Positions 1 through 64,000 of a DNA stretch of 64,000 bases are shown in pieces; within the stretch, counting starts at the first letter, position 1, and the number at the start of each line of letters is the position of its first letter. The position numbers were made by a program, and so were the translations under genes. Source of the DNA: Bradyrhizobium ontarionense (lineage in GTDB: Bacteria; Pseudomonadota; Alphaproteobacteria; Rhizobiales; Xanthobacteraceae); assembly GCF_021088345.1 (NCBI RefSeq), contig NZ_CP088156.1, positions 3,410,001 to 3,474,000 of the forward strand. The letters run 5' to 3'. Under the pieces are notes generated by a model, which saw nothing but the letters and a program-made list of their open reading frames with translations, was not told the origin of the DNA and searched no databases.

Positions 1-1
1 C

Positions 2-463
2 TATCCGCTGCTGTTCGGCACCCGCTACAACTGGGCGATCGTCGCCATCGTGCTGGCGCTCGGCCCGGTGATCCGCCACTTCTTCAACGAGCGTCACAAG
101 GGCAATCCGTCGCCCTGGTGGGTGTGGGGCGTGGCCGCCGCGGGCATGATCGCGATCCTGCTGTTGTCGGCGGCCGGCCCGCGCGACGCCAAGGCAGCCG
201 CCGCCGCGCAGCCGAGCTTCGCGCAGGTCGAGGAGATCGTGACCTCCCGCTGCAGCATGTGCCATGCCGCTGAGCCGGTCTGGGACGGCATCGTCACGGC
301 GCCGAAGGGCGTGCTGCTCGACAACGCCGACAACATCCAGCGCAATGCGCGATTGATCGCCCGCAACGCGGCGTGGTCCAGCGCGATGCCGCCCGGCAAC
401 ATCACCGAGATCACCGGTGAGGAGCGCGCCGTGCTGGCGGCGTGGGCGGGCGCGTCGCAATAG
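2..463 (+). CDS. puuD: urate hydroxylase PuuD, C-terminal part (5' end outside window)
   Basis: This is the last 153 codons of a gene that begins upstream of the window. The visible part carries the end of a membrane region (a hydrophobic segment around the motif AAAGMIAILLLSAAG), followed by a c-type cytochrome domain with one heme motif CSMCH and a Met-containing MPPG segment that could supply the second axial ligand. A membrane protein with a C-terminal cytochrome c is the arrangement of PuuD, which oxidises urate to 5-hydroxyisourate in the purine degradation pathway and passes electrons to the respiratory chain. The assignment rests on the remembered PuuD C-terminal pattern; the N-terminal domain cannot be seen. 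Confidence 0.75.
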   Translation, partial: YPLLFGTRYNWAIVAIVLALGPVIRHFFNERHKGNPSPWWVWGVAAAGMIAILLLSAAGPRDAKAAAAAQPSFAQVEEIVTSRCSMCHAAEPVWDGIVTAPKGVLLDNADNIQRNARLIARNAAWSSAMPPGNITEITGEERAVLAAWAGASQ

Positions 464-589
464 CTGCAGAATTTCGTCCCCTGCCTCACATGTCAAACAG
501 CGGTCGCTTCGAGACCATTCGTCACAACGAACTCCCGCGCTCCGACAAGTGTCGACTGTTTCAATCATTTCGTTGGTAGGAAGAGGGCG

Positions 590-1060
590 TGCCGCTGCGT
601 TACCGCGGCGTGATCGGCCCGGGTTGTGCGTCATGTCCGCCCTCCATCAAACGAGAGGGCGCAGGGAAGGCCGGGCCTCGGCTGAGGCCCGTGGCCCCCG
701 TGCGAGAAAAATGCACGGGGCAGGAACCACAGGTACAGCCGGAACGACCCGGCCCTCCCTGCGCGATGGTCTTCACGCTTATGTCGCGCTCTCCCCGGTG
801 TCCGGGCTCTTTAGCCACCGTCGCCTTCGGGATCATCATCCCCCAAAGACTTAGCGCCAGCGTCGGGGCGCCAGGACCACGCGATTTCACGTCTGCGCCG
901 GACAGCGCTCGTCGCGCACCGCCGCTCGCAGCCACCGCTCCCCACCTCACGTATCGTGACGACGCGTACGCCCCTCTTCACGAGGCGGGATGGCGAGAGA
1001 CAACCACATTTTCCGAAAAAACGAAAGCGGAATATTTTTCGCCGAGGGACTGGACAGGCC
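590..1060. repeat. probable dispersed intergenic repeat, Bradyrhizobium type
   Basis: The block with the segments cacggggcaggaaccacagg (about 713), ctgcgcgatggtcttcacgc (about 759) and cctcttcacgaggcgggatg (about 972) resembles a sequence I recall as present in many copies between genes of Bradyrhizobium and Rhodopseudomonas. It has no intact reading frame. The boundaries are approximate because only one copy is visible in this window. Confidence 0.45.
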
Positions 1061-1152
1061 AAATCAGCTTGAAAGGATTTGCGAAATTCGTTGTTTGGCG
1101 CATGCGATTCAGCGGGGCGCCGTGTTGCGCGGCGCCGCCGACGAACACTCCG

Positions 1153-1340
1153 CTGTCGTCCCGGCCAAGCACCGACAGCGCAATGCGCTGTTGGTGCGCG
1201 GAGCCGGGATACATACCGCGTGATCTCGCAATCGATCCGAGCTGGCAGTCGTCCGTCAAATAGCGTTCGGTGGCTATGGGTCCCGGCTCGGCGCCACCGG
1301 ACAACGCTTCGCGTTGCCGGCCGCTTGGCCGGGACGACAG
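1153..1340. repeat. inverted-repeat element with 18-bp perfect arms, copy 1
   Basis: The arms ctgtcgtcccggccaagc (1153-1170) and gcttggccgggacgacag (1323-1340) are perfect reverse complements. The inside contains GC-rich segments that pair in part, including gagccgggatacata against tatgggtcccggctc, so the whole element could fold as one long hairpin. A second, diverged copy with the same arm sequence and similar inner blocks lies at 63829-64000, so this is a repeat family and not a chance palindrome. Confidence 0.8.
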
Positions 1341-1724
1341 CTGAGAGCATCAGCGCGGCCTCCGCGCCGCGAAACACGAGTCGACGCCAATGCGAGGCGC
1401 TGTTGCGCCGACGCCATCCAGAGTCTTGCCCAGACCACCGACTGGATTGCGTCGCTTCGCTCGCAATGACGATGTGGAGAGAGTGACGTTTCAAACGGCG
1501 CGCCCGGTTCTCGCTACGAATGCGTGAAGCCCATGGCAAGACAACCGCATCAGCGCAACGCAAAGTTGAGTTCCGATGCACTCAACTCCGATCGCGCTGG
1601 AGCGCGTTCGATTGTCGTCATGACCTTGCAGTAAAATTTACCACCCATCTGCACGCGGCTTGGCGGCAGAGAAGATGGCGCTAGAGTGGTACGAACAAAC
1701 CAGCTCTCAGCGAAACGCCCCTCA

Positions 1725-2021
1725 ATGTCGATCTCCGTCAAAGGCCGACTGGCCATTGTCGCGCTCATCGTGCTTGCCTGCTTCGCAAGCTCGGTCTTGA
1801 AGCTCTATCTGGGGCTCCTGTGCATCTCTCTGCTCGTCAGCTTTGCCATCGTCGGCGTCGTCGCCTGGCTGGTGGAAAGGCTCGCGAGCAAGCGCTACCG
1901 GGGCAGCGAGAGACGGCTCGGGCGTCGCCGCCGCTGCTCCGCTCTCATCGAAGACTCTCGGCGGCTGTCGGTCCCAACAGTGGATCACGTCGACACGCCG
2001 TCGGCAGCGGGGCGCATGTGA
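1725..2021 (+). CDS. small membrane protein of unknown function
   Basis: An unrecognised protein of 98 residues from the ATG at 1725; a GTG at 1686 would add 13 residues. Two hydrophobic stretches, about residues 7-24 and 26-44, suggest two closely spaced membrane helices, followed by an Arg-rich tail that would stay in the cytoplasm. The stop overlaps the start of the next gene by one base (TGATG at 2019-2023), which suggests co-translation of the two. The C-terminal half is low complexity, so the true protein could be mis-framed. No function is proposed. Confidence 0.45.
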   Translation: MSISVKGRLAIVALIVLACFASSVLKLYLGLLCISLLVSFAIVGVVAWLVERLASKRYRGSERRLGRRRRCSALIEDSRRLSVPTVDHVDTPSAAGRM

Positions 2022-2728
2022 TGAGGAGGATGCGTGCGGCCGCACTGGCGTCGTTCGTCTGTCTAATCAGCAGCGCCGTCGCCTGCGCTGAGCGGCCTCC
2101 CTTCGCGGTCGTCGACCACCCATCTCAGGACGGGCGCTGCATCGACGATGCCGGAACGGGCGATCTCGATCGATCGGAGACGGCCTGCCTGGCGCAGATT
2201 CCGGACGTCGCGCAACGCAACGGCTCCGGACTGAAGCTGACATTTCGCAACGGCCGCACGCGGATCTATCGAAACCAGGATGCCAAGTGCGCCGACGGTG
2301 ACGCCAAGGGCTGCGTCAAGTTTCAGCTGACGGGATTTTTCCCCGACCATGACCTCATATTGCTCGAGCGCGGGCACTGGGAGGGCGTCGACTGGCTTCT
2401 CGTGCGCGCCGACACCGGAGACGAAATTGCAATCGTGGCGCCGCCCCATTATTCGCCGGAGAAGCGCTGGCTCGTGTCGGTCGCATCCAGCCTGGGCCCT
2501 GCGGGACCGCCGGACGGCATCGATGTCGTCCCGGCGAAACGGGATCGGGCAGTGAAGGAATGGCACTATCGCGCGCCCGACGATAGCAAATGGAGCTACG
2601 AATTCGAACACTGGGACGGCGAGGATCAGATCGTCGTATCGGCCAAATCAATCGGCGACACGGGGTCGCCGCGCTCAGTTGCGATCTATCGGAAAAAGAA
2701 CGAATGGCTTTTCAAGGACCCGCGCTGA
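2021..2728 (+). CDS. hypothetical exported protein
   Basis: A 235-residue protein starting at the ATG that overlaps the stop of the preceding gene; another ATG at 2030 is possible. The N-terminus is a typical signal peptide (a basic start, then AAALASFVCLISSAVACAE), with cleavage likely after AVA. The mature part contains four Cys that could form disulfides in the periplasm (C47, C61, C92 and C100, approximate) and is rich in Asp and Trp. No family is recognised. It forms a likely two-gene unit with the small membrane protein upstream and faces a convergent TetR gene. Confidence 0.6.
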   Translation: MRRMRAAALASFVCLISSAVACAERPPFAVVDHPSQDGRCIDDAGTGDLDRSETACLAQIPDVAQRNGSGLKLTFRNGRTRIYRNQDAKCADGDAKGCVKFQLTGFFPDHDLILLERGHWEGVDWLLVRADTGDEIAIVAPPHYSPEKRWLVSVASSLGPAGPPDGIDVVPAKRDRAVKEWHYRAPDDSKWSYEFEHWDGEDQIVVSAKSIGDTGSPRSVAIYRKKNEWLFKDPR

Positions 2729-2752
2729 TCGCGTCAACGCGCCGCCTGCGCC

Positions 2753-3376
2753 TCATCCCTTCGCCCGCGTCCGCTTCGCCTCCAGCGCGATCAGATATGT
2801 GGCCATCATCTCCGGCAGGGCGGCGACCACGACGTCGCGGCTGCGCGGGTCCTGCTCGCGGGTAAACAGCAGCGTGCCGAGCACGACCGCATCGAAGGTG
2901 GTGGCTGCCTGCGAGCCCAGCTCCTGGCCGAGCCTGGCGCGCATCACCCGGTCTATCACCGTCCTGAACTCGGCATGCATGGTCTGGTCGTGCAGATCGA
3001 GCGTTGCCAGCGCATCGGGATGGCGCACGAAGTAGCGGATCGCCCAGCCGATCAGCTGCTCGATCACGTCGGCAGGCGACAGCGAGGCCCATTCGGCATC
3101 GCTTCGCTGCAGCACGCGATCGAAGGCCGGCTGCAGCTCGGCATCATGACGCTCGGCCAGCGCATCGAGCATCTGATCCTTGTCGCGGAAGAAATGATAA
3201 ACCGAGCCGATCGACGCGCCGGCACGCTGGGCCGCCGCATGCATGCTGACGGCATCGAGACCGGACTCCGCAATCAGGGCCGCGGCCGCATCGAGCAGCT
3301 GCTCGCGGCGCTCGCGCCCGCGCGCCTGCCGCGGCGCGCGCGGCGTCGTTCGCACAGATTCCTCCGGTTTCGTCAC
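2753..3376 (-). CDS. TetR/AcrR family transcriptional regulator
   Basis: About 207 residues from a GTG at 3376; the open frame extends upstream to 3514 but that part is Arg/Gly-rich and does not look like protein. The helix-turn-helix is clear at about residues 20-65 (QLLDAAAALIAESG, then GASIGSVYHFFRDKDQML). The C-terminal ligand domain resembles the TetR_C type of efflux repressors. It is divergent from an RND efflux operon, and an operator-like palindrome lies in the shared region (3528-3557), so it most likely represses the pump and itself until an inducer binds. The start codon is uncertain because no strong ribosome site is visible. Confidence 0.85.
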   Translation of the reverse strand: MTKPEESVRTTPRAPRQARGRERREQLLDAAAALIAESGLDAVSMHAAAQRAGASIGSVYHFFRDKDQMLDALAERHDAELQPAFDRVLQRSDAEWASLSPADVIEQLIGWAIRYFVRHPDALATLDLHDQTMHAEFRTVIDRVMRARLGQELGSQAATTFDAVVLGTLLFTREQDPRSRDVVVAALPEMMATYLIALEAKRTRAKG

Positions 3377-3759
3377 ATCTTTTCGTCGCACGTCTCGTTC
3401 GAGCTTTCGTTCTGATCGTCCGGGGCAGGCGGGGCGCCGGGATGGCCCTCCCGTGGCTTTCGAACCGGCCGGCTCTCCCCTTCCCTTTCCTTCGATACGA
3501 CATTTTACGCCCAAACGGGAATTTTACTAGACAATTTATTCTAGACATGATTGTCTAATTCACTCGCTGTCAAGGGGATGATGCTCAGCTTGACCCCGAA
3601 CGCCGTACTCCCTCCAACGGACAACCGCTGGTTGGGGTACATTGGCTGTGACTGCGACCACACGTCCTACACCTCCGGACGAAAGAGACGACCGATGGTC
3701 CTCGACCTCCGGCCGGATCAGCGACCGTCAACCATTTCCTTGGGCTCGAACGTGCAACC
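3377..3759. other. divergent regulatory region between tetR and the RND operon
   Basis: 383 bases without a credible gene. The AT-rich part at about 3505-3560 carries the probable TetR operator and is where promoters for both directions would be expected. The distal part (3560-3759) would be an unusually long leader of the efflux operon; the 70-residue open frame in it does not resemble a protein. Confidence 0.5.
3528..3557. promoter_or_regulatory. probable TetR operator with three half-sites
   Basis: TAGACA (3542-3547) and TGTCTA (3552-3557) form a palindrome with a 4-base spacer, and a further TAGACAAT lies at 3528-3535, 14 bases upstream in direct orientation. The site sits in the only AT-rich stretch between the divergent tetR and RND genes, as expected for an autoregulated TetR repressor. 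Confidence 0.65.
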
Positions 3760-4884
3760 ATGACCTTCCTCAGGCGACCTTCATCTCCCCCGCGCGGGTC
3801 CGGCTCGCGCCTGCTGGCGGCAGCCGGCTGTGCCGCAATCGGGCTGTTGCTCGCCGGCTGCAATCAGAAGACCGCAGTGACGGCGCAGCCGTCCCGGCTG
3901 GTCCGGACCGAGATCGTGAAACTGTCCGAGCGGCGGCAATCGATCACGCTCACCGGCGACGTCCAGGCGCGCGTGCTTGCAGACCTGTCGTTCCGGGTCA
4001 GCGGCCGCGTCACCGAGCGGCTCGTCGAGGTCGGTGCGCACGTCAAGGCCGGGCAGTTGCTCGCCAAGATCGATCCGGCCGAGCAGCAGGCCGATCTCGA
4101 CTCCGCCGAGGCCGCCGTGACGGCTGCGGAGTCGCAGGTCAAGGTCGCGACCTCCAATTTCAACCGGCAGCAGACCTTGCTGACCAGCGGCTTCACGACG
4201 CGCGCGACCTTCGATCAGGCTCAGGAGACGTTGCGGACGGCTGAAGGTTCGCTGGAATCCGCCAAGGCCCAGCGCGACACCGCCAAGGACGCACTCACCT
4301 TCACCGAGCTGCGCGCCGACGCCGACGGCACCATCACCGCGCGTAACGTCGAGGTCGGTCAGGTCGCGCAGGCGGCGCAGTCTGTGTTCACGCTGGCGCA
4401 TGACGGCGACCGCGACGCCGTGATCGACGTCTACGAGGCGGCGCTGTCGTTGAAGTTCGACGGCAGCAAGGCGGCGCTGGCGCTGCTCTCGGATCCCTCG
4501 GTGACCGCCAAGGGACAAGTGCGCGAGGTCTCGCCGACCATCGATCCCAAATCCGGGACAGTCCGTGTCAAGATGGCGATCGAGAATCCGCCGCCCGAGA
4601 TGACCCTCGGCAGCGCCGTGACCGTCACCGGCTTCATCAAGCCGGAGCAGCGCATCGTGCTGCCCTGGAGCGCGCTCACCGCGGCAGGCAAAACACCCGC
4701 GGTGTGGCTGGTCGATGCCGCCGACAAGTCGGTCTCGCTCAAGCCGATCACGATCGAGGACTATGAGACCGGAGCGTTCGTCGTCTCCACCGGGCTCAAG
4801 CCCGGCGATCGCGTCGTCACCGAGGGCGGCAAGCTGCTGAGCGTCGGACAAAAGATCACATTCAACGAGGAGGCGCGGTCGTGA
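3760..4884 (+). CDS. RND efflux periplasmic adaptor lipoprotein (HlyD/MFP family), first copy
   Basis: A 374-residue membrane fusion protein. The N-terminus has a hydrophobic signal ending in a lipobox (LLLAGC, about residues 30-35), so it should be lipid-anchored on the periplasmic side of the inner membrane. A lipoyl/biotinyl-like half-motif (LSFRVSGRV...VGAHVKAGQLLAKID) is followed by a helical hairpin (about 110-190) and a beta-barrel region. It links an inner-membrane RND pump to an outer-membrane channel. First gene of an operon with a second adaptor (overlapping) and the permease; probably controlled by the divergent TetR. Confidence 0.9.
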   Translation: MTFLRRPSSPPRGSGSRLLAAAGCAAIGLLLAGCNQKTAVTAQPSRLVRTEIVKLSERRQSITLTGDVQARVLADLSFRVSGRVTERLVEVGAHVKAGQLLAKIDPAEQQADLDSAEAAVTAAESQVKVATSNFNRQQTLLTSGFTTRATFDQAQETLRTAEGSLESAKAQRDTAKDALTFTELRADADGTITARNVEVGQVAQAAQSVFTLAHDGDRDAVIDVYEAALSLKFDGSKAALALLSDPSVTAKGQVREVSPTIDPKSGTVRVKMAIENPPPEMTLGSAVTVTGFIKPEQRIVLPWSALTAAGKTPAVWLVDAADKSVSLKPITIEDYETGAFVVSTGLKPGDRVVTEGGKLLSVGQKITFNEEARS

Positions 4885-5957
4885 TGATGCCGATACGTTG
4901 TGTCGTTCCGCTCGGCGCGCTCGCTCTGCTCGCCGGCTGCAACGAGAAAGCCGCGGCTCCCGAGCCGGTCCGGCCGGTGCTGTCGATGAAGGTCGAGCCG
5001 CAGGCGGCCAATGGCTCGGCCGTCAGCGGCACGATCGAGCCGCGCTACAAGGCCGATCTGAGCTTCCGGGTGTTGGGACGACTGATCGCGCGGCCGGTGT
5101 TCGTCGGCGACATGGTCAAGCAGGACCAGGTGGTGGCGGCGATCGATCCCGCCGCGCTCGAGCTTGCGATGCGCGCGTCGGCCGCTGAGGTCTCGCGCAG
5201 CCAGGCGCAGCTGACCAACGCGACCGGCACCGAAGGCCGGCAGCGCACCTTGCTGGAAACCGACGCCACGACGAAGGCGACGCTGGAGAGCGCCGAGCAG
5301 TCGCGCGCGGCCGCCCAGGCCTCCGTCGTCAAGGCGCAGTCCAACCTCGCCAAGGCGCGCGAGCAGCTCGGCTACGCACAACTGAAGGCAGACTTCGCCG
5401 GCATCGTCACGGCCGTCGGCGCCGAAGTCGGCCAGGTCGTTTCGCCGGGCGTCAGCGTCGTCACCGTCGCGCGGCCCGACGTCCGCGACGCCGTCATCGA
5501 TGTCGGCGAGGACGTTGCGGGCAGCCTGCAGGCCGACACGCCGTTTACGGTGAGGCTGCAGGTCGATCCCCGGATCAGCACCACCGGCAAGGTGCGCGAG
5601 ATCGGGCCGCGGGCCGATGCGACGACCCGCACGCGCCGCATCCGGATCACGCTCGACAATCCGCCGGAGATCATGCGCCTCGGCACCACGGTGACCGCGA
5701 CGCTGGATACCGAACAGAAGACGGTCATCAGGCTGCCGCGCTCGGCTGTCCTCGAGCAGAACGACAAGAGCTTCGTCTGGCTGGTCGATACCGCCAGCAA
5801 GACGGTCAAGCAGCAGGAAATCACGATCGCCCGCAACGAGGACGGCAGCATCCGCGTCACCACCGGCCTCGAAGCCGGGCAGCGCGTCGTCACCGCCGGC
5901 GTGCACAGTCTCAAGGATGGCCAGCCCGTCCGCATCGATCAGGAATCGCAGCCGTGA
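4881..5957 (+). CDS. RND efflux periplasmic adaptor lipoprotein, second copy
   Basis: A 358-residue paralogue of the preceding adaptor, with its own lipobox (LALLAGC, about residues 14-20), the same lipoyl-like segment (LSFRVLGRL), a helical hairpin and the closing GLEAGQRVVTAG region typical of MFPs. A GAGGAGG ribosome site at 4866-4872 fits the GTG at 4881; the ATG at 4884, which overlaps the upstream stop as TGATG, is the alternative. Its stop overlaps the permease start as GTGA. Two different adaptors with one permease suggest that they assemble as a mixed adaptor ring, which is an inference. Confidence 0.9.
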   Translation: MMMPIRCVVPLGALALLAGCNEKAAAPEPVRPVLSMKVEPQAANGSAVSGTIEPRYKADLSFRVLGRLIARPVFVGDMVKQDQVVAAIDPAALELAMRASAAEVSRSQAQLTNATGTEGRQRTLLETDATTKATLESAEQSRAAAQASVVKAQSNLAKAREQLGYAQLKADFAGIVTAVGAEVGQVVSPGVSVVTVARPDVRDAVIDVGEDVAGSLQADTPFTVRLQVDPRISTTGKVREIGPRADATTRTRRIRITLDNPPEIMRLGTTVTATLDTEQKTVIRLPRSAVLEQNDKSFVWLVDTASKTVKQQEITIARNEDGSIRVTTGLEAGQRVVTAGVHSLKDGQPVRIDQESQP

Positions 5958-8900
5958 AGTCCTTCAATCTCTCCGACTGGGCGCTCGAGCATCGCTCGCT
6001 CGTCTGGTATTTCATGATCGCCTTCATGGCCGCAGGTCTGTTTTCCTATCTGCATCTCGGCCGTGAGGAGGATCCCGCCTTCACGATCAAGACGATGCTG
6101 ATCCAGGCGAAATGGCCCGGCGCCTCCGCCGAGGAGATGACGCGCCAGGTCACGGACCGGATCGAGAAGAAGCTCGAGGAGCTGCCGGCACTCGACTACA
6201 CCAAGAGCCTGACCGTTCCCGGCCAGACCACCGTGTTCGTCAATTTGCGCGATACGACCAAGGCGCGCGACGTGGTGCCGACCTGGCTGCAGGTGCGCAA
6301 CCTCATCAACGACATCAAGGGCGACTTCCCGTCGGGCGTGGTCGGGCCGGGATTCAACGACCGCTTCGGCGACGTGTTCGGCAACATTTACGCCTTCACC
6401 AGCGACGGGCTCAGCCAGCGCCAGCTGCGCGACCGGGTCGAAGAGGTCCGCGCCAAGGTGTTGACCGTGCCCAATGTCGGCCGCGTCGATATCGTCGGCG
6501 CCCAGAACGAGGTGATCTATCTGGAATTCTCGCCGCGCAAGGTGGCCGCGCTCGGCATCGACCAGCGCACCATCCTGACCGCGCTACAGGCGCAGAATGC
6601 GGTGTCGCCCTCCGGCGTGCTGCAGGCGGGGCCCGAGCGGGTCGCCGTGCGTGTCTCCGGCCAGTTCACCTCGGAAGAGAGCCTCAAGGCAATCAATCTG
6701 CGCATCAACGACCGCTTCTTCCCGTTGACCGACGTCGCCACCATCAGCCGCGGCTACGAGGATCCGCCGACGTCGCTGTTCCGCTTCAACGGCCAGCCCG
6801 CGATCGGGCTCGCCATCGGCATGAAGGCCGGCGCCAATCTGCTGGAGTTCGGTGATGCCCTGAAGCAGGAGATGACCAAGGTCATAGCCGATCTGCCGGT
6901 CGGCGTCGGCGTGCACCTGGTCTCCGACCAGCCGAAGATCGTCGAGGAGGCGGTCGGCGGCTTCACCAAGGCGCTCTACGAAGCCGTCATCATCGTGCTC
7001 GCGATCAGCTTCATCAGCCTTGGCGTGCGCGCCGGGCTGGTGGTCGCGATCTCGATCCCGCTGGTGCTCGCCATCACCTTCCTGGTCATGGCCTATACCG
7101 GCATCTCGTTGCAGCGCATCTCGTTGGGCGCACTGATCATCGCGCTCGGCCTCTTGGTCGACGACGCCATGATCGCGGTCGAGATGATGGTGGCGCGGCT
7201 CGAGGTCGGAGACTCGCTGCGCAAGGCCGCGACCTACGTCTACACCTCCACCGCCTTCCCGATGCTGACGGGCACGCTGGTCACGGTCGCCGGCTTCATT
7301 CCGATCGGTCTCAACAACAGCGCCGCCGGCGAGTTCACCTTCACGCTGTTCGTCGTGATCGCGGTGTCGCTGGTGGTGTCGTGGATCGTGGCGGTGCTGT
7401 TCACGCCATTGCTCGGCGTCACCATCCTGCCCGCCTCTCTGCCCAACCATCACGCCGAGGCTGGCCGGCTGGCGCGCATGTTCCGCGCAGTGCTCGGCGC
7501 CTGCATGCAGCATCGCTGGAGCACGATCATCGTCACCGTCCTCGTGTTCGGGCTGTCGGTGGTCGGCATGGGCTTCGTGCAGCAGCAGTTCTTCCCCTCC
7601 TCCGACCGCAACGAGCTCATCATCGACTTCAACCTGCCGCAGAACTCCTCGATCGCGGAGACCAACGCGCAGATGGCGAAGTTCGAGCAGGAGGCGCTGA
7701 AGGACAATCCCGACATCGACCATTGGTCGACCTATGTCGGCTCGGGTGCGCAGCGCTTCGTGCTGTCGTTCGACGTACAGCCTGCCGACTTGTCGTTCGG
7801 GCAGATCATCATCGTGACCAAGAACCTCGAGGTGCGCGATCGCGCCCGGGCCAAGCTGCAGGCCTATCTCACCAAGACCTTCCCCGGCACCGATGCCTAT
7901 GTGCATCTGCTCGACATCGGCCCGCCGGTCGGCCGTCCGGTGCAGTACCGCGTCAGCGGCCCCGACGTGGCCAAGGCGCGCGAGATCGCGCAGCAGGTCG
8001 CCGGCATCATGCGGAGCAACTCTCATCTCGGCGCCGTCGTGTTCGACTGGATGGAGCCGGCGCGCGTGGTGAAGGTCGACGTGCTGCAGGACAAGGCGCG
8101 CCAGCTCGGCGTCACCTCGGAGGACATCGCCAACGCGCTGAACAGCGTGCTCGACGGCACCTCGATCACGCAGGTGCGCGACGACATCTACCTGATCGAC
8201 GTCCGCGGCCGCGCCAATGCCAAGGAACGGCAATCGCTGGAGACGCTGCGCGACCTGCAGCTATCGGGATCGAACGGCCAGTCGATCCCGCTCGCCGCGC
8301 TGGCGACCTTGCGCTACCAGATCGAGCAGCCGGAGATCTGGCGGCGCTCGCGGCAACCGACGCTGACCTTGAAGGCCAGCGTGGTCGATCAGGTGCAGCC
8401 AAACACGGTGGTCGATCAGCTCAAGCCCGAGATCGCAGCCTTCAACGCCAAGCTTCCGGTCGGCTACAACGTCGTCACCGGCGGCTCAGTCGAGGAAAGC
8501 GCCAAGAGCCAGGCACCGATCATCGCCGTCGTGCCGATCATGCTGTTCACCATGGCCACGATCCTGATGCTGCAGCTGCAGAGCTTCCATAGGCTGTTCC
8601 TGGTGTTCGCCGTGGCGCCGTTGGCCCTGATCGGCGTGGTGGCGGCGCTGTTGCCCAGCGGCGCGCCGCTCGGCTTCGTCGCCATCCTCGGCGTGCTCGC
8701 GCTGATCGGCATCCTGATCCGCAACTCCGTCATCCTGATCGTGCAGATCGAGCATCTGCGCGACGAAGGACGGCCGCCCTGGGAGGCGGTCATGGAGGCG
8801 ACCGAGCACCGCATGCGACCAATCATGCTGACCGCGGCCGCCGCCTCGCTCGCGCTGATCCCGATCGCGCGCGAGGTCTTCTGGGGCCCGATGGCCTATG

Positions 8901-9031
8901 CGATGATGGGCGGCATCATCGTCGGCACCGTGCTGACCCTGCTGTTCCTGCCGGCGCTCTATGTCGCCTGGTTCCGCATCAAGGCGCCGGACAGCACCGC
9001 GGCTCCCGAGGCCACGCCGCACGGCGCGTGA
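5954..9031 (+). CDS. RND family efflux transporter permease
   Basis: A 1025-residue inner-membrane proton antiporter of the AcrB/MexB type. It has the usual layout of twelve membrane helices and two large periplasmic loops, a first helix near residue 20, and the proton-relay pair Asp403-Asp404 in the fourth helix (LGLLVDDAMIAVE). The GTG start overlaps the stop of the second adaptor. No outer-membrane factor gene follows, so the pump must borrow a channel encoded elsewhere. The substrate cannot be read from sequence; the TetR context suggests drugs, detergents or plant-derived compounds. Confidence 0.93.
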   Translation: MKSFNLSDWALEHRSLVWYFMIAFMAAGLFSYLHLGREEDPAFTIKTMLIQAKWPGASAEEMTRQVTDRIEKKLEELPALDYTKSLTVPGQTTVFVNLRDTTKARDVVPTWLQVRNLINDIKGDFPSGVVGPGFNDRFGDVFGNIYAFTSDGLSQRQLRDRVEEVRAKVLTVPNVGRVDIVGAQNEVIYLEFSPRKVAALGIDQRTILTALQAQNAVSPSGVLQAGPERVAVRVSGQFTSEESLKAINLRINDRFFPLTDVATISRGYEDPPTSLFRFNGQPAIGLAIGMKAGANLLEFGDALKQEMTKVIADLPVGVGVHLVSDQPKIVEEAVGGFTKALYEAVIIVLAISFISLGVRAGLVVAISIPLVLAITFLVMAYTGISLQRISLGALIIALGLLVDDAMIAVEMMVARLEVGDSLRKAATYVYTSTAFPMLTGTLVTVAGFIPIGLNNSAAGEFTFTLFVVIAVSLVVSWIVAVLFTPLLGVTILPASLPNHHAEAGRLARMFRAVLGACMQHRWSTIIVTVLVFGLSVVGMGFVQQQFFPSSDRNELIIDFNLPQNSSIAETNAQMAKFEQEALKDNPDIDHWSTYVGSGAQRFVLSFDVQPADLSFGQIIIVTKNLEVRDRARAKLQAYLTKTFPGTDAYVHLLDIGPPVGRPVQYRVSGPDVAKAREIAQQVAGIMRSNSHLGAVVFDWMEPARVVKVDVLQDKARQLGVTSEDIANALNSVLDGTSITQVRDDIYLIDVRGRANAKERQSLETLRDLQLSGSNGQSIPLAALATLRYQIEQPEIWRRSRQPTLTLKASVVDQVQPNTVVDQLKPEIAAFNAKLPVGYNVVTGGSVEESAKSQAPIIAVVPIMLFTMATILMLQLQSFHRLFLVFAVAPLALIGVVAALLPSGAPLGFVAILGVLALIGILIRNSVILIVQIEHLRDEGRPPWEAVMEATEHRMRPIMLTAAAASLALIPIAREVFWGPMAYAMMGGIIVGTVLTLLFLPALYVAWFRIKAPDSTAAPEATPHGA

Positions 9032-9144
9032 GGCGCCGAACGGCCGGGAATCGCAGATAATTGCGTGGGATAAGCCGTCCGCGTGGGTTAAACGCCACGC
9101 GGCGGCCGGTTAGATTCGGCCTCCATGAGCGAAGGATGCGAATC

Positions 9145-10431
9145 ATGACCGATCCTCAGATCGTCTGCCCCTCCTGCCGCACCGAGATCAGGCTCACCGA
9201 GCAGCTCGCCGCGCCCTTGATTGCGGAGACCCGCCGGCAGTTCGAGAAGCAGCTTGCCGCCAAGGAGGCTGATTTCGGCCGCCGCGAGACGCAGCTGAAG
9301 GCGGCTCAGGAGCAGATCGCGCAGGCCCGCGCGGCGATCGACCAGCAGGTCGCGGCGAAGCTGAAGACCGAGCGCGCGGCGATCGCGCAGGCCGAGGCTG
9401 CGCGCGCGCGTGCCGCGCTGGCGGAAGAAATCGGCCGCGGCGAGCAGAAGCTCACCGAGCTGCACGAGATTCTCGCCGCCAAGGACGCCAAGCTGGCCGA
9501 TGCCCAGAAGGCGCAGGCCGAGATGATGCGCAAGCAGCGCGAGCTCGACGAGGCCCGTCGCGAGCTCGATCTCACGATCGAGAAGAAGGTGCAGGAGAGC
9601 CTCGTCGCCGTGCGTGACAAGGCTCGGCTCGAAGGCGAGGAGTCGCTGAAGGCCAAGGTCGCCGAGAAGGAGACCCAGATCGCCGGCATGCAGCGGCAGA
9701 TCGAGGAGCTCCGGCGCAAGGCCGAACAGGGCTCGCAGCAGCTGCAGGGCGAGGCACTCGAGATCGAGCTGGAATCGCAGTTGCGCGCGCGGTTTCCGCG
9801 CGACCTGGTCGAGCCGGTGCCGAAGGGCGAGTTCGGCGGCGACGTGCTGCATCGGGTGGTCGGCCCCGGCGGCCAGGTCTGCGGCACGATCCTGTGGGAG
9901 TCCAAGCGCACCAAGAACTGGAGCGACGGCTGGCTGGTCAAGCTGCGCGACGACCAGCGCGCGGCCAAAGCCGACATCGCGCTGATCGTCTCGACCGCGC
10001 TGCCCAAGGGCGTCGACGGCTTCGACCTGATCGACGGCGTCTGGGTCGCCGAGCCGCGCTTTGCGCTGCCGCTGTCGCTCGCGCTGCGGCAGTCGCTGAT
10101 CGACGTCGCCGGCAGCAAGCTCGCCCAGGAAGGCCAGCAGACCAAGATGGAGATGGTCTACGCCTATCTGACCGGTCCGCGCTTCCGCCACCGCATCGAT
10201 GCGATCGTCGAGCGCTTCACCGAGATGCAGTCGGATCTCGACCGCGAGCGCAAAACGATGATGCGGCTGTGGGCCAAGCGTGAGGAGCAGCTGCGTGGCG
10301 TGCTCGATTCCACCGCAGGCCTCTATGGCGATCTCCAGGGCATCGCCGGCCGCGCCATGCAGGAGATCGAGAGCCTCGACATCCTGCTGATCGAAGGCGA
10401 GGGCAACGTCAGCAGTGAAGCGGCTGAATAG
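9145..10431 (+). CDS. DUF2130 protein: zinc-ribbon-like start, coiled coil, PD-(D/E)XK-like domain
   Basis: A 428-residue protein starting at the ATG at 9145, eight bases after GAAGGA. It opens with a CPSC motif followed by an Ala/Glu/Arg-rich coiled coil (about residues 25-215). The globular C-terminal half (about 220-380) is a DUF2130 domain, in which GGDVLHRV, WESKRTKNWSDGW and KLRDDQRAAKAD resemble the D...ExK...Q core of the restriction-endonuclease fold. Function is unknown: nuclease activity is inferred from these motifs. It ends three bases from the convergent SLOG gene. Confidence 0.8.
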   Translation: MTDPQIVCPSCRTEIRLTEQLAAPLIAETRRQFEKQLAAKEADFGRRETQLKAAQEQIAQARAAIDQQVAAKLKTERAAIAQAEAARARAALAEEIGRGEQKLTELHEILAAKDAKLADAQKAQAEMMRKQRELDEARRELDLTIEKKVQESLVAVRDKARLEGEESLKAKVAEKETQIAGMQRQIEELRRKAEQGSQQLQGEALEIELESQLRARFPRDLVEPVPKGEFGGDVLHRVVGPGGQVCGTILWESKRTKNWSDGWLVKLRDDQRAAKADIALIVSTALPKGVDGFDLIDGVWVAEPRFALPLSLALRQSLIDVAGSKLAQEGQQTKMEMVYAYLTGPRFRHRIDAIVERFTEMQSDLDRERKTMMRLWAKREEQLRGVLDSTAGLYGDLQGIAGRAMQEIESLDILLIEGEGNVSSEAAE

Positions 10432-10434
10432 ATC

Positions 10435-11409
10435 TCAGGCCGACGGGATGAGCCGCGTCAGCATCGTCATGACCAGCTCGGCGATCTCAGTGTAGCTGTC
10501 GGAAACGGCGAGGCGCCTTGCCTCCTTGAGGAGGTTCGCCGCTGTGAGCCGCGCCTGGTAGTCGGCGGCGAACGGACGCACCTTGTCGATCGAGGCCCAG
10601 TAGTTCGCGAGCATGGCCTGCTCTGTCGGATCTGCCGGCTGAGGGCGCGGAACCAGGTCCTCATCGCCGATCAATCCGAGCGCCCCGGCGACATCGCGGC
10701 TGGCACCGCCGATGCCGCCGATCACGATCAGCGGCTTGTTGGCCTCCAATGTCGCCACAGCCTCGGCGGCGATGCCGGACTTGCCGTCGCCCCAGTAGCT
10801 GCCGTCGGGGTGCTTGCTCACGCCGGCGCGCCCGCCCATCATGATCCGCGCGTCGGTCTCCTTCGCCATCGAGCGCCGCATGCCGGCCAGCGGATCGCCG
10901 GTCGGCGGCGTCATAAACAGCGGCACGATCTGAGGAACGGCGCCAAGTTCGTCCGCCTTCTGGACCGTTGCGGTCCGGCTGCTGCCGACATAGACGTCGG
11001 CCATCGTTCCCGACGGCAGCAGCGTCGCAACGGTGGTCTCGTCGGACAGCAGCTTGATCTCGCTGAAGGCGCCGAGCCGCAGCGCATGCGCCCAGACCTT
11101 GTCCTTGCCTTCGCGCTGAAGATCATTGGCGCGCAGATAATGGATGAAGGGACGGCTCTTCAGCGCCTCGCCGCTGGCGCGATAGGCAGCGCCCAACTGC
11201 GTCGAGATCTCCTGGGTGAAGTTGGTCTCGGTCGGCGGCTCGATGCGGCCGCCATAGGCGATCCTGGCGCCGTGATAGACCAGCGGCGTCAGCACCGCGC
11301 TGAGCACGCGCTTGTCGTCGTTCTCGAACATGCCGAGGGCGTCGAGATCCGGCGTATCCGACACCGACAATGCGAGGGTCCACCCCTTGCTCCGGCTCGT
11401 CGCGCTCAT
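10435..11409 (-). CDS. SLOG-family nucleotide-binding protein, partner of the TIR protein
   Basis: 324 residues from the ATG at 11409, which overlaps the stop of the upstream TIR gene as ATGA; the open frame extends to 11484 inside that gene but the coupled start is preferred. Visible features are an N-terminal DTPDLDALGM segment, GARIAYGGRIEP at about residues 46-57, and Gly-rich MMGGRAG and VIGGIGGASRDVAGALG segments. These are typical of the SLOG superfamily (related to DprA and LOG), whose members bind or process nucleotides and NAD-derived molecules. In the literature SLOG domains are linked with TIR and Sir2 domains in predicted immunity systems. A sensor or effector role for a TIR-made signal is inferred, not shown. 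Confidence 0.72.
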   Translation of the reverse strand: MSATSRSKGWTLALSVSDTPDLDALGMFENDDKRVLSAVLTPLVYHGARIAYGGRIEPPTETNFTQEISTQLGAAYRASGEALKSRPFIHYLRANDLQREGKDKVWAHALRLGAFSEIKLLSDETTVATLLPSGTMADVYVGSSRTATVQKADELGAVPQIVPLFMTPPTGDPLAGMRRSMAKETDARIMMGGRAGVSKHPDGSYWGDGKSGIAAEAVATLEANKPLIVIGGIGGASRDVAGALGLIGDEDLVPRPQPADPTEQAMLANYWASIDKVRPFAADYQARLTAANLLKEARRLAVSDSYTEIAELVMTMLTRLIPSA

Positions 11410-12686
11410 GACGACAGCTCGCTGAGGGCGATCAGGCTGACCTGCGGAAACGCGGTCTCGATCAGCTCCTTCTCGTGCAGGCATATCGGCGGGTCGGGAT
11501 ACACCAACCGGATCGGGCCGTGCATACAGTGATGCACCAGCTCGGCGAGCTCCGGCGGCCGGGCGCAGACGACGATCTCACCACCGGGCGCGGGATGACT
11601 GTTGACGCGATCCTGTGCGTCCGCCGCCCACACCTCCATTCGCATCGCTTCCGACAGCAGCGCCAGCAGCACATGCTCGATGTCGGCGTCGCTGATGCTG
11701 GTCACGTCCAGCCGCTCCATTCCGCCGTCCGGCTGATAGCGGACGTCCGGCGTGCGGATCACCGGCACGTTGCCCAGATAGGGAAAGCTGCGCAGCGTTC
11801 CGCGATGCGACAGATCCCACAGCACGATCGGGCTGCCGAACTTCTTGGCCGTCAGGAGCTCCCACATGCACCAGGGACGGCCGTGATAGGCGTCGGTGAG
11901 GATGCCGAGCAGCGCGCCGCGCTTGATCGCCTGCTCGAACTGCTTGGCATAGGCACCGCCGGCCACCGTGTCGCTGGCGTCGAAGAACATCTCGACGCTG
12001 TTGACGCGGACCTCATCCGGCGTCGGGTTCGGTCTGGAGTCCCTGAAGCGCTCCAGCAACAGCGCGACGCCCTCGCCGTCCATCTTCGCATGGCTGAGAA
12101 AGATCCCGATCCGGCGCAACTCCTCGGCGGAAGTGGCCTGCCCGGTCGCGCTCTGTTCGATCATGGTCCGGTTCATGGCACGCTGCACATTGCGCTGGTG
12201 CGCCCACACCGCGCCCATCACATACATCGTGATGCGCCGGGTCCAGCGCTCCCAGCCTTGCTCCGCTTGCGGAGCGGGCGCGACGATGCCCTGGGTCGCG
12301 AGCGCATCGAATGCCGACACGCCCTGACCACGCGACGTGATCACGGGCAACAGCATGTCGGCGACGCTGCTATCTCGGATGTGCCGCTCGATGTCGGCGA
12401 CGTAATCGCCCCACTCACCCTCGCGGTTGCGCATCACGTCGTCGATCACGAGGATGACGATGTTGGAGCGCGCCGCCGCCCAGTCGATCGGCTGCGGCCT
12501 GCCGGTGTCGCGCCAGTTCGCGCTGCGCTTGCGTACGGGAATGCGGAAGCCGATTCCATCGCGCATCATGCCGAGCGCATCGAGCTGCCTATGCAGCGTA
12601 TCGGCAAGACGGCCGCCGGGATCCTCGGACGGATCCGGCCGCGCCGGCGCCCACAGCACATAGACCCGCATCGGCTCGATGGACAT
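11406..12686 (-). CDS. TIR-domain protein, candidate NAD-cleaving defence protein
   Basis: 426 residues from the ATG at 12686 (GAGG eight bases upstream). Three parts are visible. Residues about 5-115 look like a divergent TIR/flavodoxin-like module (VYVLWAPARP...SNIVILVIDD). Residues about 190-300 are a TIR domain starting GIFLSHAKMDGEG and containing RPWCMWELLTAKK, in which Cys273 and Glu276 match the C-x-x-E motif of NAD-hydrolysing bacterial TIRs. Residues about 365-426 form a conserved-looking tail (IRLVYPDPPICLHEKEL). It is the first gene of a two-gene operon with the SLOG protein. Enzymatic activity and an anti-phage role are inferred from family knowledge. Confidence 0.78.
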   Translation of the reverse strand: MSIEPMRVYVLWAPARPDPSEDPGGRLADTLHRQLDALGMMRDGIGFRIPVRKRSANWRDTGRPQPIDWAAARSNIVILVIDDVMRNREGEWGDYVADIERHIRDSSVADMLLPVITSRGQGVSAFDALATQGIVAPAPQAEQGWERWTRRITMYVMGAVWAHQRNVQRAMNRTMIEQSATGQATSAEELRRIGIFLSHAKMDGEGVALLLERFRDSRPNPTPDEVRVNSVEMFFDASDTVAGGAYAKQFEQAIKRGALLGILTDAYHGRPWCMWELLTAKKFGSPIVLWDLSHRGTLRSFPYLGNVPVIRTPDVRYQPDGGMERLDVTSISDADIEHVLLALLSEAMRMEVWAADAQDRVNSHPAPGGEIVVCARPPELAELVHHCMHGPIRLVYPDPPICLHEKELIETAFPQVSLIALSELSS

Positions 12687-12915
12687 GGCCGGCCCTCGTC
12701 GCAGCTTCGTCAGCGAAACACAACCTGAAGACGAAGACAAGCCGACGATGCGAGCCCGACGCCCCGAATGGCAACCGGATACGGCGGCGAATTTTATGGC
12801 GCGCCTATAAGCTGGTCCCGGGCGCCGTCTCGCATTCCTATGCGGCCCGGGTGCATCCTCCGTTACAATGGAGGCTGGTCCTGCGCCGGCCTGGCTCGCT
12901 CAAGGGAAAGCCGGA

Positions 12916-13116
12916 ATGTCGCTTCTGACCGCTCACCGTGAACAGGATTTCCGCGCATCATGGCTGCGTCCGGCAGAACGACGCACCGACAGCAGAGCAC
13001 GCGCCCTGCTCGGACGGCTCGCCCGCTTCGTGCTGGCGCTGACCGTGGCCGGCGGCGTCCTGACCTTGCTGGTCGCCCTGAAGACGGCGGCCTACATGTC
13101 GCATCATCCGATCTGA
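12916..13116 (+). CDS. small single-span membrane protein of unknown function
   Basis: 66 residues from the ATG at 12916, preceded by an AAGGGAAA purine stretch; an ATG at 12868 would add 16 residues. It has an Arg-rich N-terminal half and one membrane helix (ARFVLALTVAGGVLTLLVAL, about residues 36-55), ending AAYMSHHPI. It lies alone between the TIR/SLOG operon and the convergent regA gene. No family is recognised and the call rests on the plausible helix and the positive-inside charge pattern. Confidence 0.45.
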   Translation: MSLLTAHREQDFRASWLRPAERRTDSRARALLGRLARFVLALTVAGGVLTLLVALKTAAYMSHHPI

Positions 13117-13146
13117 CCAGTCGCCGCAAGCCCATCGGATCACGAG

Positions 13147-13692
13147 CTACTTCACCGGCCGCTTCTCCAGCTTGCGCGCCAGGGTACGGCGATGCATGCC
13201 GAGCCGCCGCGCGGCTTCGGAGATGTTGAAGTCGGTCTCGATCAGGGTCTGGTGGATGCGCTCCCATTCCAGCGTCTTGATCGAGGTCGAGCGTTCGGCC
13301 AGCGCGACCTGGGCATTGCCTTGGACCTTGCCTTGGGCCTTGCGGAACGCCTCCTCGATGTCGTCGGTGTTCGACGGCTTGGCGAGATAGTGGCAGGCGC
13401 CGAGCTTGATGGCCTCGACCGCGGTCGCGATGCTGGCAAAGCCGGTGAGCACCACGATCAGCATGTCCGGATCGTGCGCATGCAGCTTCTCGACGCAGAC
13501 GAGACCGGAGGCGCCGCCGAGCTTCAGGTCCACGACGGCATAGCCGGGCGACTGCGCTTTCAGGACCTCATCGACCTGCTCGAGCGAGGCCGCGATCACA
13601 GCGTCGTAGCCGCGCCGTTCGAACGAGCGCTTCAAGGTGCGCGCGAAGCCATCGTCGTCCTCGACGATCAACAGGGACCGCTCACTCTCCAC
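13147..13692 (-). CDS. regA: redox response regulator RegA/ActR/PrrA family
   Basis: 181 residues from a GTG at 13692, overlapping the end of the kinase gene and preceded by GGAGAG. Residues about 1-120 are a receiver domain with the acidic pair at EDDDG and the phosphoacceptor Asp55 (AVVDLKLGG). The C-terminus is the compact Fis-like helix-turn-helix characteristic of RegA (NISEAARRLGMHRRTLARKL). RegA-type regulators control respiratory oxidases, hydrogenase, nitrogen and carbon fixation genes in response to redox state. Encoded with its kinase directly downstream of the bo3 oxidase and SURF1 genes, so control of that operon is likely. In Bradyrhizobium the family is often called RegR. Confidence 0.9.
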   Translation of the reverse strand: MESERSLLIVEDDDGFARTLKRSFERRGYDAVIAASLEQVDEVLKAQSPGYAVVDLKLGGASGLVCVEKLHAHDPDMLIVVLTGFASIATAVEAIKLGACHYLAKPSNTDDIEEAFRKAQGKVQGNAQVALAERSTSIKTLEWERIHQTLIETDFNISEAARRLGMHRRTLARKLEKRPVK

Positions 13693-15031
13693 GGGGCTCT
13701 CCAATCGCAAGCATCGACAGCGGCAAGGATAGCCGCACGGTCGCCCCACGCCCCCGGTGATTCCAGGCTGAAACGCTGCCGCCGAGCTTGCGGATCACGT
13801 TGACGACCAGGAACAGGCCGAGCCCGCCGCCCGGACGCCCCTTGCTGGACTGATAGGGCCGCCCGAGCTGGGCCAGAATGTTCGGCTCGAAACCGGGGCC
13901 GCGGTCGCTGACCGTGAGCAGCAGCATATCGCCGTCGCGTTCGGCCAGGAACTCCACCCAGTCGCGCGAGACTTCGAAGGCGTTGTCGAGCACGTTGACG
14001 ATGGCCTGCTTCAGCGCGACGTCGGAGACGATCGCCGGATCGGAACCGAACTCGTTGCGGACCATCAGGTTGCGGGCTGATCGCGCGGCGCTCCACTCGG
14101 CGACCAGCGTGGTCAGGAACGCTTTCAACGTCGTCGGCGCCGACCCCTCGCCGCGCGCCTGCCCGGCCGAGACCAGGATGTCGGTGACGATCGACTTGCA
14201 GCGCTGCACCGCGGCTTCCATCTCCGCGAAGTCATCCGCGAGCGCCGGGTCGGCTGCAATCGCCGTCATGCGCCGCCAATCGTTCAGGATGACCGACAGC
14301 GACGCCAGGGGCGTGCCGAGCTCGTGCGCAGCCCCCGACGCGAGCAGGCCCATGCGGATGATGTGGTCCTGCTCGACGGCATGCTGGCGCAGGTCGGCGA
14401 GCTTGGTGTCGCGCTCGCGCAGGTTCCGGTTGATGCGCGTCACGAACACGACGAGCAGCACGGCGTCGAGCATGAAGCCGACGAACATGCCGGTGATGTG
14501 CAGGCTGAAGGGATCGCTGACGTGCCGATGCGGCAGTTCAAGCGGCCAATAGGAGATGGTGAGCCAGATGAAGCTGATCACGGTGAGCGCGACCAGCGAC
14601 CACGACGAGCGCGCATCGAGCAGCACGGCCCCTAACGTGACTTGCAGCAGATAGAGGCAGGTGAACGGATTGGCGGCGCCGCCGGTGAGATAGAGCTCCG
14701 ACGTCAGCGCGATGACGTCGAGCATCAAGGCGATCAGCAGGTGACGGTTGCCGACGTCGACCCGACGGCGCAGCCAGATGTGGCTGCCGACGTTCAGCGC
14801 CACCAGCGCGCAGACCACGGCCGCCATCGGCAGCAGCGGCAGCGCGATGCCGAACCAGAAGGTGACGAAGGCGACGGTCACGATCTGGCCGACGACCGCG
14901 ATCCAGCGCAGCTGGATCAGGAGCACCATGTTCTTGCGGTTGGTCGCGTCCCTGGTCGGCAGCGGCGCGCTGATCTCCGGTGTGGCGATCGCAGCCACCG
15001 CCCCCAGCGGCAGATTCGGCGCCTCGTTCAT
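13682..15031 (-). CDS. regB: redox-sensing histidine kinase RegB/ActS/PrrB family
   Basis: 449 residues from the ATG at 15031; upstream in-frame sequence is low complexity. Six membrane helices lie in residues about 36-200, with the quinone-site motif GGAANPF at 117-123. The H-box AAHELGTPLA gives His236 as the phosphorylation site, and QRCKSIV places Cys278 at the conserved redox-active cysteine of RegB. The C-terminal ATPase has GLGLFLVVNV. Known RegB proteins sense the oxidation state of the ubiquinone pool and phosphorylate RegA when conditions are reducing. It overlaps regA and follows the SURF1 gene by about 55 bases. Confidence 0.92.
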   Translation of the reverse strand: MNEAPNLPLGAVAAIATPEISAPLPTRDATNRKNMVLLIQLRWIAVVGQIVTVAFVTFWFGIALPLLPMAAVVCALVALNVGSHIWLRRRVDVGNRHLLIALMLDVIALTSELYLTGGAANPFTCLYLLQVTLGAVLLDARSSWSLVALTVISFIWLTISYWPLELPHRHVSDPFSLHITGMFVGFMLDAVLLVVFVTRINRNLRERDTKLADLRQHAVEQDHIIRMGLLASGAAHELGTPLASLSVILNDWRRMTAIAADPALADDFAEMEAAVQRCKSIVTDILVSAGQARGEGSAPTTLKAFLTTLVAEWSAARSARNLMVRNEFGSDPAIVSDVALKQAIVNVLDNAFEVSRDWVEFLAERDGDMLLLTVSDRGPGFEPNILAQLGRPYQSSKGRPGGGLGLFLVVNVIRKLGGSVSAWNHRGRGATVRLSLPLSMLAIGEPRGE

Positions 15032-15086
15032 CGCCGGTCTTCCGACTCCGACACATCCGGAAGCGCCGCTGGCCGGGCCCGTTTGC

Positions 15087-15911
15087 TCAAGAGGCTGACG
15101 CCTCGTGTCTGCGGATGTCCGCTTGCCGATGATCCCATTCCAAGCCCTGCGCTGCTGACGAACCAAGACCGCCATAGGCGCGGCGCAGCCGCTGCAGCCC
15201 GGCGCCGGCCAGCATCAAAGCCAATGTAAACCACGTCAGCGCGTAGACCAGATGGTTGTTCGCAAAGGAGATCACCGTGAGCCCGCCGACCGGAAAACCG
15301 CCCGGATTGGGCGTGGCATCCGCATCGACGAAGAACGGTGCGGCATGGGCGAGGCCGCGGGCGGCCGCGATGGCGACAACGTCACGTGAATACCAGCGAT
15401 TGCCTGAGGGATCATTGTGGCGCAGGAAACCGCCGCCGGGCTCGGACAATCGCAGCAGGCCGGTCACCCGAACCTCGTCCGCCGGGTTCCCGGCCTTGCG
15501 GCTCTCGGGATCACGGCGGTCAGCGGGGACGAAGCCGCGGTTCACGAGCACGACGCCTTCGGCAGTCTGCAACGGTGTCACGACCCAATAGCCGGGGCCC
15601 TCGACCGTCACGGCCTGCACCAGCGTCTCGCGGTCATGCAGGAAGCGGCCGCTCGCGGCGACGCGCCTGTACTCATCGTCGGACCGGTTGGTCCCGGGCC
15701 ACGACGCCGGACCGGGAACCGGCACCGCCTCGGTGTGGACGCGGCGCTCGACGCGGTCGATCAGGTCGAGCTTCCAGGCGCGCCGCTCGACCTGCCAGAT
15801 GCCGAGCGCAAGCAGGACCGCGACACAGGTCGCCCAGACGACACCGATCGTGATCAGCCGCGGCCGAACGGATACGGCCGGCGAACCGCCCGCAACCGGA
15901 CGGCGGGTCAA
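15087..15911 (-). CDS. SURF1 family oxidase assembly protein
   Basis: About 274 residues if translation begins at the TTG at 15911, which overlaps the cyoD stop as TTGA; the open frame continues upstream within cyoD. Two membrane helices, one near the N-terminus (ITIGVVWATCVAVLLALGIW) and one near the C-terminus (LVYALTWFTLALMLAG), flank a periplasmic domain with GPGYWVVTPL and the VLVNRGFVPADRR motif typical of SURF1. SURF1 assists heme a or heme o insertion into heme-copper oxidases. Its place after cyoABCD indicates service to this bo3 oxidase. The start codon is an inference. Confidence 0.85.
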   Translation of the reverse strand: MTRRPVAGGSPAVSVRPRLITIGVVWATCVAVLLALGIWQVERRAWKLDLIDRVERRVHTEAVPVPGPASWPGTNRSDDEYRRVAASGRFLHDRETLVQAVTVEGPGYWVVTPLQTAEGVVLVNRGFVPADRRDPESRKAGNPADEVRVTGLLRLSEPGGGFLRHNDPSGNRWYSRDVVAIAAARGLAHAAPFFVDADATPNPGGFPVGGLTVISFANNHLVYALTWFTLALMLAGAGLQRLRRAYGGLGSSAAQGLEWDHRQADIRRHEASAS

Positions 15912-16276
15912 GGCGTCTGGCCCATCTCGTGCGCCGGCATCATGTTGGTGGTCAGGTGATGCATCACCCACAGCGAGCCGCTGAGCGCGATCACCACCAT
16001 GACGATGGTGAAGATCAGCGCCATCATGGTCCAGCCGCCCTCGCTGCGCGTGTTCATGTGCAGGAAGAAGATCATGTGGACGACGACCTGGACGGCGGCC
16101 AGCGCCATGATGATCAGCGCCGTGGCCTGCTTGTCGAGCGAGCCGTTCATCACCAGCAGGAACGGCACGGCCGTCAGGACGACGGAGGCCGCGAAGCCGA
16201 TCAGCTGGCCGGAGCGGGTGCCGGCATGGGCATCGGCGGCATGATGGTCGACTGGAAGGTGGGCGTGCGAGCTCAT
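15908..16276 (-). CDS. cyoD: cytochrome bo3 ubiquinol oxidase subunit IV
   Basis: 122 residues with three membrane helices, starting with a His-rich segment ([19 protein letters not shown]) and containing the subunit IV pattern VQVVVHMIFFLHMN. CyoD has no redox group and stabilises the oxidase or its CuB site. The start overlaps the cyoC stop by four bases and the stop overlaps the likely SURF1 start, so the set is translationally coupled. Confidence 0.92.
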   Translation of the reverse strand: MSSHAHLPVDHHAADAHAGTRSGQLIGFAASVVLTAVPFLLVMNGSLDKQATALIIMALAAVQVVVHMIFFLHMNTRSEGGWTMMALIFTIVMVVIALSGSLWVMHHLTTNMMPAHEMGQTP

Positions 16277-16902
16277 CGAAGCATTCCCATCAGATAGACG
16301 AAGGTGAAGACGCCGATCCAGATCACGTCGAGGAAGTGCCAGAACATGCTGAGGCAGATCAGCCGGCGCCGGTTGGCCTCGATCAGCCCGCGCGTGCGGA
16401 CCTGCACCATCAAGGTCATCAGCCAGACGAGACCGAAGGTCACGTGCAGGCCGTGCGTCCCAACCAGGGTGAAGAACGACGACAGGAACGCGCTGCGCTG
16501 CGGCGTCGCGCCCTCATGGATCATGTGGGCGAATTCGCTGAGCTCGATGCCGAGAAAGGCGAGGCCGAACAGGCCGGTCACCACCAGCCAGCCCTGCATC
16601 GCACCGACGCGGTTCTGCTGCATCGACAGCATCGCGAAGCCGTAGGTGAGCGACGACAGCAACAGGAACGAGGTGTTGACTGCGACCAGCGACAGGTCGA
16701 ACAGGTCCTTCGGCGCCGGCCCTGCGGCGTATCTGGCGCCGAGCACGCCGTAGACCGCAAACAGGATCGCGAAGATGAGGCAGTCGCTCATCAGATAGAG
16801 CCAGAAGCCGAGCATCGTGCTGTCGCCTTCGGCGTGCTCGTGCTCGTCGACGACGTAGAACACCGGCTCGCCGGCCTTCAGGGTGCCCATCGCAACGGTC
16901 AT
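16273..16902 (-). CDS. cyoC: cytochrome bo3 ubiquinol oxidase subunit III
   Basis: 209 residues with five membrane helices, the usual length for CyoC. Family signatures include [20 protein letters not shown] near residue 30 and [13 protein letters not shown] near 150. It carries no metal and supports the catalytic subunit in the inner membrane. The gene overlaps cyoB upstream and cyoD downstream by four bases each. Confidence 0.94.
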
Positions 16903-18908
16903 GACTTGGCTCCTGCCGCGAGCAATTCGGTGCGGGCGCGCTCGACGCCCACGACCTCATCGGCCGCGATGTGGAAGCTGCGGTGATAGTTGAAGGTGTG
17001 GGTGATCGCGACCGCGAGCAGCGCGATGAAGCTTCCGGCCGCGAGCCACCACATGTACCAGATCAGGCCGAACGCCATGGTCGTGCTGAGCCCGGCCAGG
17101 ATCACACCGGTGCCGGTGTTGCTCGGCATGTGGATCGCCTTGAAGCCGCCGAGCGGGCGTGTGTAGCCGCGGCGCTTCATGTCCCACCAGGCGTCGTTGT
17201 CGTGTACGACCGGCGTGAACGCGAAATTATAGGCCGGCGGCGGCGAGGAGGTCGCCCATTCCAGCGTCCGCGCGTCCCAGGGGTCGCCGGTGACGTCGGC
17301 GAGCTGCTCGCGCCTGAGAATGCTGACCGCGATCTGGACGATGAAGCTCGCGATGCCCAGCAGGATCAGGACCGCGCCGATGCTCGCGATCACGAACCAG
17401 ATCTGCAAACTTGGATCGTCGAAGGTGCGCAGTCGCCGGGTCACGCCCATCAGGCCGAGCACATAGAGTGGCATGAAGGCGAAGTAGAAGCCTGATGTCC
17501 AGAACCAGAACGACAGCTTGCCCCAGAACGGGTCGAGCTTGAATCCGAACGCCTTCGGGAACCAGTAGGCCATGCCGGCGAACGCGCCGAACACAACGCC
17601 GCCGATGATCACGTTGTGGAAGTGGGCGACCAGAAACAGGCTGTTGTGCAGCACGAAGTCGGCCGGCGGCACCGCGAGCAGTACGCCGGTCATGCCGCCG
17701 ATCACGAAGGTCAGCATGAAAGCGATGGTCCACATCATCGGCAGCTCGAAGCGGATGCGGCCGCGATACATCGTAAACAGCCAGTTGAACATCTTCGCGC
17801 CCGTCGGGATCGAGATGATCATGGTGGTGATGCCGAAGAAGGAGTTCACGCTGGCGCCCGAGCCCATCGTAAAGAAATGGTGCAACCATACGAGGTAGGA
17901 CAGGATCGTGATGACGACGGTGGCATAGACCATCGAGGTGTAGCCGAACAGGCGCTTGCCCGAAAAGGTCGAGGTGACCTCGGAGAAGACGCCGAACACC
18001 GGAAGAACCAGGATGTAGACCTCCGGATGGCCCCAGATCCAGATGAGGTTCACATACATCATCGGATCGCCACCAAAGTCGTTGGTGAAGAAGTTGGTGC
18101 CGACGTAGCGGTCGAGCGACAGCAGCGCCAGCACGGCCGTCAGCACCGGGAAGGAGGCGACGATCAGCACGTTGGTGCACAGCGAGGTCCAGGTGAACAC
18201 CGGCATCTTCATCATCGTCATGCCGGGCGCGCGCATCTTCACGATGGTGCAGATCAGGTTGACGCCCGACAGCAACGTACCGACGCCCGCGACCTGCAGC
18301 GCCCAGATGTAATAGTCGACACCGACATCCGGACTGTAGGAGATATTCGACAGCGGCGGATAGGCCAGCCACCCGGTGCGGGCGAACTCGCCGACGAACA
18401 GCGAGCACATCACCAGCACGGCGCCGGCCGTGGTCATCCAGAAGCTGAAATTGTTGAGGAACGGAAACGACACGTCGCGGGCGCCGATCTGCAGCGGAAC
18501 GACATAGTTCATCAGGCCGGTGACCAGCGGCATCGCCACGAAGAAGATCATGATCACGCCGTGGGCGGTGAAGACCTGATCGTAGTGATGCGAGTTGAGA
18601 TAACCTTCCGATCCGTTGAAGGCGATCGCCTGCTGCAGCCGCATCATCAGCGCATCGGCAAAGCCGCGCAGCAGCATGACGATGCCGAGCACCATGTACA
18701 TGATGCCGATGCGCTTGTGGTCGACGGTGGTGAACCACTCCTTCCACAGATAGCCCCACAGGCGAAAATAGGTGATGGCGCCGAACAGGGCCGCTCCGCC
18801 GAGCGCGACCATCGCGAAGGTGCCGATGATGATCGGCTCATGCAGCGGCAGCTGGTCCAGCGTCAGCCGGCCGAAGATGAACCTGGTGAGATCTGACGTG
18901 TCGAACAT
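16899..18908 (-). CDS. cyoB: cytochrome bo3 ubiquinol oxidase subunit I
   Basis: 669 residues, the normal CyoB length with fifteen membrane helices predicted. It holds the low-spin heme, the high-spin heme and CuB. Visible are the ubiquinol-site segment [10 protein letters not shown] (matching Arg71/Asp75 of the E. coli enzyme), [10 protein letters not shown] with a heme His, [10 protein letters not shown] (CuB His cross-linked to Tyr), HHFFTMG with two CuB His, and HFHNVIIGG with the paired heme His. It oxidises ubiquinol and reduces oxygen to water while pumping protons. Second gene of the cyoABCD operon. Confidence 0.96.
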
Positions 18909-18918
18909 GATCGTACCC

Positions 18919-20094
18919 TCACGAATCCGACTTGGAGGTGGGCCCCGTGATGAATGATGCCTTCGACGGCCGCATCAGGCCGGGCCGCTCCAGCCCGCGG
19001 CCCTGCAGCGGCGTCCAGTCGAGCGGCGCCATGACGGTGCGCGACGAATCATCCGACATCTGGACAGTCTGGTCGCCCGGCAGGCAGACTCCGCCGGCAA
19101 CGAAGCTCGGCTCCGCGCCGAACACGGCGCCGCGGCCGGCGAGCTTGTCGTAGGTCAGCGGCAGCGTGTTGCGGATGCCGGCCACCCCCATCCCGCCCTT
19201 GGCGTCGATCGCCATCATCTCGCTCATGCACATCTTGCCGGTCTCGACGCACATGTTGAGGATCGCCCGGAACAGGTCGCCGTCCACGGAGGCGTAGTAG
19301 CGGACAGGCTCGTTCGCGCTGGGGCGCTCCAACGCGAGATAGCCCTCCCGGCTGAGCTGGCTGCCGCTCGCTTTCGCCTTCTCGATCCAGCCGGCGAAAT
19401 CCGCATCCGACAGGCCCTGGAACGCGAAGCGCATGCCGGAGAAGCCGGAGCCGCTGTAGTTCGCCGAGAAGCCGCGATAGAGACCGGGCTTGTTGATGAC
19501 AGCGTGCAGCCGGCTCTGCATGCCCGGCATTGCATAGATCTGGCCGGCCAGTGCCGGGACGTAGAACGAATTCATCACCGAGGACGCCGTGATCTTGAAA
19601 TCGAGCGGCCGGTTCACCGGCGCGGCCAACTCGTTGACGCTGGCGATGCCGTATTCCGGGTAGATGAACAGCCACTTCCAATCGAGCGCGACGACATTGA
19701 CCTCGAGCGGCTTGTCCTGCGGCGTCACGGGCCGATCGGCCGCGATCCGGCCGAGCGTGCGGTAGGGATCGAGCAGATGCGTGCCCATCCAGGTGACCGC
19801 GCCGAGGCAGATGATGATGAGCAGCGGCGCCGCCCAGATCACGAGCTCGAGTTGGGTCGAATGATCCCAGTCCGGCGTGTAGGTCGCCGAATGATTCGAC
19901 TGGCGGTAGCGCCAGGCCACGATGGCGGTCATCGCCATGACCGGCACCACGATCAGCAGCATCAGCACGGTGGCGATGATCACCAGATCGCGCTGCTGGG
20001 CGGCGACGTCGCCGGCAGGCGCGAGCACGACCAGATTGCAGCCGCCGAGTGCGAGCCCCAGCGGCAGCAGAGCCAAGAATTTCCAGTAACGCAC
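18919..20094 (-). CDS. cyoA: cytochrome bo3 ubiquinol oxidase subunit II
   Basis: About 391 residues from a GTG at 20094, chosen because GAGG lies six bases upstream and because it begins directly at the lipoprotein signal (LALGGC lipobox, about residues 14-19); the open frame runs upstream to 20307 without protein character. Two membrane helices precede a periplasmic cupredoxin domain that lacks the Cys-x3-Cys ligands of the CuA centre, marking a quinol rather than a cytochrome c oxidase. First gene of the operon, with a divergent MFS gene and a 19-bp palindrome upstream. Confidence 0.93.
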
Positions 20095-20157
20095 GCTCGA
20101 CCTCGAAGGCGGATTTCTGAACGAGGCCTGAGGTAGCGGCGAGACGACGTGCCCGAC

Positions 20158-20176
20158 ATTGGACAATTTGTCCAAT
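20158..20176. promoter_or_regulatory. perfect 19-bp palindrome in the cyoA/MFS divergent promoter region
   Basis: The sequence attggacaatttgtccaat has two 9-base arms that are exact reverse complements around a single central T. It lies 63 bases before the cyoA start and 68 bases before the divergent transporter start, which fits an operator for a dimeric regulator that could control either or both genes. The regulator is unknown. Confidence 0.6.
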
Positions 20177-20244
20177 ACCGGTGCGGCGCCGGGGCAGACA
20201 ATTACGGGTGCGGATAAAGGCGTAAAGGGATTGCAGGCAGCGCG

Positions 20245-21555
20245 ATGACACAGGCAGCGGCGACCGCCGACGGCGAAACCAACCTCTCCCGCACGCATGA
20301 GGCGCATCCGGGCGAGATCGCGATTGGCGTCGTCATCGGCCGCACGTCCGAATTCTTCGACTTCTTCGTCTATGCCATCGCATCCGTGATCGTGTTTCCG
20401 CGGCTGGTGTTTCCGTTCGCCGACGATCTGACCCAGACGCTCTATTCCTTCGCGCTGTTCGCGCTCGCCTTCCTTGCCCGCCCGTTCGGCAGCGTGATCT
20501 TCATGGCGGTCGACCGCCGCTATGGGAAAAGTGCCAAGCTCATCACCGCGCTGTTCCTGCTGGGCACCTCGACGGTCGCGATCGCCTTCCTACCGAGCTA
20601 TCATACGGTCGGCACTGCCGCGATCTGGCTGCTTGCGCTGGCGCGAATCGGCCAGGGCCTCGCCTGGGGCGGCGCCTGGGACGGCCTGGCGTCGCTGCTG
20701 GCCATGAACGCGCCGCAGAACCAGCGCGGCTGGTATGCGATGATCCCGCAGCTCGGCGCGCCGCTCGGATTGATCGTCGCCAGCGTGCTGTTCGCCTTCT
20801 TCGTCGGTTATCTCTCGGCCGCTGACTTCTTCGACTGGGGCTGGCGCTACCCGTTCTTCGTGGCGTTCGCCATCAACGTCGTGGCGCTGTTCGCCCGGCT
20901 GCGCATGGTGGTCACCCCGGAATATGACGAGCTGTTCCAGTCTCGCGAGCTGCAGCCCGCCAGTGTCGTCAACACGATCCGGCATGAAGGCCGCAACATC
21001 GTCATCGGCGCGTTTGCGCCGCTGGCGAGCTTCGCGCTGTTCCACATGGTCACGGTGTTTCCGCTGTCCTGGGTGTTCCTGTTCACCAAGGAGACGCCGG
21101 CGCGCTTCCTGATGATCGAAGCCGTCGGCGCCGTGTTCGGCGTGGTCGCGATCATAGCCTCCGGGATGCTCGCCGACCGGATCGGGCGCAAGTCGCTGCT
21201 GATTGGATCTGCGATCGCGATCGCCGTGTTCTCGGGCTTTGCGCCGCAGCTGCTCGACGCCGGCCCGGTCGGCGAGACCATCTACATGGTGCTCGGCTTC
21301 ATCCTGCTCGGCCTGTCGTTCGGCCAATCCTCCGGCGCCATCGCCTCGAACTTCGCACCGACCTTTCGCTATACCGCCTCGGCCTTGACGGCCGACCTCG
21401 CCTGGCTGTTCGGTGCCGGCTTCGCGCCGCTCGCAGCACTGGTGCTGGCCGCCAATCTCGGCCTGATCTCGGCCGGCGGCTATCTGCTGTCGGGCGCGAT
21501 CTGCACCCTGCTCGCGCTGTGGCTCAGCGCACCGCGGCAATTGCAGCAGGTGTAG
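20245..21555 (+). CDS. MFS transporter, metabolite:proton symporter type
   Basis: 436 residues with twelve predicted membrane helices. The start (GEIAIGVVIGRTSEFFDFFVY) matches the metabolite/H+ symporter branch of the major facilitator superfamily (relatives include ShiA and ProP), and loop motifs appear at DRRYGKSAKL (after helix 2) and DRIGRKSLLI (after helix 8). Substrates of this branch are organic acids or osmolytes; the specific one is not readable. Divergent from cyoA across 150 bases with a shared palindrome. Confidence 0.85.
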   Translation: MTQAAATADGETNLSRTHEAHPGEIAIGVVIGRTSEFFDFFVYAIASVIVFPRLVFPFADDLTQTLYSFALFALAFLARPFGSVIFMAVDRRYGKSAKLITALFLLGTSTVAIAFLPSYHTVGTAAIWLLALARIGQGLAWGGAWDGLASLLAMNAPQNQRGWYAMIPQLGAPLGLIVASVLFAFFVGYLSAADFFDWGWRYPFFVAFAINVVALFARLRMVVTPEYDELFQSRELQPASVVNTIRHEGRNIVIGAFAPLASFALFHMVTVFPLSWVFLFTKETPARFLMIEAVGAVFGVVAIIASGMLADRIGRKSLLIGSAIAIAVFSGFAPQLLDAGPVGETIYMVLGFILLGLSFGQSSGAIASNFAPTFRYTASALTADLAWLFGAGFAPLAALVLAANLGLISAGGYLLSGAICTLLALWLSAPRQLQQV

Positions 21556-21714
21556 GGAGCGGCGGGATCCTGCCGGACAAGGCGACGATACGTCTCATCA
21601 GACGGTCAGAGGTCGCGTCGCAGGCCCTGGCACCGCCTGCCGTGCCCATCTCGAGATGACAACCTCCGGTGACTTGCACCGACTCTTGAGCTAAAGTTGC
21701 TTGGGAGCGGTGAC

Positions 21715-24700
21715 ATGCCGGTTATTTTCATAAGTCATAGTTCGAAGGACAAGACCGACGCCGAACACCTGCGCGATGAGCTGCGTGAGGCTGGTTTTCG
21801 CGACGTCTTCATTGACAATCATTCAATTCTTCCCGGGCAGCAGTGGGAAACCCTGCTCTATCAGAAGCTCCGGTCGTGCGCGGCAGTCATCGCGCTCGTC
21901 AGCCAGCACTTCAACGATTCGAAATGGTGCTTCGCCGAGCTGACTCATGCCAAGGCCCTGGGCCGTCCGATCATCCCCCTGCTGCTCGATGATGCCGAGC
22001 TGCCGCCGATCCTTCGCTATGCCCAGTTTCAGTCTGCGACGATCGACCGGCAGAGTATGCTCACGAGGCTCCTGGCCGGGCTCGAGGCCATCGGCATTCG
22101 CGCCAACGACAGCATGGCCTGGAATCCGACGCGGCCGCCCTACCCTGGTCTGTCCGCCTTCGACGCCGACGACGCCGGCGTCTACTTCGGACGCGAGAAG
22201 GACATCCGCGCCATTCTCGATCGCATTCACGATCTGGCGACGTTTGGCTCCGCCCCGCGTGCACTGATCGTGCTCGGAGCCTCCGGCACCGGCAAGTCGT
22301 CGCTGCTTCGGGCAGGCATTCTGCCAAGGCTGCGGCTGGATCCCCGCCGCTGGCTGGTGCTCCCGCCTGTCAGGCCGTCGCTGGAGCCGCTGTCGAAGCT
22401 TGCGGAAACGATCTCGGCCCTGCTTGCGACGTCGCCGCGGCCACGGACTCCGGGCCAGGTCAGCGAGGACTTCAAGTCGCAGGACGAACTTCGCGCGACG
22501 CTGCGTGCCCTCGTCGCCGACGATGCGGATACCACGATCGTCGTCATGATCGATCAGCTGGAGGAGCTGGCATCTCCCGCCGCCGAGGAAGGGCTGCCGG
22601 CGTGGCTGCTCAACGTGCTCGACATCGACCATCCGCGTCTCGTCGTGCTTGGATCATTGCGGTCGGACCGCGTCGCCTCGGTCGAAAAGACCGTCCCGCT
22701 GCTGATGCGGGGGCGCTTGGTCACGATCGCTCCGCTCAGCGAAAGCGAACTGTTGCGCACCATCACGGCGCCTGCGGAGACCGCCGGGCTACAGCTCGAT
22801 CCGGATTTGGCACAGGAGCTGCTGCAGGACGTGCGTGCACGCCAGGCATTGCCGCTCCTTGCCTTTGCTCTCCGTGAATTATGGGAACGCCGCTCAGCCG
22901 AAGGGCGGTTGCTCACCGCGAGCTATGTCACCGATCTCGGCCGGATCGAAGGCGCGGTGAAGCGAGCGGCAGAAGCGGCGACGAAGTCGGTGATCGACAA
23001 TCCCGCGGACGCGGAGGCGCTCCGGATTGCGCTGCTGGAAATGATCCAGATCTCCACCGACGGCTCCATCCTCAAGCGGCAGGCCTTGCGGTCCGGCCTC
23101 CCTGCACAATCGACGCGGGGAATCGACGCGCTCGAAGCGGCCCGCCTGCTCGTTGCTGATGGCGATTTCGTCGAGCCTGCCCACGAGGCTCTGTTCGGCG
23201 CCTGGAACCGGCTCGCGGACTGGGTCAAGGAAGCGCGCGCCGCGCTGATGGTCCGCACGGAGGCGCAGACGGACGCCGCGTTGTGGGAAAGCAGCGGCCG
23301 GCGTCCCGAGTATCTCTGGGCCGAGGCGCGGCTCGATCGCGCCAAGCGTCTCCTTGCCACCCAACGCATCGGCGCCACCGACAAATCGGCAAGCTTCCTC
23401 GTAGCATCGACGAAAGCGGTCGAGGAGCAACATCGAAAGGACCTTGCTGAACGCGACCGCGAGCTGACGCGGCTTCGCCGTCAACGCCTGATCGTCGGAG
23501 GCTTTGCCGGCGGCGCCCTGGCCGCGGCAGCCGTTGCGATCAGCTTCTACATCGACGCCAGAAACGCCGAGGCTGAGAGCAACAACTCGCTTCGGACGTC
23601 GCGGCTGCAGACGGCGAGGGTTGCCTGTCGTGACGTCACGGTCGGGGCCAGGGACACGGGCATCCAGGCGCTGCAGGAGGCAGCCAAGATCAGGCCTGGC
23701 GACGATCTGAGGACGGCCCTCGTCGATTGCCTGCAGCGCCCCGGACTGCGCGAGTTGAGCGAACGGCAGGGTGTCAGCGAGCCTCCCTCCCTCAAGCCCG
23801 GAGACCCGCTCGTCGATCAGGTCGGGACAACCAAGGCGACGCTGCGCCCGGCGGCGGAGAAGGACAAGTTCATCATTGCGGTCGAGCGCGATGGAGCGGC
23901 GCAGGCCGCCTGGCCGTTGGTGGCGTCCGAGGCAGATTCGCTGCGTCTTTCACCGGATGGCGCCATGGTTGGAGTGATGCGGCAGGGGTTCGGCCTTGCC
24001 GATCAGACCTTGGAAGTTTTCGAGAGCCGGACCGGAAAAACGCTTTGGTCGTTCCGGGTCGAGACGGCCAGCCTCGGACATTGGTCAGCTTCAGCCGGGC
24101 GCATTTCCTTCAGCGCGTCCGGACGCTACATCGCTGCCGCTGGAAACGCAGGCTCGATTCTCGCCTGGGATCTGTCCCCGACCAACGGCCCGGTGGCTGC
24201 ACTCCAGTCACGTCCTTTCTCGGACCAGGCCATGCTGACCGCCGTTTCGCCCGACGGCCGATGGGTTGCAGCGATGGACGAGAAGGACAATCTTGTCGTC
24301 GTCGAGACGGAGACGAATGAGGTGGTCGGCACCGCCCCGCATGCGGGAACGACACAGGCATTCAACTCGTCGGTTTTGGAATGGACCAGTCAAGACCGCA
24401 TCGTGGTTGGAGCCAAGCAATGGCAGTGGCTGCCGCCGGTCGATCGCGGCTTCTGGGCGAGGTCCAACATTGGGCGCCAGCGAAGCATCAGGGATGTCGT
24501 ATTCGGGCCCCAGGGAACGATGCTGGGAGTTGCCACGGAATATGGCGGAATGCCCTATGTCCTGAATATCTCGGCGCGTGAAGCCAGGATGCACAGGCCG
24601 TTGGCGACGAATGGTGAGTTCCCGTCAGGAGTCGAAAGCCTGGCCTTTTCCGGCTTGAACGGGTCGGTGTGCGGAGCCCGGCTCTCTGCCATCCTATGCT

Positions 24701-26319
24701 GGCAGGTGGATTCCGGTTCGGCACAGGTGTTGTCGGACAACAATTTCAGCCGCTGGTACCGGCAATTGAACGCAGACGATGACCGGGTGGTGGCCGCGGG
24801 CGAACGCAACATCACTCTGCTTGAGGCGCTGGACATTAAGGGAAACCTGCTGTGGCAACGGACGATTGAGCGGACGAGTATGTTCGGATTGAAGGCCGTG
24901 TTCGACGATGCGGGTCAGCGCATGGCGTTCAGAAGTACGGACAGCTCGACATCGTTGGACGTGATCGCCCTGACCGATGGCGCCACCGTCGAGACCCATC
25001 GCAAGGACGACCCCAACGAGGCTCTTCTTCCCGTCAGCCTGGGTGATGGTTTTGCGCTGCTCGACACCGAGGATGTCAGTCTTCGCGCGCTTTCCGATGG
25101 GGCGCTCCTGTCCGGTCCCTATGCCAAGTCGGACGACGGCCGCATCAATTCCGACATGGTCGTGCGGGGCAAGGCCATCGTCGAGCGGTCAAGGACTGGA
25201 CAGATGACGTTCTGGACCATTGGAGGCAGCCGGTGCAGCCCCAAGAGCGTCGTGCAACCGCGCAATCAAGCGATTGCGCTCAGCTCGTCCGGGGCTCACT
25301 TCGCCGCCTTCGATGGCGAGGTCCTCAAGGTCTGGACCACAGCCACGTGCGAGGCGGTCGATGTTCCGACCAGTGCGGACGGATCGAGCATCTCGAGCCT
25401 GACGTTCACGCCGGATGATCAGGAGATCCGCTTCCGCAGCGCCTCCAACGAAATCACGACCTACACGCTCGGGACCAAGCAGGTCAGCCGTACGGTCTTC
25501 AAGCCGTTTGCCAGCTGCGAATTCGAGGTCGGCAGCGGCTGGAGCGGCGACGCCGGCACGCTCTGGCAGGCTTGCAGAGCAGGCAAGTCGACCACCGTGA
25601 AGGCGTGGCGCGCGACCGATGGCGGCTCGGCGTTCGAGGTGACGGTCGGGGCAGAAAGCCAACGCGGCGTCACTGTCCTGGTCGATCCCAAGCAGCACAC
25701 CATCATCGTGAGGCGAGAACTCACGAAACCCGGAATTTGGGGCTGGTCGCTTCCGGGAGGAAGCACGACGGAAACGGATCTCTGCAGATCGGTTGTTGCT
25801 GTCGAGGGCAGCGCGAAGGTTCAGCTCTTCGATCGCGGAGCCAGCGCAGCTTTTTTCTCGCAAGCCGGGAAGGACGGAGCCCAGATCAATCTGAACATGG
25901 TCGATACCAGATCGTGCAAGTCGAGCCCGGTCACGCTGCCCTCTGCGGATGCCGTTCTCGGGACAACCTCTTCGGGCGCATTCGTCGTCTCCTCCAGCAC
26001 ATCGATCAAGGCGGTGTCCCGCGATGGCCAGGTCGAATGGACGTCGCTCGAAACCGCCGGCCGGATCCGGCGCTCGGCCTTGGCGGCCGACGGAAAGCTG
26101 GTCGCCGCAGCACTGGACGATGGCTCGATTGCGGTCGGAACGCCTGGAAGAGCCGAACCGATCTTCCGGTTTACGACCGGCCCCGGTGAGGTGAACGCAC
26201 TGGCACTCTCGCCCGATGGCTCATGGCTGGCCGCAGGCACGGAAGCCGGCCGGGTGCATCTGTGGCCGCTGGCCGCATTGGACGCGGACGTGGCCGCGAC
26301 GTTCCGCGCCGACCACTAG
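21715..26319 (+). CDS. TIR-STAND ATPase-transmembrane-WD40 protein, candidate immune or signalling receptor
   Basis: 1534 residues from the ATG at 21715 (GGGAG seven bases upstream; a TTG at 21697 is the alternative). Residues about 1-128 are a TIR domain (FISHSSKDKTDAEHLRDEL) with the catalytic pattern SKWCFAEL giving Glu75. Residues about 142-590 are a STAND-type NTPase of the nSTAND1 kind: YPGLSAFDADDAGVYFGRE, Walker A GASGTGKSS near 188-196, and Walker B VVMIDQLEEL near 276-285. A membrane helix at about 591-611 is followed by a degenerate beta-propeller region (about 740-1530, for example LALSPDGSWLAAGTEAG). The architecture is sensor-switch-TIR effector; ligand and target are unknown. 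Confidence 0.88.
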   Translation: MPVIFISHSSKDKTDAEHLRDELREAGFRDVFIDNHSILPGQQWETLLYQKLRSCAAVIALVSQHFNDSKWCFAELTHAKALGRPIIPLLLDDAELPPILRYAQFQSATIDRQSMLTRLLAGLEAIGIRANDSMAWNPTRPPYPGLSAFDADDAGVYFGREKDIRAILDRIHDLATFGSAPRALIVLGASGTGKSSLLRAGILPRLRLDPRRWLVLPPVRPSLEPLSKLAETISALLATSPRPRTPGQVSEDFKSQDELRATLRALVADDADTTIVVMIDQLEELASPAAEEGLPAWLLNVLDIDHPRLVVLGSLRSDRVASVEKTVPLLMRGRLVTIAPLSESELLRTITAPAETAGLQLDPDLAQELLQDVRARQALPLLAFALRELWERRSAEGRLLTASYVTDLGRIEGAVKRAAEAATKSVIDNPADAEALRIALLEMIQISTDGSILKRQALRSGLPAQSTRGIDALEAARLLVADGDFVEPAHEALFGAWNRLADWVKEARAALMVRTEAQTDAALWESSGRRPEYLWAEARLDRAKRLLATQRIGATDKSASFLVASTKAVEEQHRKDLAERDRELTRLRRQRLIVGGFAGGALAAAAVAISFYIDARNAEAESNNSLRTSRLQTARVACRDVTVGARDTGIQALQEAAKIRPGDDLRTALVDCLQRPGLRELSERQGVSEPPSLKPGDPLVDQVGTTKATLRPAAEKDKFIIAVERDGAAQAAWPLVASEADSLRLSPDGAMVGVMRQGFGLADQTLEVFESRTGKTLWSFRVETASLGHWSASAGRISFSASGRYIAAAGNAGSILAWDLSPTNGPVAALQSRPFSDQAMLTAVSPDGRWVAAMDEKDNLVVVETETNEVVGTAPHAGTTQAFNSSVLEWTSQDRIVVGAKQWQWLPPVDRGFWARSNIGRQRSIRDVVFGPQGTMLGVATEYGGMPYVLNISAREARMHRPLATNGEFPSGVESLAFSGLNGSVCGARLSAILCWQVDSGSAQVLSDNNFSRWYRQLNADDDRVVAAGERNITLLEALDIKGNLLWQRTIERTSMFGLKAVFDDAGQRMAFRSTDSSTSLDVIALTDGATVETHRKDDPNEALLPVSLGDGFALLDTEDVSLRALSDGALLSGPYAKSDDGRINSDMVVRGKAIVERSRTGQMTFWTIGGSRCSPKSVVQPRNQAIALSSSGAHFAAFDGEVLKVWTTATCEAVDVPTSADGSSISSLTFTPDDQEIRFRSASNEITTYTLGTKQVSRTVFKPFASCEFEVGSGWSGDAGTLWQACRAGKSTTVKAWRATDGGSAFEVTVGAESQRGVTVLVDPKQHTIIVRRELTKPGIWGWSLPGGSTTETDLCRSVVAVEGSAKVQLFDRGASAAFFSQAGKDGAQINLNMVDTRSCKSSPVTLPSADAVLGTTSSGAFVVSSSTSIKAVSRDGQVEWTSLETAGRIRRSALAADGKLVAAALDDGSIAVGTPGRAEPIFRFTTGPGEVNALALSPDGSWLAAGTEAGRVHLWPLAALDADVAATFRADH

Positions 26320-26370
26320 CGAACCTGCCCCAAGTTGCTGCTTTGGCGGCCACAGCAACCGCTCCGCTGT

Positions 26371-28092
26371 TCAGTCCGTTGACTCCCCGCGCCACTTGCG
26401 CTCGGCCTCGTCCCAGGCCGCGAGCGGTTGCAGGTCCGGCACCCAGGCGAGCCCGGTCTTGGCATCGGACGAGACAGCTTCAGGTGTAACAACCATGTCG
26501 AGCAGCGCCGGGCGGTTGGCGAGCGCGCGGGCGATCGCGGGCGCAAGCTGCTCCTCGGTCTCCACCCGCTCGGCATGCATGCCGAACGCACGTGCCATCG
26601 CGGCATGATCTGCAAATTGCAGCTTCGTGCCGACGACTTTTCCATGCGTCACGGTCTGGTCGTGCACCTCGATCTGCCAGGCGCCGTTGTTGGCGACGAC
26701 GATCAGCACCGGCGCCTTGTGGCGCACGGCCGTGTCGACCTCGATCGCGTTGAAGCCGAAGGCGCCGTCGCCGGTCGCGACCACCACGGGCCTGTCGGGG
26801 AAGGCGAGGCTTGCGGCGATGCCATAGGGCACGCCGACGCCGATACAGCCGAACGGGCCGGGATCGAGCATCAGCGGCGCGCTCAAGCCGACGCGGGCAA
26901 AGGACAGGAAATCGCCGCCATCGGTGATGACAACGGCGTCATTGCCGATGGCGTCCTGCAGCGCCGAGAGCACGCGGTTCGGATGCAGCCGTCCGTCGGA
27001 GCCGGCAGGCGCCGTTGCCATGCTCTGCTTCAGCTTGGCCGCGCGCTCCTGATGCACGGCGCGCAGCTTGCCCGCCCATTGCCGATCGACAGCGGATTCG
27101 CGATTGCCCGCCAGCGCCACGATCGCGCGCAGAGTCTCGGCGGGTGAGGCCAGGATCTCGGCGGCGCCGCGTCGGTTGTCGCGCAGCTCCGATGCCGTGT
27201 CGCTGATGCGCACGAATGTGGCCTCCTTGAACACGGCCGGCGAGCCATAGGCGAGCTGGAAATCGAGCCGGCGGCCGACCGTCAGCACGACATCGGCATC
27301 GCCCATGACAGCACCGCGCATTGCGCCGACCACGGAGGGATGATCGTCGGGCACGAGTCCCCTGCTCTCGCCGGTGTCGAGATAGACGGCACCGAGCCGG
27401 TCGAGCAGCGCGATCAGCTCAGGGCCGGCGCCCCGCGCGCCGCGGCCGGAAATCACGAGCACGCGCCGCGCCGACCACAACAGCTCGACCGCCTTCTCGA
27501 CCTCGGCCGGATCCGGCCGCGTCGCCACGCGTGGCTTCGGCGCAAGATGCTCCTCCAGCTGCAGCGCTTTCGGTACGAGGCCACGCAGCGTATCGACCGG
27601 GAAGTCGATGAAGGATGGACCGGGCTCTCCGCCCTCGCCGAACGCCCGCGAAATCGCCTCGTCGAGCTCCTGCAGCACCAGCGACGGCTCGCGCACGGTG
27701 CGCGCATAGCGCGTGATCGAGCGCACCAGCTGGGTATGGTCCATGTCCTGCAGCCCGCCGCGGTTCTCCTGCGGCCGCGGATTGCCGCCTGAGATCACCA
27801 GCACCGGCGCGCGCGAGACATGGGCGTTGGCGATGCCGGTGATCGCATTGGTCATGCCGGGCCCTGCCGTGACCAGCGCAACGCCGAGCTCGCCGGTGAG
27901 CTCCGCATGCGCCTGCGCCATATGCACGGCCGCGCGCTCATCACGCACGTCGACGATGCGAATGCCTGCCGCATCGAGCCGCATCCAGATCGGCATGATG
28001 TGGCCGCCGCACAGCGCGAACACGCGGCTCACGCCGCGGCGCTTGAGCAGACGGGCGATCAGATCGGCGGCACTGTCGGGAGAGATATTCAT
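26371..28092 (-). CDS. thiamine diphosphate-dependent enzyme, acetolactate synthase/2-hydroxyacyl-CoA lyase-like
   Basis: 573 residues with the three-domain fold of the ThDP decarboxylase/carboligase family: the activating Glu52 in VRDERAAVHMAQ, GPGMTNAITGIANAH, and the ThDP/Mg motif GDG (in ATGDGAFGFNAIE) followed by NN about 28 residues later. It differs from biosynthetic acetolactate synthase in lacking a linked small subunit gene. It is the last gene of a unit with an acyl-CoA ligase and an AEC transporter, which suggests lyase or decarboxylase action on a 2-hydroxyacyl or 2-oxo compound taken up and activated by those two. That role is inferred. Confidence 0.78.
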   Translation of the reverse strand: MNISPDSAADLIARLLKRRGVSRVFALCGGHIMPIWMRLDAAGIRIVDVRDERAAVHMAQAHAELTGELGVALVTAGPGMTNAITGIANAHVSRAPVLVISGGNPRPQENRGGLQDMDHTQLVRSITRYARTVREPSLVLQELDEAISRAFGEGGEPGPSFIDFPVDTLRGLVPKALQLEEHLAPKPRVATRPDPAEVEKAVELLWSARRVLVISGRGARGAGPELIALLDRLGAVYLDTGESRGLVPDDHPSVVGAMRGAVMGDADVVLTVGRRLDFQLAYGSPAVFKEATFVRISDTASELRDNRRGAAEILASPAETLRAIVALAGNRESAVDRQWAGKLRAVHQERAAKLKQSMATAPAGSDGRLHPNRVLSALQDAIGNDAVVITDGGDFLSFARVGLSAPLMLDPGPFGCIGVGVPYGIAASLAFPDRPVVVATGDGAFGFNAIEVDTAVRHKAPVLIVVANNGAWQIEVHDQTVTHGKVVGTKLQFADHAAMARAFGMHAERVETEEQLAPAIARALANRPALLDMVVTPEAVSSDAKTGLAWVPDLQPLAAWDEAERKWRGESTD

Positions 28093-28120
28093 CTGACGAC
28101 TCCGGCGAATGTGAGTGTGA

Positions 28121-29059
28121 TCAGCCCGGCGCGAGCCAGGCCACGAGCAGCGAGACGGTGAGAACGGCGAAGATGTGCGAGACGAGAATCGCGCCCGAGG
28201 TGACGCCGGCCTCGAGGCCGTAGAGCTTGGCGATCGTGAACGGACCGGAGCCGATCGGCAGCGCGCTCAGGATCACGGCCGAATGCGACCACAGCGGCGG
28301 CATCGAGAACACGTGAAAGGCGAGCAGCGCGGTCACTGCCGGCTGCATCACGAGCTTCAGCGAGACAAGGATGCCGATCGAGGCTGCATCGTGCGTGACC
28401 ACCCGCTCCTGCGCCAGGAACAGGCCGATGCAGACCAATGCGGCCGGCGACGCGGCGCCGCCGAGCAGGGTCGTGAAGCTCAGCAACGGCGCGGGCAGCG
28501 CGAAGCCGCTCAGGCCCACCTCGAGCCCGGCGACGGGTGCGATGAACAACGGGCTGGTCAACAGCGAGCGTGCGACCTTGGCGACCGTCGCACCCAACGA
28601 GGCCCCCTTCTGCAGATCCATCTCGACGACGACGATCGCGAACAGGAACAGCACGCAGGCCGTGAACAAAGTGGCGATGATCGAGGCCGGCGCGCTGTCC
28701 GGGCCGAACACCAGCAGGCACATCGGAATGCCCATGAAGCCGACATTGCTGTAGCCGGCATCGAGGCCCTCGATGCTGGCATTGGCGATTCGGCGGCCGC
28801 GCAGCCTGCTGATCACGAAGCCGGTCGCGAAGGTCGCGGCAATGCCGCCGCAGAAGGCGCCGATGAAGCCGAACTGGCTGACCTGCTCGACTCCAATCCT
28901 GGACATCGCCGTGAAGATCAGCGCCGGCAGCGCCAGATAGACGGCGAAACGATTCAGGTTGTCGGTCGCGGTGCGATCGAACACACCGAACCAGCCGCAC
29001 AGGAACCCGGTCAGGATCAGCGCGAAGATGGGAAGAGCGGAATTGAGGACGGCCTGCAT
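28121..29059 (-). CDS. AEC family (auxin efflux carrier-like) transporter
   Basis: 312 residues with about ten membrane helices, the typical size of the AEC/MdcF-like family. Signature segments are the N-terminal ALPIFALILTGFLCG and GYSNVGFMGIPMCLLVFG (N-terminal half), plus LLGGAASPAALVCIGLFLA (C-terminal half). Bacterial members move malonate, malate and other carboxylates. It is 28 bases from the ThDP enzyme gene and about 38 bases after the CoA ligase gene on the same strand, so it probably moves the substrate of that pathway. Confidence 0.85.
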   Translation of the reverse strand: MQAVLNSALPIFALILTGFLCGWFGVFDRTATDNLNRFAVYLALPALIFTAMSRIGVEQVSQFGFIGAFCGGIAATFATGFVISRLRGRRIANASIEGLDAGYSNVGFMGIPMCLLVFGPDSAPASIIATLFTACVLFLFAIVVVEMDLQKGASLGATVAKVARSLLTSPLFIAPVAGLEVGLSGFALPAPLLSFTTLLGGAASPAALVCIGLFLAQERVVTHDAASIGILVSLKLVMQPAVTALLAFHVFSMPPLWSHSAVILSALPIGSGPFTIAKLYGLEAGVTSGAILVSHIFAVLTVSLLVAWLAPG

Positions 29060-29097
29060 CGCAGCTACATATCAGACTGGAGCGAAGGGCAGCCACG

Positions 29098-30651
29098 TCA
29101 CTGCGAGAATCTCTGCTTCAGCTCGCGATGCAGGATCTTGCCGGTCGCATTGCGCGGCATTTCGCTGTCGGTGATGAAGGCGTAGGTGCGCGGCCGCTTG
29201 AAGCCGGCAAGACGCTCCCTCGCCCATTCGGCCAGCTCGCGTTCATTCACGGCCATGCCGTCGCGCGGCACGATCACGGCGTGGACGCGCTCGCCCCATT
29301 TGGCGTCGGGCAGGCCGATCACAGCGATATCCTTGACACCAGGATGGGCGCCGACCAGCGCCTCGACTTCGGACGGATAGATGTTCTCGCCGCCGGAGAT
29401 GATCATGTTGCTCTTGCGGTCCGCGAGTTGGATGTAGCCGTCGGCATCGCGCCGCGCCATGTCGCCGACCGAGCAGTAGTCGCCGCGGAACGCCTCCTTC
29501 GTCTTCTCAGGTAGGCGCCAATAGCAGTCGAAGGTGTGGGCGTTGCTGGAATAAAGCTCGCCCGCCTCGCCGTCCGGCACCTCATTGCCGGCCTCGTCCA
29601 GGATGCGGATGGGTGCTGCGCCGACGCATTCGCGGCCCACGGAGCCGAGCTTGGTGAACTGCTCATGCGGATGCAGCATGGTGACCCAGCCGGTCTCGGT
29701 CGCGCCATAGAGCTCGTAGAGCCCGGACTTCGGAAACATCTCCATCACCTCGCGCTTGGTCTCGGGGCGCGCCGGCGCCGAGGAGATCATCAGCTTGGTC
29801 ACCGCGCTGAAATCGTGCTGCGCGCGCAGCGCGCGCGGCAAATCGAGCATCATGATGTAGTGGGTCGGGACCAGCGAGGTGAAGGTCGAGCCGCCGTCGG
29901 CGAGCGTCGTCACCGCGTGTTCGGGATCAAAACTCTTGCGCGAATAGATCGAATTGACGCCGCCGATATAGCCGAAGGCGCCGAAGAAGTTGAGCGAGTT
30001 GGCGTGACACATCGGCATCACCAGCAGCGCGCCGTCGTTGCGGCTCAGCTTCAGCTCGATCTCGGTGACCATCGACAGCAAGACAGCACTGCGGTGGCTG
30101 CGCAGCACGCCCTTCGGCTTGCCCGTCGTGCCCGAGGTGTACATCAAGGTCCAGGGATCGGACAGCGTGACCTGCTGGTCCGGCTCGCGATCCGCAGCCG
30201 ATGCGATGATGTCCTCATAGCCGCGATAACCCGCAGGCCGCGGCTTGGTACCGAAATGGATGAAGCGGTCGTCGGCGATGCCGAGATCCTTGCGGGCCTC
30301 CTCGACGAGATCCGTGAGCTCGTCCTGCACGATCATGGCGGCCGCTTCGGCGTTCTGGACGATGAACTGCACCTCGGGCGCGGTGAGGCGGAAATTGATC
30401 GGCAGCGCCACAAGGCCCGCCTTGGCGGTGGCGGCATAGATCTCGCACCATTCGACACAGTTATAGGCAAGGATCGCGACGCGATCGCCCTTGGCGAGGC
30501 CGAGCCCGAGCAGCGCATTGGCGAGCCGGCAGGCGCGCTCGTTCCACAGCGCAAAGCTCATCTCACGCTCGAGATCACGGGCGCCGGTACGGTCCGGTGA
30601 CATGCGGGCATGGGCCGACAGCATCTGCCCGAAATTCAAGAGATCCCTCAT
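29098..30651 (-). CDS. AMP-dependent acyl-CoA ligase
   Basis: 517 residues of the class I adenylate-forming family. It shows the P-loop-like YTSGTTGKPKGVLRSH near residue 170, YGATETGW near 315, and the hinge region GDMARRDADGYIQLADR plus SGGENIYPSEVE near 400-425; the catalytic Lys lies in RNATGKILHREL at the C-terminus. It activates a carboxylic acid with ATP and CoA. The substrate is not determinable; the layout resembles fatty or carnitine/crotonobetaine-type ligases. First gene of the unit with the AEC transporter and ThDP enzyme. Confidence 0.88.
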   Translation of the reverse strand: MRDLLNFGQMLSAHARMSPDRTGARDLEREMSFALWNERACRLANALLGLGLAKGDRVAILAYNCVEWCEIYAATAKAGLVALPINFRLTAPEVQFIVQNAEAAAMIVQDELTDLVEEARKDLGIADDRFIHFGTKPRPAGYRGYEDIIASAADREPDQQVTLSDPWTLMYTSGTTGKPKGVLRSHRSAVLLSMVTEIELKLSRNDGALLVMPMCHANSLNFFGAFGYIGGVNSIYSRKSFDPEHAVTTLADGGSTFTSLVPTHYIMMLDLPRALRAQHDFSAVTKLMISSAPARPETKREVMEMFPKSGLYELYGATETGWVTMLHPHEQFTKLGSVGRECVGAAPIRILDEAGNEVPDGEAGELYSSNAHTFDCYWRLPEKTKEAFRGDYCSVGDMARRDADGYIQLADRKSNMIISGGENIYPSEVEALVGAHPGVKDIAVIGLPDAKWGERVHAVIVPRDGMAVNERELAEWARERLAGFKRPRTYAFITDSEMPRNATGKILHRELKQRFSQ

Positions 30652-30731
30652 CGTCGTTCCCTCCGGCAGCCGGGTTTACGACGCCGACTGGCGCACGCCT
30701 CCAGCGGAGCGCGATGACGGTCGGCGACGGA

Positions 30732-31364
30732 CTAGTTGGTAGCCTTCGTGATCCGAACCAGTGTCTGGTCGACGAAGCTCTTGGCGTCTTGATCCGGCTT
30801 GCGGAACAGCTCGCGCTCGACCGTCAGGGTCCGGCCCGGAACGGCCTTGCTGCAGACCTCGCGAAGGAATACGCCGCCGACCGGCTGCTCGCCCGCCGTC
30901 GGCTGCAATTCCTTGCAATCCCAGCCTTCAGCGCCGTAGCGCGACTTCACCTGATTGCCGAGCAGGAAGGCCTTCTTGCGAATGTAAAGCCGCGCCTTCG
31001 GATCGGTCTCGATGGTCAGGCCGGTGACGGTGCCCTTGTCGTCGACCAGAGCGGTCAGCAGCACCGGATGACCGGCGACCTTGGTGCCGTCCTGGCTGGT
31101 CTCCGGATCGAAGTCGAAGCGCACGGCGCGCATCGCCTGCGCGTCGGCCGGACAGTCGCGCCAGCCCGACCAGGCGCTGAGCTTGCGCTCCGGATCCTTG
31201 GCGCAGGTCAGATTGACATAGCCGGCATCGGGCAGATCGCCGACCGGCATGCCGACGGTGATGTCACGCAGATCATATGCCGGCACGGCCTGGGCCGAGG
31301 CCGCATGTACTACGAACGGCAGAAGCAACGCGGTGAAGATCGCGGCGCAGGTTGATCGTCTCAT
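30732..31364 (-). CDS. exported protein of unknown function in the PQQ dehydrogenase unit
   Basis: 210 residues from the ATG at 31364, which overlaps the cytochrome gene stop as ATGA. A signal peptide is clear (AAIFTALLLPFVVHAASAQA). The mature part begins YDLRDITVGMPVGDLPD and has four Cys in two likely disulfide pairs (NLTCAK, RDCPAD, WDCKEL, REVCSK). I do not recognise a family. Coupling to the cytochrome and PQQ dehydrogenase genes suggests a periplasmic accessory or assembly role for that electron path. Confidence 0.7.
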   Translation of the reverse strand: MRRSTCAAIFTALLLPFVVHAASAQAVPAYDLRDITVGMPVGDLPDAGYVNLTCAKDPERKLSAWSGWRDCPADAQAMRAVRFDFDPETSQDGTKVAGHPVLLTALVDDKGTVTGLTIETDPKARLYIRKKAFLLGNQVKSRYGAEGWDCKELQPTAGEQPVGGVFLREVCSKAVPGRTLTVERELFRKPDQDAKSFVDQTLVRITKATN

Positions 31365-31891
31365 TTCGATGGCTCGCTTGCTGGCTTGGCGTCGCCCGCC
31401 TTGTAGATGTCGCAGACGCGCGAGGTGTTGCCGAAGAAGGCGGTGCACTCGTCGTAGTTCGGCTCGCCCCGGCCCTTGATGTGAGCGAGCACGTAGTCCG
31501 CGACCGCCTCGATGTCGTTGGGTCGAAGAAACGTGCCGCCCTCGGGCGGCATGCGCTCGCCGACGTCCTGGCGGCTCATGTCGTAGCACTTGGCGGTGTC
31601 GTACGAGCCGCGCGCGAAATAGGGCATGCCCGTCCCGGGCCGGCCGCAGGTCACGGTCTCGATGATGTGCTCGCGCGTGAGCTGGGTCTTGCGCAGCGAC
31701 AGCGCGTCGCCGCCGTAACCCCCACCGCCATTGCCGTGCCATTTGTGGCAGCCGACGCAGTTCGCGCGCTTGAACACCGCCTTGCCGGCCTCGGTCGGAT
31801 CCGCTGGCGCCGCCGACTGCGCCGACGCGAGCGAAACCGGAATGAGAACGAAGGCCAACGCCGCGGCAGACGTGATCGCACTGAGTTTCAT
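31361..31891 (-). CDS. c-type cytochrome, probable electron acceptor of the PQQ dehydrogenase
   Basis: 176 residues with a signal peptide (ALAFVLIPVSLASAQ) and one heme attachment motif CVGCH at about residues 45-49; the Met ligand is probably in GTGMPYF. Extra Cys residues (VTCGRPG, AKCYDM, DECTAF, RVCDIY) suggest disulfides in a C-terminal extension. It directly follows the PQQ dehydrogenase gene, the usual place of the dedicated cytochrome that takes electrons from the quinoprotein in the periplasm. Confidence 0.85.
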   Translation of the reverse strand: MKLSAITSAAALAFVLIPVSLASAQSAAPADPTEAGKAVFKRANCVGCHKWHGNGGGGYGGDALSLRKTQLTREHIIETVTCGRPGTGMPYFARGSYDTAKCYDMSRQDVGERMPPEGGTFLRPNDIEAVADYVLAHIKGRGEPNYDECTAFFGNTSRVCDIYKAGDAKPASEPSK

Positions 31892-31955
31892 GTGATGTTC
31901 TTGTGAAACGTGACAACGGGAGGAGCGGAGGCGATGCCTCCGCTCCTTGTCGGGA

Positions 31956-33734
31956 TCACAGCGAGAAGACGTAGAGCATCGAGCCGGGCTGGATCTTCTT
32001 CAGCTCGGGCGTAGCCTCGATGAACCACTTGTCCCAGGCGCCGCCGAGACCGACCAGGATCGCGACATATTGCTTGCCGTCGACCGAGAACGTCACAGGA
32101 GGCGCGTTGACTCCGCCACCGGTGTTGAACTCCCACAGCTTCTGCAGCGTCTTGCCGTCGAGCGCCATCACCTCGCCCGAGGGCTGACCGGAGAAGACGA
32201 GATCGGGCGTGGCCAGCATGCCGCCGAGATTCGGGAACGGCGTCTCCATCTTGCCGGCGATCTTACCGGTGGTGACGTCGATCGCGGTTACGCTCCCGGT
32301 GATCTTGAACGGCTGGCTCGGTCCGCCGCCGGTCCAGAACTCGCGAGCCTTCAGCTTGTCCTTGGTCGATTCCTCGACGGTGATGCGGTTGCAGCTCTCG
32401 ATGACCGGAATGTACCAGAGCTTCAGGTCCGGATTGTAGGCCGTCGGAGGCCAGTTCTTGCCGCCCATGTTGCCGGGGCAGATGTCCGCGACCTTGTTGT
32501 CGCGGCTTGGCGTGACCGCGGCGTTGTAGCGCTGCACCGGATTCTTCGGATCGTACTCGATCGGCTTGCCCGTTTCGGCGTCGAGCCCCTTGGTCCAGGT
32601 GACCTTCTTGACGAAGGGCAGACCCCAGATGAACTTGCCGGTGGTGCGGTCGATCGCATAGGCGAAGCCGTTGCGGTCGGCTTCGAGCGCGAGCTTCAAG
32701 GTCGATCCGTTCGGCGCGGGAACGTCGACCAGCACGTTTTCAGCCACGCTGTCGTAGTCGTAGGGGTCGTTGGGCGTGTGCTGGTAGTGCCACTTGATCT
32801 TGCCGGTCGAAGCGTCGAGCGCCAGCGAGCTGTCGGTGTAGTGGTTGTCGCCCGGGCGGTAGGCATTGTCCCAGTCCGGACCGGGATTGCCGACGCCCCA
32901 GATGATGGTGTCGGTGGCCGGATCGTAGGTCCCCGTCACCCAGGTCGAACCGCCGCCGGCCGCTGCCGCGTCGTTGCTGTCCTTCCAGGTCTCGCTGCCG
33001 GGCTCGCCCTTGGCCGGAATGGTGTGGGTGCGCCAGACTTCCTTCTGCGTCGACAGATCGGTCGCGGCGACCCAGCCGCGGATGCCGTATTCGGCGCCGG
33101 CGACGCCGGAGACCGCCATGTTCTTCACGATCAGCGGTGCGCCGGTGATGACCTCGCCCTTGTCGGGATCGGCGACCTGGCGCTGCCATGCGACCTGTCC
33201 GGTCTCCTTGTTGGTCGCAATCAGGCGCCCATCAAGCGTATGGGAGATGACGAGATTGCCCCACAGCGCAACACCGCGATTGTCGACGCCGCAGCAGGCG
33301 ACGGCGCCGGCCCAGTCGTGATCCGTCTTCGGATCCATCTTCCAGACCAGCGTTCCCTTGCCGCCGCGCGCATCGATCTTGTAGACCGAGCCCCAGCCGT
33401 CGGTCACGTAGATCATGCCGTTCTCGACGATCGGGGTGCCTTCGAGGCCGCCATGGCTCCAGATGCCGCCCCCCTCGACGCCGCCGAGATGCATCGTCCA
33501 GGCGACCTTCAAGTTCTTGACGTTGTCCTTGTTGATGTCCTTCAGCGTCGAGAAGCGCGTGCCCGAGTAGTTCTTGTGATGATGCAGCCAGTTGCCGGCT
33601 TCCTTGTCCGCATTCAGCAGACGATCCGCCGTCATCTCGTCCGCGGCCTGCGCCGGAGATACAAGGTGGAAACAGGCGAAGGCCGCGCTGGCCAGCAGCA
33701 CCGCCCGTAACGTGGACCTGACGTGATTCCTCAT
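31956..33734 (-). CDS. PQQ-dependent alcohol dehydrogenase, lanthanide-type active site
   Basis: 592 residues with a signal peptide ending at PAQA and an eight-bladed quinoprotein propeller. The vicinal cysteine pair (AVACCGVDNRG) that stacks on PQQ is present, as are a metal Glu (GAEYGIRGW) and Asn (GNPGPDWDN). The catalytic Asp occurs in NDPYDYDSV, where a second Asp two residues later is the feature associated with lanthanide-binding XoxF and PedH enzymes; calcium enzymes have a smaller residue there. Overall it looks closer to the ethanol-dehydrogenase branch than to MxaF. A GGGAGAAGGA ribosome site precedes the ATG. It should oxidise alcohols or aldehydes in the periplasm. Confidence 0.85.
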   Translation of the reverse strand: MRNHVRSTLRAVLLASAAFACFHLVSPAQAADEMTADRLLNADKEAGNWLHHHKNYSGTRFSTLKDINKDNVKNLKVAWTMHLGGVEGGGIWSHGGLEGTPIVENGMIYVTDGWGSVYKIDARGGKGTLVWKMDPKTDHDWAGAVACCGVDNRGVALWGNLVISHTLDGRLIATNKETGQVAWQRQVADPDKGEVITGAPLIVKNMAVSGVAGAEYGIRGWVAATDLSTQKEVWRTHTIPAKGEPGSETWKDSNDAAAAGGGSTWVTGTYDPATDTIIWGVGNPGPDWDNAYRPGDNHYTDSSLALDASTGKIKWHYQHTPNDPYDYDSVAENVLVDVPAPNGSTLKLALEADRNGFAYAIDRTTGKFIWGLPFVKKVTWTKGLDAETGKPIEYDPKNPVQRYNAAVTPSRDNKVADICPGNMGGKNWPPTAYNPDLKLWYIPVIESCNRITVEESTKDKLKAREFWTGGGPSQPFKITGSVTAIDVTTGKIAGKMETPFPNLGGMLATPDLVFSGQPSGEVMALDGKTLQKLWEFNTGGGVNAPPVTFSVDGKQYVAILVGLGGAWDKWFIEATPELKKIQPGSMLYVFSL

Positions 33735-33822
33735 CGTTTCCTTCTCCCACTATGATTTTATGTGTGTTTGTTGGACACCGCCTCGCCGCTCGCGGCGAAG
33801 GGGCAGCAGGCGACAAGCAAGC

Positions 33823-34428
33823 TCAAGGCGATTTACGTATCTCGACCTCCGTTTCGATGGATCCTGCCTTCTGGAAGACGATCGTGCAGCTGAAGCGCTT
33901 GCCGGGTTCGAGCGGTTCGCGTGTCTGCAGCAGCATCACGTGATAGGCGGTCGGCTGCAGCACCAGGGTGCTGCCGGCAGGAATCGGAATCGACGGGATG
34001 GAACGCATCGCGGGCGCGCCTTCGCCGCGATCGACGGTATGTCGTTCGGAGAAATTGGCGACCGGGCAACGGACGCGCATCAGCGCTTCGGGCGCAGTGG
34101 TGTCGTTCCTGATCGTGACCAGCAACGGGATATCGCGGCCCACCTCGGGCGTTGCAGGCACCCAGGCTTCGGAGAGCGTGAGCCCTTCCCCCGAAGCTGC
34201 GAGACTCCGCGCGGTGGGCAAGATCAGGGCAGCCAGCGCCACCAGGAGCCCGCTCGCCGCGATCTTCCGGCAGGCATCACGTCGTCGCGCGACCGCCTCG
34301 CTGACGATCCTCGGCGGCGAGGCCGGTCCTCGCCAACGATCAGTTGAATTTCCCCCGGTTTGCACGCTACCCTCCGAGGGCGCGGACCAAATCTGATCGC
34401 GCTCCAGACGAGCCGGATGTTCCGACAA
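33823..34428 (-). CDS. PCu(A)C-type periplasmic copper chaperone
   Basis: 201 residues starting with TTG at 34428. This start is supported by GGAGG at 34436-34440, seven bases upstream. A basic stretch and a hydrophobic signal (GLLVALAALILPTARSLA) end near residue 75; the long N-terminal part before it is unusual. The mature domain has the copper motif His-x10-Met-x21-His-x-Met exactly spaced, from RHTV to YHVML. Such proteins deliver Cu(I) to oxidase CuA/CuB sites. It is encoded just before the PQQ dehydrogenase on the same strand, 88 bases away. Confidence 0.75.
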   Translation of the reverse strand: MSEHPARLERDQIWSAPSEGSVQTGGNSTDRWRGPASPPRIVSEAVARRRDACRKIAASGLLVALAALILPTARSLAASGEGLTLSEAWVPATPEVGRDIPLLVTIRNDTTAPEALMRVRCPVANFSERHTVDRGEGAPAMRSIPSIPIPAGSTLVLQPTAYHVMLLQTREPLEPGKRFSCTIVFQKAGSIETEVEIRKSP

Positions 34429-34565
34429 CGGGAGTCCTCCCTGTGGCGCCGTTTTTTAACTTGGTTTAATGAGCGCCTTTTTTTGAATTCGTACTCTGAA
34501 TTCGAATTCGTCGCAAATGGATTTTTGCTCTTGACGTGCTAATGTCCGCCAAAATTTGATGTCCC
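34429..34565. other. AT-rich divergent promoter region between copper chaperone and GntR genes
   Basis: 137 bases much richer in A/T than the surrounding DNA, with runs of T and a gaattcg unit occurring three times at about 34485-34510. A TTGACG at about 34531 could be a -35 element for the GntR pair. No -10 element is convincing. Confidence 0.45.
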
Positions 34566-35279
34566 ATGCGAATCGTGACCTCTGCCCCCTCCCTCGTCGA
34601 CCAGGTTGTCGAAGCGATCACTGACGAGATCGTCAGCGGCGTGCTCACGTCCGGCTCGCGGCTGATCCAGGATGACCTGGCACAGGCCTATGGCGTGTCG
34701 CGCCAGCCCGTTCAGCAGGCGATGATGCTGTTGCGCGGGTGCGGGCTGGTGCAGAGCGCGCCGGGCCGCGGCCTGATCGTGGCGCCGCTCGACCCGGGCT
34801 TCGTCCGGGATCTCTATGAGATGCGCGCCGTCCTCGAAGGGCTGGCGGCGCGGCTCGCGGCCGAACGCGCGAACCATCGGGCCGCGCTCGAGGGTCCGGC
34901 CTACATCGCTGCCGGCTACGAGGCGGTCAGAAGCGGGCTCGTGAACCGCAAGATCGAGACGGACATCGCCTTCCACCACTTCCTGAGCAACCTGTCCGGC
35001 AACACGCTGATCAGCGAGACGATGGCGCCGCATTGGCCCTGCCTGAAGCGCGTCATGTCCGACGTGCTGCAGAAGGAGGAAGGCATGTCCCAGACGGTCT
35101 GGGACGAACACAAGGACATTCTCGCCGCCGTGATCGAAGGCCGCGCCGCCGACGCCGAAGCGCTGAGCCGCGAACACATCTCGCGCGCGGCAAGCGTCTT
35201 CATCCGTCACCTCGAAGCGCAGCTGGACAGGCGGCCGAAGCTGCGGCGAACGCTCTCGGCGAGAAAACTCTCGCCATGA
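34566..35279 (+). CDS. GntR family regulator, FCD type, first of a tandem pair
   Basis: 237 residues. The winged helix is at about residues 8-75 (LIQDDLAQAYGVSRQPVQQA), followed by the all-helical FCD ligand domain with a metal-type His pattern (DIAFHHFLSNLSGN). FCD regulators usually bind carboxylic acids such as lactate, pyruvate or glycolate. The stop overlaps the start of a close paralogue as ATGA, so both are made together. Divergent from the copper chaperone/PQQ dehydrogenase genes, which are possible targets. Confidence 0.88.
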   Translation: MRIVTSAPSLVDQVVEAITDEIVSGVLTSGSRLIQDDLAQAYGVSRQPVQQAMMLLRGCGLVQSAPGRGLIVAPLDPGFVRDLYEMRAVLEGLAARLAAERANHRAALEGPAYIAAGYEAVRSGLVNRKIETDIAFHHFLSNLSGNTLISETMAPHWPCLKRVMSDVLQKEEGMSQTVWDEHKDILAAVIEGRAADAEALSREHISRAASVFIRHLEAQLDRRPKLRRTLSARKLSP

Positions 35280-35986
35280 GCAAGATGGATACGAGGCCGG
35301 TGGCGCCGCTCAAGACACAGCCCAACCTGACGGAACGCGTCTACCAGCGCATTCTCTCCGACATCGTCGGCGGCGAGCTGCCGGAATCGGCGCGCCTGAT
35401 CCAGGATGACCTGGCGCACGACCTCGGCGTGTCGCGCCAGCCGGTGCAGCAGGCGCTGCTGCTGTTGCGCAATCAGGGCTTCGTGCGCGATGCACCGGGA
35501 CGTGGCCTCGAAGTCGCGCCGATCGACACCGACTTCATCCGCAATCTCTACGAGATCCGTGCCGTCGCCGAAGGGCTCGCCTGCGGGCTCGCTGCAACGC
35601 GCGGCGCCGAGCGCGCAGCCCACGAAGGCCCGAAGCTGATCGAGGAAGGCCGTCGCGCCGAGCGCGAACATTCGGTCGAGAAGCTGATCGAGGCCGATGT
35701 CAAATTCCACGAATTCCTCTACGAGATCTCCGGCAACTCCGTGATCCAGGACACGACCCAGCCGCATTGGCTGCATCTGCGACGCCTGATGGGCGAGGTG
35801 CTGATGCGCGACGAGACGCCGCGGCGGATCTGGGATCAGCACGAAGAGATTCTGCAAGCCGTGATCGCGGGCGACGCGCAGAGGGCCGAGCTGCTTGCCC
35901 GGCAGCACATCACCCGGACGGCCGGCGTGCTGCTTGCGCGCATGACGAAGCAGCGCGAGCGTAGCGCCGTTCCGGCCCAGACCTGA
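35276..35986 (+). CDS. GntR family regulator, FCD type, second of a tandem pair
   Basis: 236 residues from the ATG at 35276 that overlaps the upstream stop; the frame is open further upstream inside the first gene but that is a shadow. Nearly the same HTH as its neighbour (LIQDDLAHDLGVSRQPVQQA) and the same FCD layout (DVKFHEFLYEISGN), so the two arose by duplication. They could act as a heterodimer or bind related operators. The gene ends 28 bases from the convergent hupT. Confidence 0.88.
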   Translation: MSKMDTRPVAPLKTQPNLTERVYQRILSDIVGGELPESARLIQDDLAHDLGVSRQPVQQALLLLRNQGFVRDAPGRGLEVAPIDTDFIRNLYEIRAVAEGLACGLAATRGAERAAHEGPKLIEEGRRAEREHSVEKLIEADVKFHEFLYEISGNSVIQDTTQPHWLHLRRLMGEVLMRDETPRRIWDQHEEILQAVIAGDAQRAELLARQHITRTAGVLLARMTKQRERSAVPAQT

Positions 35987-36014
35987 CGGACGGCGGCTTC
36001 TTGTCAGCCGGCGC

Positions 36015-37356
36015 TCACGCGGCCGGAAGGGCGAACGCGAAGGTGGCGCCTCCCTGCGGCTCGTTGGTCGCGGAGAGTTCGCCGCCATGCTCGCGGACGA
36101 TGCCGTAGCTGATCCATAGTCCGAGTCCGGTCCCCTCGCCGACGCGCTTGGTCGTGAAGAACGGCTCGAAGATGTGGCTCAGATGATCCTTGTCGATGCC
36201 CGGACCGTTGTCGGTGATCCTGAACGCGATCTCGCCGCCCTGGCGCGCCGCCCCGACCAGGAGGCGCGGCAGCTCGGTCACGCGCATCGCATCGATCGCG
36301 TTTTCGACCAGGTTGACGATCACCTGGTGCAGCTGGCCTTCATTGCCCGAGATCCACAGGTCAGGCTCGACCTCGATCTGAATGTCCACACGATGCTGCT
36401 TGGTCCGCCCCGCCCACAGCACTGCGGTGTTGATCAGCCGCTCGATGTTGACGCGTTCGACTTCGCCGAGCTTGGAGAACGACAGGCGGCGGAGGTTCTT
36501 GACGATCTCGCTGATCCGCACCGCGCCTTCCAAGGTGCCTTCGATCAGCGGGCCAAAATCGTCCAGGATGGCATCGATCCGGAGATCCGAACGCAGCGCG
36601 GCGATGTCATCGCCGACCGGCTGCTCATGGATCGCGTCGAGATAGCCGACCAGCGACGTCCGATAGCGCATCAGGGTGTGGACGTTGCCGTAGACGAAGC
36701 TGATCGGATTGTTCAGCTCGTGGGCGACGCCGGCGACGAGGCGGCCGAGGCTCGCCATCTTCTCCTGCTCGACCAGCTGCCGCTGCGCGCGCTGTAGCTC
36801 GCGGTGCGCCTTGTGCAGCGCCTCATAGGCGCGGCGGAGCTCACCGATCGGCCTGCCGGTCAGCACCACGCCGATGAAGCGGCCGCGATGGTCATGCCGC
36901 GGCGAGCTGTTGATCGCGAACAGGTCCGAGCTGCCGCCGGTGGCGCGGAATCGCAGCTCGCCATCCACCACTTCGGTTCCACTGCGTGGCGCGAGCAGCG
37001 GCGGCAGCTTGGTCCTGTGATCGAAGTCGATCATGTCGGCGATATTGCGCCCCGCGATCTCCGCCAAGGCCAGGCCCGACGTCTGCTGGAACGCGGAGTT
37101 GGCCTGCTGCACCGTGCCCCTGGCGTCGCAGACGACGAGAATGTCGGAGACGGACTCGATGACATTGGTGACGAAGGCCTGCGCCTCCTCGAGCTCGGCA
37201 TTCTTGCTTTCGAGATCGACCTCATAGCGAAGCAGGTCCGAATAGACCTCGTCCATCTTGCGGATCACTTCGATCCAGACACCCTCGCGCTCGCTGTCGA
37301 ATTCGAGCGTACTGCTGCTTGCGATGAGCTTCAGAAGCGTATCAGCTCCGGACGGT

Positions 37357-37382
<26 letters not shown>
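36015..37382 (-). CDS. hupT: hydrogenase sensor histidine kinase HupT/HoxJ
   Basis: 455 residues, soluble, with a PAS domain at about 72-175, an H-box with His221 (LVAGVAHELNNPISFVYGN) and a C-terminal ATPase (DNGPGIDKDH, GTGLGLWISYG). In related systems HupT/HoxJ interacts through its PAS domain with the H2-sensing HupUV protein and controls the phosphorylation of HoxA/HupR. It is the last gene of the hydrogenase locus and its start overlaps the end of hoxA by 26 bases. Confidence 0.9.
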
Positions 37383-38814
<1,432 letters not shown>

Positions 38815-38822
38815 CACATGTC

Positions 38823-39863
38823 TCAGCAGATCCGCGGCAGCTGCTCGCCCGACAGCCAGTCGACGATGCGGCCACCGCCGAAGCTCGTCGCCATCTGCAC
38901 GAAGCGATGATCGTCGGCAACGGCTTCGCCGATGTCGGCGGCGTCGCGCCCGAGCGGATGCGCCTTCATGGCAGCGAGCACGGCGCCGGCCACATCAGGC
39001 GAAACCACCGCAATCAGCTTGCCCTCGTTGGCAACATTGAGCGGATCGAGGCCGAGCAGCTCGCAGGCCGCCGCGACGGCAGGCTTCACGGGAATGGCGT
39101 CCTCCTGCAGCCGAAAGCCGAGATTGGACTGCTGGGCGATCTCATTCATGGTCGCCGCAAGCCCGCCGCGGGTGGGATCGCGCATCAGGCGCAGGCCGTG
39201 ACCGCCGGCTGCGACCATGTCGGCAACGAGACCGTGCAGAGACGCCGAGTCGGACACGATCTCGGTATCGAAGGTGAGATTCTGCCGCTTCGACATGATC
39301 GCGACGCCGTGATCGCCGAGGCTGCCCGACAACAACACGCGGTCGCCGGGCCTCGCTTTGTCCGCCGACAGGTCCAGGCCGTCCGGAAGCACGCCGACGC
39401 CCGCCGTGGAGATGAAGACGCCATCCGCCTTGCCGCGCTCGACCACCTTGGTGTCGCCGGTGATGATCGGGACTCCCGCTGCGCGCGCCGCCTCGCCCAT
39501 CGAGTCGGCGATCCGCTTCAGGTCCGCGAAGCGGAAGCCCTCCTCGATGATGAAGCTGGCCGAGAGATACAGCGGCCGGGCGCCGGCCATGGCGATGTCG
39601 TTGACGGTGCCGTGCACCGCGAGCGAACCGATATCGCCGCCGGGGAAGAACAGCGGCGACACCACGTAGCCGTCGGTCGTCATCACCATGCGGCCGGCCG
39701 CCACGTCAAAAGCCGATTGATCGTTGCCGCGCGCCAGCCATCCGTTGCCGAACGCCTCATGGAACAGGCCGGAGATCAACTGCGCCATCGCGCGGCCGCC
39801 GGCGCCGTGCGAGAGATCGACGCAGCCGCTTCGCAGGTCGAGCTGGCGCTGATGCATGGTCAT
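38823..39863 (-). CDS. hypE: hydrogenase maturation protein HypE
   Basis: 346 residues from the ATG at 39863, overlapping the hypD stop as ATGA. It has the N-terminal LSHGAGGRAMAQLI, the ATP-binding GNDQSAFDV and GDTKVVERG segments, and ends in PRIC, whose C-terminal Cys carries the thiocarboxamide that HypE dehydrates to the thiocyanate precursor of the nickel-iron site cyanide ligands. It works with HypF, and with HypC/HypD as acceptors. Confidence 0.96.
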   Translation of the reverse strand: MTMHQRQLDLRSGCVDLSHGAGGRAMAQLISGLFHEAFGNGWLARGNDQSAFDVAAGRMVMTTDGYVVSPLFFPGGDIGSLAVHGTVNDIAMAGARPLYLSASFIIEEGFRFADLKRIADSMGEAARAAGVPIITGDTKVVERGKADGVFISTAGVGVLPDGLDLSADKARPGDRVLLSGSLGDHGVAIMSKRQNLTFDTEIVSDSASLHGLVADMVAAGGHGLRLMRDPTRGGLAATMNEIAQQSNLGFRLQEDAIPVKPAVAAACELLGLDPLNVANEGKLIAVVSPDVAGAVLAAMKAHPLGRDAADIGEAVADDHRFVQMATSFGGGRIVDWLSGEQLPRIC

Positions 39864-40987
39864 GACGCGAGCCTCCGCTGATGGTCGCGGAAGCGGCCAT
39901 AGGTCCAATGCGCCGCGCAGGCGCCCTCCGACGACACCATGCAGGAGCCGACCGGCGTCTCCGGCGTGCACGCGTTGCCAAACAGCCGGCAGTCCACCGG
40001 CTTCTTCACGCCGCGCAGGATCGCCGGACATTCGCAGGCCGGATTGTCGGCCACGACCAACTCGGACATGGCGAAGCGCAGCTCGGCGTCGAGATGCGCA
40101 AAGGCGGGCCGCAACTTCAATGCGCTCGACGGAATGCTGCCGAGGCCGCGCCATTCGAACTGATCGCGCAGTTCGAAGATCTCGGCCATCTCGTCGATGG
40201 CGCGCCGGTTGCCGCTGCCGGTAACAGCGCGGCGATACTGGTTCTCGACCTCGTGACGGCCGTCATTGACCTGCTCGATCAACATCAGGATCGCCTGCAT
40301 CATGTCGAGCGGCTCGAAGCCCGCGATCACGACCGGCTTGCCGTCGTCGCGCGCGAACGGCTCATAGGGCGCGGTGCCGATCACCGTGGAAACATGCGCA
40401 GGGCCGACGAAGCCGTCGATCTCGACGGGGTTTTCGCTGTCGAGGATCGCCCGCATCGCCGGCGGCGTCAGCACGTGGTTGCAGAACACACTGAAATTCG
40501 CCAGCTGCTTCTTGTCGGCGAGCCTGACCATCACAGCCGTCGGCGGCGTCGTGGTCTCGAAGCCGATGGCGAAGAACACGACTTCGCGCCCCGGGTTCTG
40601 CTCGGCCAGCGCGATCGCATCCAGCGTCGAATAGACCATGCGGACGTCGGCGCCACGGGCCTTGGCCCGCAGCAGCGAGGATCCGCGCGAGCCCGGCACG
40701 CGCATGAGATCACCATAGACGCAGAGGACGACCTCGGACCGTTCGGCGAGCGCGATCGCCATGTCGATGCGCCCGGCCGGCAGCACGCAGACGGGGCAGC
40801 CCGGCCCGTGGATCATGCGCACGTTGTCCGGCAGCATGTCTTCGAGACCATAGCGGGCGATCGCATGGGTATGCCCGCCACAGAACTCCATGAAGCGATA
40901 GGCTTTGCCGGACTCTGCCTTGGCGCGGATCGCGCGCGCAAGGCCCATCGCGAGCTCCTTGTCGCGATATTCATCAGCATATTTCAT
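39860..40987 (-). CDS. hypD: hydrogenase maturation protein HypD
   Basis: 375 residues, the usual size. Conserved features are FMEFCGGHTHA with the iron-binding Cys near the N-terminus, GPGCPVCVLP, GFETTTPPTA, and the C-terminal cluster cysteines (NPACECPAIL, CRLFGNACTPETPVGSCMVS). HypD carries a 4Fe-4S cluster and, with HypC, assembles the Fe(CN)2CO group. Four-base overlaps with hypC and hypE. Confidence 0.96.
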   Translation of the reverse strand: MKYADEYRDKELAMGLARAIRAKAESGKAYRFMEFCGGHTHAIARYGLEDMLPDNVRMIHGPGCPVCVLPAGRIDMAIALAERSEVVLCVYGDLMRVPGSRGSSLLRAKARGADVRMVYSTLDAIALAEQNPGREVVFFAIGFETTTPPTAVMVRLADKKQLANFSVFCNHVLTPPAMRAILDSENPVEIDGFVGPAHVSTVIGTAPYEPFARDDGKPVVIAGFEPLDMMQAILMLIEQVNDGRHEVENQYRRAVTGSGNRRAIDEMAEIFELRDQFEWRGLGSIPSSALKLRPAFAHLDAELRFAMSELVVADNPACECPAILRGVKKPVDCRLFGNACTPETPVGSCMVSSEGACAAHWTYGRFRDHQRRLAS

Positions 40988-41220
40988 GGCCGCGCCTCCA
41001 CGGGTTCCACTCCCATCTGCCGGAGCAGGTCGAGCGTCTCGCGCGCCTCCTCCGGATTGATCTTGGCCAGCGCATGGCCGACATGAAGGATGACGTAGTC
41101 GCCGACGGTGATCTCCTCGATCAGCGCGACCGAGACTTCCTTGCTGACGCCATCGATCGAGACGATCGCCATGTCGTCAGGCAGGAGCTTGATCACCTCG
41201 GCAGGAATGGCCAGGCACAT
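40984..41220 (-). CDS. hypC: hydrogenase maturation chaperone HypC
   Basis: 78 residues beginning MCLAIPAEV; the N-terminal Cys2 is the iron-carrying ligand in this family. It escorts the iron complex from HypD to the large subunit precursor. It overlaps hypF and hypD by ATGA junctions. A second family member, hupF, lies at 48137-48427. Confidence 0.95.
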   Translation of the reverse strand: MCLAIPAEVIKLLPDDMAIVSIDGVSKEVSVALIEEITVGDYVILHVGHALAKINPEEARETLDLLRQMGVEPVEARP

Positions 41221-43487
41221 CAGACGAACCCTCCGGAAGTTAGACCCTGTTGAGTAATCTGCAGTCCGGCGACCCAGGCCTGCCCGAGGCTCAAGCCGCC
41301 GTCATTGACCGGCAGTTGGCGCGGCAGCAGCGCATCGAGGCCGGCCGCTCGGCAGCCGCGCACGATCTGTTCTGCCAGATGCGCATTGAGGAAGCAGCCG
41401 CCGCTCAGCACGACGGTGCCGATGCCGGTCGCACGCGAAGCATCCGCAACCCAGTCGACGCAGGCCGCGGCCAAGGTGCCGTGAAACAGGCCGGCGGCTT
41501 CGACCGCATCGAGATCGCGCGCGGCCAGATGCGCGAGCAGAGGCCGCAGCGACAGCACGCCCTCGATGACCGTCCAGCCCCGCGCCAGTACCGCCGGTTC
41601 ACGTACCAGCGCCTCGAGCTTCATGGCCGCCTCGCCTTCATAGCTCTGGACCATGCTCACACCGAGCAGGCCGGCGACGGCGTCGAACAGGCGACCGGCG
41701 CTGGTCGTGACCGGCGTGTCCGCGCGATCCAGCAGCATGGGCAGATGCCGAGCCTGGGGCTGGCCGGCGAAGCACGACGCAATGTCCCCGCCCCGCCCGA
41801 TGTCATGCAGCAGCGCCGCGGCCATGCGCCACGGCTCGCGCGCGGCGCGATCGCCACCCGGCATCTTCAATGGCGCGAGATGGCCGAGGCGACGGAAGCC
41901 TGCGCCGTCGCACAGCAGGAGCTCGCCGCCCCACGCGCCGCCGTCGCTGCCATAACCGTAGCCATCGAGCACGAGGCCGAGCGCAGGACCGGCTACCCCA
42001 TGCTCGGCGATGACGGACGCCGCATGTGCATGATGATGCTGCACGGGCACCATAGGGAGACCGCGGCCTTGTGCGAACCGCGTCGAAGCCATGTCGGGAT
42101 GCATGTCATGCGCGATCGCGACCGGTTCGACATCGAGAATGGAGGTGAGGTGACGGATCGTCTCCTCGAAGAAGCGGACGGCCTGTGCGGTGTCGAGATC
42201 GCCGATGTGCTGGGACACGAACGCCTCGTCGCCGCGCGTCACCGTCACCGTCGCCTTCAGATGAGCGCCGACCGCAAGTATTGGCGGCATGGACCGCGCA
42301 AGACGGATCGGTTCCGGCACATAGCCGCGGGCGCGCCGAATGAAACGGGGACCGCCGGCGACCATGGCGACCACGGAATCGTCGGCACGAATGACGATGT
42401 CGCGATCGTGCGTGACAATCAGGTCCGCGATATCAGCCAGCGCGGCCAGCGCCTCGTCGTTGTCGGTCAAGAGCGGCTCGCCGCTCGGATTGGCGCTGGT
42501 GCAGACCAGCGCCCAGCCCCTCTCACCCGCGGCTCCGCCGCGCGCAGCGAGCGCGTGAAAGATCAGATGATGCAGCGGCGCGACGGGCAGCATCACGCCG
42601 ATCTTCGCAAGACCCGGCGCAACGGATGGCGCGACATGATGGCGCGATCTCAGCAGCACGATCGGCCGCGCCACCTGCTCCAGCAACGCGCGCGCAGGCG
42701 CATCGATCTCGGCGAGATCGGCGGCGGCATCGGCCGAGGCCAGCATCACGGCGAAGGGCTTGCCGTCGCGCTGCTTGCGCGCGCGCAGGCGCTGGACGAC
42801 GTCATCGCGGCTGCAATCGCACAGCAGCTGGTAGCCACCAAGCCCCTTGATGGCGACGATCTTGCCCTCGGCAAGCGCGGCCGCGACCTCGTCCACTCCA
42901 TGGCTGAGCCGCGGCCCGCAACGCGCGCACGAGATCGCCTCGGCATGAAAGCGGCGGCCGCTCGGATCTTCGTAGTCGGCGCGGCACGCCTCACACATCG
43001 GAAAGCGCTTCATCGCCGTGGTCGCGCGGTCGTAAGGCAGACGTTCGGCAATGGTGAAACGCGGACCGCAATGGGTGCAGTTGACGAAAGGATAGAGATG
43101 GAAGCGGCTGGTCGGATCGAACAGCTCGGCCAGGCAGGCTGCACAGGTGGCTGCGTCCGGCACGATCCGCGTCGTGACGCGCCCGCCCACGCTCTCGGCG
43201 ATCCGGAAGCCCGTGCAGGAATCGGCCACCATCGGCTCGACCGCGATGTCGTCGATGCGCGCCAGTGGTGGTGTCTGCTGCGGCAGAGCCTCGACGAACT
43301 CAGCGACCTCCTCGCCCTCGACCTCAATGACGACGCCATCAGCATCATTGGCGACGAAGCCGCCGAGCCGATAGCGCGTCGCCAGGCCATGGACATAGGG
43401 ACGAAAGCCCACGCCCTGCACGGCGCCGCGGACGCGGAGCCTGAGGCGCGTGTGTTTCGCCGCCAATGTCTGGCCGGGCGCGCTCAT
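41220..43487 (-). CDS. hypF: carbamoyltransferase HypF
   Basis: 755 residues from the ATG at 43487, overlapping the hypB stop as ATGA. Domains in order: acylphosphatase ([18 protein letters not shown], about 15-100), two zinc fingers ([10 protein letters not shown]...[18 protein letters not shown]...CARCGPR), a YrdC-like domain (about 200-370), and a Kae1-like C-terminal domain with HHHAH and [11 protein letters not shown]. It converts carbamoyl phosphate and transfers the carbamoyl group to HypE for cyanide ligand synthesis. Confidence 0.96.
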
Positions 43488-44461
43488 CCCTGCACCGCGC
43501 CCAGCGCGCCCGCCCGCATCTTGTCCGCCTGCTTCCTGATCCAGGCATAGAAGGCCGAGAGGCCTTCGCCCGTCCTGGCCGAGATCGTCAGCACCTCGAT
43601 CTTCGGATTGACGCGGCGGGCATATTCGATCGTCTGCGCCAGGTTGAAATCGAGCACCGGCGCCAGATCGATCTTGTTGATCAGCATCAGCGCCGAGGCT
43701 GCGAACATATCTGGATATTTGAGCGGCTTGTCCTCGCCTTCCGTCGTCGAAAATACGACGATCTTGCAGGCTTCGCCGAGATCGAACGCGGCCGGGCACA
43801 CGAGATTGCCGACATTCTCGATGAACAGCAGCCCGCCGCGCAGCGGCGGCAACCGGCCATAGGCCTCGCCGACCATGGCCGCATCGAGATGGCAGCCCTT
43901 GCCGGTGTTGATCTGGATCGCCGGCACGCCAGTGGCCCGGATGCGCTCGGCATCGTTGGAGGTCTGCTGGTCACCTTCGATCACCGCGACGGGCCGGCTC
44001 TGCTTGAGATCGGAGACGGCGCGAACCAGCAGCGAGGTCTTGCCGGCGCCGGGGCTGGAAACCAAGTTGAACGCCAGCACGTCGTGGGCGGCGAAACGTG
44101 CGCGGTTCTCGGCCGCGAGACGGTTGTTCTTGCCGAGAATGTCGCGCTCGATCTGGATGATGCGCCCGCTGGAGAGACCGGCGATTTCCTGGCCCGCGGG
44201 GTTCACCGAGCAGTCGATGCGGTCGACGGCGGCGTGGTCGTGATGATGATCATGCGCATGGCCGTGATCATGGTCGTCATGGCCATGATGATGGTGACCG
44301 TGATCGTGGTCGTGATGATGGTCGCCATGATGGTGATGGTGTCCGGACTGATCATGACTGTGATCATGTCCGTGCGCATGATGATGCTCGCCGTGATCGT
44401 GATGATGATCGCCATCCTCGATGGAGGACTTGCCGTCACTGCAGCCACACACCGTGCACAT
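43484..44461 (-). CDS. hypB: hydrogenase nickel-incorporation GTPase HypB with long His-rich region
   Basis: 325 residues from the ATG at 44461, which overlaps the hypA stop as TAATG. It starts MCTVCGCSD (the CxxCGC high-affinity nickel site), continues with a region of about 60 residues containing 34 His alternating with Asp and Gly (about residues 18-78), and then the GTPase domain with [10 protein letters not shown] (P-loop), GDQQT and NKIDLA. HypB inserts nickel with HypA; the His-rich part stores nickel, as in the nickelins of Bradyrhizobium. The His stretch is encoded by cat/gat-rich repeats at about 44225-44410. Confidence 0.96.
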
Positions 44462-44802
44462 TACTCGACCTCCAGCTCCTTGACCCGCATGTCTTCCCCG
44501 CCCGTGACCTGCAGCTGATGACTGCCGCAGGCTGGACATGGCGCGTAGCGTTGGCTGATGCCGACGCTGCGCGAGCAGCCGAGGCACCACGCCGTGCCCG
44601 GCTGTTCGATGATCTCGAGCGCAGCCCCCTGCAACAGGGTCTTTGCCGTCACCGCCTCGAAACAGAACCGCAGCGCGTCCGGCGCGACATGGCTGAGCGC
44701 ACCGATCTCGAGCCACACGGTCTTCACCTTGGCGAAGGCGCCCTTGCGTGCCTCCTGCTCGACGATCTCGACGATGCCCTCGCACAGCGCCATCTCATGC
44801 AT
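44461..44802 (-). CDS. hypA: hydrogenase nickel-incorporation protein HypA
   Basis: 113 residues beginning [10 protein letters not shown]; the N-terminal Met-His-Glu binds nickel. Two Cys pairs (AWCLGC and PCPACG) form the zinc site. It delivers nickel to the large subunit together with HypB. The start lies eight bases inside hupK and the stop overlaps hypB. Confidence 0.95.
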
Positions 44803-45886
44803 CGGCCATCTCCTGGAACGCCAGGTGGTAGCCGACGCAAGGATCGAACGAACCGACCATGGCGTCGACGGCGTCGCGATCTGCGGCGCCGCGTAACGCA
44901 GCCCCGATCAGGCTCTTCACGACCGGACCCCGCGGGTGAAAATTCCATTCCGTCGGCGCGAGAAATTCGAATCCTGCGACGCGCCCTTGTTCGTCCAGTT
45001 CGATCACGTGATGAAGCCGGCCGCGCGCGCATTCGACCGCTGCGGCGCCACGTCGCGGACCGAGCGCATAGCTTGCAACGGCTTCGACCATGTCGTTCTC
45101 CGTCTCGCCGGCCTCGATCCAGCGCAGCAGCGCTGCTATTTCGGCAATCCTGGCAGACAGGCGCGCAGCAGGATCGGCTCGGGTCACGCCATGGCCTACC
45201 GCACGGCGTGCCCAGACCCCTGTCTCCGGAAACCGGCCGTCGAGTTCGGGGACTTGCGCGAATGCGGCGCCGGCGTCGATCAGCAGGGTGACGATCGCGC
45301 GATCGTCGGCCGCCGACAGGAAGCACGGATCAGCCGGCATGTGTCTCCATCCTCCGTCATCAGCAGCTCTCCGGGCCGACGCCATCGTTGCTGCGAGCGG
45401 CGTCCCCGGCAAGACCGGCTCCGCTGCCGAGCCTATGCCCAGAGCCTCCAGGCCCATCTTGATCTGAGACAAGGTTTCGGAGCGAGCCCGCCCGCGCGCG
45501 AATTCGGCCTGCAGCGGCGCGAGCGCCCGCAACAGATTCTGTGCCACCTGCAACGTGTCGCGATCCCCGGCAAACCGTCCGAGCACGAGGCCGCGCAGCA
45601 ATTCCGCAAAGCGCTCGAAGGCCACCGCCGCGGCGCGGCGCCGGCGCGGCGCCGGCATGGCCTGCTCGCCGTGCGCTGCTTCGATCGCGGAAAGACACGC
45701 GACCTGGTGCGCGACGCCGCAGAGCGAGAACAGCCGCGGCAAGGTCGTGAGCAGCGTTTCGGCCGGCTTGCCGGCGAACAGCCTGCCGATCGGCGGCCTC
45801 GTCCGCGGCTGGATGCCGACGCTCACGATCGCCCGATCCGCGACGGACAGCGTGAGGTCGATCCGGTTGCGAAAGGCGATCGTCAT
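44795..45886 (-). CDS. hupK: hydrogenase assembly protein HupK
   Basis: 363 residues. HupK is a degenerate relative of the large subunit: the C-terminus retains FDPCVGYHLAFQ, reminiscent of the DPC-x2-C-x2-H nickel motif of HupL but with only one Cys, and PRGPVVKSLIGAA and the N-terminal segments are divergent. It is thought to act as a scaffold for the Fe(CN)2CO group during HupL maturation. ATGA overlap with hupJ; short overlap with hypA. Confidence 0.88.
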   Translation of the reverse strand: MTIAFRNRIDLTLSVADRAIVSVGIQPRTRPPIGRLFAGKPAETLLTTLPRLFSLCGVAHQVACLSAIEAAHGEQAMPAPRRRRAAAVAFERFAELLRGLVLGRFAGDRDTLQVAQNLLRALAPLQAEFARGRARSETLSQIKMGLEALGIGSAAEPVLPGTPLAATMASARRAADDGGWRHMPADPCFLSAADDRAIVTLLIDAGAAFAQVPELDGRFPETGVWARRAVGHGVTRADPAARLSARIAEIAALLRWIEAGETENDMVEAVASYALGPRRGAAAVECARGRLHHVIELDEQGRVAGFEFLAPTEWNFHPRGPVVKSLIGAALRGAADRDAVDAMVGSFDPCVGYHLAFQEMADA

Positions 45887-46392
45887 GCCCGGCTCTCGGT
45901 GAGCGTGCCGCGCAGGAAGGCGCGACGATCGATGGCGCTCGACACCTTCCCCGCCTGCGTCGGCTCCGGCTCTTCGCTGGGCGGCGTGACCAGCGCATTG
46001 AGCGCCGCTTCGGCAGCGACACGCGCGGCCGCCATGTCCTCGAACTCGAACATCGGCGAAAACAATGAGCAGCTGGCGATGCGCCCGATGCCGGCGACGT
46101 CGCCGAGCGTGAATTCGAATGCGCCGGCGGGCAGGTCTACGATCAGGGACCCAGCCGCTGTCGCCGCATCGGCCGGCACGACCACGTTCATGAACCAGGG
46201 CGTGATCATGATCCCCATCATGCGGCCGCGAAACTCCGCAAATCCGACCGGCTCGACCTCGAGCGCGTCGTGGTAGATCGGCAGCTCACGCATGACGCGC
46301 TCGCCGATGTCGCGATAGGCGACGGCCAGTTGTTGCCCCCAGGCGGCCGCGGCCGCATCCGGCGTGCTGTGCGCGGCCGCGAGCTCGCTCAT
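45883..46392 (-). CDS. hupJ: hydrogenase assembly protein HupJ
   Basis: 169 residues from the ATG at 46392, overlapping the hupI stop as ATGA. It has the HupJ pattern with RELPIYHDALEVEPVGF near the N-terminus, MMGIMITPWFMNVVV, and FSPMFEFEDMAAARVAAEAAL near the C-terminus, followed by AFLRGTL. The exact role is unknown; it is required for hydrogenase assembly in rhizobia. Confidence 0.88.
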   Translation of the reverse strand: MSELAAAHSTPDAAAAAWGQQLAVAYRDIGERVMRELPIYHDALEVEPVGFAEFRGRMMGIMITPWFMNVVVPADAATAAGSLIVDLPAGAFEFTLGDVAGIGRIASCSLFSPMFEFEDMAAARVAAEAALNALVTPPSEEPEPTQAGKVSSAIDRRAFLRGTLTESRA

Positions 46393-46601
46393 GACTCGAT
46401 CACCATGAACTTCGCCTTCGGCGCGTCGCAGTTCGGGCAATGCCACTCGTCCGGCAGCGCGGAGAACGGGGTGCCCGGCGCGATCTGCGCCACCACATCG
46501 CCCTCGGCCGGGTCATAGCGCGTCCAGCAGATCCCGCACTCCAACAGCACGTCGTCAGCGAGATCGCTGCGGACACCGAAATTCTCGAAGCCTCCGGTCA
46601 T
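46389..46601 (-). CDS. hupI: rubredoxin-type protein HupI
   Basis: 70 residues with two Cys-x2-Cys pairs ([10 protein letters not shown] and [10 protein letters not shown]) that bind a single iron. HupI is a rubredoxin specific to hup clusters, suggested to help protect or assemble the hydrogenase cluster in the presence of oxygen. It overlaps hupH and hupJ by ATGA junctions. Confidence 0.95.
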
Positions 46602-47461
46602 GCGAAATAGGCCTCGATGATCTGCTGCAGCCGCTCGGCGGAATCCTCGAAGTCCTCGGCGGCGGCGAGCGCGACCACCGGCACGCCGCCGACTTCGAGC
46701 GTATCGAGGATGATCGTGTCCATCGCATTGAAGAACTGCACCGACCAGACATGGCGGATGCCGGTCGCAAGCACGCGGCAGGTGCCGTAACCACGCGACA
46801 TCAACTGGATCGGGCCGTTGCCGAGGGTCTCCTGGAGGAAGCTCATGTCCGCGGCGCTCATCGGCAACAGCGTGAAATTGATGGTCTGCGCCCGCACGCC
46901 AGGCCGCCAGGCGAGCGCGCGCTCGCGGATCTCGGCAAGCACCGGCAGCGCGTTCATCGTGCCCTCGGGCGCGGGACCGATGACGATGTCGGTGGCGGTC
47001 AGATCGGCCGCCGCGCGCGCGACGATCTCCGGAATGGAGCCGATCTCGACGTAGTCGTGACGCTCGTCCGCTTCCAGCCGCACCCGCCAGATGCCGGCCA
47101 GCACCGACTCCTGGATCTGAGCGAGCGTCCCGTCGGGCAGCGCCACGACGCCGGCGACCTCGCCCTCGCCCAGCACGTCGTCGATCAGCCGACGCTCGAG
47201 ATCGTTGAGGCCCGCGAGCCGGAACAATTGCGTCGGCGCGTCGACCGTCTGCGTTGCGATGGCCGATGCAATCGTCGACAGCAGCTCGACCGCGCGCGGG
47301 CAGCTGCGCGCCAGCGCTTCCGAGTCCAGCGAGGCCAGCTTGGCCAGCGCCCCCGAGGCGGTCAGCCCCTTATGGGAGCTATCAAGCGCCTCCTCCCCGA
47401 TCGGGAAAATGTTGACGGGCTGCTCGGCTCCTTCCGGCGCAATCCAGAATCCCGGCTTCAT
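46598..47461 (-). CDS. hupH: hydrogenase assembly protein HupH (HyaF-like)
   Basis: 287 residues from the ATG at 47461, overlapping the hupG stop as ATGA; the longer open frame upstream is inside hupG. Beginning [11 protein letters not shown], it contains [22 protein letters not shown] and [20 protein letters not shown], as in HupH/HyaF proteins, which assist small subunit maturation. Confidence 0.9.
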
Positions 47462-47904
47462 CGCTCGGCTCCCGCAGACTGGTGAACTGGGACGATGCTG
47501 GCGACGACCGTCGCAGTCGCGCCCAGCGGTCGGTCGATCAGCCGCGAGATGCGATCGACATAAACAGACCAGTCCTGGATCTTCGCGATCAGGCCGAGCG
47601 TATCGGCTCCGCGACACAGGATCAGGCTTGGCTGCACGCGCACGCCGAACCGCGTCCCGAGTTCGGCCTCCGCCTCGCGCGCGATCACGGCGCCGCGCAG
47701 CCGGTCTTGAAAGGCCGCGATCAGCTCAGGCAGGACGACGGCGACGTCGAGCGCCTCCGGGAAGCGCAAGGGGTCGCCGGCCGACAGCAGCACCGCGACC
47801 GCACCGGCACGGTGGGTTTCGGCGAGAAGACCATCGACGGTGCCGACATCGACCTCCGGCAGACCGCCTCGCATGCGTGCGGGACCACGCTGCTGCATTT
47901 CCAT
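47458..47904 (-). CDS. hupG: hydrogenase chaperone HupG (HyaE-like, thioredoxin fold)
   Basis: 148 residues from the ATG at 47904, seven bases after AAGGA; the frame upstream to 47955 passes through the likely transcription start and is not used. It has the HupG/HyaE pattern ([20 protein letters not shown]) without thioredoxin active-site cysteines. It binds the small subunit precursor and acts as a Tat proof-reading chaperone. First gene of the accessory operon behind a sigma-54 promoter. Confidence 0.9.
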
Positions 47905-47950
47905 GGACGTTCCTTCCTGACCAGTTATTGTTACCGGGTTCTGAATGAAC

Positions 47951-47966
47951 AGCAATCAACGTGCCA
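47951..47966 (-). promoter_or_regulatory. sigma-54 (-24/-12) promoter of hupG-hyp operon
   Basis: On the minus strand the sequence TGGCACGTTGATTGCT is a near-perfect RpoN promoter (TGGCACG-N4-TTGCT). Transcription would start at about 47939, giving a 35-base leader to hupG. Its activator should be HoxA, encoded at the end of the same operon. Confidence 0.88.
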
Positions 47967-48136
47967 GATGAGGCGGCTTTGATCGCCCCAAACAACCGAC
48001 TGTAATTTCAGCAGTATTTTAGAGGTCCGAAAGCCGCACCGGAAATCGAAAAGTTAATTTCCAGTCGAGGCCTGGTAATTTTATTTCCGTATGGAAAGTT
48101 CGTTTCCGATAGGCACAGCAGGTAACGGGCGGCGGA
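47967..48136. other. AT-rich spacer between hupF and the hupG promoter
   Basis: 170 bases without a gene, containing several ttaatttcc/ggaaa blocks that can pair (about 48030-48110). This is where activator and IHF sites for the hupG promoter would lie; no exact IHF consensus was found by eye. Confidence 0.4.
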
Positions 48137-48427
48137 CTATCGCAGGTGGTCCGGCAATTCCGGCTCACGCCCGATCAGGTCGGCGAAGAACTCGTCGCAA
48201 GAATTACCGTTCATCGCGGCCTGCAGCCCCCGCAGCGCTTCGGCGATCAGCCTGGCCTCTTCGTCATCGAGCAGACGAACGGCGTCATCGAGATAGACCA
48301 GCACCTTGGCGCCGACCGGCGGCTTGTCGAGCAGCATCACCGAGACGCGGCGCTCTTCGCCGGCGAAGCTGCACAGCGCGGAGACGCCATCGGTCTCCAC
48401 GATCGTCATCGGCAGGCCCAGGCACAT
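48137..48427 (-). CDS. hupF: hydrogenase chaperone HupF (HypC family)
   Basis: 96 residues beginning MCLGLPMTIVE, with the family Cys2 and a C-terminal extension of about 20 residues relative to HypC (CDEFFADLIGREPELPD). HupF acts on the large subunit and stabilises it in oxygen in rhizobia. Last gene of hupSLCDF. Confidence 0.93.
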   Translation of the reverse strand: MCLGLPMTIVETDGVSALCSFAGEERRVSVMLLDKPPVGAKVLVYLDDAVRLLDDEEARLIAEALRGLQAAMNGNSCDEFFADLIGREPELPDHLR

Positions 48428-48454
48428 GACGGACTCCCCTCGCAGCGCCGGCGG

Positions 48455-49042
48455 TCACTCGGCCGCGCGCGCCCGCATCTCGTAGCTGTGATGATCGATG
48501 TCGTTGGCAAGCAGCCGCTCGTCGCCGGCGAGCGGCTCGCGCCGCAGCACGGCCGGCGCCCCCCATTCCGCCAGCAAAGTGCAGGCCTGCTCGATCGCCG
48601 GCGCGATCTGGGCACGGACCGGCGCGGTGAGCGGTCCGCCCCAGTCCTCGAGGTCGAGCGGCTGGCAGCCGATCAACGCGAGGCGACGCGGATAGCGGCC
48701 GAGCAAATCGGCGGCGCTCAGCACTTCCTGGAAGCCGGTCTGGTGCAGGCTCATCTTCTTGGCACCGGTGAAGCGCGGCACCTCCTCGTCACGGACGAGC
48801 TTGAGCTCGCCCGGCACGAGGCCGTAGTCGATGGCGTCGAACACGATCAGGCCGTCGGCCTCCTCGACATAGTTGACGAGGTAAAGCCCCTGCGTGCCGC
48901 CGTCGAGGATCGTGACGTTGTCGGGCACGGTGAAGCGGCGGTGGAATTCCTCCACCACCCGCACGCCGAAGCCTTCGTCGGCCCACAGAATGTTGCCGAT
49001 CCCGAGCACCAGGATGCGGTCGTGCCCGCTCTCATCGACCAT
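48455..49042 (-). CDS. hupD: hydrogenase maturation endopeptidase HupD
   Basis: 195 residues starting at the ATG at 49042. It has the family start ILVLGIGNILWADEGFGVR, with Glu and Asp that bind nickel, and LDGGTQGLYLV. It removes the C-terminal extension of HupL after nickel insertion. Located 12 bases after hupC and 27 before hupF. Confidence 0.95.
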   Translation of the reverse strand: MVDESGHDRILVLGIGNILWADEGFGVRVVEEFHRRFTVPDNVTILDGGTQGLYLVNYVEEADGLIVFDAIDYGLVPGELKLVRDEEVPRFTGAKKMSLHQTGFQEVLSAADLLGRYPRRLALIGCQPLDLEDWGGPLTAPVRAQIAPAIEQACTLLAEWGAPAVLRREPLAGDERLLANDIDHHSYEMRARAAE

Positions 49043-49054
49043 GCCGGCCCCCTG

Positions 49055-49798
49055 TTAGTCGCGGAACTGCCGCTCGCCCGAGATCATCGAGGAGATGATG
49101 CTCTGGCGTGACATGATGTCTTCGCGAATGGCGGCATAGACGTGCACCATCACGAACGTGACCAGCGCCCACATCCCGAGATGATGCCAGGTATGGACAT
49201 CCTGGCTGTTCGGCCAGATCGCAAACACCCAGCCGAACAGTTTGTGCTGCCAGCTGTCGATGCCCTCGCCTTCCGAATAGAGGGCAAAGCCGGTGACGAT
49301 CATGAAGGACACGAACAGCGTGAAGCCGGTGAACATCGCCGTCTGCGCCAAAGGATTGTGGCCGACATACATCTTCGGCTCACGCTCCAGGAAGGCATAC
49401 CAGCGGATCTCGTGCAGCACTTCCTTCCAGAACTGCTTGCGATGCACCGGGATGTAGAAGATCTGCCGGGAGTGGTGGTTGCCGACGAAGGCCCAGAAGA
49501 TGCGGGCGAGGAAGAACACCGCCAGCACCTGTCCGGCCGCAAAATGGGCAAAGCGGATATAGCCCATCACGAAGTTCGCCGACGCCTCCCCCGACACCGT
49601 CGGCAGCGGCGTCCCGATCAGATAGCCGGTCACCATCAGAACAATGATCGCGAACGCGTTGACCCAGTGGCAGATGCGCACCGGCGCTTCGTAGACATAG
49701 ACCGTGGGCCGGCCGACCGCATGCTCGCCGGCGCCGTCGGCCGCGATCGCGGCGATGTCCGTCCCCGACTCGGGCGGTCGTGCAACTGCATCCATCAT
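49055..49798 (-). CDS. hupC: hydrogenase cytochrome b subunit HupC
   Basis: 247 residues with four membrane helices and heme-binding His residues, for example in VRICHWVNAFAIIVLMVTG near residue 37 and WHHLGMWALVTFVMVHVYAAI near the C-terminus. It anchors HupSL to the periplasmic face and passes electrons to ubiquinone. 15 bases after hupL. Confidence 0.95.
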   Translation of the reverse strand: MMDAVARPPESGTDIAAIAADGAGEHAVGRPTVYVYEAPVRICHWVNAFAIIVLMVTGYLIGTPLPTVSGEASANFVMGYIRFAHFAAGQVLAVFFLARIFWAFVGNHHSRQIFYIPVHRKQFWKEVLHEIRWYAFLEREPKMYVGHNPLAQTAMFTGFTLFVSFMIVTGFALYSEGEGIDSWQHKLFGWVFAIWPNSQDVHTWHHLGMWALVTFVMVHVYAAIREDIMSRQSIISSMISGERQFRD

Positions 49799-49813
49799 GA
49801 CCCTTCTCCCGTG

Positions 49814-51604
49814 CTACCTGACCTTGACCTTGGCCAGTTCCTGGCCATCCGGACTCATGACGTGCGTCGAGCAGGCCAGGCACGGATCGAAGGAATGGAT
49901 CGTGCGCAGGATCTCCAGCGGCTGCTCGGGATTGGCCATCGGGGTGTTCATCAGCGACGCCTCGAAAGCGCCGATGTTGCCCTTCGGATCGCGCGGCGAA
50001 CCGTTCCAGGTCGTCGGCACGACGCACTGGTAGTTGTCGATCTTGGTGTCCTTGATCTTGATCCAGTGCGCGAGCGCGCCGCGCGGCGCCTCGGTGAAGC
50101 CGACGCCCTTGGCCTCCTTCGGCCAGCTCTCGGGCTTCCATTTGTCGACATTCGCAGTCGAGCTGTCGCCGGCCTTGATGTTGGCGATCAGCTTGTCCTG
50201 GAAGTAGCGCATCTGCCGTCCGGCCCAGACCGATTCCAGCGCACGCGCCGCGGTGCGGCCGAGCGTCGAGAACAGCGCCGTCAAAGGCAGGTCGAGATCC
50301 CTCAGGAACTTGTCGACGGGATCCTTGAACTCCGCCTTGTTCTGCGCATAGCCGACCACCCAACGCGCGAGCGGACCGACCTCCATCGCATGCCCCCGCC
50401 AGCGCGGCGCCTTGATCCAGGAATATTTGCCGCCCTCGTCGAGCTCCTTGATGTCGGTCTTGGTGCCCTTGGCATTGGGACCGAGCACGTAGTTCGGCTC
50501 GGTGATGCCGTCCCAGGGATGCAGCCCCTTGGTCTCGTCGGGGTATTTGTACCAGGAGTGAACCACGAACTCCTGGATCTCGTCGGGATTGGCGTGATCG
50601 ACCGGAAATACCTCGGACAGATTGCCGTTGATGATCGCGCCCCGCGGCAGCTTCAGGCTCTTCGCGGAATAGTCGTTCGCATGCTCGGGTACGTCGCCAT
50701 AGGCGAGGACGCTCTTGCCGGACAGGCCACCGCCATAGAGCCAATCCTTGTAGAACGAGCCGATCGCCGCGACGTCGGGAAGATAGACCATCTCGTTGAA
50801 CTCGATCAGGCGATCGATGATCGAGGAGACGAGGTTCAGCCGCTCGATGTTGATGGCTCCGACAGCTCCGGTGCCGTCGATGTTGATCGGACATGGCACG
50901 CCGCCCACCAGCCAGTTCGGGTGCGGGTTCTTGCCGCCGAAGATGGTGTGGATCTTGACGATCTCCTTCTGGAAATCGAGCGCCTCGAGATAGTGGGCCA
51001 CCGCCATCAGATTGGCTTCGGGCGGCAGCTTGTAGGCCTTGCTACCCCAATATCCATTCTTGAACGGGCCGAGCTGCCCCGACTCGACGAACTTCCTGAG
51101 GCGGGTCTGCAGGTCCCTGAAATAGCCGGGCGACGACAGCGGCCAGCTCGAGATCGACTGCGCCAGCGTCGAGGTGGCCTTCGGATCGGCCGAGAGCGCC
51201 GACACCACATCGACCCAGTCGAGCGCGTGCAGATGATAGAAATGCACGACGTGATCGTGCACCTGCAGCGCAAGCTGCATGAGGTTGCGGATCGAGTTGG
51301 CATTTTCCGGGATGGTGATGCCGAGCGCGTTCTCGACGGCGCGCACCGATGTGAGCGCGTGCGTTCCGGTGCAGACGCCGCAGATCCGCTCGGTGAAGGC
51401 CCAGGCGTCACGCGGATCACGGTTCCTGAGGATCACCTCGATGCCGCGCCACATTGTGCCGGTGGAAACCGCATTGCGGATGACATTGTCGGAGTCGACA
51501 TTGACCTCGACCCGCATGTGTCCCTCGATGCGGGTGACGGGATCGACGACAATGCGCTTACCGGAATTGTCAAGATTGAAGCCGTTAGGGGTCTGGATGC
51601 CCAT
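49814..51604 (-). CDS. hupL: uptake [NiFe] hydrogenase large subunit HupL
   Basis: 596 residues. Nickel ligands are in [10 protein letters not shown] (N-terminal motif) and DPCLACSTH (C-terminal motif); the 15 residues after that His ([15 protein letters not shown]) are the extension cut by HupD. It oxidises H2 in the periplasm, being carried out with HupS by the Tat system. 21 bases after hupS, the normal arrangement for group 1 uptake enzymes. Confidence 0.97.
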
Positions 51605-51625
51605 CGTTGCCTGCCCTGAATTCGA

Positions 51626-52717
51626 TTAATGATCTTGTTTGGCGTCGTCGCGCTTGGTGGCTAGCCGTTTGACGGCCGTCACCGCTGCATGCGCCGCGAC
51701 TGCCGCGCCCACCGTGCCGGCGGCAACCATGCCGACCTGGTCGGCGTTGCGCTCGATACCAAACTGCTTGATGTTGGTGAGGCGGTCGTAGAACGAGCCC
51801 TTGTCCCAGAAGCCGTCCTCGGAGCAGCCGATGCATCCGTGGCCCGACTGGATCGGGAACGACACGCCGCCGTTCCAGCGCACCGTCGAGCAGGCGTTAT
51901 AGGTGGTCGGGCCCTTGCAGCCCATCTTGTAGAGGCAGTAGCCCTTGCGCGCGGCCTCGTCGTCCCACTCCTCGACGAACTGGCCGGCGTCGAAATGCGG
52001 GCGGCGATAGCACTTGTCGTGGATGCGCTGCGAGTAGAACATCTTCGGCCGGCCCTGGCGGTCGAGCTCGGGTAGCTTGCCGAAGGTGGTGATGAAGGTG
52101 ACGACGCCGGTCATCACTTCCGCGATTGGCGGACAGCCCGGCACCTTGATGATGGGCTTGTTGGTGATCACCTTGTCGATCGGCGTGGCCTGCGTCGGAT
52201 TCGGCTTCGCCGCCTGGACGCAGCCCCAGGACGCGCAGGCGCCCCAGGCGATGATCGCCATCGCGTCCTCGGCCATCAGCTTCAGCTTCTCAACGAACGG
52301 CTTGCCGCCGTCGATGCAGAACATGCCGCCCTCGTTCAGCGGCGGGTTGCCCTCGACCGCGAGAATGTACTGGCCCTTGTACTTCGCGCGCGTCTCTTCG
52401 AGGATGGCCTCCGCCTGATGGCCGGCCGCCGCCATGATGGTGTCGTCATAGTCGAGCGAGATCATCGACAGCACGGCATCCTTCACCAGAGGATGCGCCG
52501 AGCGAATGAAGCTCTCGGAGCAGCAGGTGCATTCGAGCCCATGCATCCAGATGACGGGCGTGCGCGGCTTGGTCTCGAGCGCATTGGCGATGCGGCTGGC
52601 GGCGAGCGGGCCGAGGCCGAGGCTCGTCGCGGTCAGACTGCAGAACTTGTGAAAGCTGCGTCGCGTGATGCCCTGACGCCTGATGACGCTGTAGAACGTT
52701 TCCGTCGCCGCGCCCAT
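51626..52717 (-). CDS. hupS: uptake [NiFe] hydrogenase small subunit HupS
   Basis: 363 residues from the ATG at 52717, directly behind a strong GGGGGAGGA ribosome site. The twin-arginine signal is [13 protein letters not shown]; mature cluster ligands include [10 protein letters not shown] near the start, PGCPPIAEV, the His/Cys of [10 protein letters not shown], and [11 protein letters not shown] plus GHGCIGC for the three iron-sulfur clusters. A C-terminal hydrophobic tail ([21 protein letters not shown]) anchors it near HupC. The standard Cys pattern is that of oxygen-sensitive group 1 enzymes. Confidence 0.97.
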
Positions 52718-52777
52718 GAGTCCTCCCCCTATGATCACCTTGGCAACCGTTATGGTCGCTATCTGACAGGAGGAGAC

Positions 52778-52793
52778 AGCAAGAAGCAGGCCA
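52778..52793 (-). promoter_or_regulatory. sigma-54 (-24/-12) promoter of hupSLCDF
   Basis: On the minus strand TGGCCTGCTTCTTGCT has the invariant GG and GC elements with correct spacing (TGGCCTG-N4-TTGCT). The start would fall near 52766, about 50 bases before hupS. A 15-bp palindrome (GAATCA-CAA-TGATTC, 52811-52825) lies just upstream. Confidence 0.82.
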
Positions 52794-52954
52794 GCATCAA
52801 AGCCGGATTTGAATCACAATGATTCCAGATGCTTGGAGCGAACACATCGACGCGACAGGACAAATACGACCCGGTCTGACGTGACGATCGGAAATCACGC
52901 GCTTTGCACCCGACAAGTTTGTTACCGCCTGTTGCTCGGCTGTTTGCAGTGCGT

Positions 52955-54394
52955 TCAATGCGCGGTGCACACCATGCACGGATCGAACGATCTGACGACA
53001 TGCTGGATGCCGACAGCGCGCGCACCGGCCGCGCCGACCTCGGTGCCGACGAGCGCCTGCTCGAGCGGACCTGCGATGCCGCCGGCATCGCGCGGCGAAA
53101 AATTCCAACTGGTCGGCGCGATGATCTGATAGCGCTCGATGCGGCCGGAGCGCACCGCGAGCCAATGGCCGAGGCTGCCCCGCGCCGCCTCTACGAGACC
53201 AACGAAGTTGCCATCCGCCGTGTCGCCGCTATTCAGGCAGAACGGCTCGTTGAGACGCAGCGCCTTGATCCAGCCTTCGATCGAAAGCGCAAGCTGCGCC
53301 GTCTCGATCAGCCGGGCAATCACGCGATTGCGGACATTGCTGCCGTCAGCGGCGAGCAGCGCCGTGATCAGCGGCTGACCGTCCACCGCCTGTCTCGCTA
53401 GTGCGCCAACCTCGACGGGCTGACCGGCCAGGCGCGGCGCCTTGCACCAGCTGTAGGCGTCCGCCTTGTCGGCATCCGGCACGGTGCGGCTCTCGGCCGG
53501 ATCGAGCGAGGTCTCGCGCATCCAGGCGTGCGAGACGTCCTCGGTGATCCGGTCCGACGGCAGAGCTTCGACCTCTCCGTTGCTCGCGCGAATACCGGCG
53601 CGAAAACGAGCGCCGTCCGAATCGTGGTAGGCGCCGAAACTCATCAACAGGCCCGGACCCTTGCCGAGATCGGCGAGAGACAGCGCATCGGCGACAGCGA
53701 GGAAATGCGCAAAGTCGCCACCGCGACCGTCGCGCCAGCGGTCGAGCTCGTCCGGTGTCGACAAGGCAACCACGTTCTCGAGCTTGTCGGCGAACATCAC
53801 GCGTTCGAGGAAGCCGCGAAACGATGCCGCGATCGCATTCAGCCGGATGCGCTCGCCAAGCTCGATCGCGCGCGTGGTCCCGCCCGGCTGGAACGCAAGG
53901 CTATGCGGCCATTTTCCGGCGATCACGCCCATGATCTCCAGCAGCCGCGCCCGCGCCGGCAGCGCCTCACGCGCCGCACTTCCTTTGGTCGCGGTAAAGC
54001 GCTCGGCCGCAGCGCCATGCCAAGCCTGCGACGCATAGGCCTCGCGGGCGAAGTCTGGCATGAAGAAGATATAGAAATGCGTCAGGTGATCCGCCGCGTT
54101 CTCGGCCGCATGGGCGATGTTGGTTGCGAGCACGCCGTTCGGCGCGGTCGCGACGCCCATGGCCTGGCGCAACGCGCCTGCCGCTGCGATCGACTGCGAC
54201 ACCGAGCAGATGCCGCAGATGCGCGGTGCGATCACCAGGGCATCGAGCGGCGGACGCCCCTCCAGGATCTGCTCGAAGCCGCGATAGAGCGGCGCGGTGA
54301 CTTCCGCGCGCGCCACGCGGCCTTGCTCGATGTCCAGCCGGACCTCGAGATCTCCTTCGACGCGGTTGAACGGGCCGACCGTGATCCGCGTCAT
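52955..54394 (-). CDS. hupV: H2-sensing regulatory hydrogenase large subunit HupV/HoxC
   Basis: 479 residues from the ATG at 54394, which overlaps the hupU stop as ATGA. Nickel motifs are RICGICSVSQS and DPCMVCTAH. The protein ends exactly at this His, so unlike HupL it needs no endopeptidase, a hallmark of regulatory hydrogenases. With HupU it detects H2 and controls HupT. Confidence 0.95.
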   Translation of the reverse strand: MTRITVGPFNRVEGDLEVRLDIEQGRVARAEVTAPLYRGFEQILEGRPPLDALVIAPRICGICSVSQSIAAAGALRQAMGVATAPNGVLATNIAHAAENAADHLTHFYIFFMPDFAREAYASQAWHGAAAERFTATKGSAAREALPARARLLEIMGVIAGKWPHSLAFQPGGTTRAIELGERIRLNAIAASFRGFLERVMFADKLENVVALSTPDELDRWRDGRGGDFAHFLAVADALSLADLGKGPGLLMSFGAYHDSDGARFRAGIRASNGEVEALPSDRITEDVSHAWMRETSLDPAESRTVPDADKADAYSWCKAPRLAGQPVEVGALARQAVDGQPLITALLAADGSNVRNRVIARLIETAQLALSIEGWIKALRLNEPFCLNSGDTADGNFVGLVEAARGSLGHWLAVRSGRIERYQIIAPTSWNFSPRDAGGIAGPLEQALVGTEVGAAGARAVGIQHVVRSFDPCMVCTAH

Positions 54395-55407
54395 GAGCTG
54401 CGCTTGTCGCCCGAGCGGCTCGGCGGCACCACGACGTGGTCGGCCGTCGCGTTGACGCGGACGCGCCGCGGCGTCGCGGACTTCGACAGCGCCGCGAGCG
54501 CCACGAACCAGGCCTTGGGCATGTCGGTCGGCAGGCCGACGGGAATGCCCGCAAGCTTCGCGGTCTGCAGATAGTTCTGCGCACTCTCGAAGCCGGGCGA
54601 GGTGCAGGCGATGCAGGCATAGCCGCCCTTGGTGCAGGAGCCGCCGCCGTTCCACGAGCGCTGATTGCAATCGCCGACGGCCTGGGTGGCACGACAGCCG
54701 AGATGCTCCATCAGGCAGCCCCGCTCCGACATCGTCTCCGCGCTTGCCTTGAATTCATAGAACTCGTTGCGCGAGCAGCCGTGATGGGCGAGGTGATTGG
54801 CGATGAATGTCGGCCGGCCGAAACCATCGAGCTCTCTCGCGGTGAGGTCGCCGTTGGTGAGGGCGAGCAGGCTTTCCATCATCCAGCCCGGATGCGGGGC
54901 ACACCCTGCGACATTGATCACCGGCAGCCCACGCTTCGAACGGAAGCTGGCGCCGAGCGCGCCGCCGACGTCGCTGCCCTCGAACTGCAGCCCGACGGCG
55001 TCTGTCGGGTTGACACCGGCCGCGGGAATCCCGCCATAGGCAGCACAGCTGCCGACGGCGACGACATAGTCCGCCAGCGGCGCAAGATCGAGCAGCCAGT
55101 GATAGATCGAGCGGTTGGTGCCTGCGAGCATGTTGAAGCGGCCAGTCAGGCCCGGCCCGCGTGCCACCGAACCTTCGAGCACGAGCAGGTCGAGTCGCTC
55201 GCGGCCGTCCCGGATCGCCTCAAGCAGGTCGACGACTTCGTCGCCGGTCTGCTCGCTGACCGAGGGGTGCCATACCAGATCGATGCCGGACTGGCGCAGC
55301 TCGTCGAACCAGCCGGAGGCGCCGCTTTCCAGGATCGACATGGTGCAGCCGCCGCAGCTCGCGCCCTGCAACCACAGCATCCGCGTCATCGTACCGGAGC
55401 CGTCCAT
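54391..55407 (-). CDS. hupU: H2-sensing regulatory hydrogenase small subunit HupU/HoxB
   Basis: 338 residues from the ATG at 55407 (an ATG at 55389 is possible). It has no twin-arginine signal and starts directly with MLWLQGASCGGCTMSILE, so it stays in the cytoplasm. Cluster ligands include GCAPHPGW, HHGCSRNEFY, GCLMEHLGCR and ACTSPGF. The open frame reaches upstream to 55626 only as a shadow in hupN. Confidence 0.95.
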   Translation of the reverse strand: MDGSGTMTRMLWLQGASCGGCTMSILESGASGWFDELRQSGIDLVWHPSVSEQTGDEVVDLLEAIRDGRERLDLLVLEGSVARGPGLTGRFNMLAGTNRSIYHWLLDLAPLADYVVAVGSCAAYGGIPAAGVNPTDAVGLQFEGSDVGGALGASFRSKRGLPVINVAGCAPHPGWMMESLLALTNGDLTARELDGFGRPTFIANHLAHHGCSRNEFYEFKASAETMSERGCLMEHLGCRATQAVGDCNQRSWNGGGSCTKGGYACIACTSPGFESAQNYLQTAKLAGIPVGLPTDMPKAWFVALAALSKSATPRRVRVNATADHVVVPPSRSGDKRSS

Positions 55408-55460
55408 CGTGAGCGTTCCATCCCAATCTCGGCCTGTCGCGTTCCGTCGGGCCGGCCGAT

Positions 55461-56564
55461 TTAGCCCTTCAGCGGAAACGCCGGCAAGCGCGCCGCAACC
55501 GAAGGCGATGGCTTGCGCTGACGGCGCATGACGATGATGGCACCGATCCAGGCGGCGGGAAACAGACACGCCACCACGATACCGAGATTGGCCAGATAGC
55601 CATTCAGCGCGGCCGCCGTATCCCAAGGCCCGCCCGAGAGGCCGAGTTGCGGCCCGACAAGACTGAAGGCCTCGGCGCTGCCGATCACCAGAGCGATGGC
55701 GACCGATGCGCCGGTGATCACGAGATTATAACGGAGCTTGCGCACGGGATCGGTGAGCGCCCAGCGGTAGGCCCCGGCCATCAGCATGCTGTCAGCGGTA
55801 TCCACAGTGGCCATCGCGGCGGCGAACAGCGCCGGGAACACCAGCACGTGAGCGAGACTGGCGCCCCGCGCGGCCTCGGTGGCCGACAGGCTCAACAGAC
55901 CAATCTCGCTCGCGGTATCGAAGCCGAGGCCGAACAGGACGCCGAGCGGATACATGTGCCAGGCACGGCCGACCATGCGCAACAGCGGACGCAGCAGGCG
56001 GATCAGGAGGCCGCCTCCCGCGCGCCCGGCCTTGTCGGCATCACCTTGCGACGGCTGTTCGGCATGCGGCTGCGCGGACCGACGCCAGAGATTGATGAGC
56101 AGAACGAGATTGGCGCAGGCGATCAGCAGCAGGAAGACCGATGATACGGCTGTGCCGATCACCCCGCCGATCACCCTGACGGCGCTTTCGTCATTCATCA
56201 GCCCGGCGCCGGCGACGAGGCTCAACACGACCGTCGCAATGACGACGACGCTGGAATGACCGAGCGCGAAGTAAAGACCGGCAGCGCGCGGCGCGTCGCC
56301 GTCCTGCACGAGCTTTCTCACCACATTGTCGATCGCCGCAATGTGGTCGGCATCGACCGCATGGCGCAATCCGAGCAGCCAGGCCAGCATGGCGGTGCCG
56401 ACAATGGCCGGACGGTCCGCATAGAGGGCGACCGCCCAGGCCCAGGCAAGGCCGTTGGCCGCCACCAGCCCCACAGCCAGGACCGCATTCCCCTGCGCCT
56501 GCCCCCGCCGCCGGAACAGCGCGGGCCGCGGGCCGTGGGGATGATCAATTGGAACAATCGTCAT
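55461..56564 (-). CDS. hupN: nickel/cobalt permease HupN/HoxN (NiCoT family)
   Basis: 367 residues with about eight membrane helices. The NiCoT signature HAVDADHIAAIDN is in the second helix (about residue 69), with LGFDTASEIGLL and LFAAAMATVDTADS in later helices. It takes up nickel with high affinity for the hydrogenase. It precedes hupUV by about 50 bases. If the sigma-54 site just upstream is used, transcription would start at about the annotated ATG, so a slightly later start or a leaderless message must be considered. Confidence 0.93.
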   Translation of the reverse strand: MTIVPIDHPHGPRPALFRRRGQAQGNAVLAVGLVAANGLAWAWAVALYADRPAIVGTAMLAWLLGLRHAVDADHIAAIDNVVRKLVQDGDAPRAAGLYFALGHSSVVVIATVVLSLVAGAGLMNDESAVRVIGGVIGTAVSSVFLLLIACANLVLLINLWRRSAQPHAEQPSQGDADKAGRAGGGLLIRLLRPLLRMVGRAWHMYPLGVLFGLGFDTASEIGLLSLSATEAARGASLAHVLVFPALFAAAMATVDTADSMLMAGAYRWALTDPVRKLRYNLVITGASVAIALVIGSAEAFSLVGPQLGLSGGPWDTAAALNGYLANLGIVVACLFPAAWIGAIIVMRRQRKPSPSVAARLPAFPLKG

Positions 56565-56575
56565 ACGCTGGAGAG

Positions 56576-56591
56576 AGCAAGAGACGCGCCA
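56576..56591 (-). promoter_or_regulatory. candidate sigma-54 promoter of hupNUV
   Basis: On the minus strand TGGCGCGTCTCTTGCT matches the RpoN consensus with one change in the -24 box. It is only 12 bases from the hupN ATG, which is closer than expected, so it is less certain than the hupS and hupG sites. Confidence 0.5.
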
Positions 56592-56738
56592 GTTCGCCGT
56601 GGGCCCAGCCTCCAGGCCGAAAGCCGCGCGGAATCAAGGGGAGCAGGGCCTTCGATCGCGGATCGGCGTCCTCGATTGGCAAGCCGCTATCCGGTCACGC
56701 GCAGACAATGACCAGCCGCACGCCTTGATCACGCATCG

Positions 56739-58058
56739 TCAACGTGCAGATGCCCTCCTCTCCGCCACGATCTCACTCCGAACCGCCGCCTCGAACTGGC
56801 TCGCGGGTGCGGCGAACATCAATCGCGTCTCCTCGTGGAAGGCCGAGAAGATACCGACCACGGCCGGCTCGCCGCCGACCTCGGCCAGGATCGGCGAGCC
56901 CGAATAGCCGAAATTCGCCAGGCAATGGACGGTCAGCAGCCGGGCGTCCCTGGTCATGTCGGCGCGGCAGTTGCGCTGTCCGGTCGGCGAATAGCGCCGC
57001 TCCTGGCCGTAGCCGATCTCCGAGATCGTGCCTGCCTTGGTCGCTGCCGCGAGATCGTCGCGCGTGAGCGCCTTCACCGCCACCGGCCTCGACGGCAGAT
57101 CGTCCTTCAGCACGATGAGCGCCCAGTCTGACGGCGAGCGATCGAGCGACCATTTGTCGTGCTGGGTCGGGACGAAGTCCGGGGCCACGATCAGGCGGTC
57201 TGCGACCGAGGACGCGGCTGGCGTGCCCCTGTTCATGCCGGCCAGGAAGCGGACGTTGCCGGGGCTGACCTGCGCGACCCCGTTGAACACGCAGTGTGCG
57301 GCGGTGAGCACGACGCGCGGAGCCACCAACGTGCCGGTGCACCAGCCGCCGGTGCTGTATTGCGCGACGGTGACCACGCCGATCGACGACGCCGGCCAGG
57401 ATGTGGGATCGACGACCTCGCCGATGTGCCGATCGAGCCCGAGCAACTCTCCCGGCCTGGGGCTGGCGATGCCGGCGTCGGCCGATTCGAATTTCGGCTT
57501 CCAGTTGGCGATGATGGTCTCAGCCTGCCGCCGCTGCGCTTCGCTCAGCTTGACCCGCTGCACGTCGCGGCCGGCCGACCTCACCCCGTTGCGGCCGGCC
57601 ATCACCAGCCAGGCGTAGCCCTGAACCGGATCCTGCTGCACCGATCGGCCGTCGAGCATCATCAGCCCGAGCATGTACTGCGACTGGGCGAAGCCCTGCG
57701 CAGCCGCGCGGGTGAACCAGCGTGCGGCCTCGCCGTAATCACAGGCAACGCCCTCACCATTGACGTAGGCGATGCCGAGATAATGCTGGGCGACGGCAAG
57801 CCCCTGATCCGCGGCCTTGCGATACCAGGCCAGCGCCTCGGCGGGGTTGCGCGGCTGGCCCCAGCCGAACGCGGACATGAAGCCGAGATCGAACTGCGCC
57901 CGCGCATCGCCCTTCCGCGCCAGCGGCGTGAGCCGACGCAGCGCCGCCGCATGCTCGCCGCTGCCGGCGGCGGCAACCGCTTCGTCGAGCTCGGCGGCCG
58001 AGGCGCCCACCACGGCGCCGAGCACCATGGCGAGACATATGATGATCGTCTTGATCAA
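56739..58058 (-). CDS. exported Sel1-repeat trypsin-like serine protease
   Basis: 439 residues. A signal peptide (MVLGAVVGASA) is followed by Sel1-like helical repeats at about 45-165 (LGFMSAFGWGQPRNPAEALAW, LGIAYVNGEGVACDYGEAAR) and a chymotrypsin-fold protease at about 220-430. Triad residues: His255 in LTAAHC, Asp311 in SDWALIVL and Ser386 in GYSGSP. The residue before the Ser is Tyr instead of the usual Asp of GDSG, so zymogen-type activation is not expected. Sel1 repeats bind proteins, possibly choosing substrates. It follows phoB by 98 bases on the same strand. Confidence 0.82.
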   Translation of the reverse strand: MIKTIIICLAMVLGAVVGASAAELDEAVAAAGSGEHAAALRRLTPLARKGDARAQFDLGFMSAFGWGQPRNPAEALAWYRKAADQGLAVAQHYLGIAYVNGEGVACDYGEAARWFTRAAAQGFAQSQYMLGLMMLDGRSVQQDPVQGYAWLVMAGRNGVRSAGRDVQRVKLSEAQRRQAETIIANWKPKFESADAGIASPRPGELLGLDRHIGEVVDPTSWPASSIGVVTVAQYSTGGWCTGTLVAPRVVLTAAHCVFNGVAQVSPGNVRFLAGMNRGTPAASSVADRLIVAPDFVPTQHDKWSLDRSPSDWALIVLKDDLPSRPVAVKALTRDDLAAATKAGTISEIGYGQERRYSPTGQRNCRADMTRDARLLTVHCLANFGYSGSPILAEVGGEPAVVGIFSAFHEETRLMFAAPASQFEAAVRSEIVAERRASAR

Positions 58059-58156
58059 GGGCGTCCGCTGGGACCGAAGACACTTCTGATGAGGCGCCCA
58101 CCCAAAATGATCAAGACGGCATCGGCGTGGCGGAAAGCAGTCCGCCGCCTCCTTAA

Positions 58157-58864
58157 TCAGGCCTGCTCGATCTTGGCAAAGCGATCGTCCAGGGCGTAGC
58201 CGGCCCCGCGCACGGTGCGGATCGGATCCTGCTCACGCCCGGGATTGAGCAGCTTGCGCAAGCGCCCGATGTGAACGTCCACGGTCCGCTCGTCGATGTA
58301 GATGTCGCGGCCCCAGACGCTGTCGAGCAGCTGCTCGCGGCTGAACACGCGGCCCGGATGCTCCAGGAAGAATTCGAGCAGCCGGTACTCGGTCGGGCCG
58401 AGATCGATCGGCCTGCCGGAGCGCGCCACGCGGCGCTTCTCGCGGTCGAGCTCGATGTCGCCATAGGTGAGCACGGTGGCGAGCCGCTCGGGGCTGGCGC
58501 GCCGCAGCAGACCCTTCACGCGGGCCAGCAGCTCGGGCACCGAGAACGGCTTGACGATGTAGTCGTCGGCGCCGGTCGCGAGCCCGCGCACGCGCTCACT
58601 CTCCTCGCCGCGCGCGGTCAGCATGATGATCGGCAGCTGCCTCGTCTCCGGCCGCGCCCGCAGCCGCCGGCACAGCTCGATGCCGGAGAGGCCCGGCAGC
58701 ATCCAGTCGAGCACGACGAGATCCGGAATACGCTCCTTCAGCCGCGTGTCGGCCTCGTCGCCGCGCGCCACGGTCTCGACCTCGTAGCCCTCGGTCTCGA
58801 AATTGTAGCGCAGCAGCGTGGTCAGCGCTTCCTCATCTTCCACCACCAGAATGCGCGCAGCCAT
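58157..58864 (-). CDS. phoB: phosphate regulon response regulator PhoB
   Basis: 235 residues: a receiver domain with phosphoacceptor Asp in LVVLDWMLPG (about residue 53) and Lys in YIVKPFS, then a winged-helix DNA-binding domain (about 130-230) with LGPTEYRLLEFFLEHPG and RTVDVHIGRLRKLL. It binds Pho boxes such as the one before pstS. Last gene of pstSCAB-phoU-phoB; its kinase PhoR is not in the window. Confidence 0.94.
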   Translation of the reverse strand: MAARILVVEDEEALTTLLRYNFETEGYEVETVARGDEADTRLKERIPDLVVLDWMLPGLSGIELCRRLRARPETRQLPIIMLTARGEESERVRGLATGADDYIVKPFSVPELLARVKGLLRRASPERLATVLTYGDIELDREKRRVARSGRPIDLGPTEYRLLEFFLEHPGRVFSREQLLDSVWGRDIYIDERTVDVHIGRLRKLLNPGREQDPIRTVRGAGYALDDRFAKIEQA

Positions 58865-58880
58865 GTCTCAAGCGTCTCTC

Positions 58881-59597
58881 TCAGTTGCCGGGAATCGTGG
58901 TCGCAAAGCTCGTCATGTCGCCCTTGGGGCGCTTGTCCGTGATCTGCTGGCCCTCGATCATGTAGAACACCGTCTCCGCGATGTTGGTCGCGTGATCGCC
59001 GATCCGCTCGATGTTCTTGGCGCAGAACATCAGATGGATGCAGAACGAGATGTTGCGCGGATCCTCCATCATGTAGGTCAGGAGCTCGCGGAACAAGGAC
59101 GTGCAGATGGCGTCGACTTCCTCGTCGCCCTTCCACACCGTCATCGCCGCCGGCAGATCATGCGCGGCATAGGCATCGAGCACGGTCTTGACCTGCGACT
59201 GCACGAGATCGGTCATGTGCTCGAGCCCGCGGATCAGCTTGAGCGGGTGGAAATCGCTCTCCAGCGCCGCGACACGCTTGCCGATGTTCTTGGCGAGGTC
59301 GCCGATGCGCTCCAGATCGGTCGCCACGCGCATCGCGCCGACGATCTCGCGCAGGTCGACCGCCATCGGCTGGCGCCGGGCGATCGTGAGCACGGCACGT
59401 TCCTCGATGACGCGCTGCAGCTTGTCGACCTCGGCATCGGTGGCGACCACCTTCTGCCCGAGCGCCACGTCGCGCCGCACCAGCGCATCGACGGAATCGA
59501 CGATCAGCCGCTCGGCGAGGCCGCCCATTTCCGATACCAGCCGCGTCAGGTCCTGCAGATCGCTGTCGAACGCCTTGGCGGTATGTTCACTGGCCAT
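58881..59597 (-). CDS. phoU: phosphate signalling protein PhoU
   Basis: 238 residues, all helical, with two PhoU repeats that each include an ExxxD metal motif (RIGDLAKNIGKRV and RIGDHATNIAETV). It is the negative link between the Pst transporter and PhoR/PhoB. 16 bases before phoB. Confidence 0.95.
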   Translation of the reverse strand: MASEHTAKAFDSDLQDLTRLVSEMGGLAERLIVDSVDALVRRDVALGQKVVATDAEVDKLQRVIEERAVLTIARRQPMAVDLREIVGAMRVATDLERIGDLAKNIGKRVAALESDFHPLKLIRGLEHMTDLVQSQVKTVLDAYAAHDLPAAMTVWKGDEEVDAICTSLFRELLTYMMEDPRNISFCIHLMFCAKNIERIGDHATNIAETVFYMIEGQQITDKRPKGDMTSFATTIPGN

Positions 59598-59631
59598 GAT
59601 GATCTCCTAGAGGCAATGATGCTGTCCGGCG

Positions 59632-60453
59632 TCAGCCGAACCGGCCGGTGATGTAGTCCTGGGTCCGCCGATCGCTCGGCGAGGTGAAGATCTTGCTGGT
59701 CTCATCGAACTCGATCAGCTCGCCGAGATACATGAAGGCGGTCTTGTCGGAGACGCGCGCCGCCTGCTGCATGTTGTGGGTGACGATCGCGATCGTGTAG
59801 TTATCGGACAGCTCCTGGATCAGCTCCTCGACCTTGGCAGTCGAGATCGGGTCGAGCGCCGAGCACGGCTCGTCGAACAGGATCACCTCCGGCCTGACGG
59901 CCACGGTGCGCGCGATGCATAGCCGCTGCTGCTGGCCGCCCGACAGCGACAGGCCGGACGCGTTCAGCTTGTCCTTGACCTCGTTCCACAGCGCGCCACC
60001 GCGCAGCGCCTTCTCGACGCGGTCGTCCATCTCCGACTTCGAGATCTTCTCGTAGAGGCGGATGCCGAAGGCAATGTTTTCGTAGATCGTCATCGGGAAC
60101 GGCGTCGGCTTCTGGAACACCATGCCGACCCGGGCGCGCAGCAGGTTCAGATCGAGCTTGGGATCGAGGATGTTGGTGTTGTCGAGCATCAGCTGGCCGG
60201 TCGCGCGCTGGCCCGGATAGAGATCGTACATCCGGTTGAAGATGCGCAGCAGCGTGGACTTGCCGCAGCCGGACGGGCCGATGAAGGCGGTCACGCGGTT
60301 GGTGCCGAGCGACAGGTTGATGTTCTTCAGCGCCTGGTGCTCGCCATAATAGAAATTGAGATTGCGCGCGATCACCTTGGCCGGGGCGTCCGGCAGCGAC
60401 TTGGAGGGAATGGCGGCCGTCGGGCTGCTCACGGATACGGACATATCGGTCAT
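59632..60453 (-). CDS. pstB: phosphate ABC transporter ATPase PstB
   Basis: 273 residues from the ATG at 60453, after GAGGAG and overlapping the pstA stop as ATGA. Walker [12 protein letters not shown], signature [13 protein letters not shown] and Walker [14 protein letters not shown] are all present. It powers phosphate import. Confidence 0.96.
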
Positions 60454-61325
60454 TTCGAGCTCCTCTCGGCGCCGAGAATGCGCGCGCCGATGTTCAGGGC
60501 CAGCACGGTCAAGGTGATCAGAAGGGCGCCGCTCCAGGCCAGCTGCTTCCAATAGGCATAGGGGCTCTGGACGAAATTGTTGATGGTCACCGGCAGGTTG
60601 GCCATGGTCTTGCTGAGGTTCAGGCTCCAGAACTGGTTCGACAGCGCGGTGAACAGCAAGGGCGCGGTCTCGCCGGCGACACGGGCGGTCGCAAGCAGGA
60701 CGCCGGTGATGAGGCCGGAGCGCGCGGCCCGGTAGGCGATCCGCTTGATCACCAGCGAGCGCGGCAGACCAAGGGCGGAGGCCGCCTCACGCAACGGGTT
60801 GGGCACCAGCAGCAGCATGTCCTCGGTGGTGCGCAGCACGACCGGGATCACGATCACGGCGAGCGCGAGCGAGCCTGCGAGCGCCGAGAAGCCGCCCATC
60901 GGCACCACCACGGCACCGTAGACGAACAGGCCGATGATGATCGACGGCGCCGACAGCAGGATGTCGTTGATGAAGCGGATCACCGAGGTCAGCCGGTCGT
61001 TGCGGCCATACTCGGCGAGGTACGTTCCCGCGAACAGGCCGAGCGGCGCGCCGATGCCGACCCCGATCACGGTCATGATGATGGATCCGACGATCGCGTT
61101 GCGCAGGCCGCCTTCCGCGGAGCCGGGCGGCGGCGTGTCGGCGCTGAAGACCTGCAGGCTGAGACCGGCCAGGCCGTTGACGAACAGCGTGAACAGGATC
61201 AGGGCAAGCCAGGTCACGCCGAACAAGGCGGCGGCCATGCACAGGCCGCGGATCACGATGTCCCAGCGGCGCCGGCGCGCGTAGATCGGATTGACGGGAT
61301 TGGCCTGCAAGTCGACCGCGGACAT
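60450..61325 (-). CDS. pstA: phosphate ABC transporter permease PstA
   Basis: 291 residues with six membrane helices and the ABC permease EAA-loop ([18 protein letters not shown], about residue 190). It forms the channel with PstC. Four bases overlap with pstB. Confidence 0.94.
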
Positions 61326-61328
61326 GTG

Positions 61329-62336
61329 CTATTTCCCCGCCTTGGTTTCGAGCCGCATCAGCATCAGACGCGCCGCCGCGAGCACGAAGAATGTCAGCAC
61401 GAACAGCAGCAGGCCGAGCAGGATCAGGCTCGACTGGTGCAGTCCGTCGCTCTCCTGGAATTCCGAGGCGATCGCGGCCGAGATGGTCGTGCCCGGCGCA
61501 AAGATCGAGGACGAGATCCGGAACGAGTTGCCGATGATGAAGGTGACGGCCATGGTTTCGCCGAGCGCGCGGCCCAGCGCCAGCATGATGCCGCCGATGA
61601 CGCCGACCCGCGTGTAGGGGATCACGACGCTGCGCACCACCTCCCAGGTGGTGCAGCCGACGCCATAGGCGGCCTCCTTGAGCACCGGCGGCACCGTCTT
61701 GAACACGTCGACCGAGATCGCGGTGATGAAGGGCAGCACCATGATGGCCAGGATCAGCGCGGCGTTGAACAGGCTGAGATAGGACGGCGGACCGGCGAAG
61801 ATGTCCTGCAGCACCGGGATGCCGGCGCACAGATTGATCATGAACGGCTGGAACGTGTAGGCCAGGAACGGGCCCAGCACGAAGAAGCCCCACATGCCGT
61901 AAATGATCGAGGGAATGCCGGCGAGCAGTTCGATCGCGATGCCGATCGGACGGCGCAGCCATTGCGGGCACAGTTCAGTGAGGAAGATCGCGATGCCGAG
62001 ACCGACCGGAATGGCGATCAGCATTGCGACGAAGGAGGTGACCAGCGTGCCGTAGATCGGTCCCAGCGCGCCGAGCACCGGCGGATCGGCCGAGGGCGCC
62101 CAGCGCCGCGTCCACAGAAACTCGAAGCCGAATTGCTTCATGGCCGGCCAGGCGCCGACGATCAGCGACAGGATGATGCCGCCGAGGATCAGCAGCACCG
62201 AGATCGCGCTGATCCGGGTGATCCAGTAGAAGGTGACGTCGCCGACCTTGAAGGCGTTGAGCGCCCGCGCGCGATCGTAGGGTCCGACGGCGTCCGCAAT
62301 CTCGCTCGCGTCGCTCTGAACGGCCATGTCTGCCAC
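61329..62336 (-). CDS. pstC: phosphate ABC transporter permease PstC
   Basis: About 335 residues from a GTG at 62336 that follows AGGGG by seven bases; starts at GTG 62360 or ATG 62327 are alternatives. Six membrane helices, with the EAA-loop KEAAYGVGCTTWEVVRSVVI. It ends three bases before pstA. Confidence 0.93.
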   Translation of the reverse strand: MADMAVQSDASEIADAVGPYDRARALNAFKVGDVTFYWITRISAISVLLILGGIILSLIVGAWPAMKQFGFEFLWTRRWAPSADPPVLGALGPIYGTLVTSFVAMLIAIPVGLGIAIFLTELCPQWLRRPIGIAIELLAGIPSIIYGMWGFFVLGPFLAYTFQPFMINLCAGIPVLQDIFAGPPSYLSLFNAALILAIMVLPFITAISVDVFKTVPPVLKEAAYGVGCTTWEVVRSVVIPYTRVGVIGGIMLALGRALGETMAVTFIIGNSFRISSSIFAPGTTISAAIASEFQESDGLHQSSLILLGLLLFVLTFFVLAAARLMLMRLETKAGK

Positions 62337-62383
62337 GCCAGTCCCCTGTTTTTCTGTCACTTAAGGCGCGCCCTGAGGTGGCC

Positions 62384-62406
62384 CCTCCCCCTCCACGAGG
62401 GAGAGG
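62384..62406 (-). terminator. intercistronic hairpin between pstS and pstC
   Basis: In the minus-strand transcript a ten-pair stem (cctctccctc / gaggggg agg with one G-U pair) and a 3-base loop lies in the 94-base gap after pstS. There is no U run, so it is more likely an mRNA-stabilising or attenuating hairpin that raises PstS over the membrane subunits than a full terminator. Confidence 0.5.
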
Positions 62407-62430
62407 AGCCGCGTTGTCGTCGAGCCCGAC

Positions 62431-63441
62431 TTAGCTCTTGATGTCGGACGACCAGGTCTTCTCGATCAGCTTCACGACGCTGTCGGGCATCGGGATGTAA
62501 TCGAGCTCCTCGGCCATCTTGTCACCCTTGGCGAACGCCCACTTGAAGAACTTGATGGCCTCGCCAGAGGCTGCCTTGTCGGTGGGCTCCTTGTGCATCA
62601 GGATGAAGGTCGCAGCCGTGATCGGCCAGGACTTGTCACCGGGCTGGTTGGCCAGGATGACGTAGTAGCCGGGGGCCTTGGCCCAGTCGGCATTCGCCGC
62701 AGCGGCCTGGAAGGCTTCGACGGTCGGCTGCACGGTCTTGCCGGCCTTGTTGACGAGACCGGTGTAGGTCAGCTTGTTCTGCTTGGCATAGGCATACTCG
62801 ACATAGCCGATCGAGTTCTTGGTCTGGCCGATGTTGCCGGACACACCCTCATTGCCCTTGGCGCCGACACCGACCGGCCATTCGACGGCGGTGTTGGAAC
62901 CAACCTTGCTCTTCCAGTCGGCGCTCACTTCCGAGAGGTAGTAGGTGAAGTTGAAGGTGGTGCCCGAACCGTCGGAGCGGCGAACCACCGCGATCGCGTC
63001 GGACGGCAGCTTGACGCTCGGGTTGAGCTTCTTGATCGCGGCGTCATCCCACTTGGTGATCTTGCCGAGATAGATGTTGGCGAGCGTCTCGCCGTCCAGC
63101 ACCATCTCGCCCGGCTTCACGCCCTCGAGGTTGACGACCGGCACGATGCCGCCCATCACCTGCGGCCACTGCACGAGACCGTCCTTTTCCAGCTGCTCGG
63201 CCTTCAGCGGCGCGTCGGTCGCACCGAAGGTCACGGTCTTGGCCTGGATCTGCTTGATGCCGCCGCCGGAGCCGATCGACTGATAGTTCAGACCGTTGCC
63301 GGTCTCCTTCTTGTAGGCGTCAGCCCACTTGGAATAGATCGGGAACGGGAACGTCGCGCCCGCTCCGGTGATGTCGGCAGCGAAGGCCGACGTCGATGCG
63401 GCGACCAAGCCGGCAGCGACGATAGCTTTGACGAAATTCAT
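62431..63441 (-). CDS. pstS: phosphate-binding periplasmic protein PstS
   Basis: 336 residues. The signal peptide [19 protein letters not shown] is cleaved before [11 protein letters not shown]. Phosphate-binding segments are [18 protein letters not shown] and [12 protein letters not shown]. First gene of the operon, behind a Pho box. Confidence 0.96.
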
Positions 63442-63539
63442 AGCTGGTCTCCATGCTTGGGAAGCGAAGCGCCATATGCGCCCGATTGCGCTTCCCCGGC
63501 CGCTTTAAGGGGCCTCGATGCCGCTTTTATAAAGGTTCG

Positions 63540-63557
63540 ATGACACTCGGATGACAG
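63540..63557 (-). promoter_or_regulatory. Pho box upstream of pstS
   Basis: On the minus strand CTGTCATCCGAGTGTCAT has two direct 7-base repeats 11 bases apart, matching the PhoB site. TATAAA follows eight bases later and would be the -10 element. This is the PhoB-dependent promoter of the pst-pho operon. Confidence 0.85.
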
Positions 63558-64000
63558 TAACAAGCCGTTGAAAACAATTGATTTTCCAGAAGAGACCCGA
63601 ATTTTTACGGGCCAACCGACACGTTGCCGCGGGCCGCGGCGCCTCGCCCTTGTGCGAGCGTCGCTCACCCAGGAAAAGACCATCACCGCTGTCATCGCCC
63701 GCGAGGGGCGGGGCGAACCAGTATTCCACCTGCGGCAGTGATCAACCGCGACACCGCGGTGTACTGGATGCCCGCCTGCGCGGGCATGACGGCGGCGGGT
63801 ATGGCACGGCTTGCGCCCCAATTTCAGTGTCGTCCCGGGCAAGCCCGGCAACGCGCAGCGTTGACGGACGCCGACCCGGGATCCATACGCAGCGGCGGAT
63901 GTGGCTGGGCGAGAACGGTCGGCCATCGTGCCTCAAACGTTTCCCTGGGGTTATGGACCCCGGATCGGCGCGCGCGTGCCGCGCGCTTGTCCGGGACGAC
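63558..64000. other. gene-free region upstream of the pst promoter, with repeats
   Basis: No credible gene was seen. The segment 63761-63790 (gtactggatgcccgcctgcg, then cgggcatgac) is a GC-rich hairpin of a kind common between Bradyrhizobium genes as I remember it. It is followed by a copy of the inverted-repeat element that reaches the window end. Confidence 0.55.
63829..64000. repeat. inverted-repeat element, copy 2
   Basis: The arms gtcgtcccgggcaagc (63829-63844) and gcttgtccgggacgac (63985-64000) are reverse complements with one mismatch and match the arms of the element at 1153-1340. Inner blocks cccgggatccata and ttatggaccccgg also correspond. The element may continue past the window edge. 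Confidence 0.75.

Follow-up and report, generated by a model that had tools for sequence, protein, structure and literature searches.

The window analysed here is a stretch of 64,000 nucleotides from the single 8,435,845-base contig of the Bradyrhizobium ontarionense genome (G000), and it carries a coupled pair of genes on its reverse strand, to which all coordinates of the pair refer. The gene at 11406..12686 encodes a 426-aa TIR protein (P0001) composed of an N-terminal alpha/beta module, a TIR domain, a long helix and a C-terminal unit with a YPDPP motif. The gene at 10435..11409 encodes a 324-aa SLOG protein (P0002) of SLOG cluster2 (PF18163). The stop and start codons of the two genes overlap in an ATGA at 11406..11409; the coordinates and the overlap given in an earlier, sequence-only reading of this DNA are both exact. 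The ATGA overlap recurs in nine of 13 other split pairs (L013, L014, L022, L031, L033, L055, L058, L075 and L076) and is absent from the second L014 pair, L032, L053 and L054. Such coupling may keep the two chains in step, so that a brake would be made alongside a harmful enzyme. A longer SLOG frame beginning at an ATG at 11484 was rejected because the N-termini of relatives fit the 11409 start instead. No promoter or terminator pattern was found in 10300-13300, no Rfam family at gathering in 9000-14500 and no tRNA within the window, and neither protein has a match in PADLOC v2 or NCBIfam. The GC content of the pair (66.8%) is unremarkable beside the mean for stretches of the same size (65.7%).

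The assignment of the second protein to the SLOG superfamily, proposed from the sequence alone, is borne out by a strong Pfam match to PF18163 (86.6 bits, the cut-off being 25.3; E 2.6e-24, in two stretches) and upheld by the structure model, which predicts a Rossmann-like fold for 10435-11409. The closest structural matches of the model are the sensor domains of ThsA. Foldseek alone returns no SLOG match at E <= 0.001 (best TRPM2 at 3.5e-3 and ThsA at 0.037), a profile comparison of the SLOG alignment with ThsA SLOGs, represented by only two rows, is not significant at 0.5%, and a search of the SLOG profile against the sequences of solved structures gives three weak matches (E 0.35 or worse). 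At E 1e-3, 37 SLOG proteins were found, the query included. Conservation and a match to ThsA in topology and motif define a predicted ligand-pocket stretch (10762..10878) containing R178 (conserved in 39/41), R194 (R or K in 38/41) and E216 (41/41). These residues probably correspond to ThsA R371, K388 and E403, the roles of which are described in the available text of PMC10022894. The pair's SLOG gene is the sole PF18163 locus in the window genome, which has no match to PF18185 (STALD).

The TIR protein matches Pfam TIR_2 and TIR at E of about 1e-3, below the curated cut-offs. It has 724 relatives among proteins, and its alignment comprises 50 rows drawn from the best 120 of these 724, with fragments and fusions omitted. 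The TIR domain spans residues 193-349 (11640..12110) and includes C273-M-W-E276 (11859..11870), which carries the putative NADase glutamate. C273 and E276 sit in the motif RPWC-MW-E and are invariant across the 50 rows. The sequence-only reading had named a catalytic C-x-x-E motif; its invariance holds, but in SARM1 catalysis depends on the glutamate and not on the cysteine, and by this analogy only E276, which we take to be equivalent to SARM1 E642, would act in catalysis. With a TIR fold in the model and a conserved putative catalytic glutamate, the protein classes as a putative enzymatic TIR that is predicted to cleave NAD+. TIR scores alone do not separate an effector from a signal maker. 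The N-terminal module (residues 1-116, 12339..12686) is an alpha/beta unit in the model (pLDDT 68-95 in blocks of ten), but the likeness to TIR that had been proposed for it is not supported, hhalign giving a probability of 0.5% against the TIR domain; neither the N-terminal nor the C-terminal module aligns significantly with that domain. The distinct C-terminal tail that had been noted earlier is a real unit, conserved in the alignment and folded in the model as beta-alpha-beta-alpha-beta (residues 364-426, 11409..11597), with YPDPP (Y396-P400) and E405 invariant in 50/50 rows. The fold search of the TIR protein covered almost only residues 190-349, and the top five Foldseek matches of its model (four GTPases and one isomerase) were disregarded at an rmsd of 17-20 A. 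Phage records gave no match with the TIR protein as query.

Upstream of the pair lies a cyoABCD–SURF1–kinase–regulator block that is kept in all eight relatives fetched out of the 12 others that have the kinase. Past the regulator, seven of these have sufficient sequence, and at E 1e-15 the pair, DUF2130 and the RND genes are missing from all seven, which places the pair at the edge of a variable region. The pair adjoins respiratory genes, with no clear defence island, and its distribution in the genus is patchy; some of its relatives are on plasmids, beside IS elements, integrases or mobilisation genes. On the forward strand, a DUF2130 protein (9151-10431) converges on the pair and ends 3 bases from the SLOG stop; at E <= 1e-50, DUF2130 matches occur in 10 of the 41 genomes searched, the window genome included. 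As a third component it was rejected, since it is convergent and tblastn finds DUF2130 in none of 18 other pair loci. The same search finds the TIR gene in 18/18 loci and the SLOG gene in 16/18 at E 1e-5; in L021 and L059 the SLOG has diverged too far for tblastn at this threshold but matches PF18163.

The two genes travel together. With the TIR protein alone as query, 10 of 72,556 plasmid records match, eight of them over at least 80% of the protein, and a SLOG accompanies the TIR in all eight (five adjacent, three fused). Three of 265 genomes of the genus, the window's own included, have a window-type TIR at E <= 1e-10, each with PF18163 beside it or fused to it; a fourth match in the genus comes solely from the TIR domain of the TIR-STAND protein in the window itself. 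The SLOG-family search, from which gene context was also drawn, finds 10/265 genus genomes and 7/398 phylum genomes (own in both). Among the 15 other genomes that it yielded (L021 to L035), a window-type TIR is beside or fused to the SLOG in six (L021, L022, L030, L031, L032 and L033), the SLOG is joined to patatin in six (L025, L026, L028, L029, L034 and L035), and of the remaining three, L023 has a SLOG-AAA protein, L024 a distinct TIR–SLOG pair and L027 a short frame of unclear nature. At L022:5199-6116 the TIR relative is broken by stops upstream and its SLOG frame is open, possibly a decaying copy. The pair at L024:8702-10770, in another genome of the genus, also has an ATGA overlap, and at L023:6429-8447 a PF18163 SLOG is fused to an AAA ATPase. 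Bradyrhizobium sp. HKCCYLS2038 carries both genes (locus tags 29180 and 29185). For 10 of 36 other SLOG clusters, the longest contig equals in size that of a listed TIR match, which is suggestive only. On a quick 71-row tree, in which 41 rows are listed matches assigned to the split form from length alone, at least five changes between fused and split forms are required, and several long branches are unsure. Gene context came mainly from genome and plasmid searches; a contig profile scan gave only two loci. The gene-neighbourhood survey thus finds the co-occurrence that the sequence-only reading had supposed, and supports a real, co-inherited, Thoeris-like TIR/SLOG pair.

ThsB-type genes adjoin many of these relatives. 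In 15 records holding relatives, PF08937 (ThsB_TIR) occurs within 10 kb in eight, namely all seven plasmids searched (one a 22.6-kb circle, with the distance taken across its start) and chromosome G542, and in W01, W02, W06 and W07 less than 0.3 kb separates the match from the pair. PF08937 is not found within 10 kb in G054, G106, G294, G320, G365, G668 and G669, G054 having a weak match at 12 kb, and the window genome has no PF08937 match. Across eight genomes and one plasmid searched, a further TIR_2 gene lies within 10 kb in G054, G542, G669 and W08, and none within 10 kb on the same contig in G106, G294, G320, G365 and G668. The window genome has 15 TIR_2 matches, 14 of them over the cut-off and the pair's own TIR not among them; some are in frames only 214-224 aa long, and another TIR family could therefore provide a signal maker. 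The nearest, 9 kb from the pair, is a 1540-aa TIR–nSTAND1–WD40 protein (21697-26319, forward strand; TIR_2 E 6e-24, nSTAND1 E 2e-82), which probably acts apart from the pair in defence or signalling of the STAND type. DNA related to the Klebsiella TIR–SLOG genes occurs in 12 of 5426 complete E. coli genomes, with an identity of about 74% in the ten listed. Two of these loci were viewed and have the gene order unknown–ThsB–ThsB–TIR–SLOG (L076 by Pfam and PADLOC); the 242-aa protein that heads the row (L076:8079-8807) has no Pfam match. At L096:2775-4888, 2.8-4.9 kb past the window end, the gene after a TIR gene encodes a 500-aa protein that begins like a P-loop ATPase (KGGVGRS) and ends in a TIR domain, and a similar pair of TIR and KGGTGRS proteins lies near a Rhizobium TIR–SLOG pair (L075:8933-12474).

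The domains and predicted folds, the coupling of the genes, and the fusions and ThsB neighbours found in relatives suggest, with a probability of about 0.5, that the pair is one ThsA-like immune effector spread over two chains, in which TIR replaces SIR2 and a signal of the cyclic ADP-ribose (cADPR) type gates activity. The SLOG protein would bind a cyclic-ADP-ribose-type messenger and hold the TIR protein silent until that messenger comes; the TIR protein, in the place that SIR2 occupies in the ThsA of type I Thoeris, would then assemble and destroy NAD+, halting phage growth by abortive infection. Adjoining ThsB-type TIR proteins may supply the messenger in many relatives, and in the window genome its source might be some unlinked TIR protein or the pair's own TIR. 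We infer the messenger binding, NADase activity, gating and role in phage defence of the pair from four features taken together: the order of NADase then SLOG in the fusions, a ThsA-like SLOG, a SARM1-like TIR and the nearby ThsB genes of relatives. The main weakness of the split-effector reading is the missing ThsB gene of the window genome, together with the seven of 15 records that lack PF08937 within 10 kb, and it leaves both an unlinked signal maker and a closed loop possible. The Foldseek and two-row ThsA profile results also count against a split effector, as does the ThsB-like part that the TIR protein seems to play in related SLOG-patatin loci. If the reading is right, a ThsA-type SLOG gates a TIR killer that often has TIR-type signal makers next to it, and a single pathway would begin and end with TIR domains. 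With the chains separate, the gating subunit can be tested by itself, and the E. coli operon and plasmid copies are tractable systems for phage tests and a messenger search.

The sequence-only reading had cast the TIR protein as signal maker and the SLOG protein as reader. This assignment survives as a rival, since the SLOG-patatin loci have another killer and a TIR that may be the signal maker; relatives of the pair instead suggest that TIR and SLOG form the effector, with small ThsB-type TIRs as the makers. In the rival form, the TIR protein is the messenger synthase, in the role of ThsB, the SLOG protein is a reader or regulator, and the killer is encoded elsewhere. Distant PF18163 proteins fused to patatin phospholipase speak for it, as does a TIR gene in the examined stretch at four of the six SLOG-patatin loci (L025, L029, where patatin was recognised by phmmer only, L034 and L035; not L026 or L028), with L025 reading SLOG-patatin, TIR, lone SLOG. 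However, neither patatin nor any other effector was recognised next to a window-type TIR, a separate ThsB is often there, direct TIR-SLOG fusions resemble effectors, and the genome holds no second locus of the two SLOG families searched (PF18163 and PF18185), all of which makes this synthase role of the pair's TIR rather unlikely. A closed loop, in which the N- or C-terminal module of the TIR protein detects phage, the protein makes a small amount of messenger, and the SLOG, on binding it, switches the same TIR fully on in the absence of ThsB, draws on the missing PF08937 gene, on the extra conserved modules at both ends of the TIR protein and on the five of eight other genomes searched in which the contig of the pair has no additional TIR gene within 10 kb. 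We regard it as distinctly unlikely, given that the 15 other TIR_2 matches, some of them in short frames, could supply the signal and that neighbouring clades have ThsB adjoining. Were it true, a Thoeris circuit would run without ThsB, one TIR protein serving as sensor, signal maker and executioner, and a trans-acting SLOG would be both amplifier and brake, turning the TIR into a runaway NADase in response to its own ADPR-derived product.

It is very unlikely that the effector enzyme is the SLOG protein, for instance as a LOG-like nucleotide or nucleoside hydrolase activated by the TIR protein. The LOG motif, PGGxGTxxE, is absent from the SLOG protein, which has the Gly-rich GGIGGASRD there instead; just 2 of 11 fusions, on inspection by eye, retain both R238 and D239, and the top structural matches are ThsA sensor domains. 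In its favour, GGIGGASRD is largely conserved among close relatives, and the SLOG superfamily includes enzymes according to the available text of PMC9503650. There is a slight chance, smaller still, that the pair serves NAD/ADPR signalling outside immunity or is what remains of a decaying immune system, as its GC content close to that of its surroundings, its respiratory neighbours and the stop codons in the TIR of relative G106 might imply. Patchiness within the genus, a position at the edge of a variable region and the mobile setting of some relatives argue against this, and both window genes are intact, with putative catalytic and pocket residues present.

Compared with known systems, a split ThsA-like effector is closest to type I Thoeris (ThsA SIR2-SLOG with ThsB TIR), which it resembles in its predicted SLOG fold and inferred pocket positions, in the NADase-type domain that precedes SLOG in fused relatives and in the ThsB-type genes adjoining many relatives. 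It differs in having TIR where ThsA has SIR2 (Pfam finds no SIR2 in either protein), two chains where ThsA has one, a PF18163 SLOG in place of the PF18185 STALD of ThsA, and a genome without a PF08937 gene; the pair does, as first proposed, fall outside the usual ThsA/ThsB description. The Thoeris effectors described in the available sources kill by way of SIR2, membrane or caspase-like proteins. The available text of PMC12847820 names types I, II and IV, so a type III presumably exists somewhere; a literature search for 'Type III Thoeris' found no paper. The available parts of PMC7272460, PMC10022894, PMC11204291, PMC9503650, PMC12948488 and PMC10952713 do not describe a split TIR–SLOG pair, and there is a fair chance that the layout may already have been named. 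TIR-SLOG or SLOG-TIR systems, with the same domain pair and a predicted immune role, are named as a class of immunity in the accessible text of PMC9503650 and PMC7824862, both of which cite an earlier comparative survey and there give no gene layout, split pair or ThsB partner. With this class named and a Pfam family in existence for the SLOG, the earlier label 'undescribed' was too strong. The survey behind the class is reportedly that of Burroughs 2015. The SLOG-patatin loci with a TIR gene (L025, L029, L034 and L035) likewise place a PF18163 SLOG beside a TIR with an extra N-terminal stretch, but there the SLOG bears a phospholipase effector and the TIR seems to be the signal maker; they may form a Thoeris-like system whose effector is a phospholipase, on which a literature search found no paper. 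In the TIR-STING, TIR-SAVED and TIR-CARF effectors of CBASS and CRISPR, a sensor domain for cyclic oligonucleotides gates a TIR NADase, and Cat1 and a TIR-SAVED structure appear among the search results of this analysis. The pair would share with these effectors the gating of a TIR NADase by a ligand-sensing domain, whereas its sensor has a predicted ThsA-like SLOG fold.
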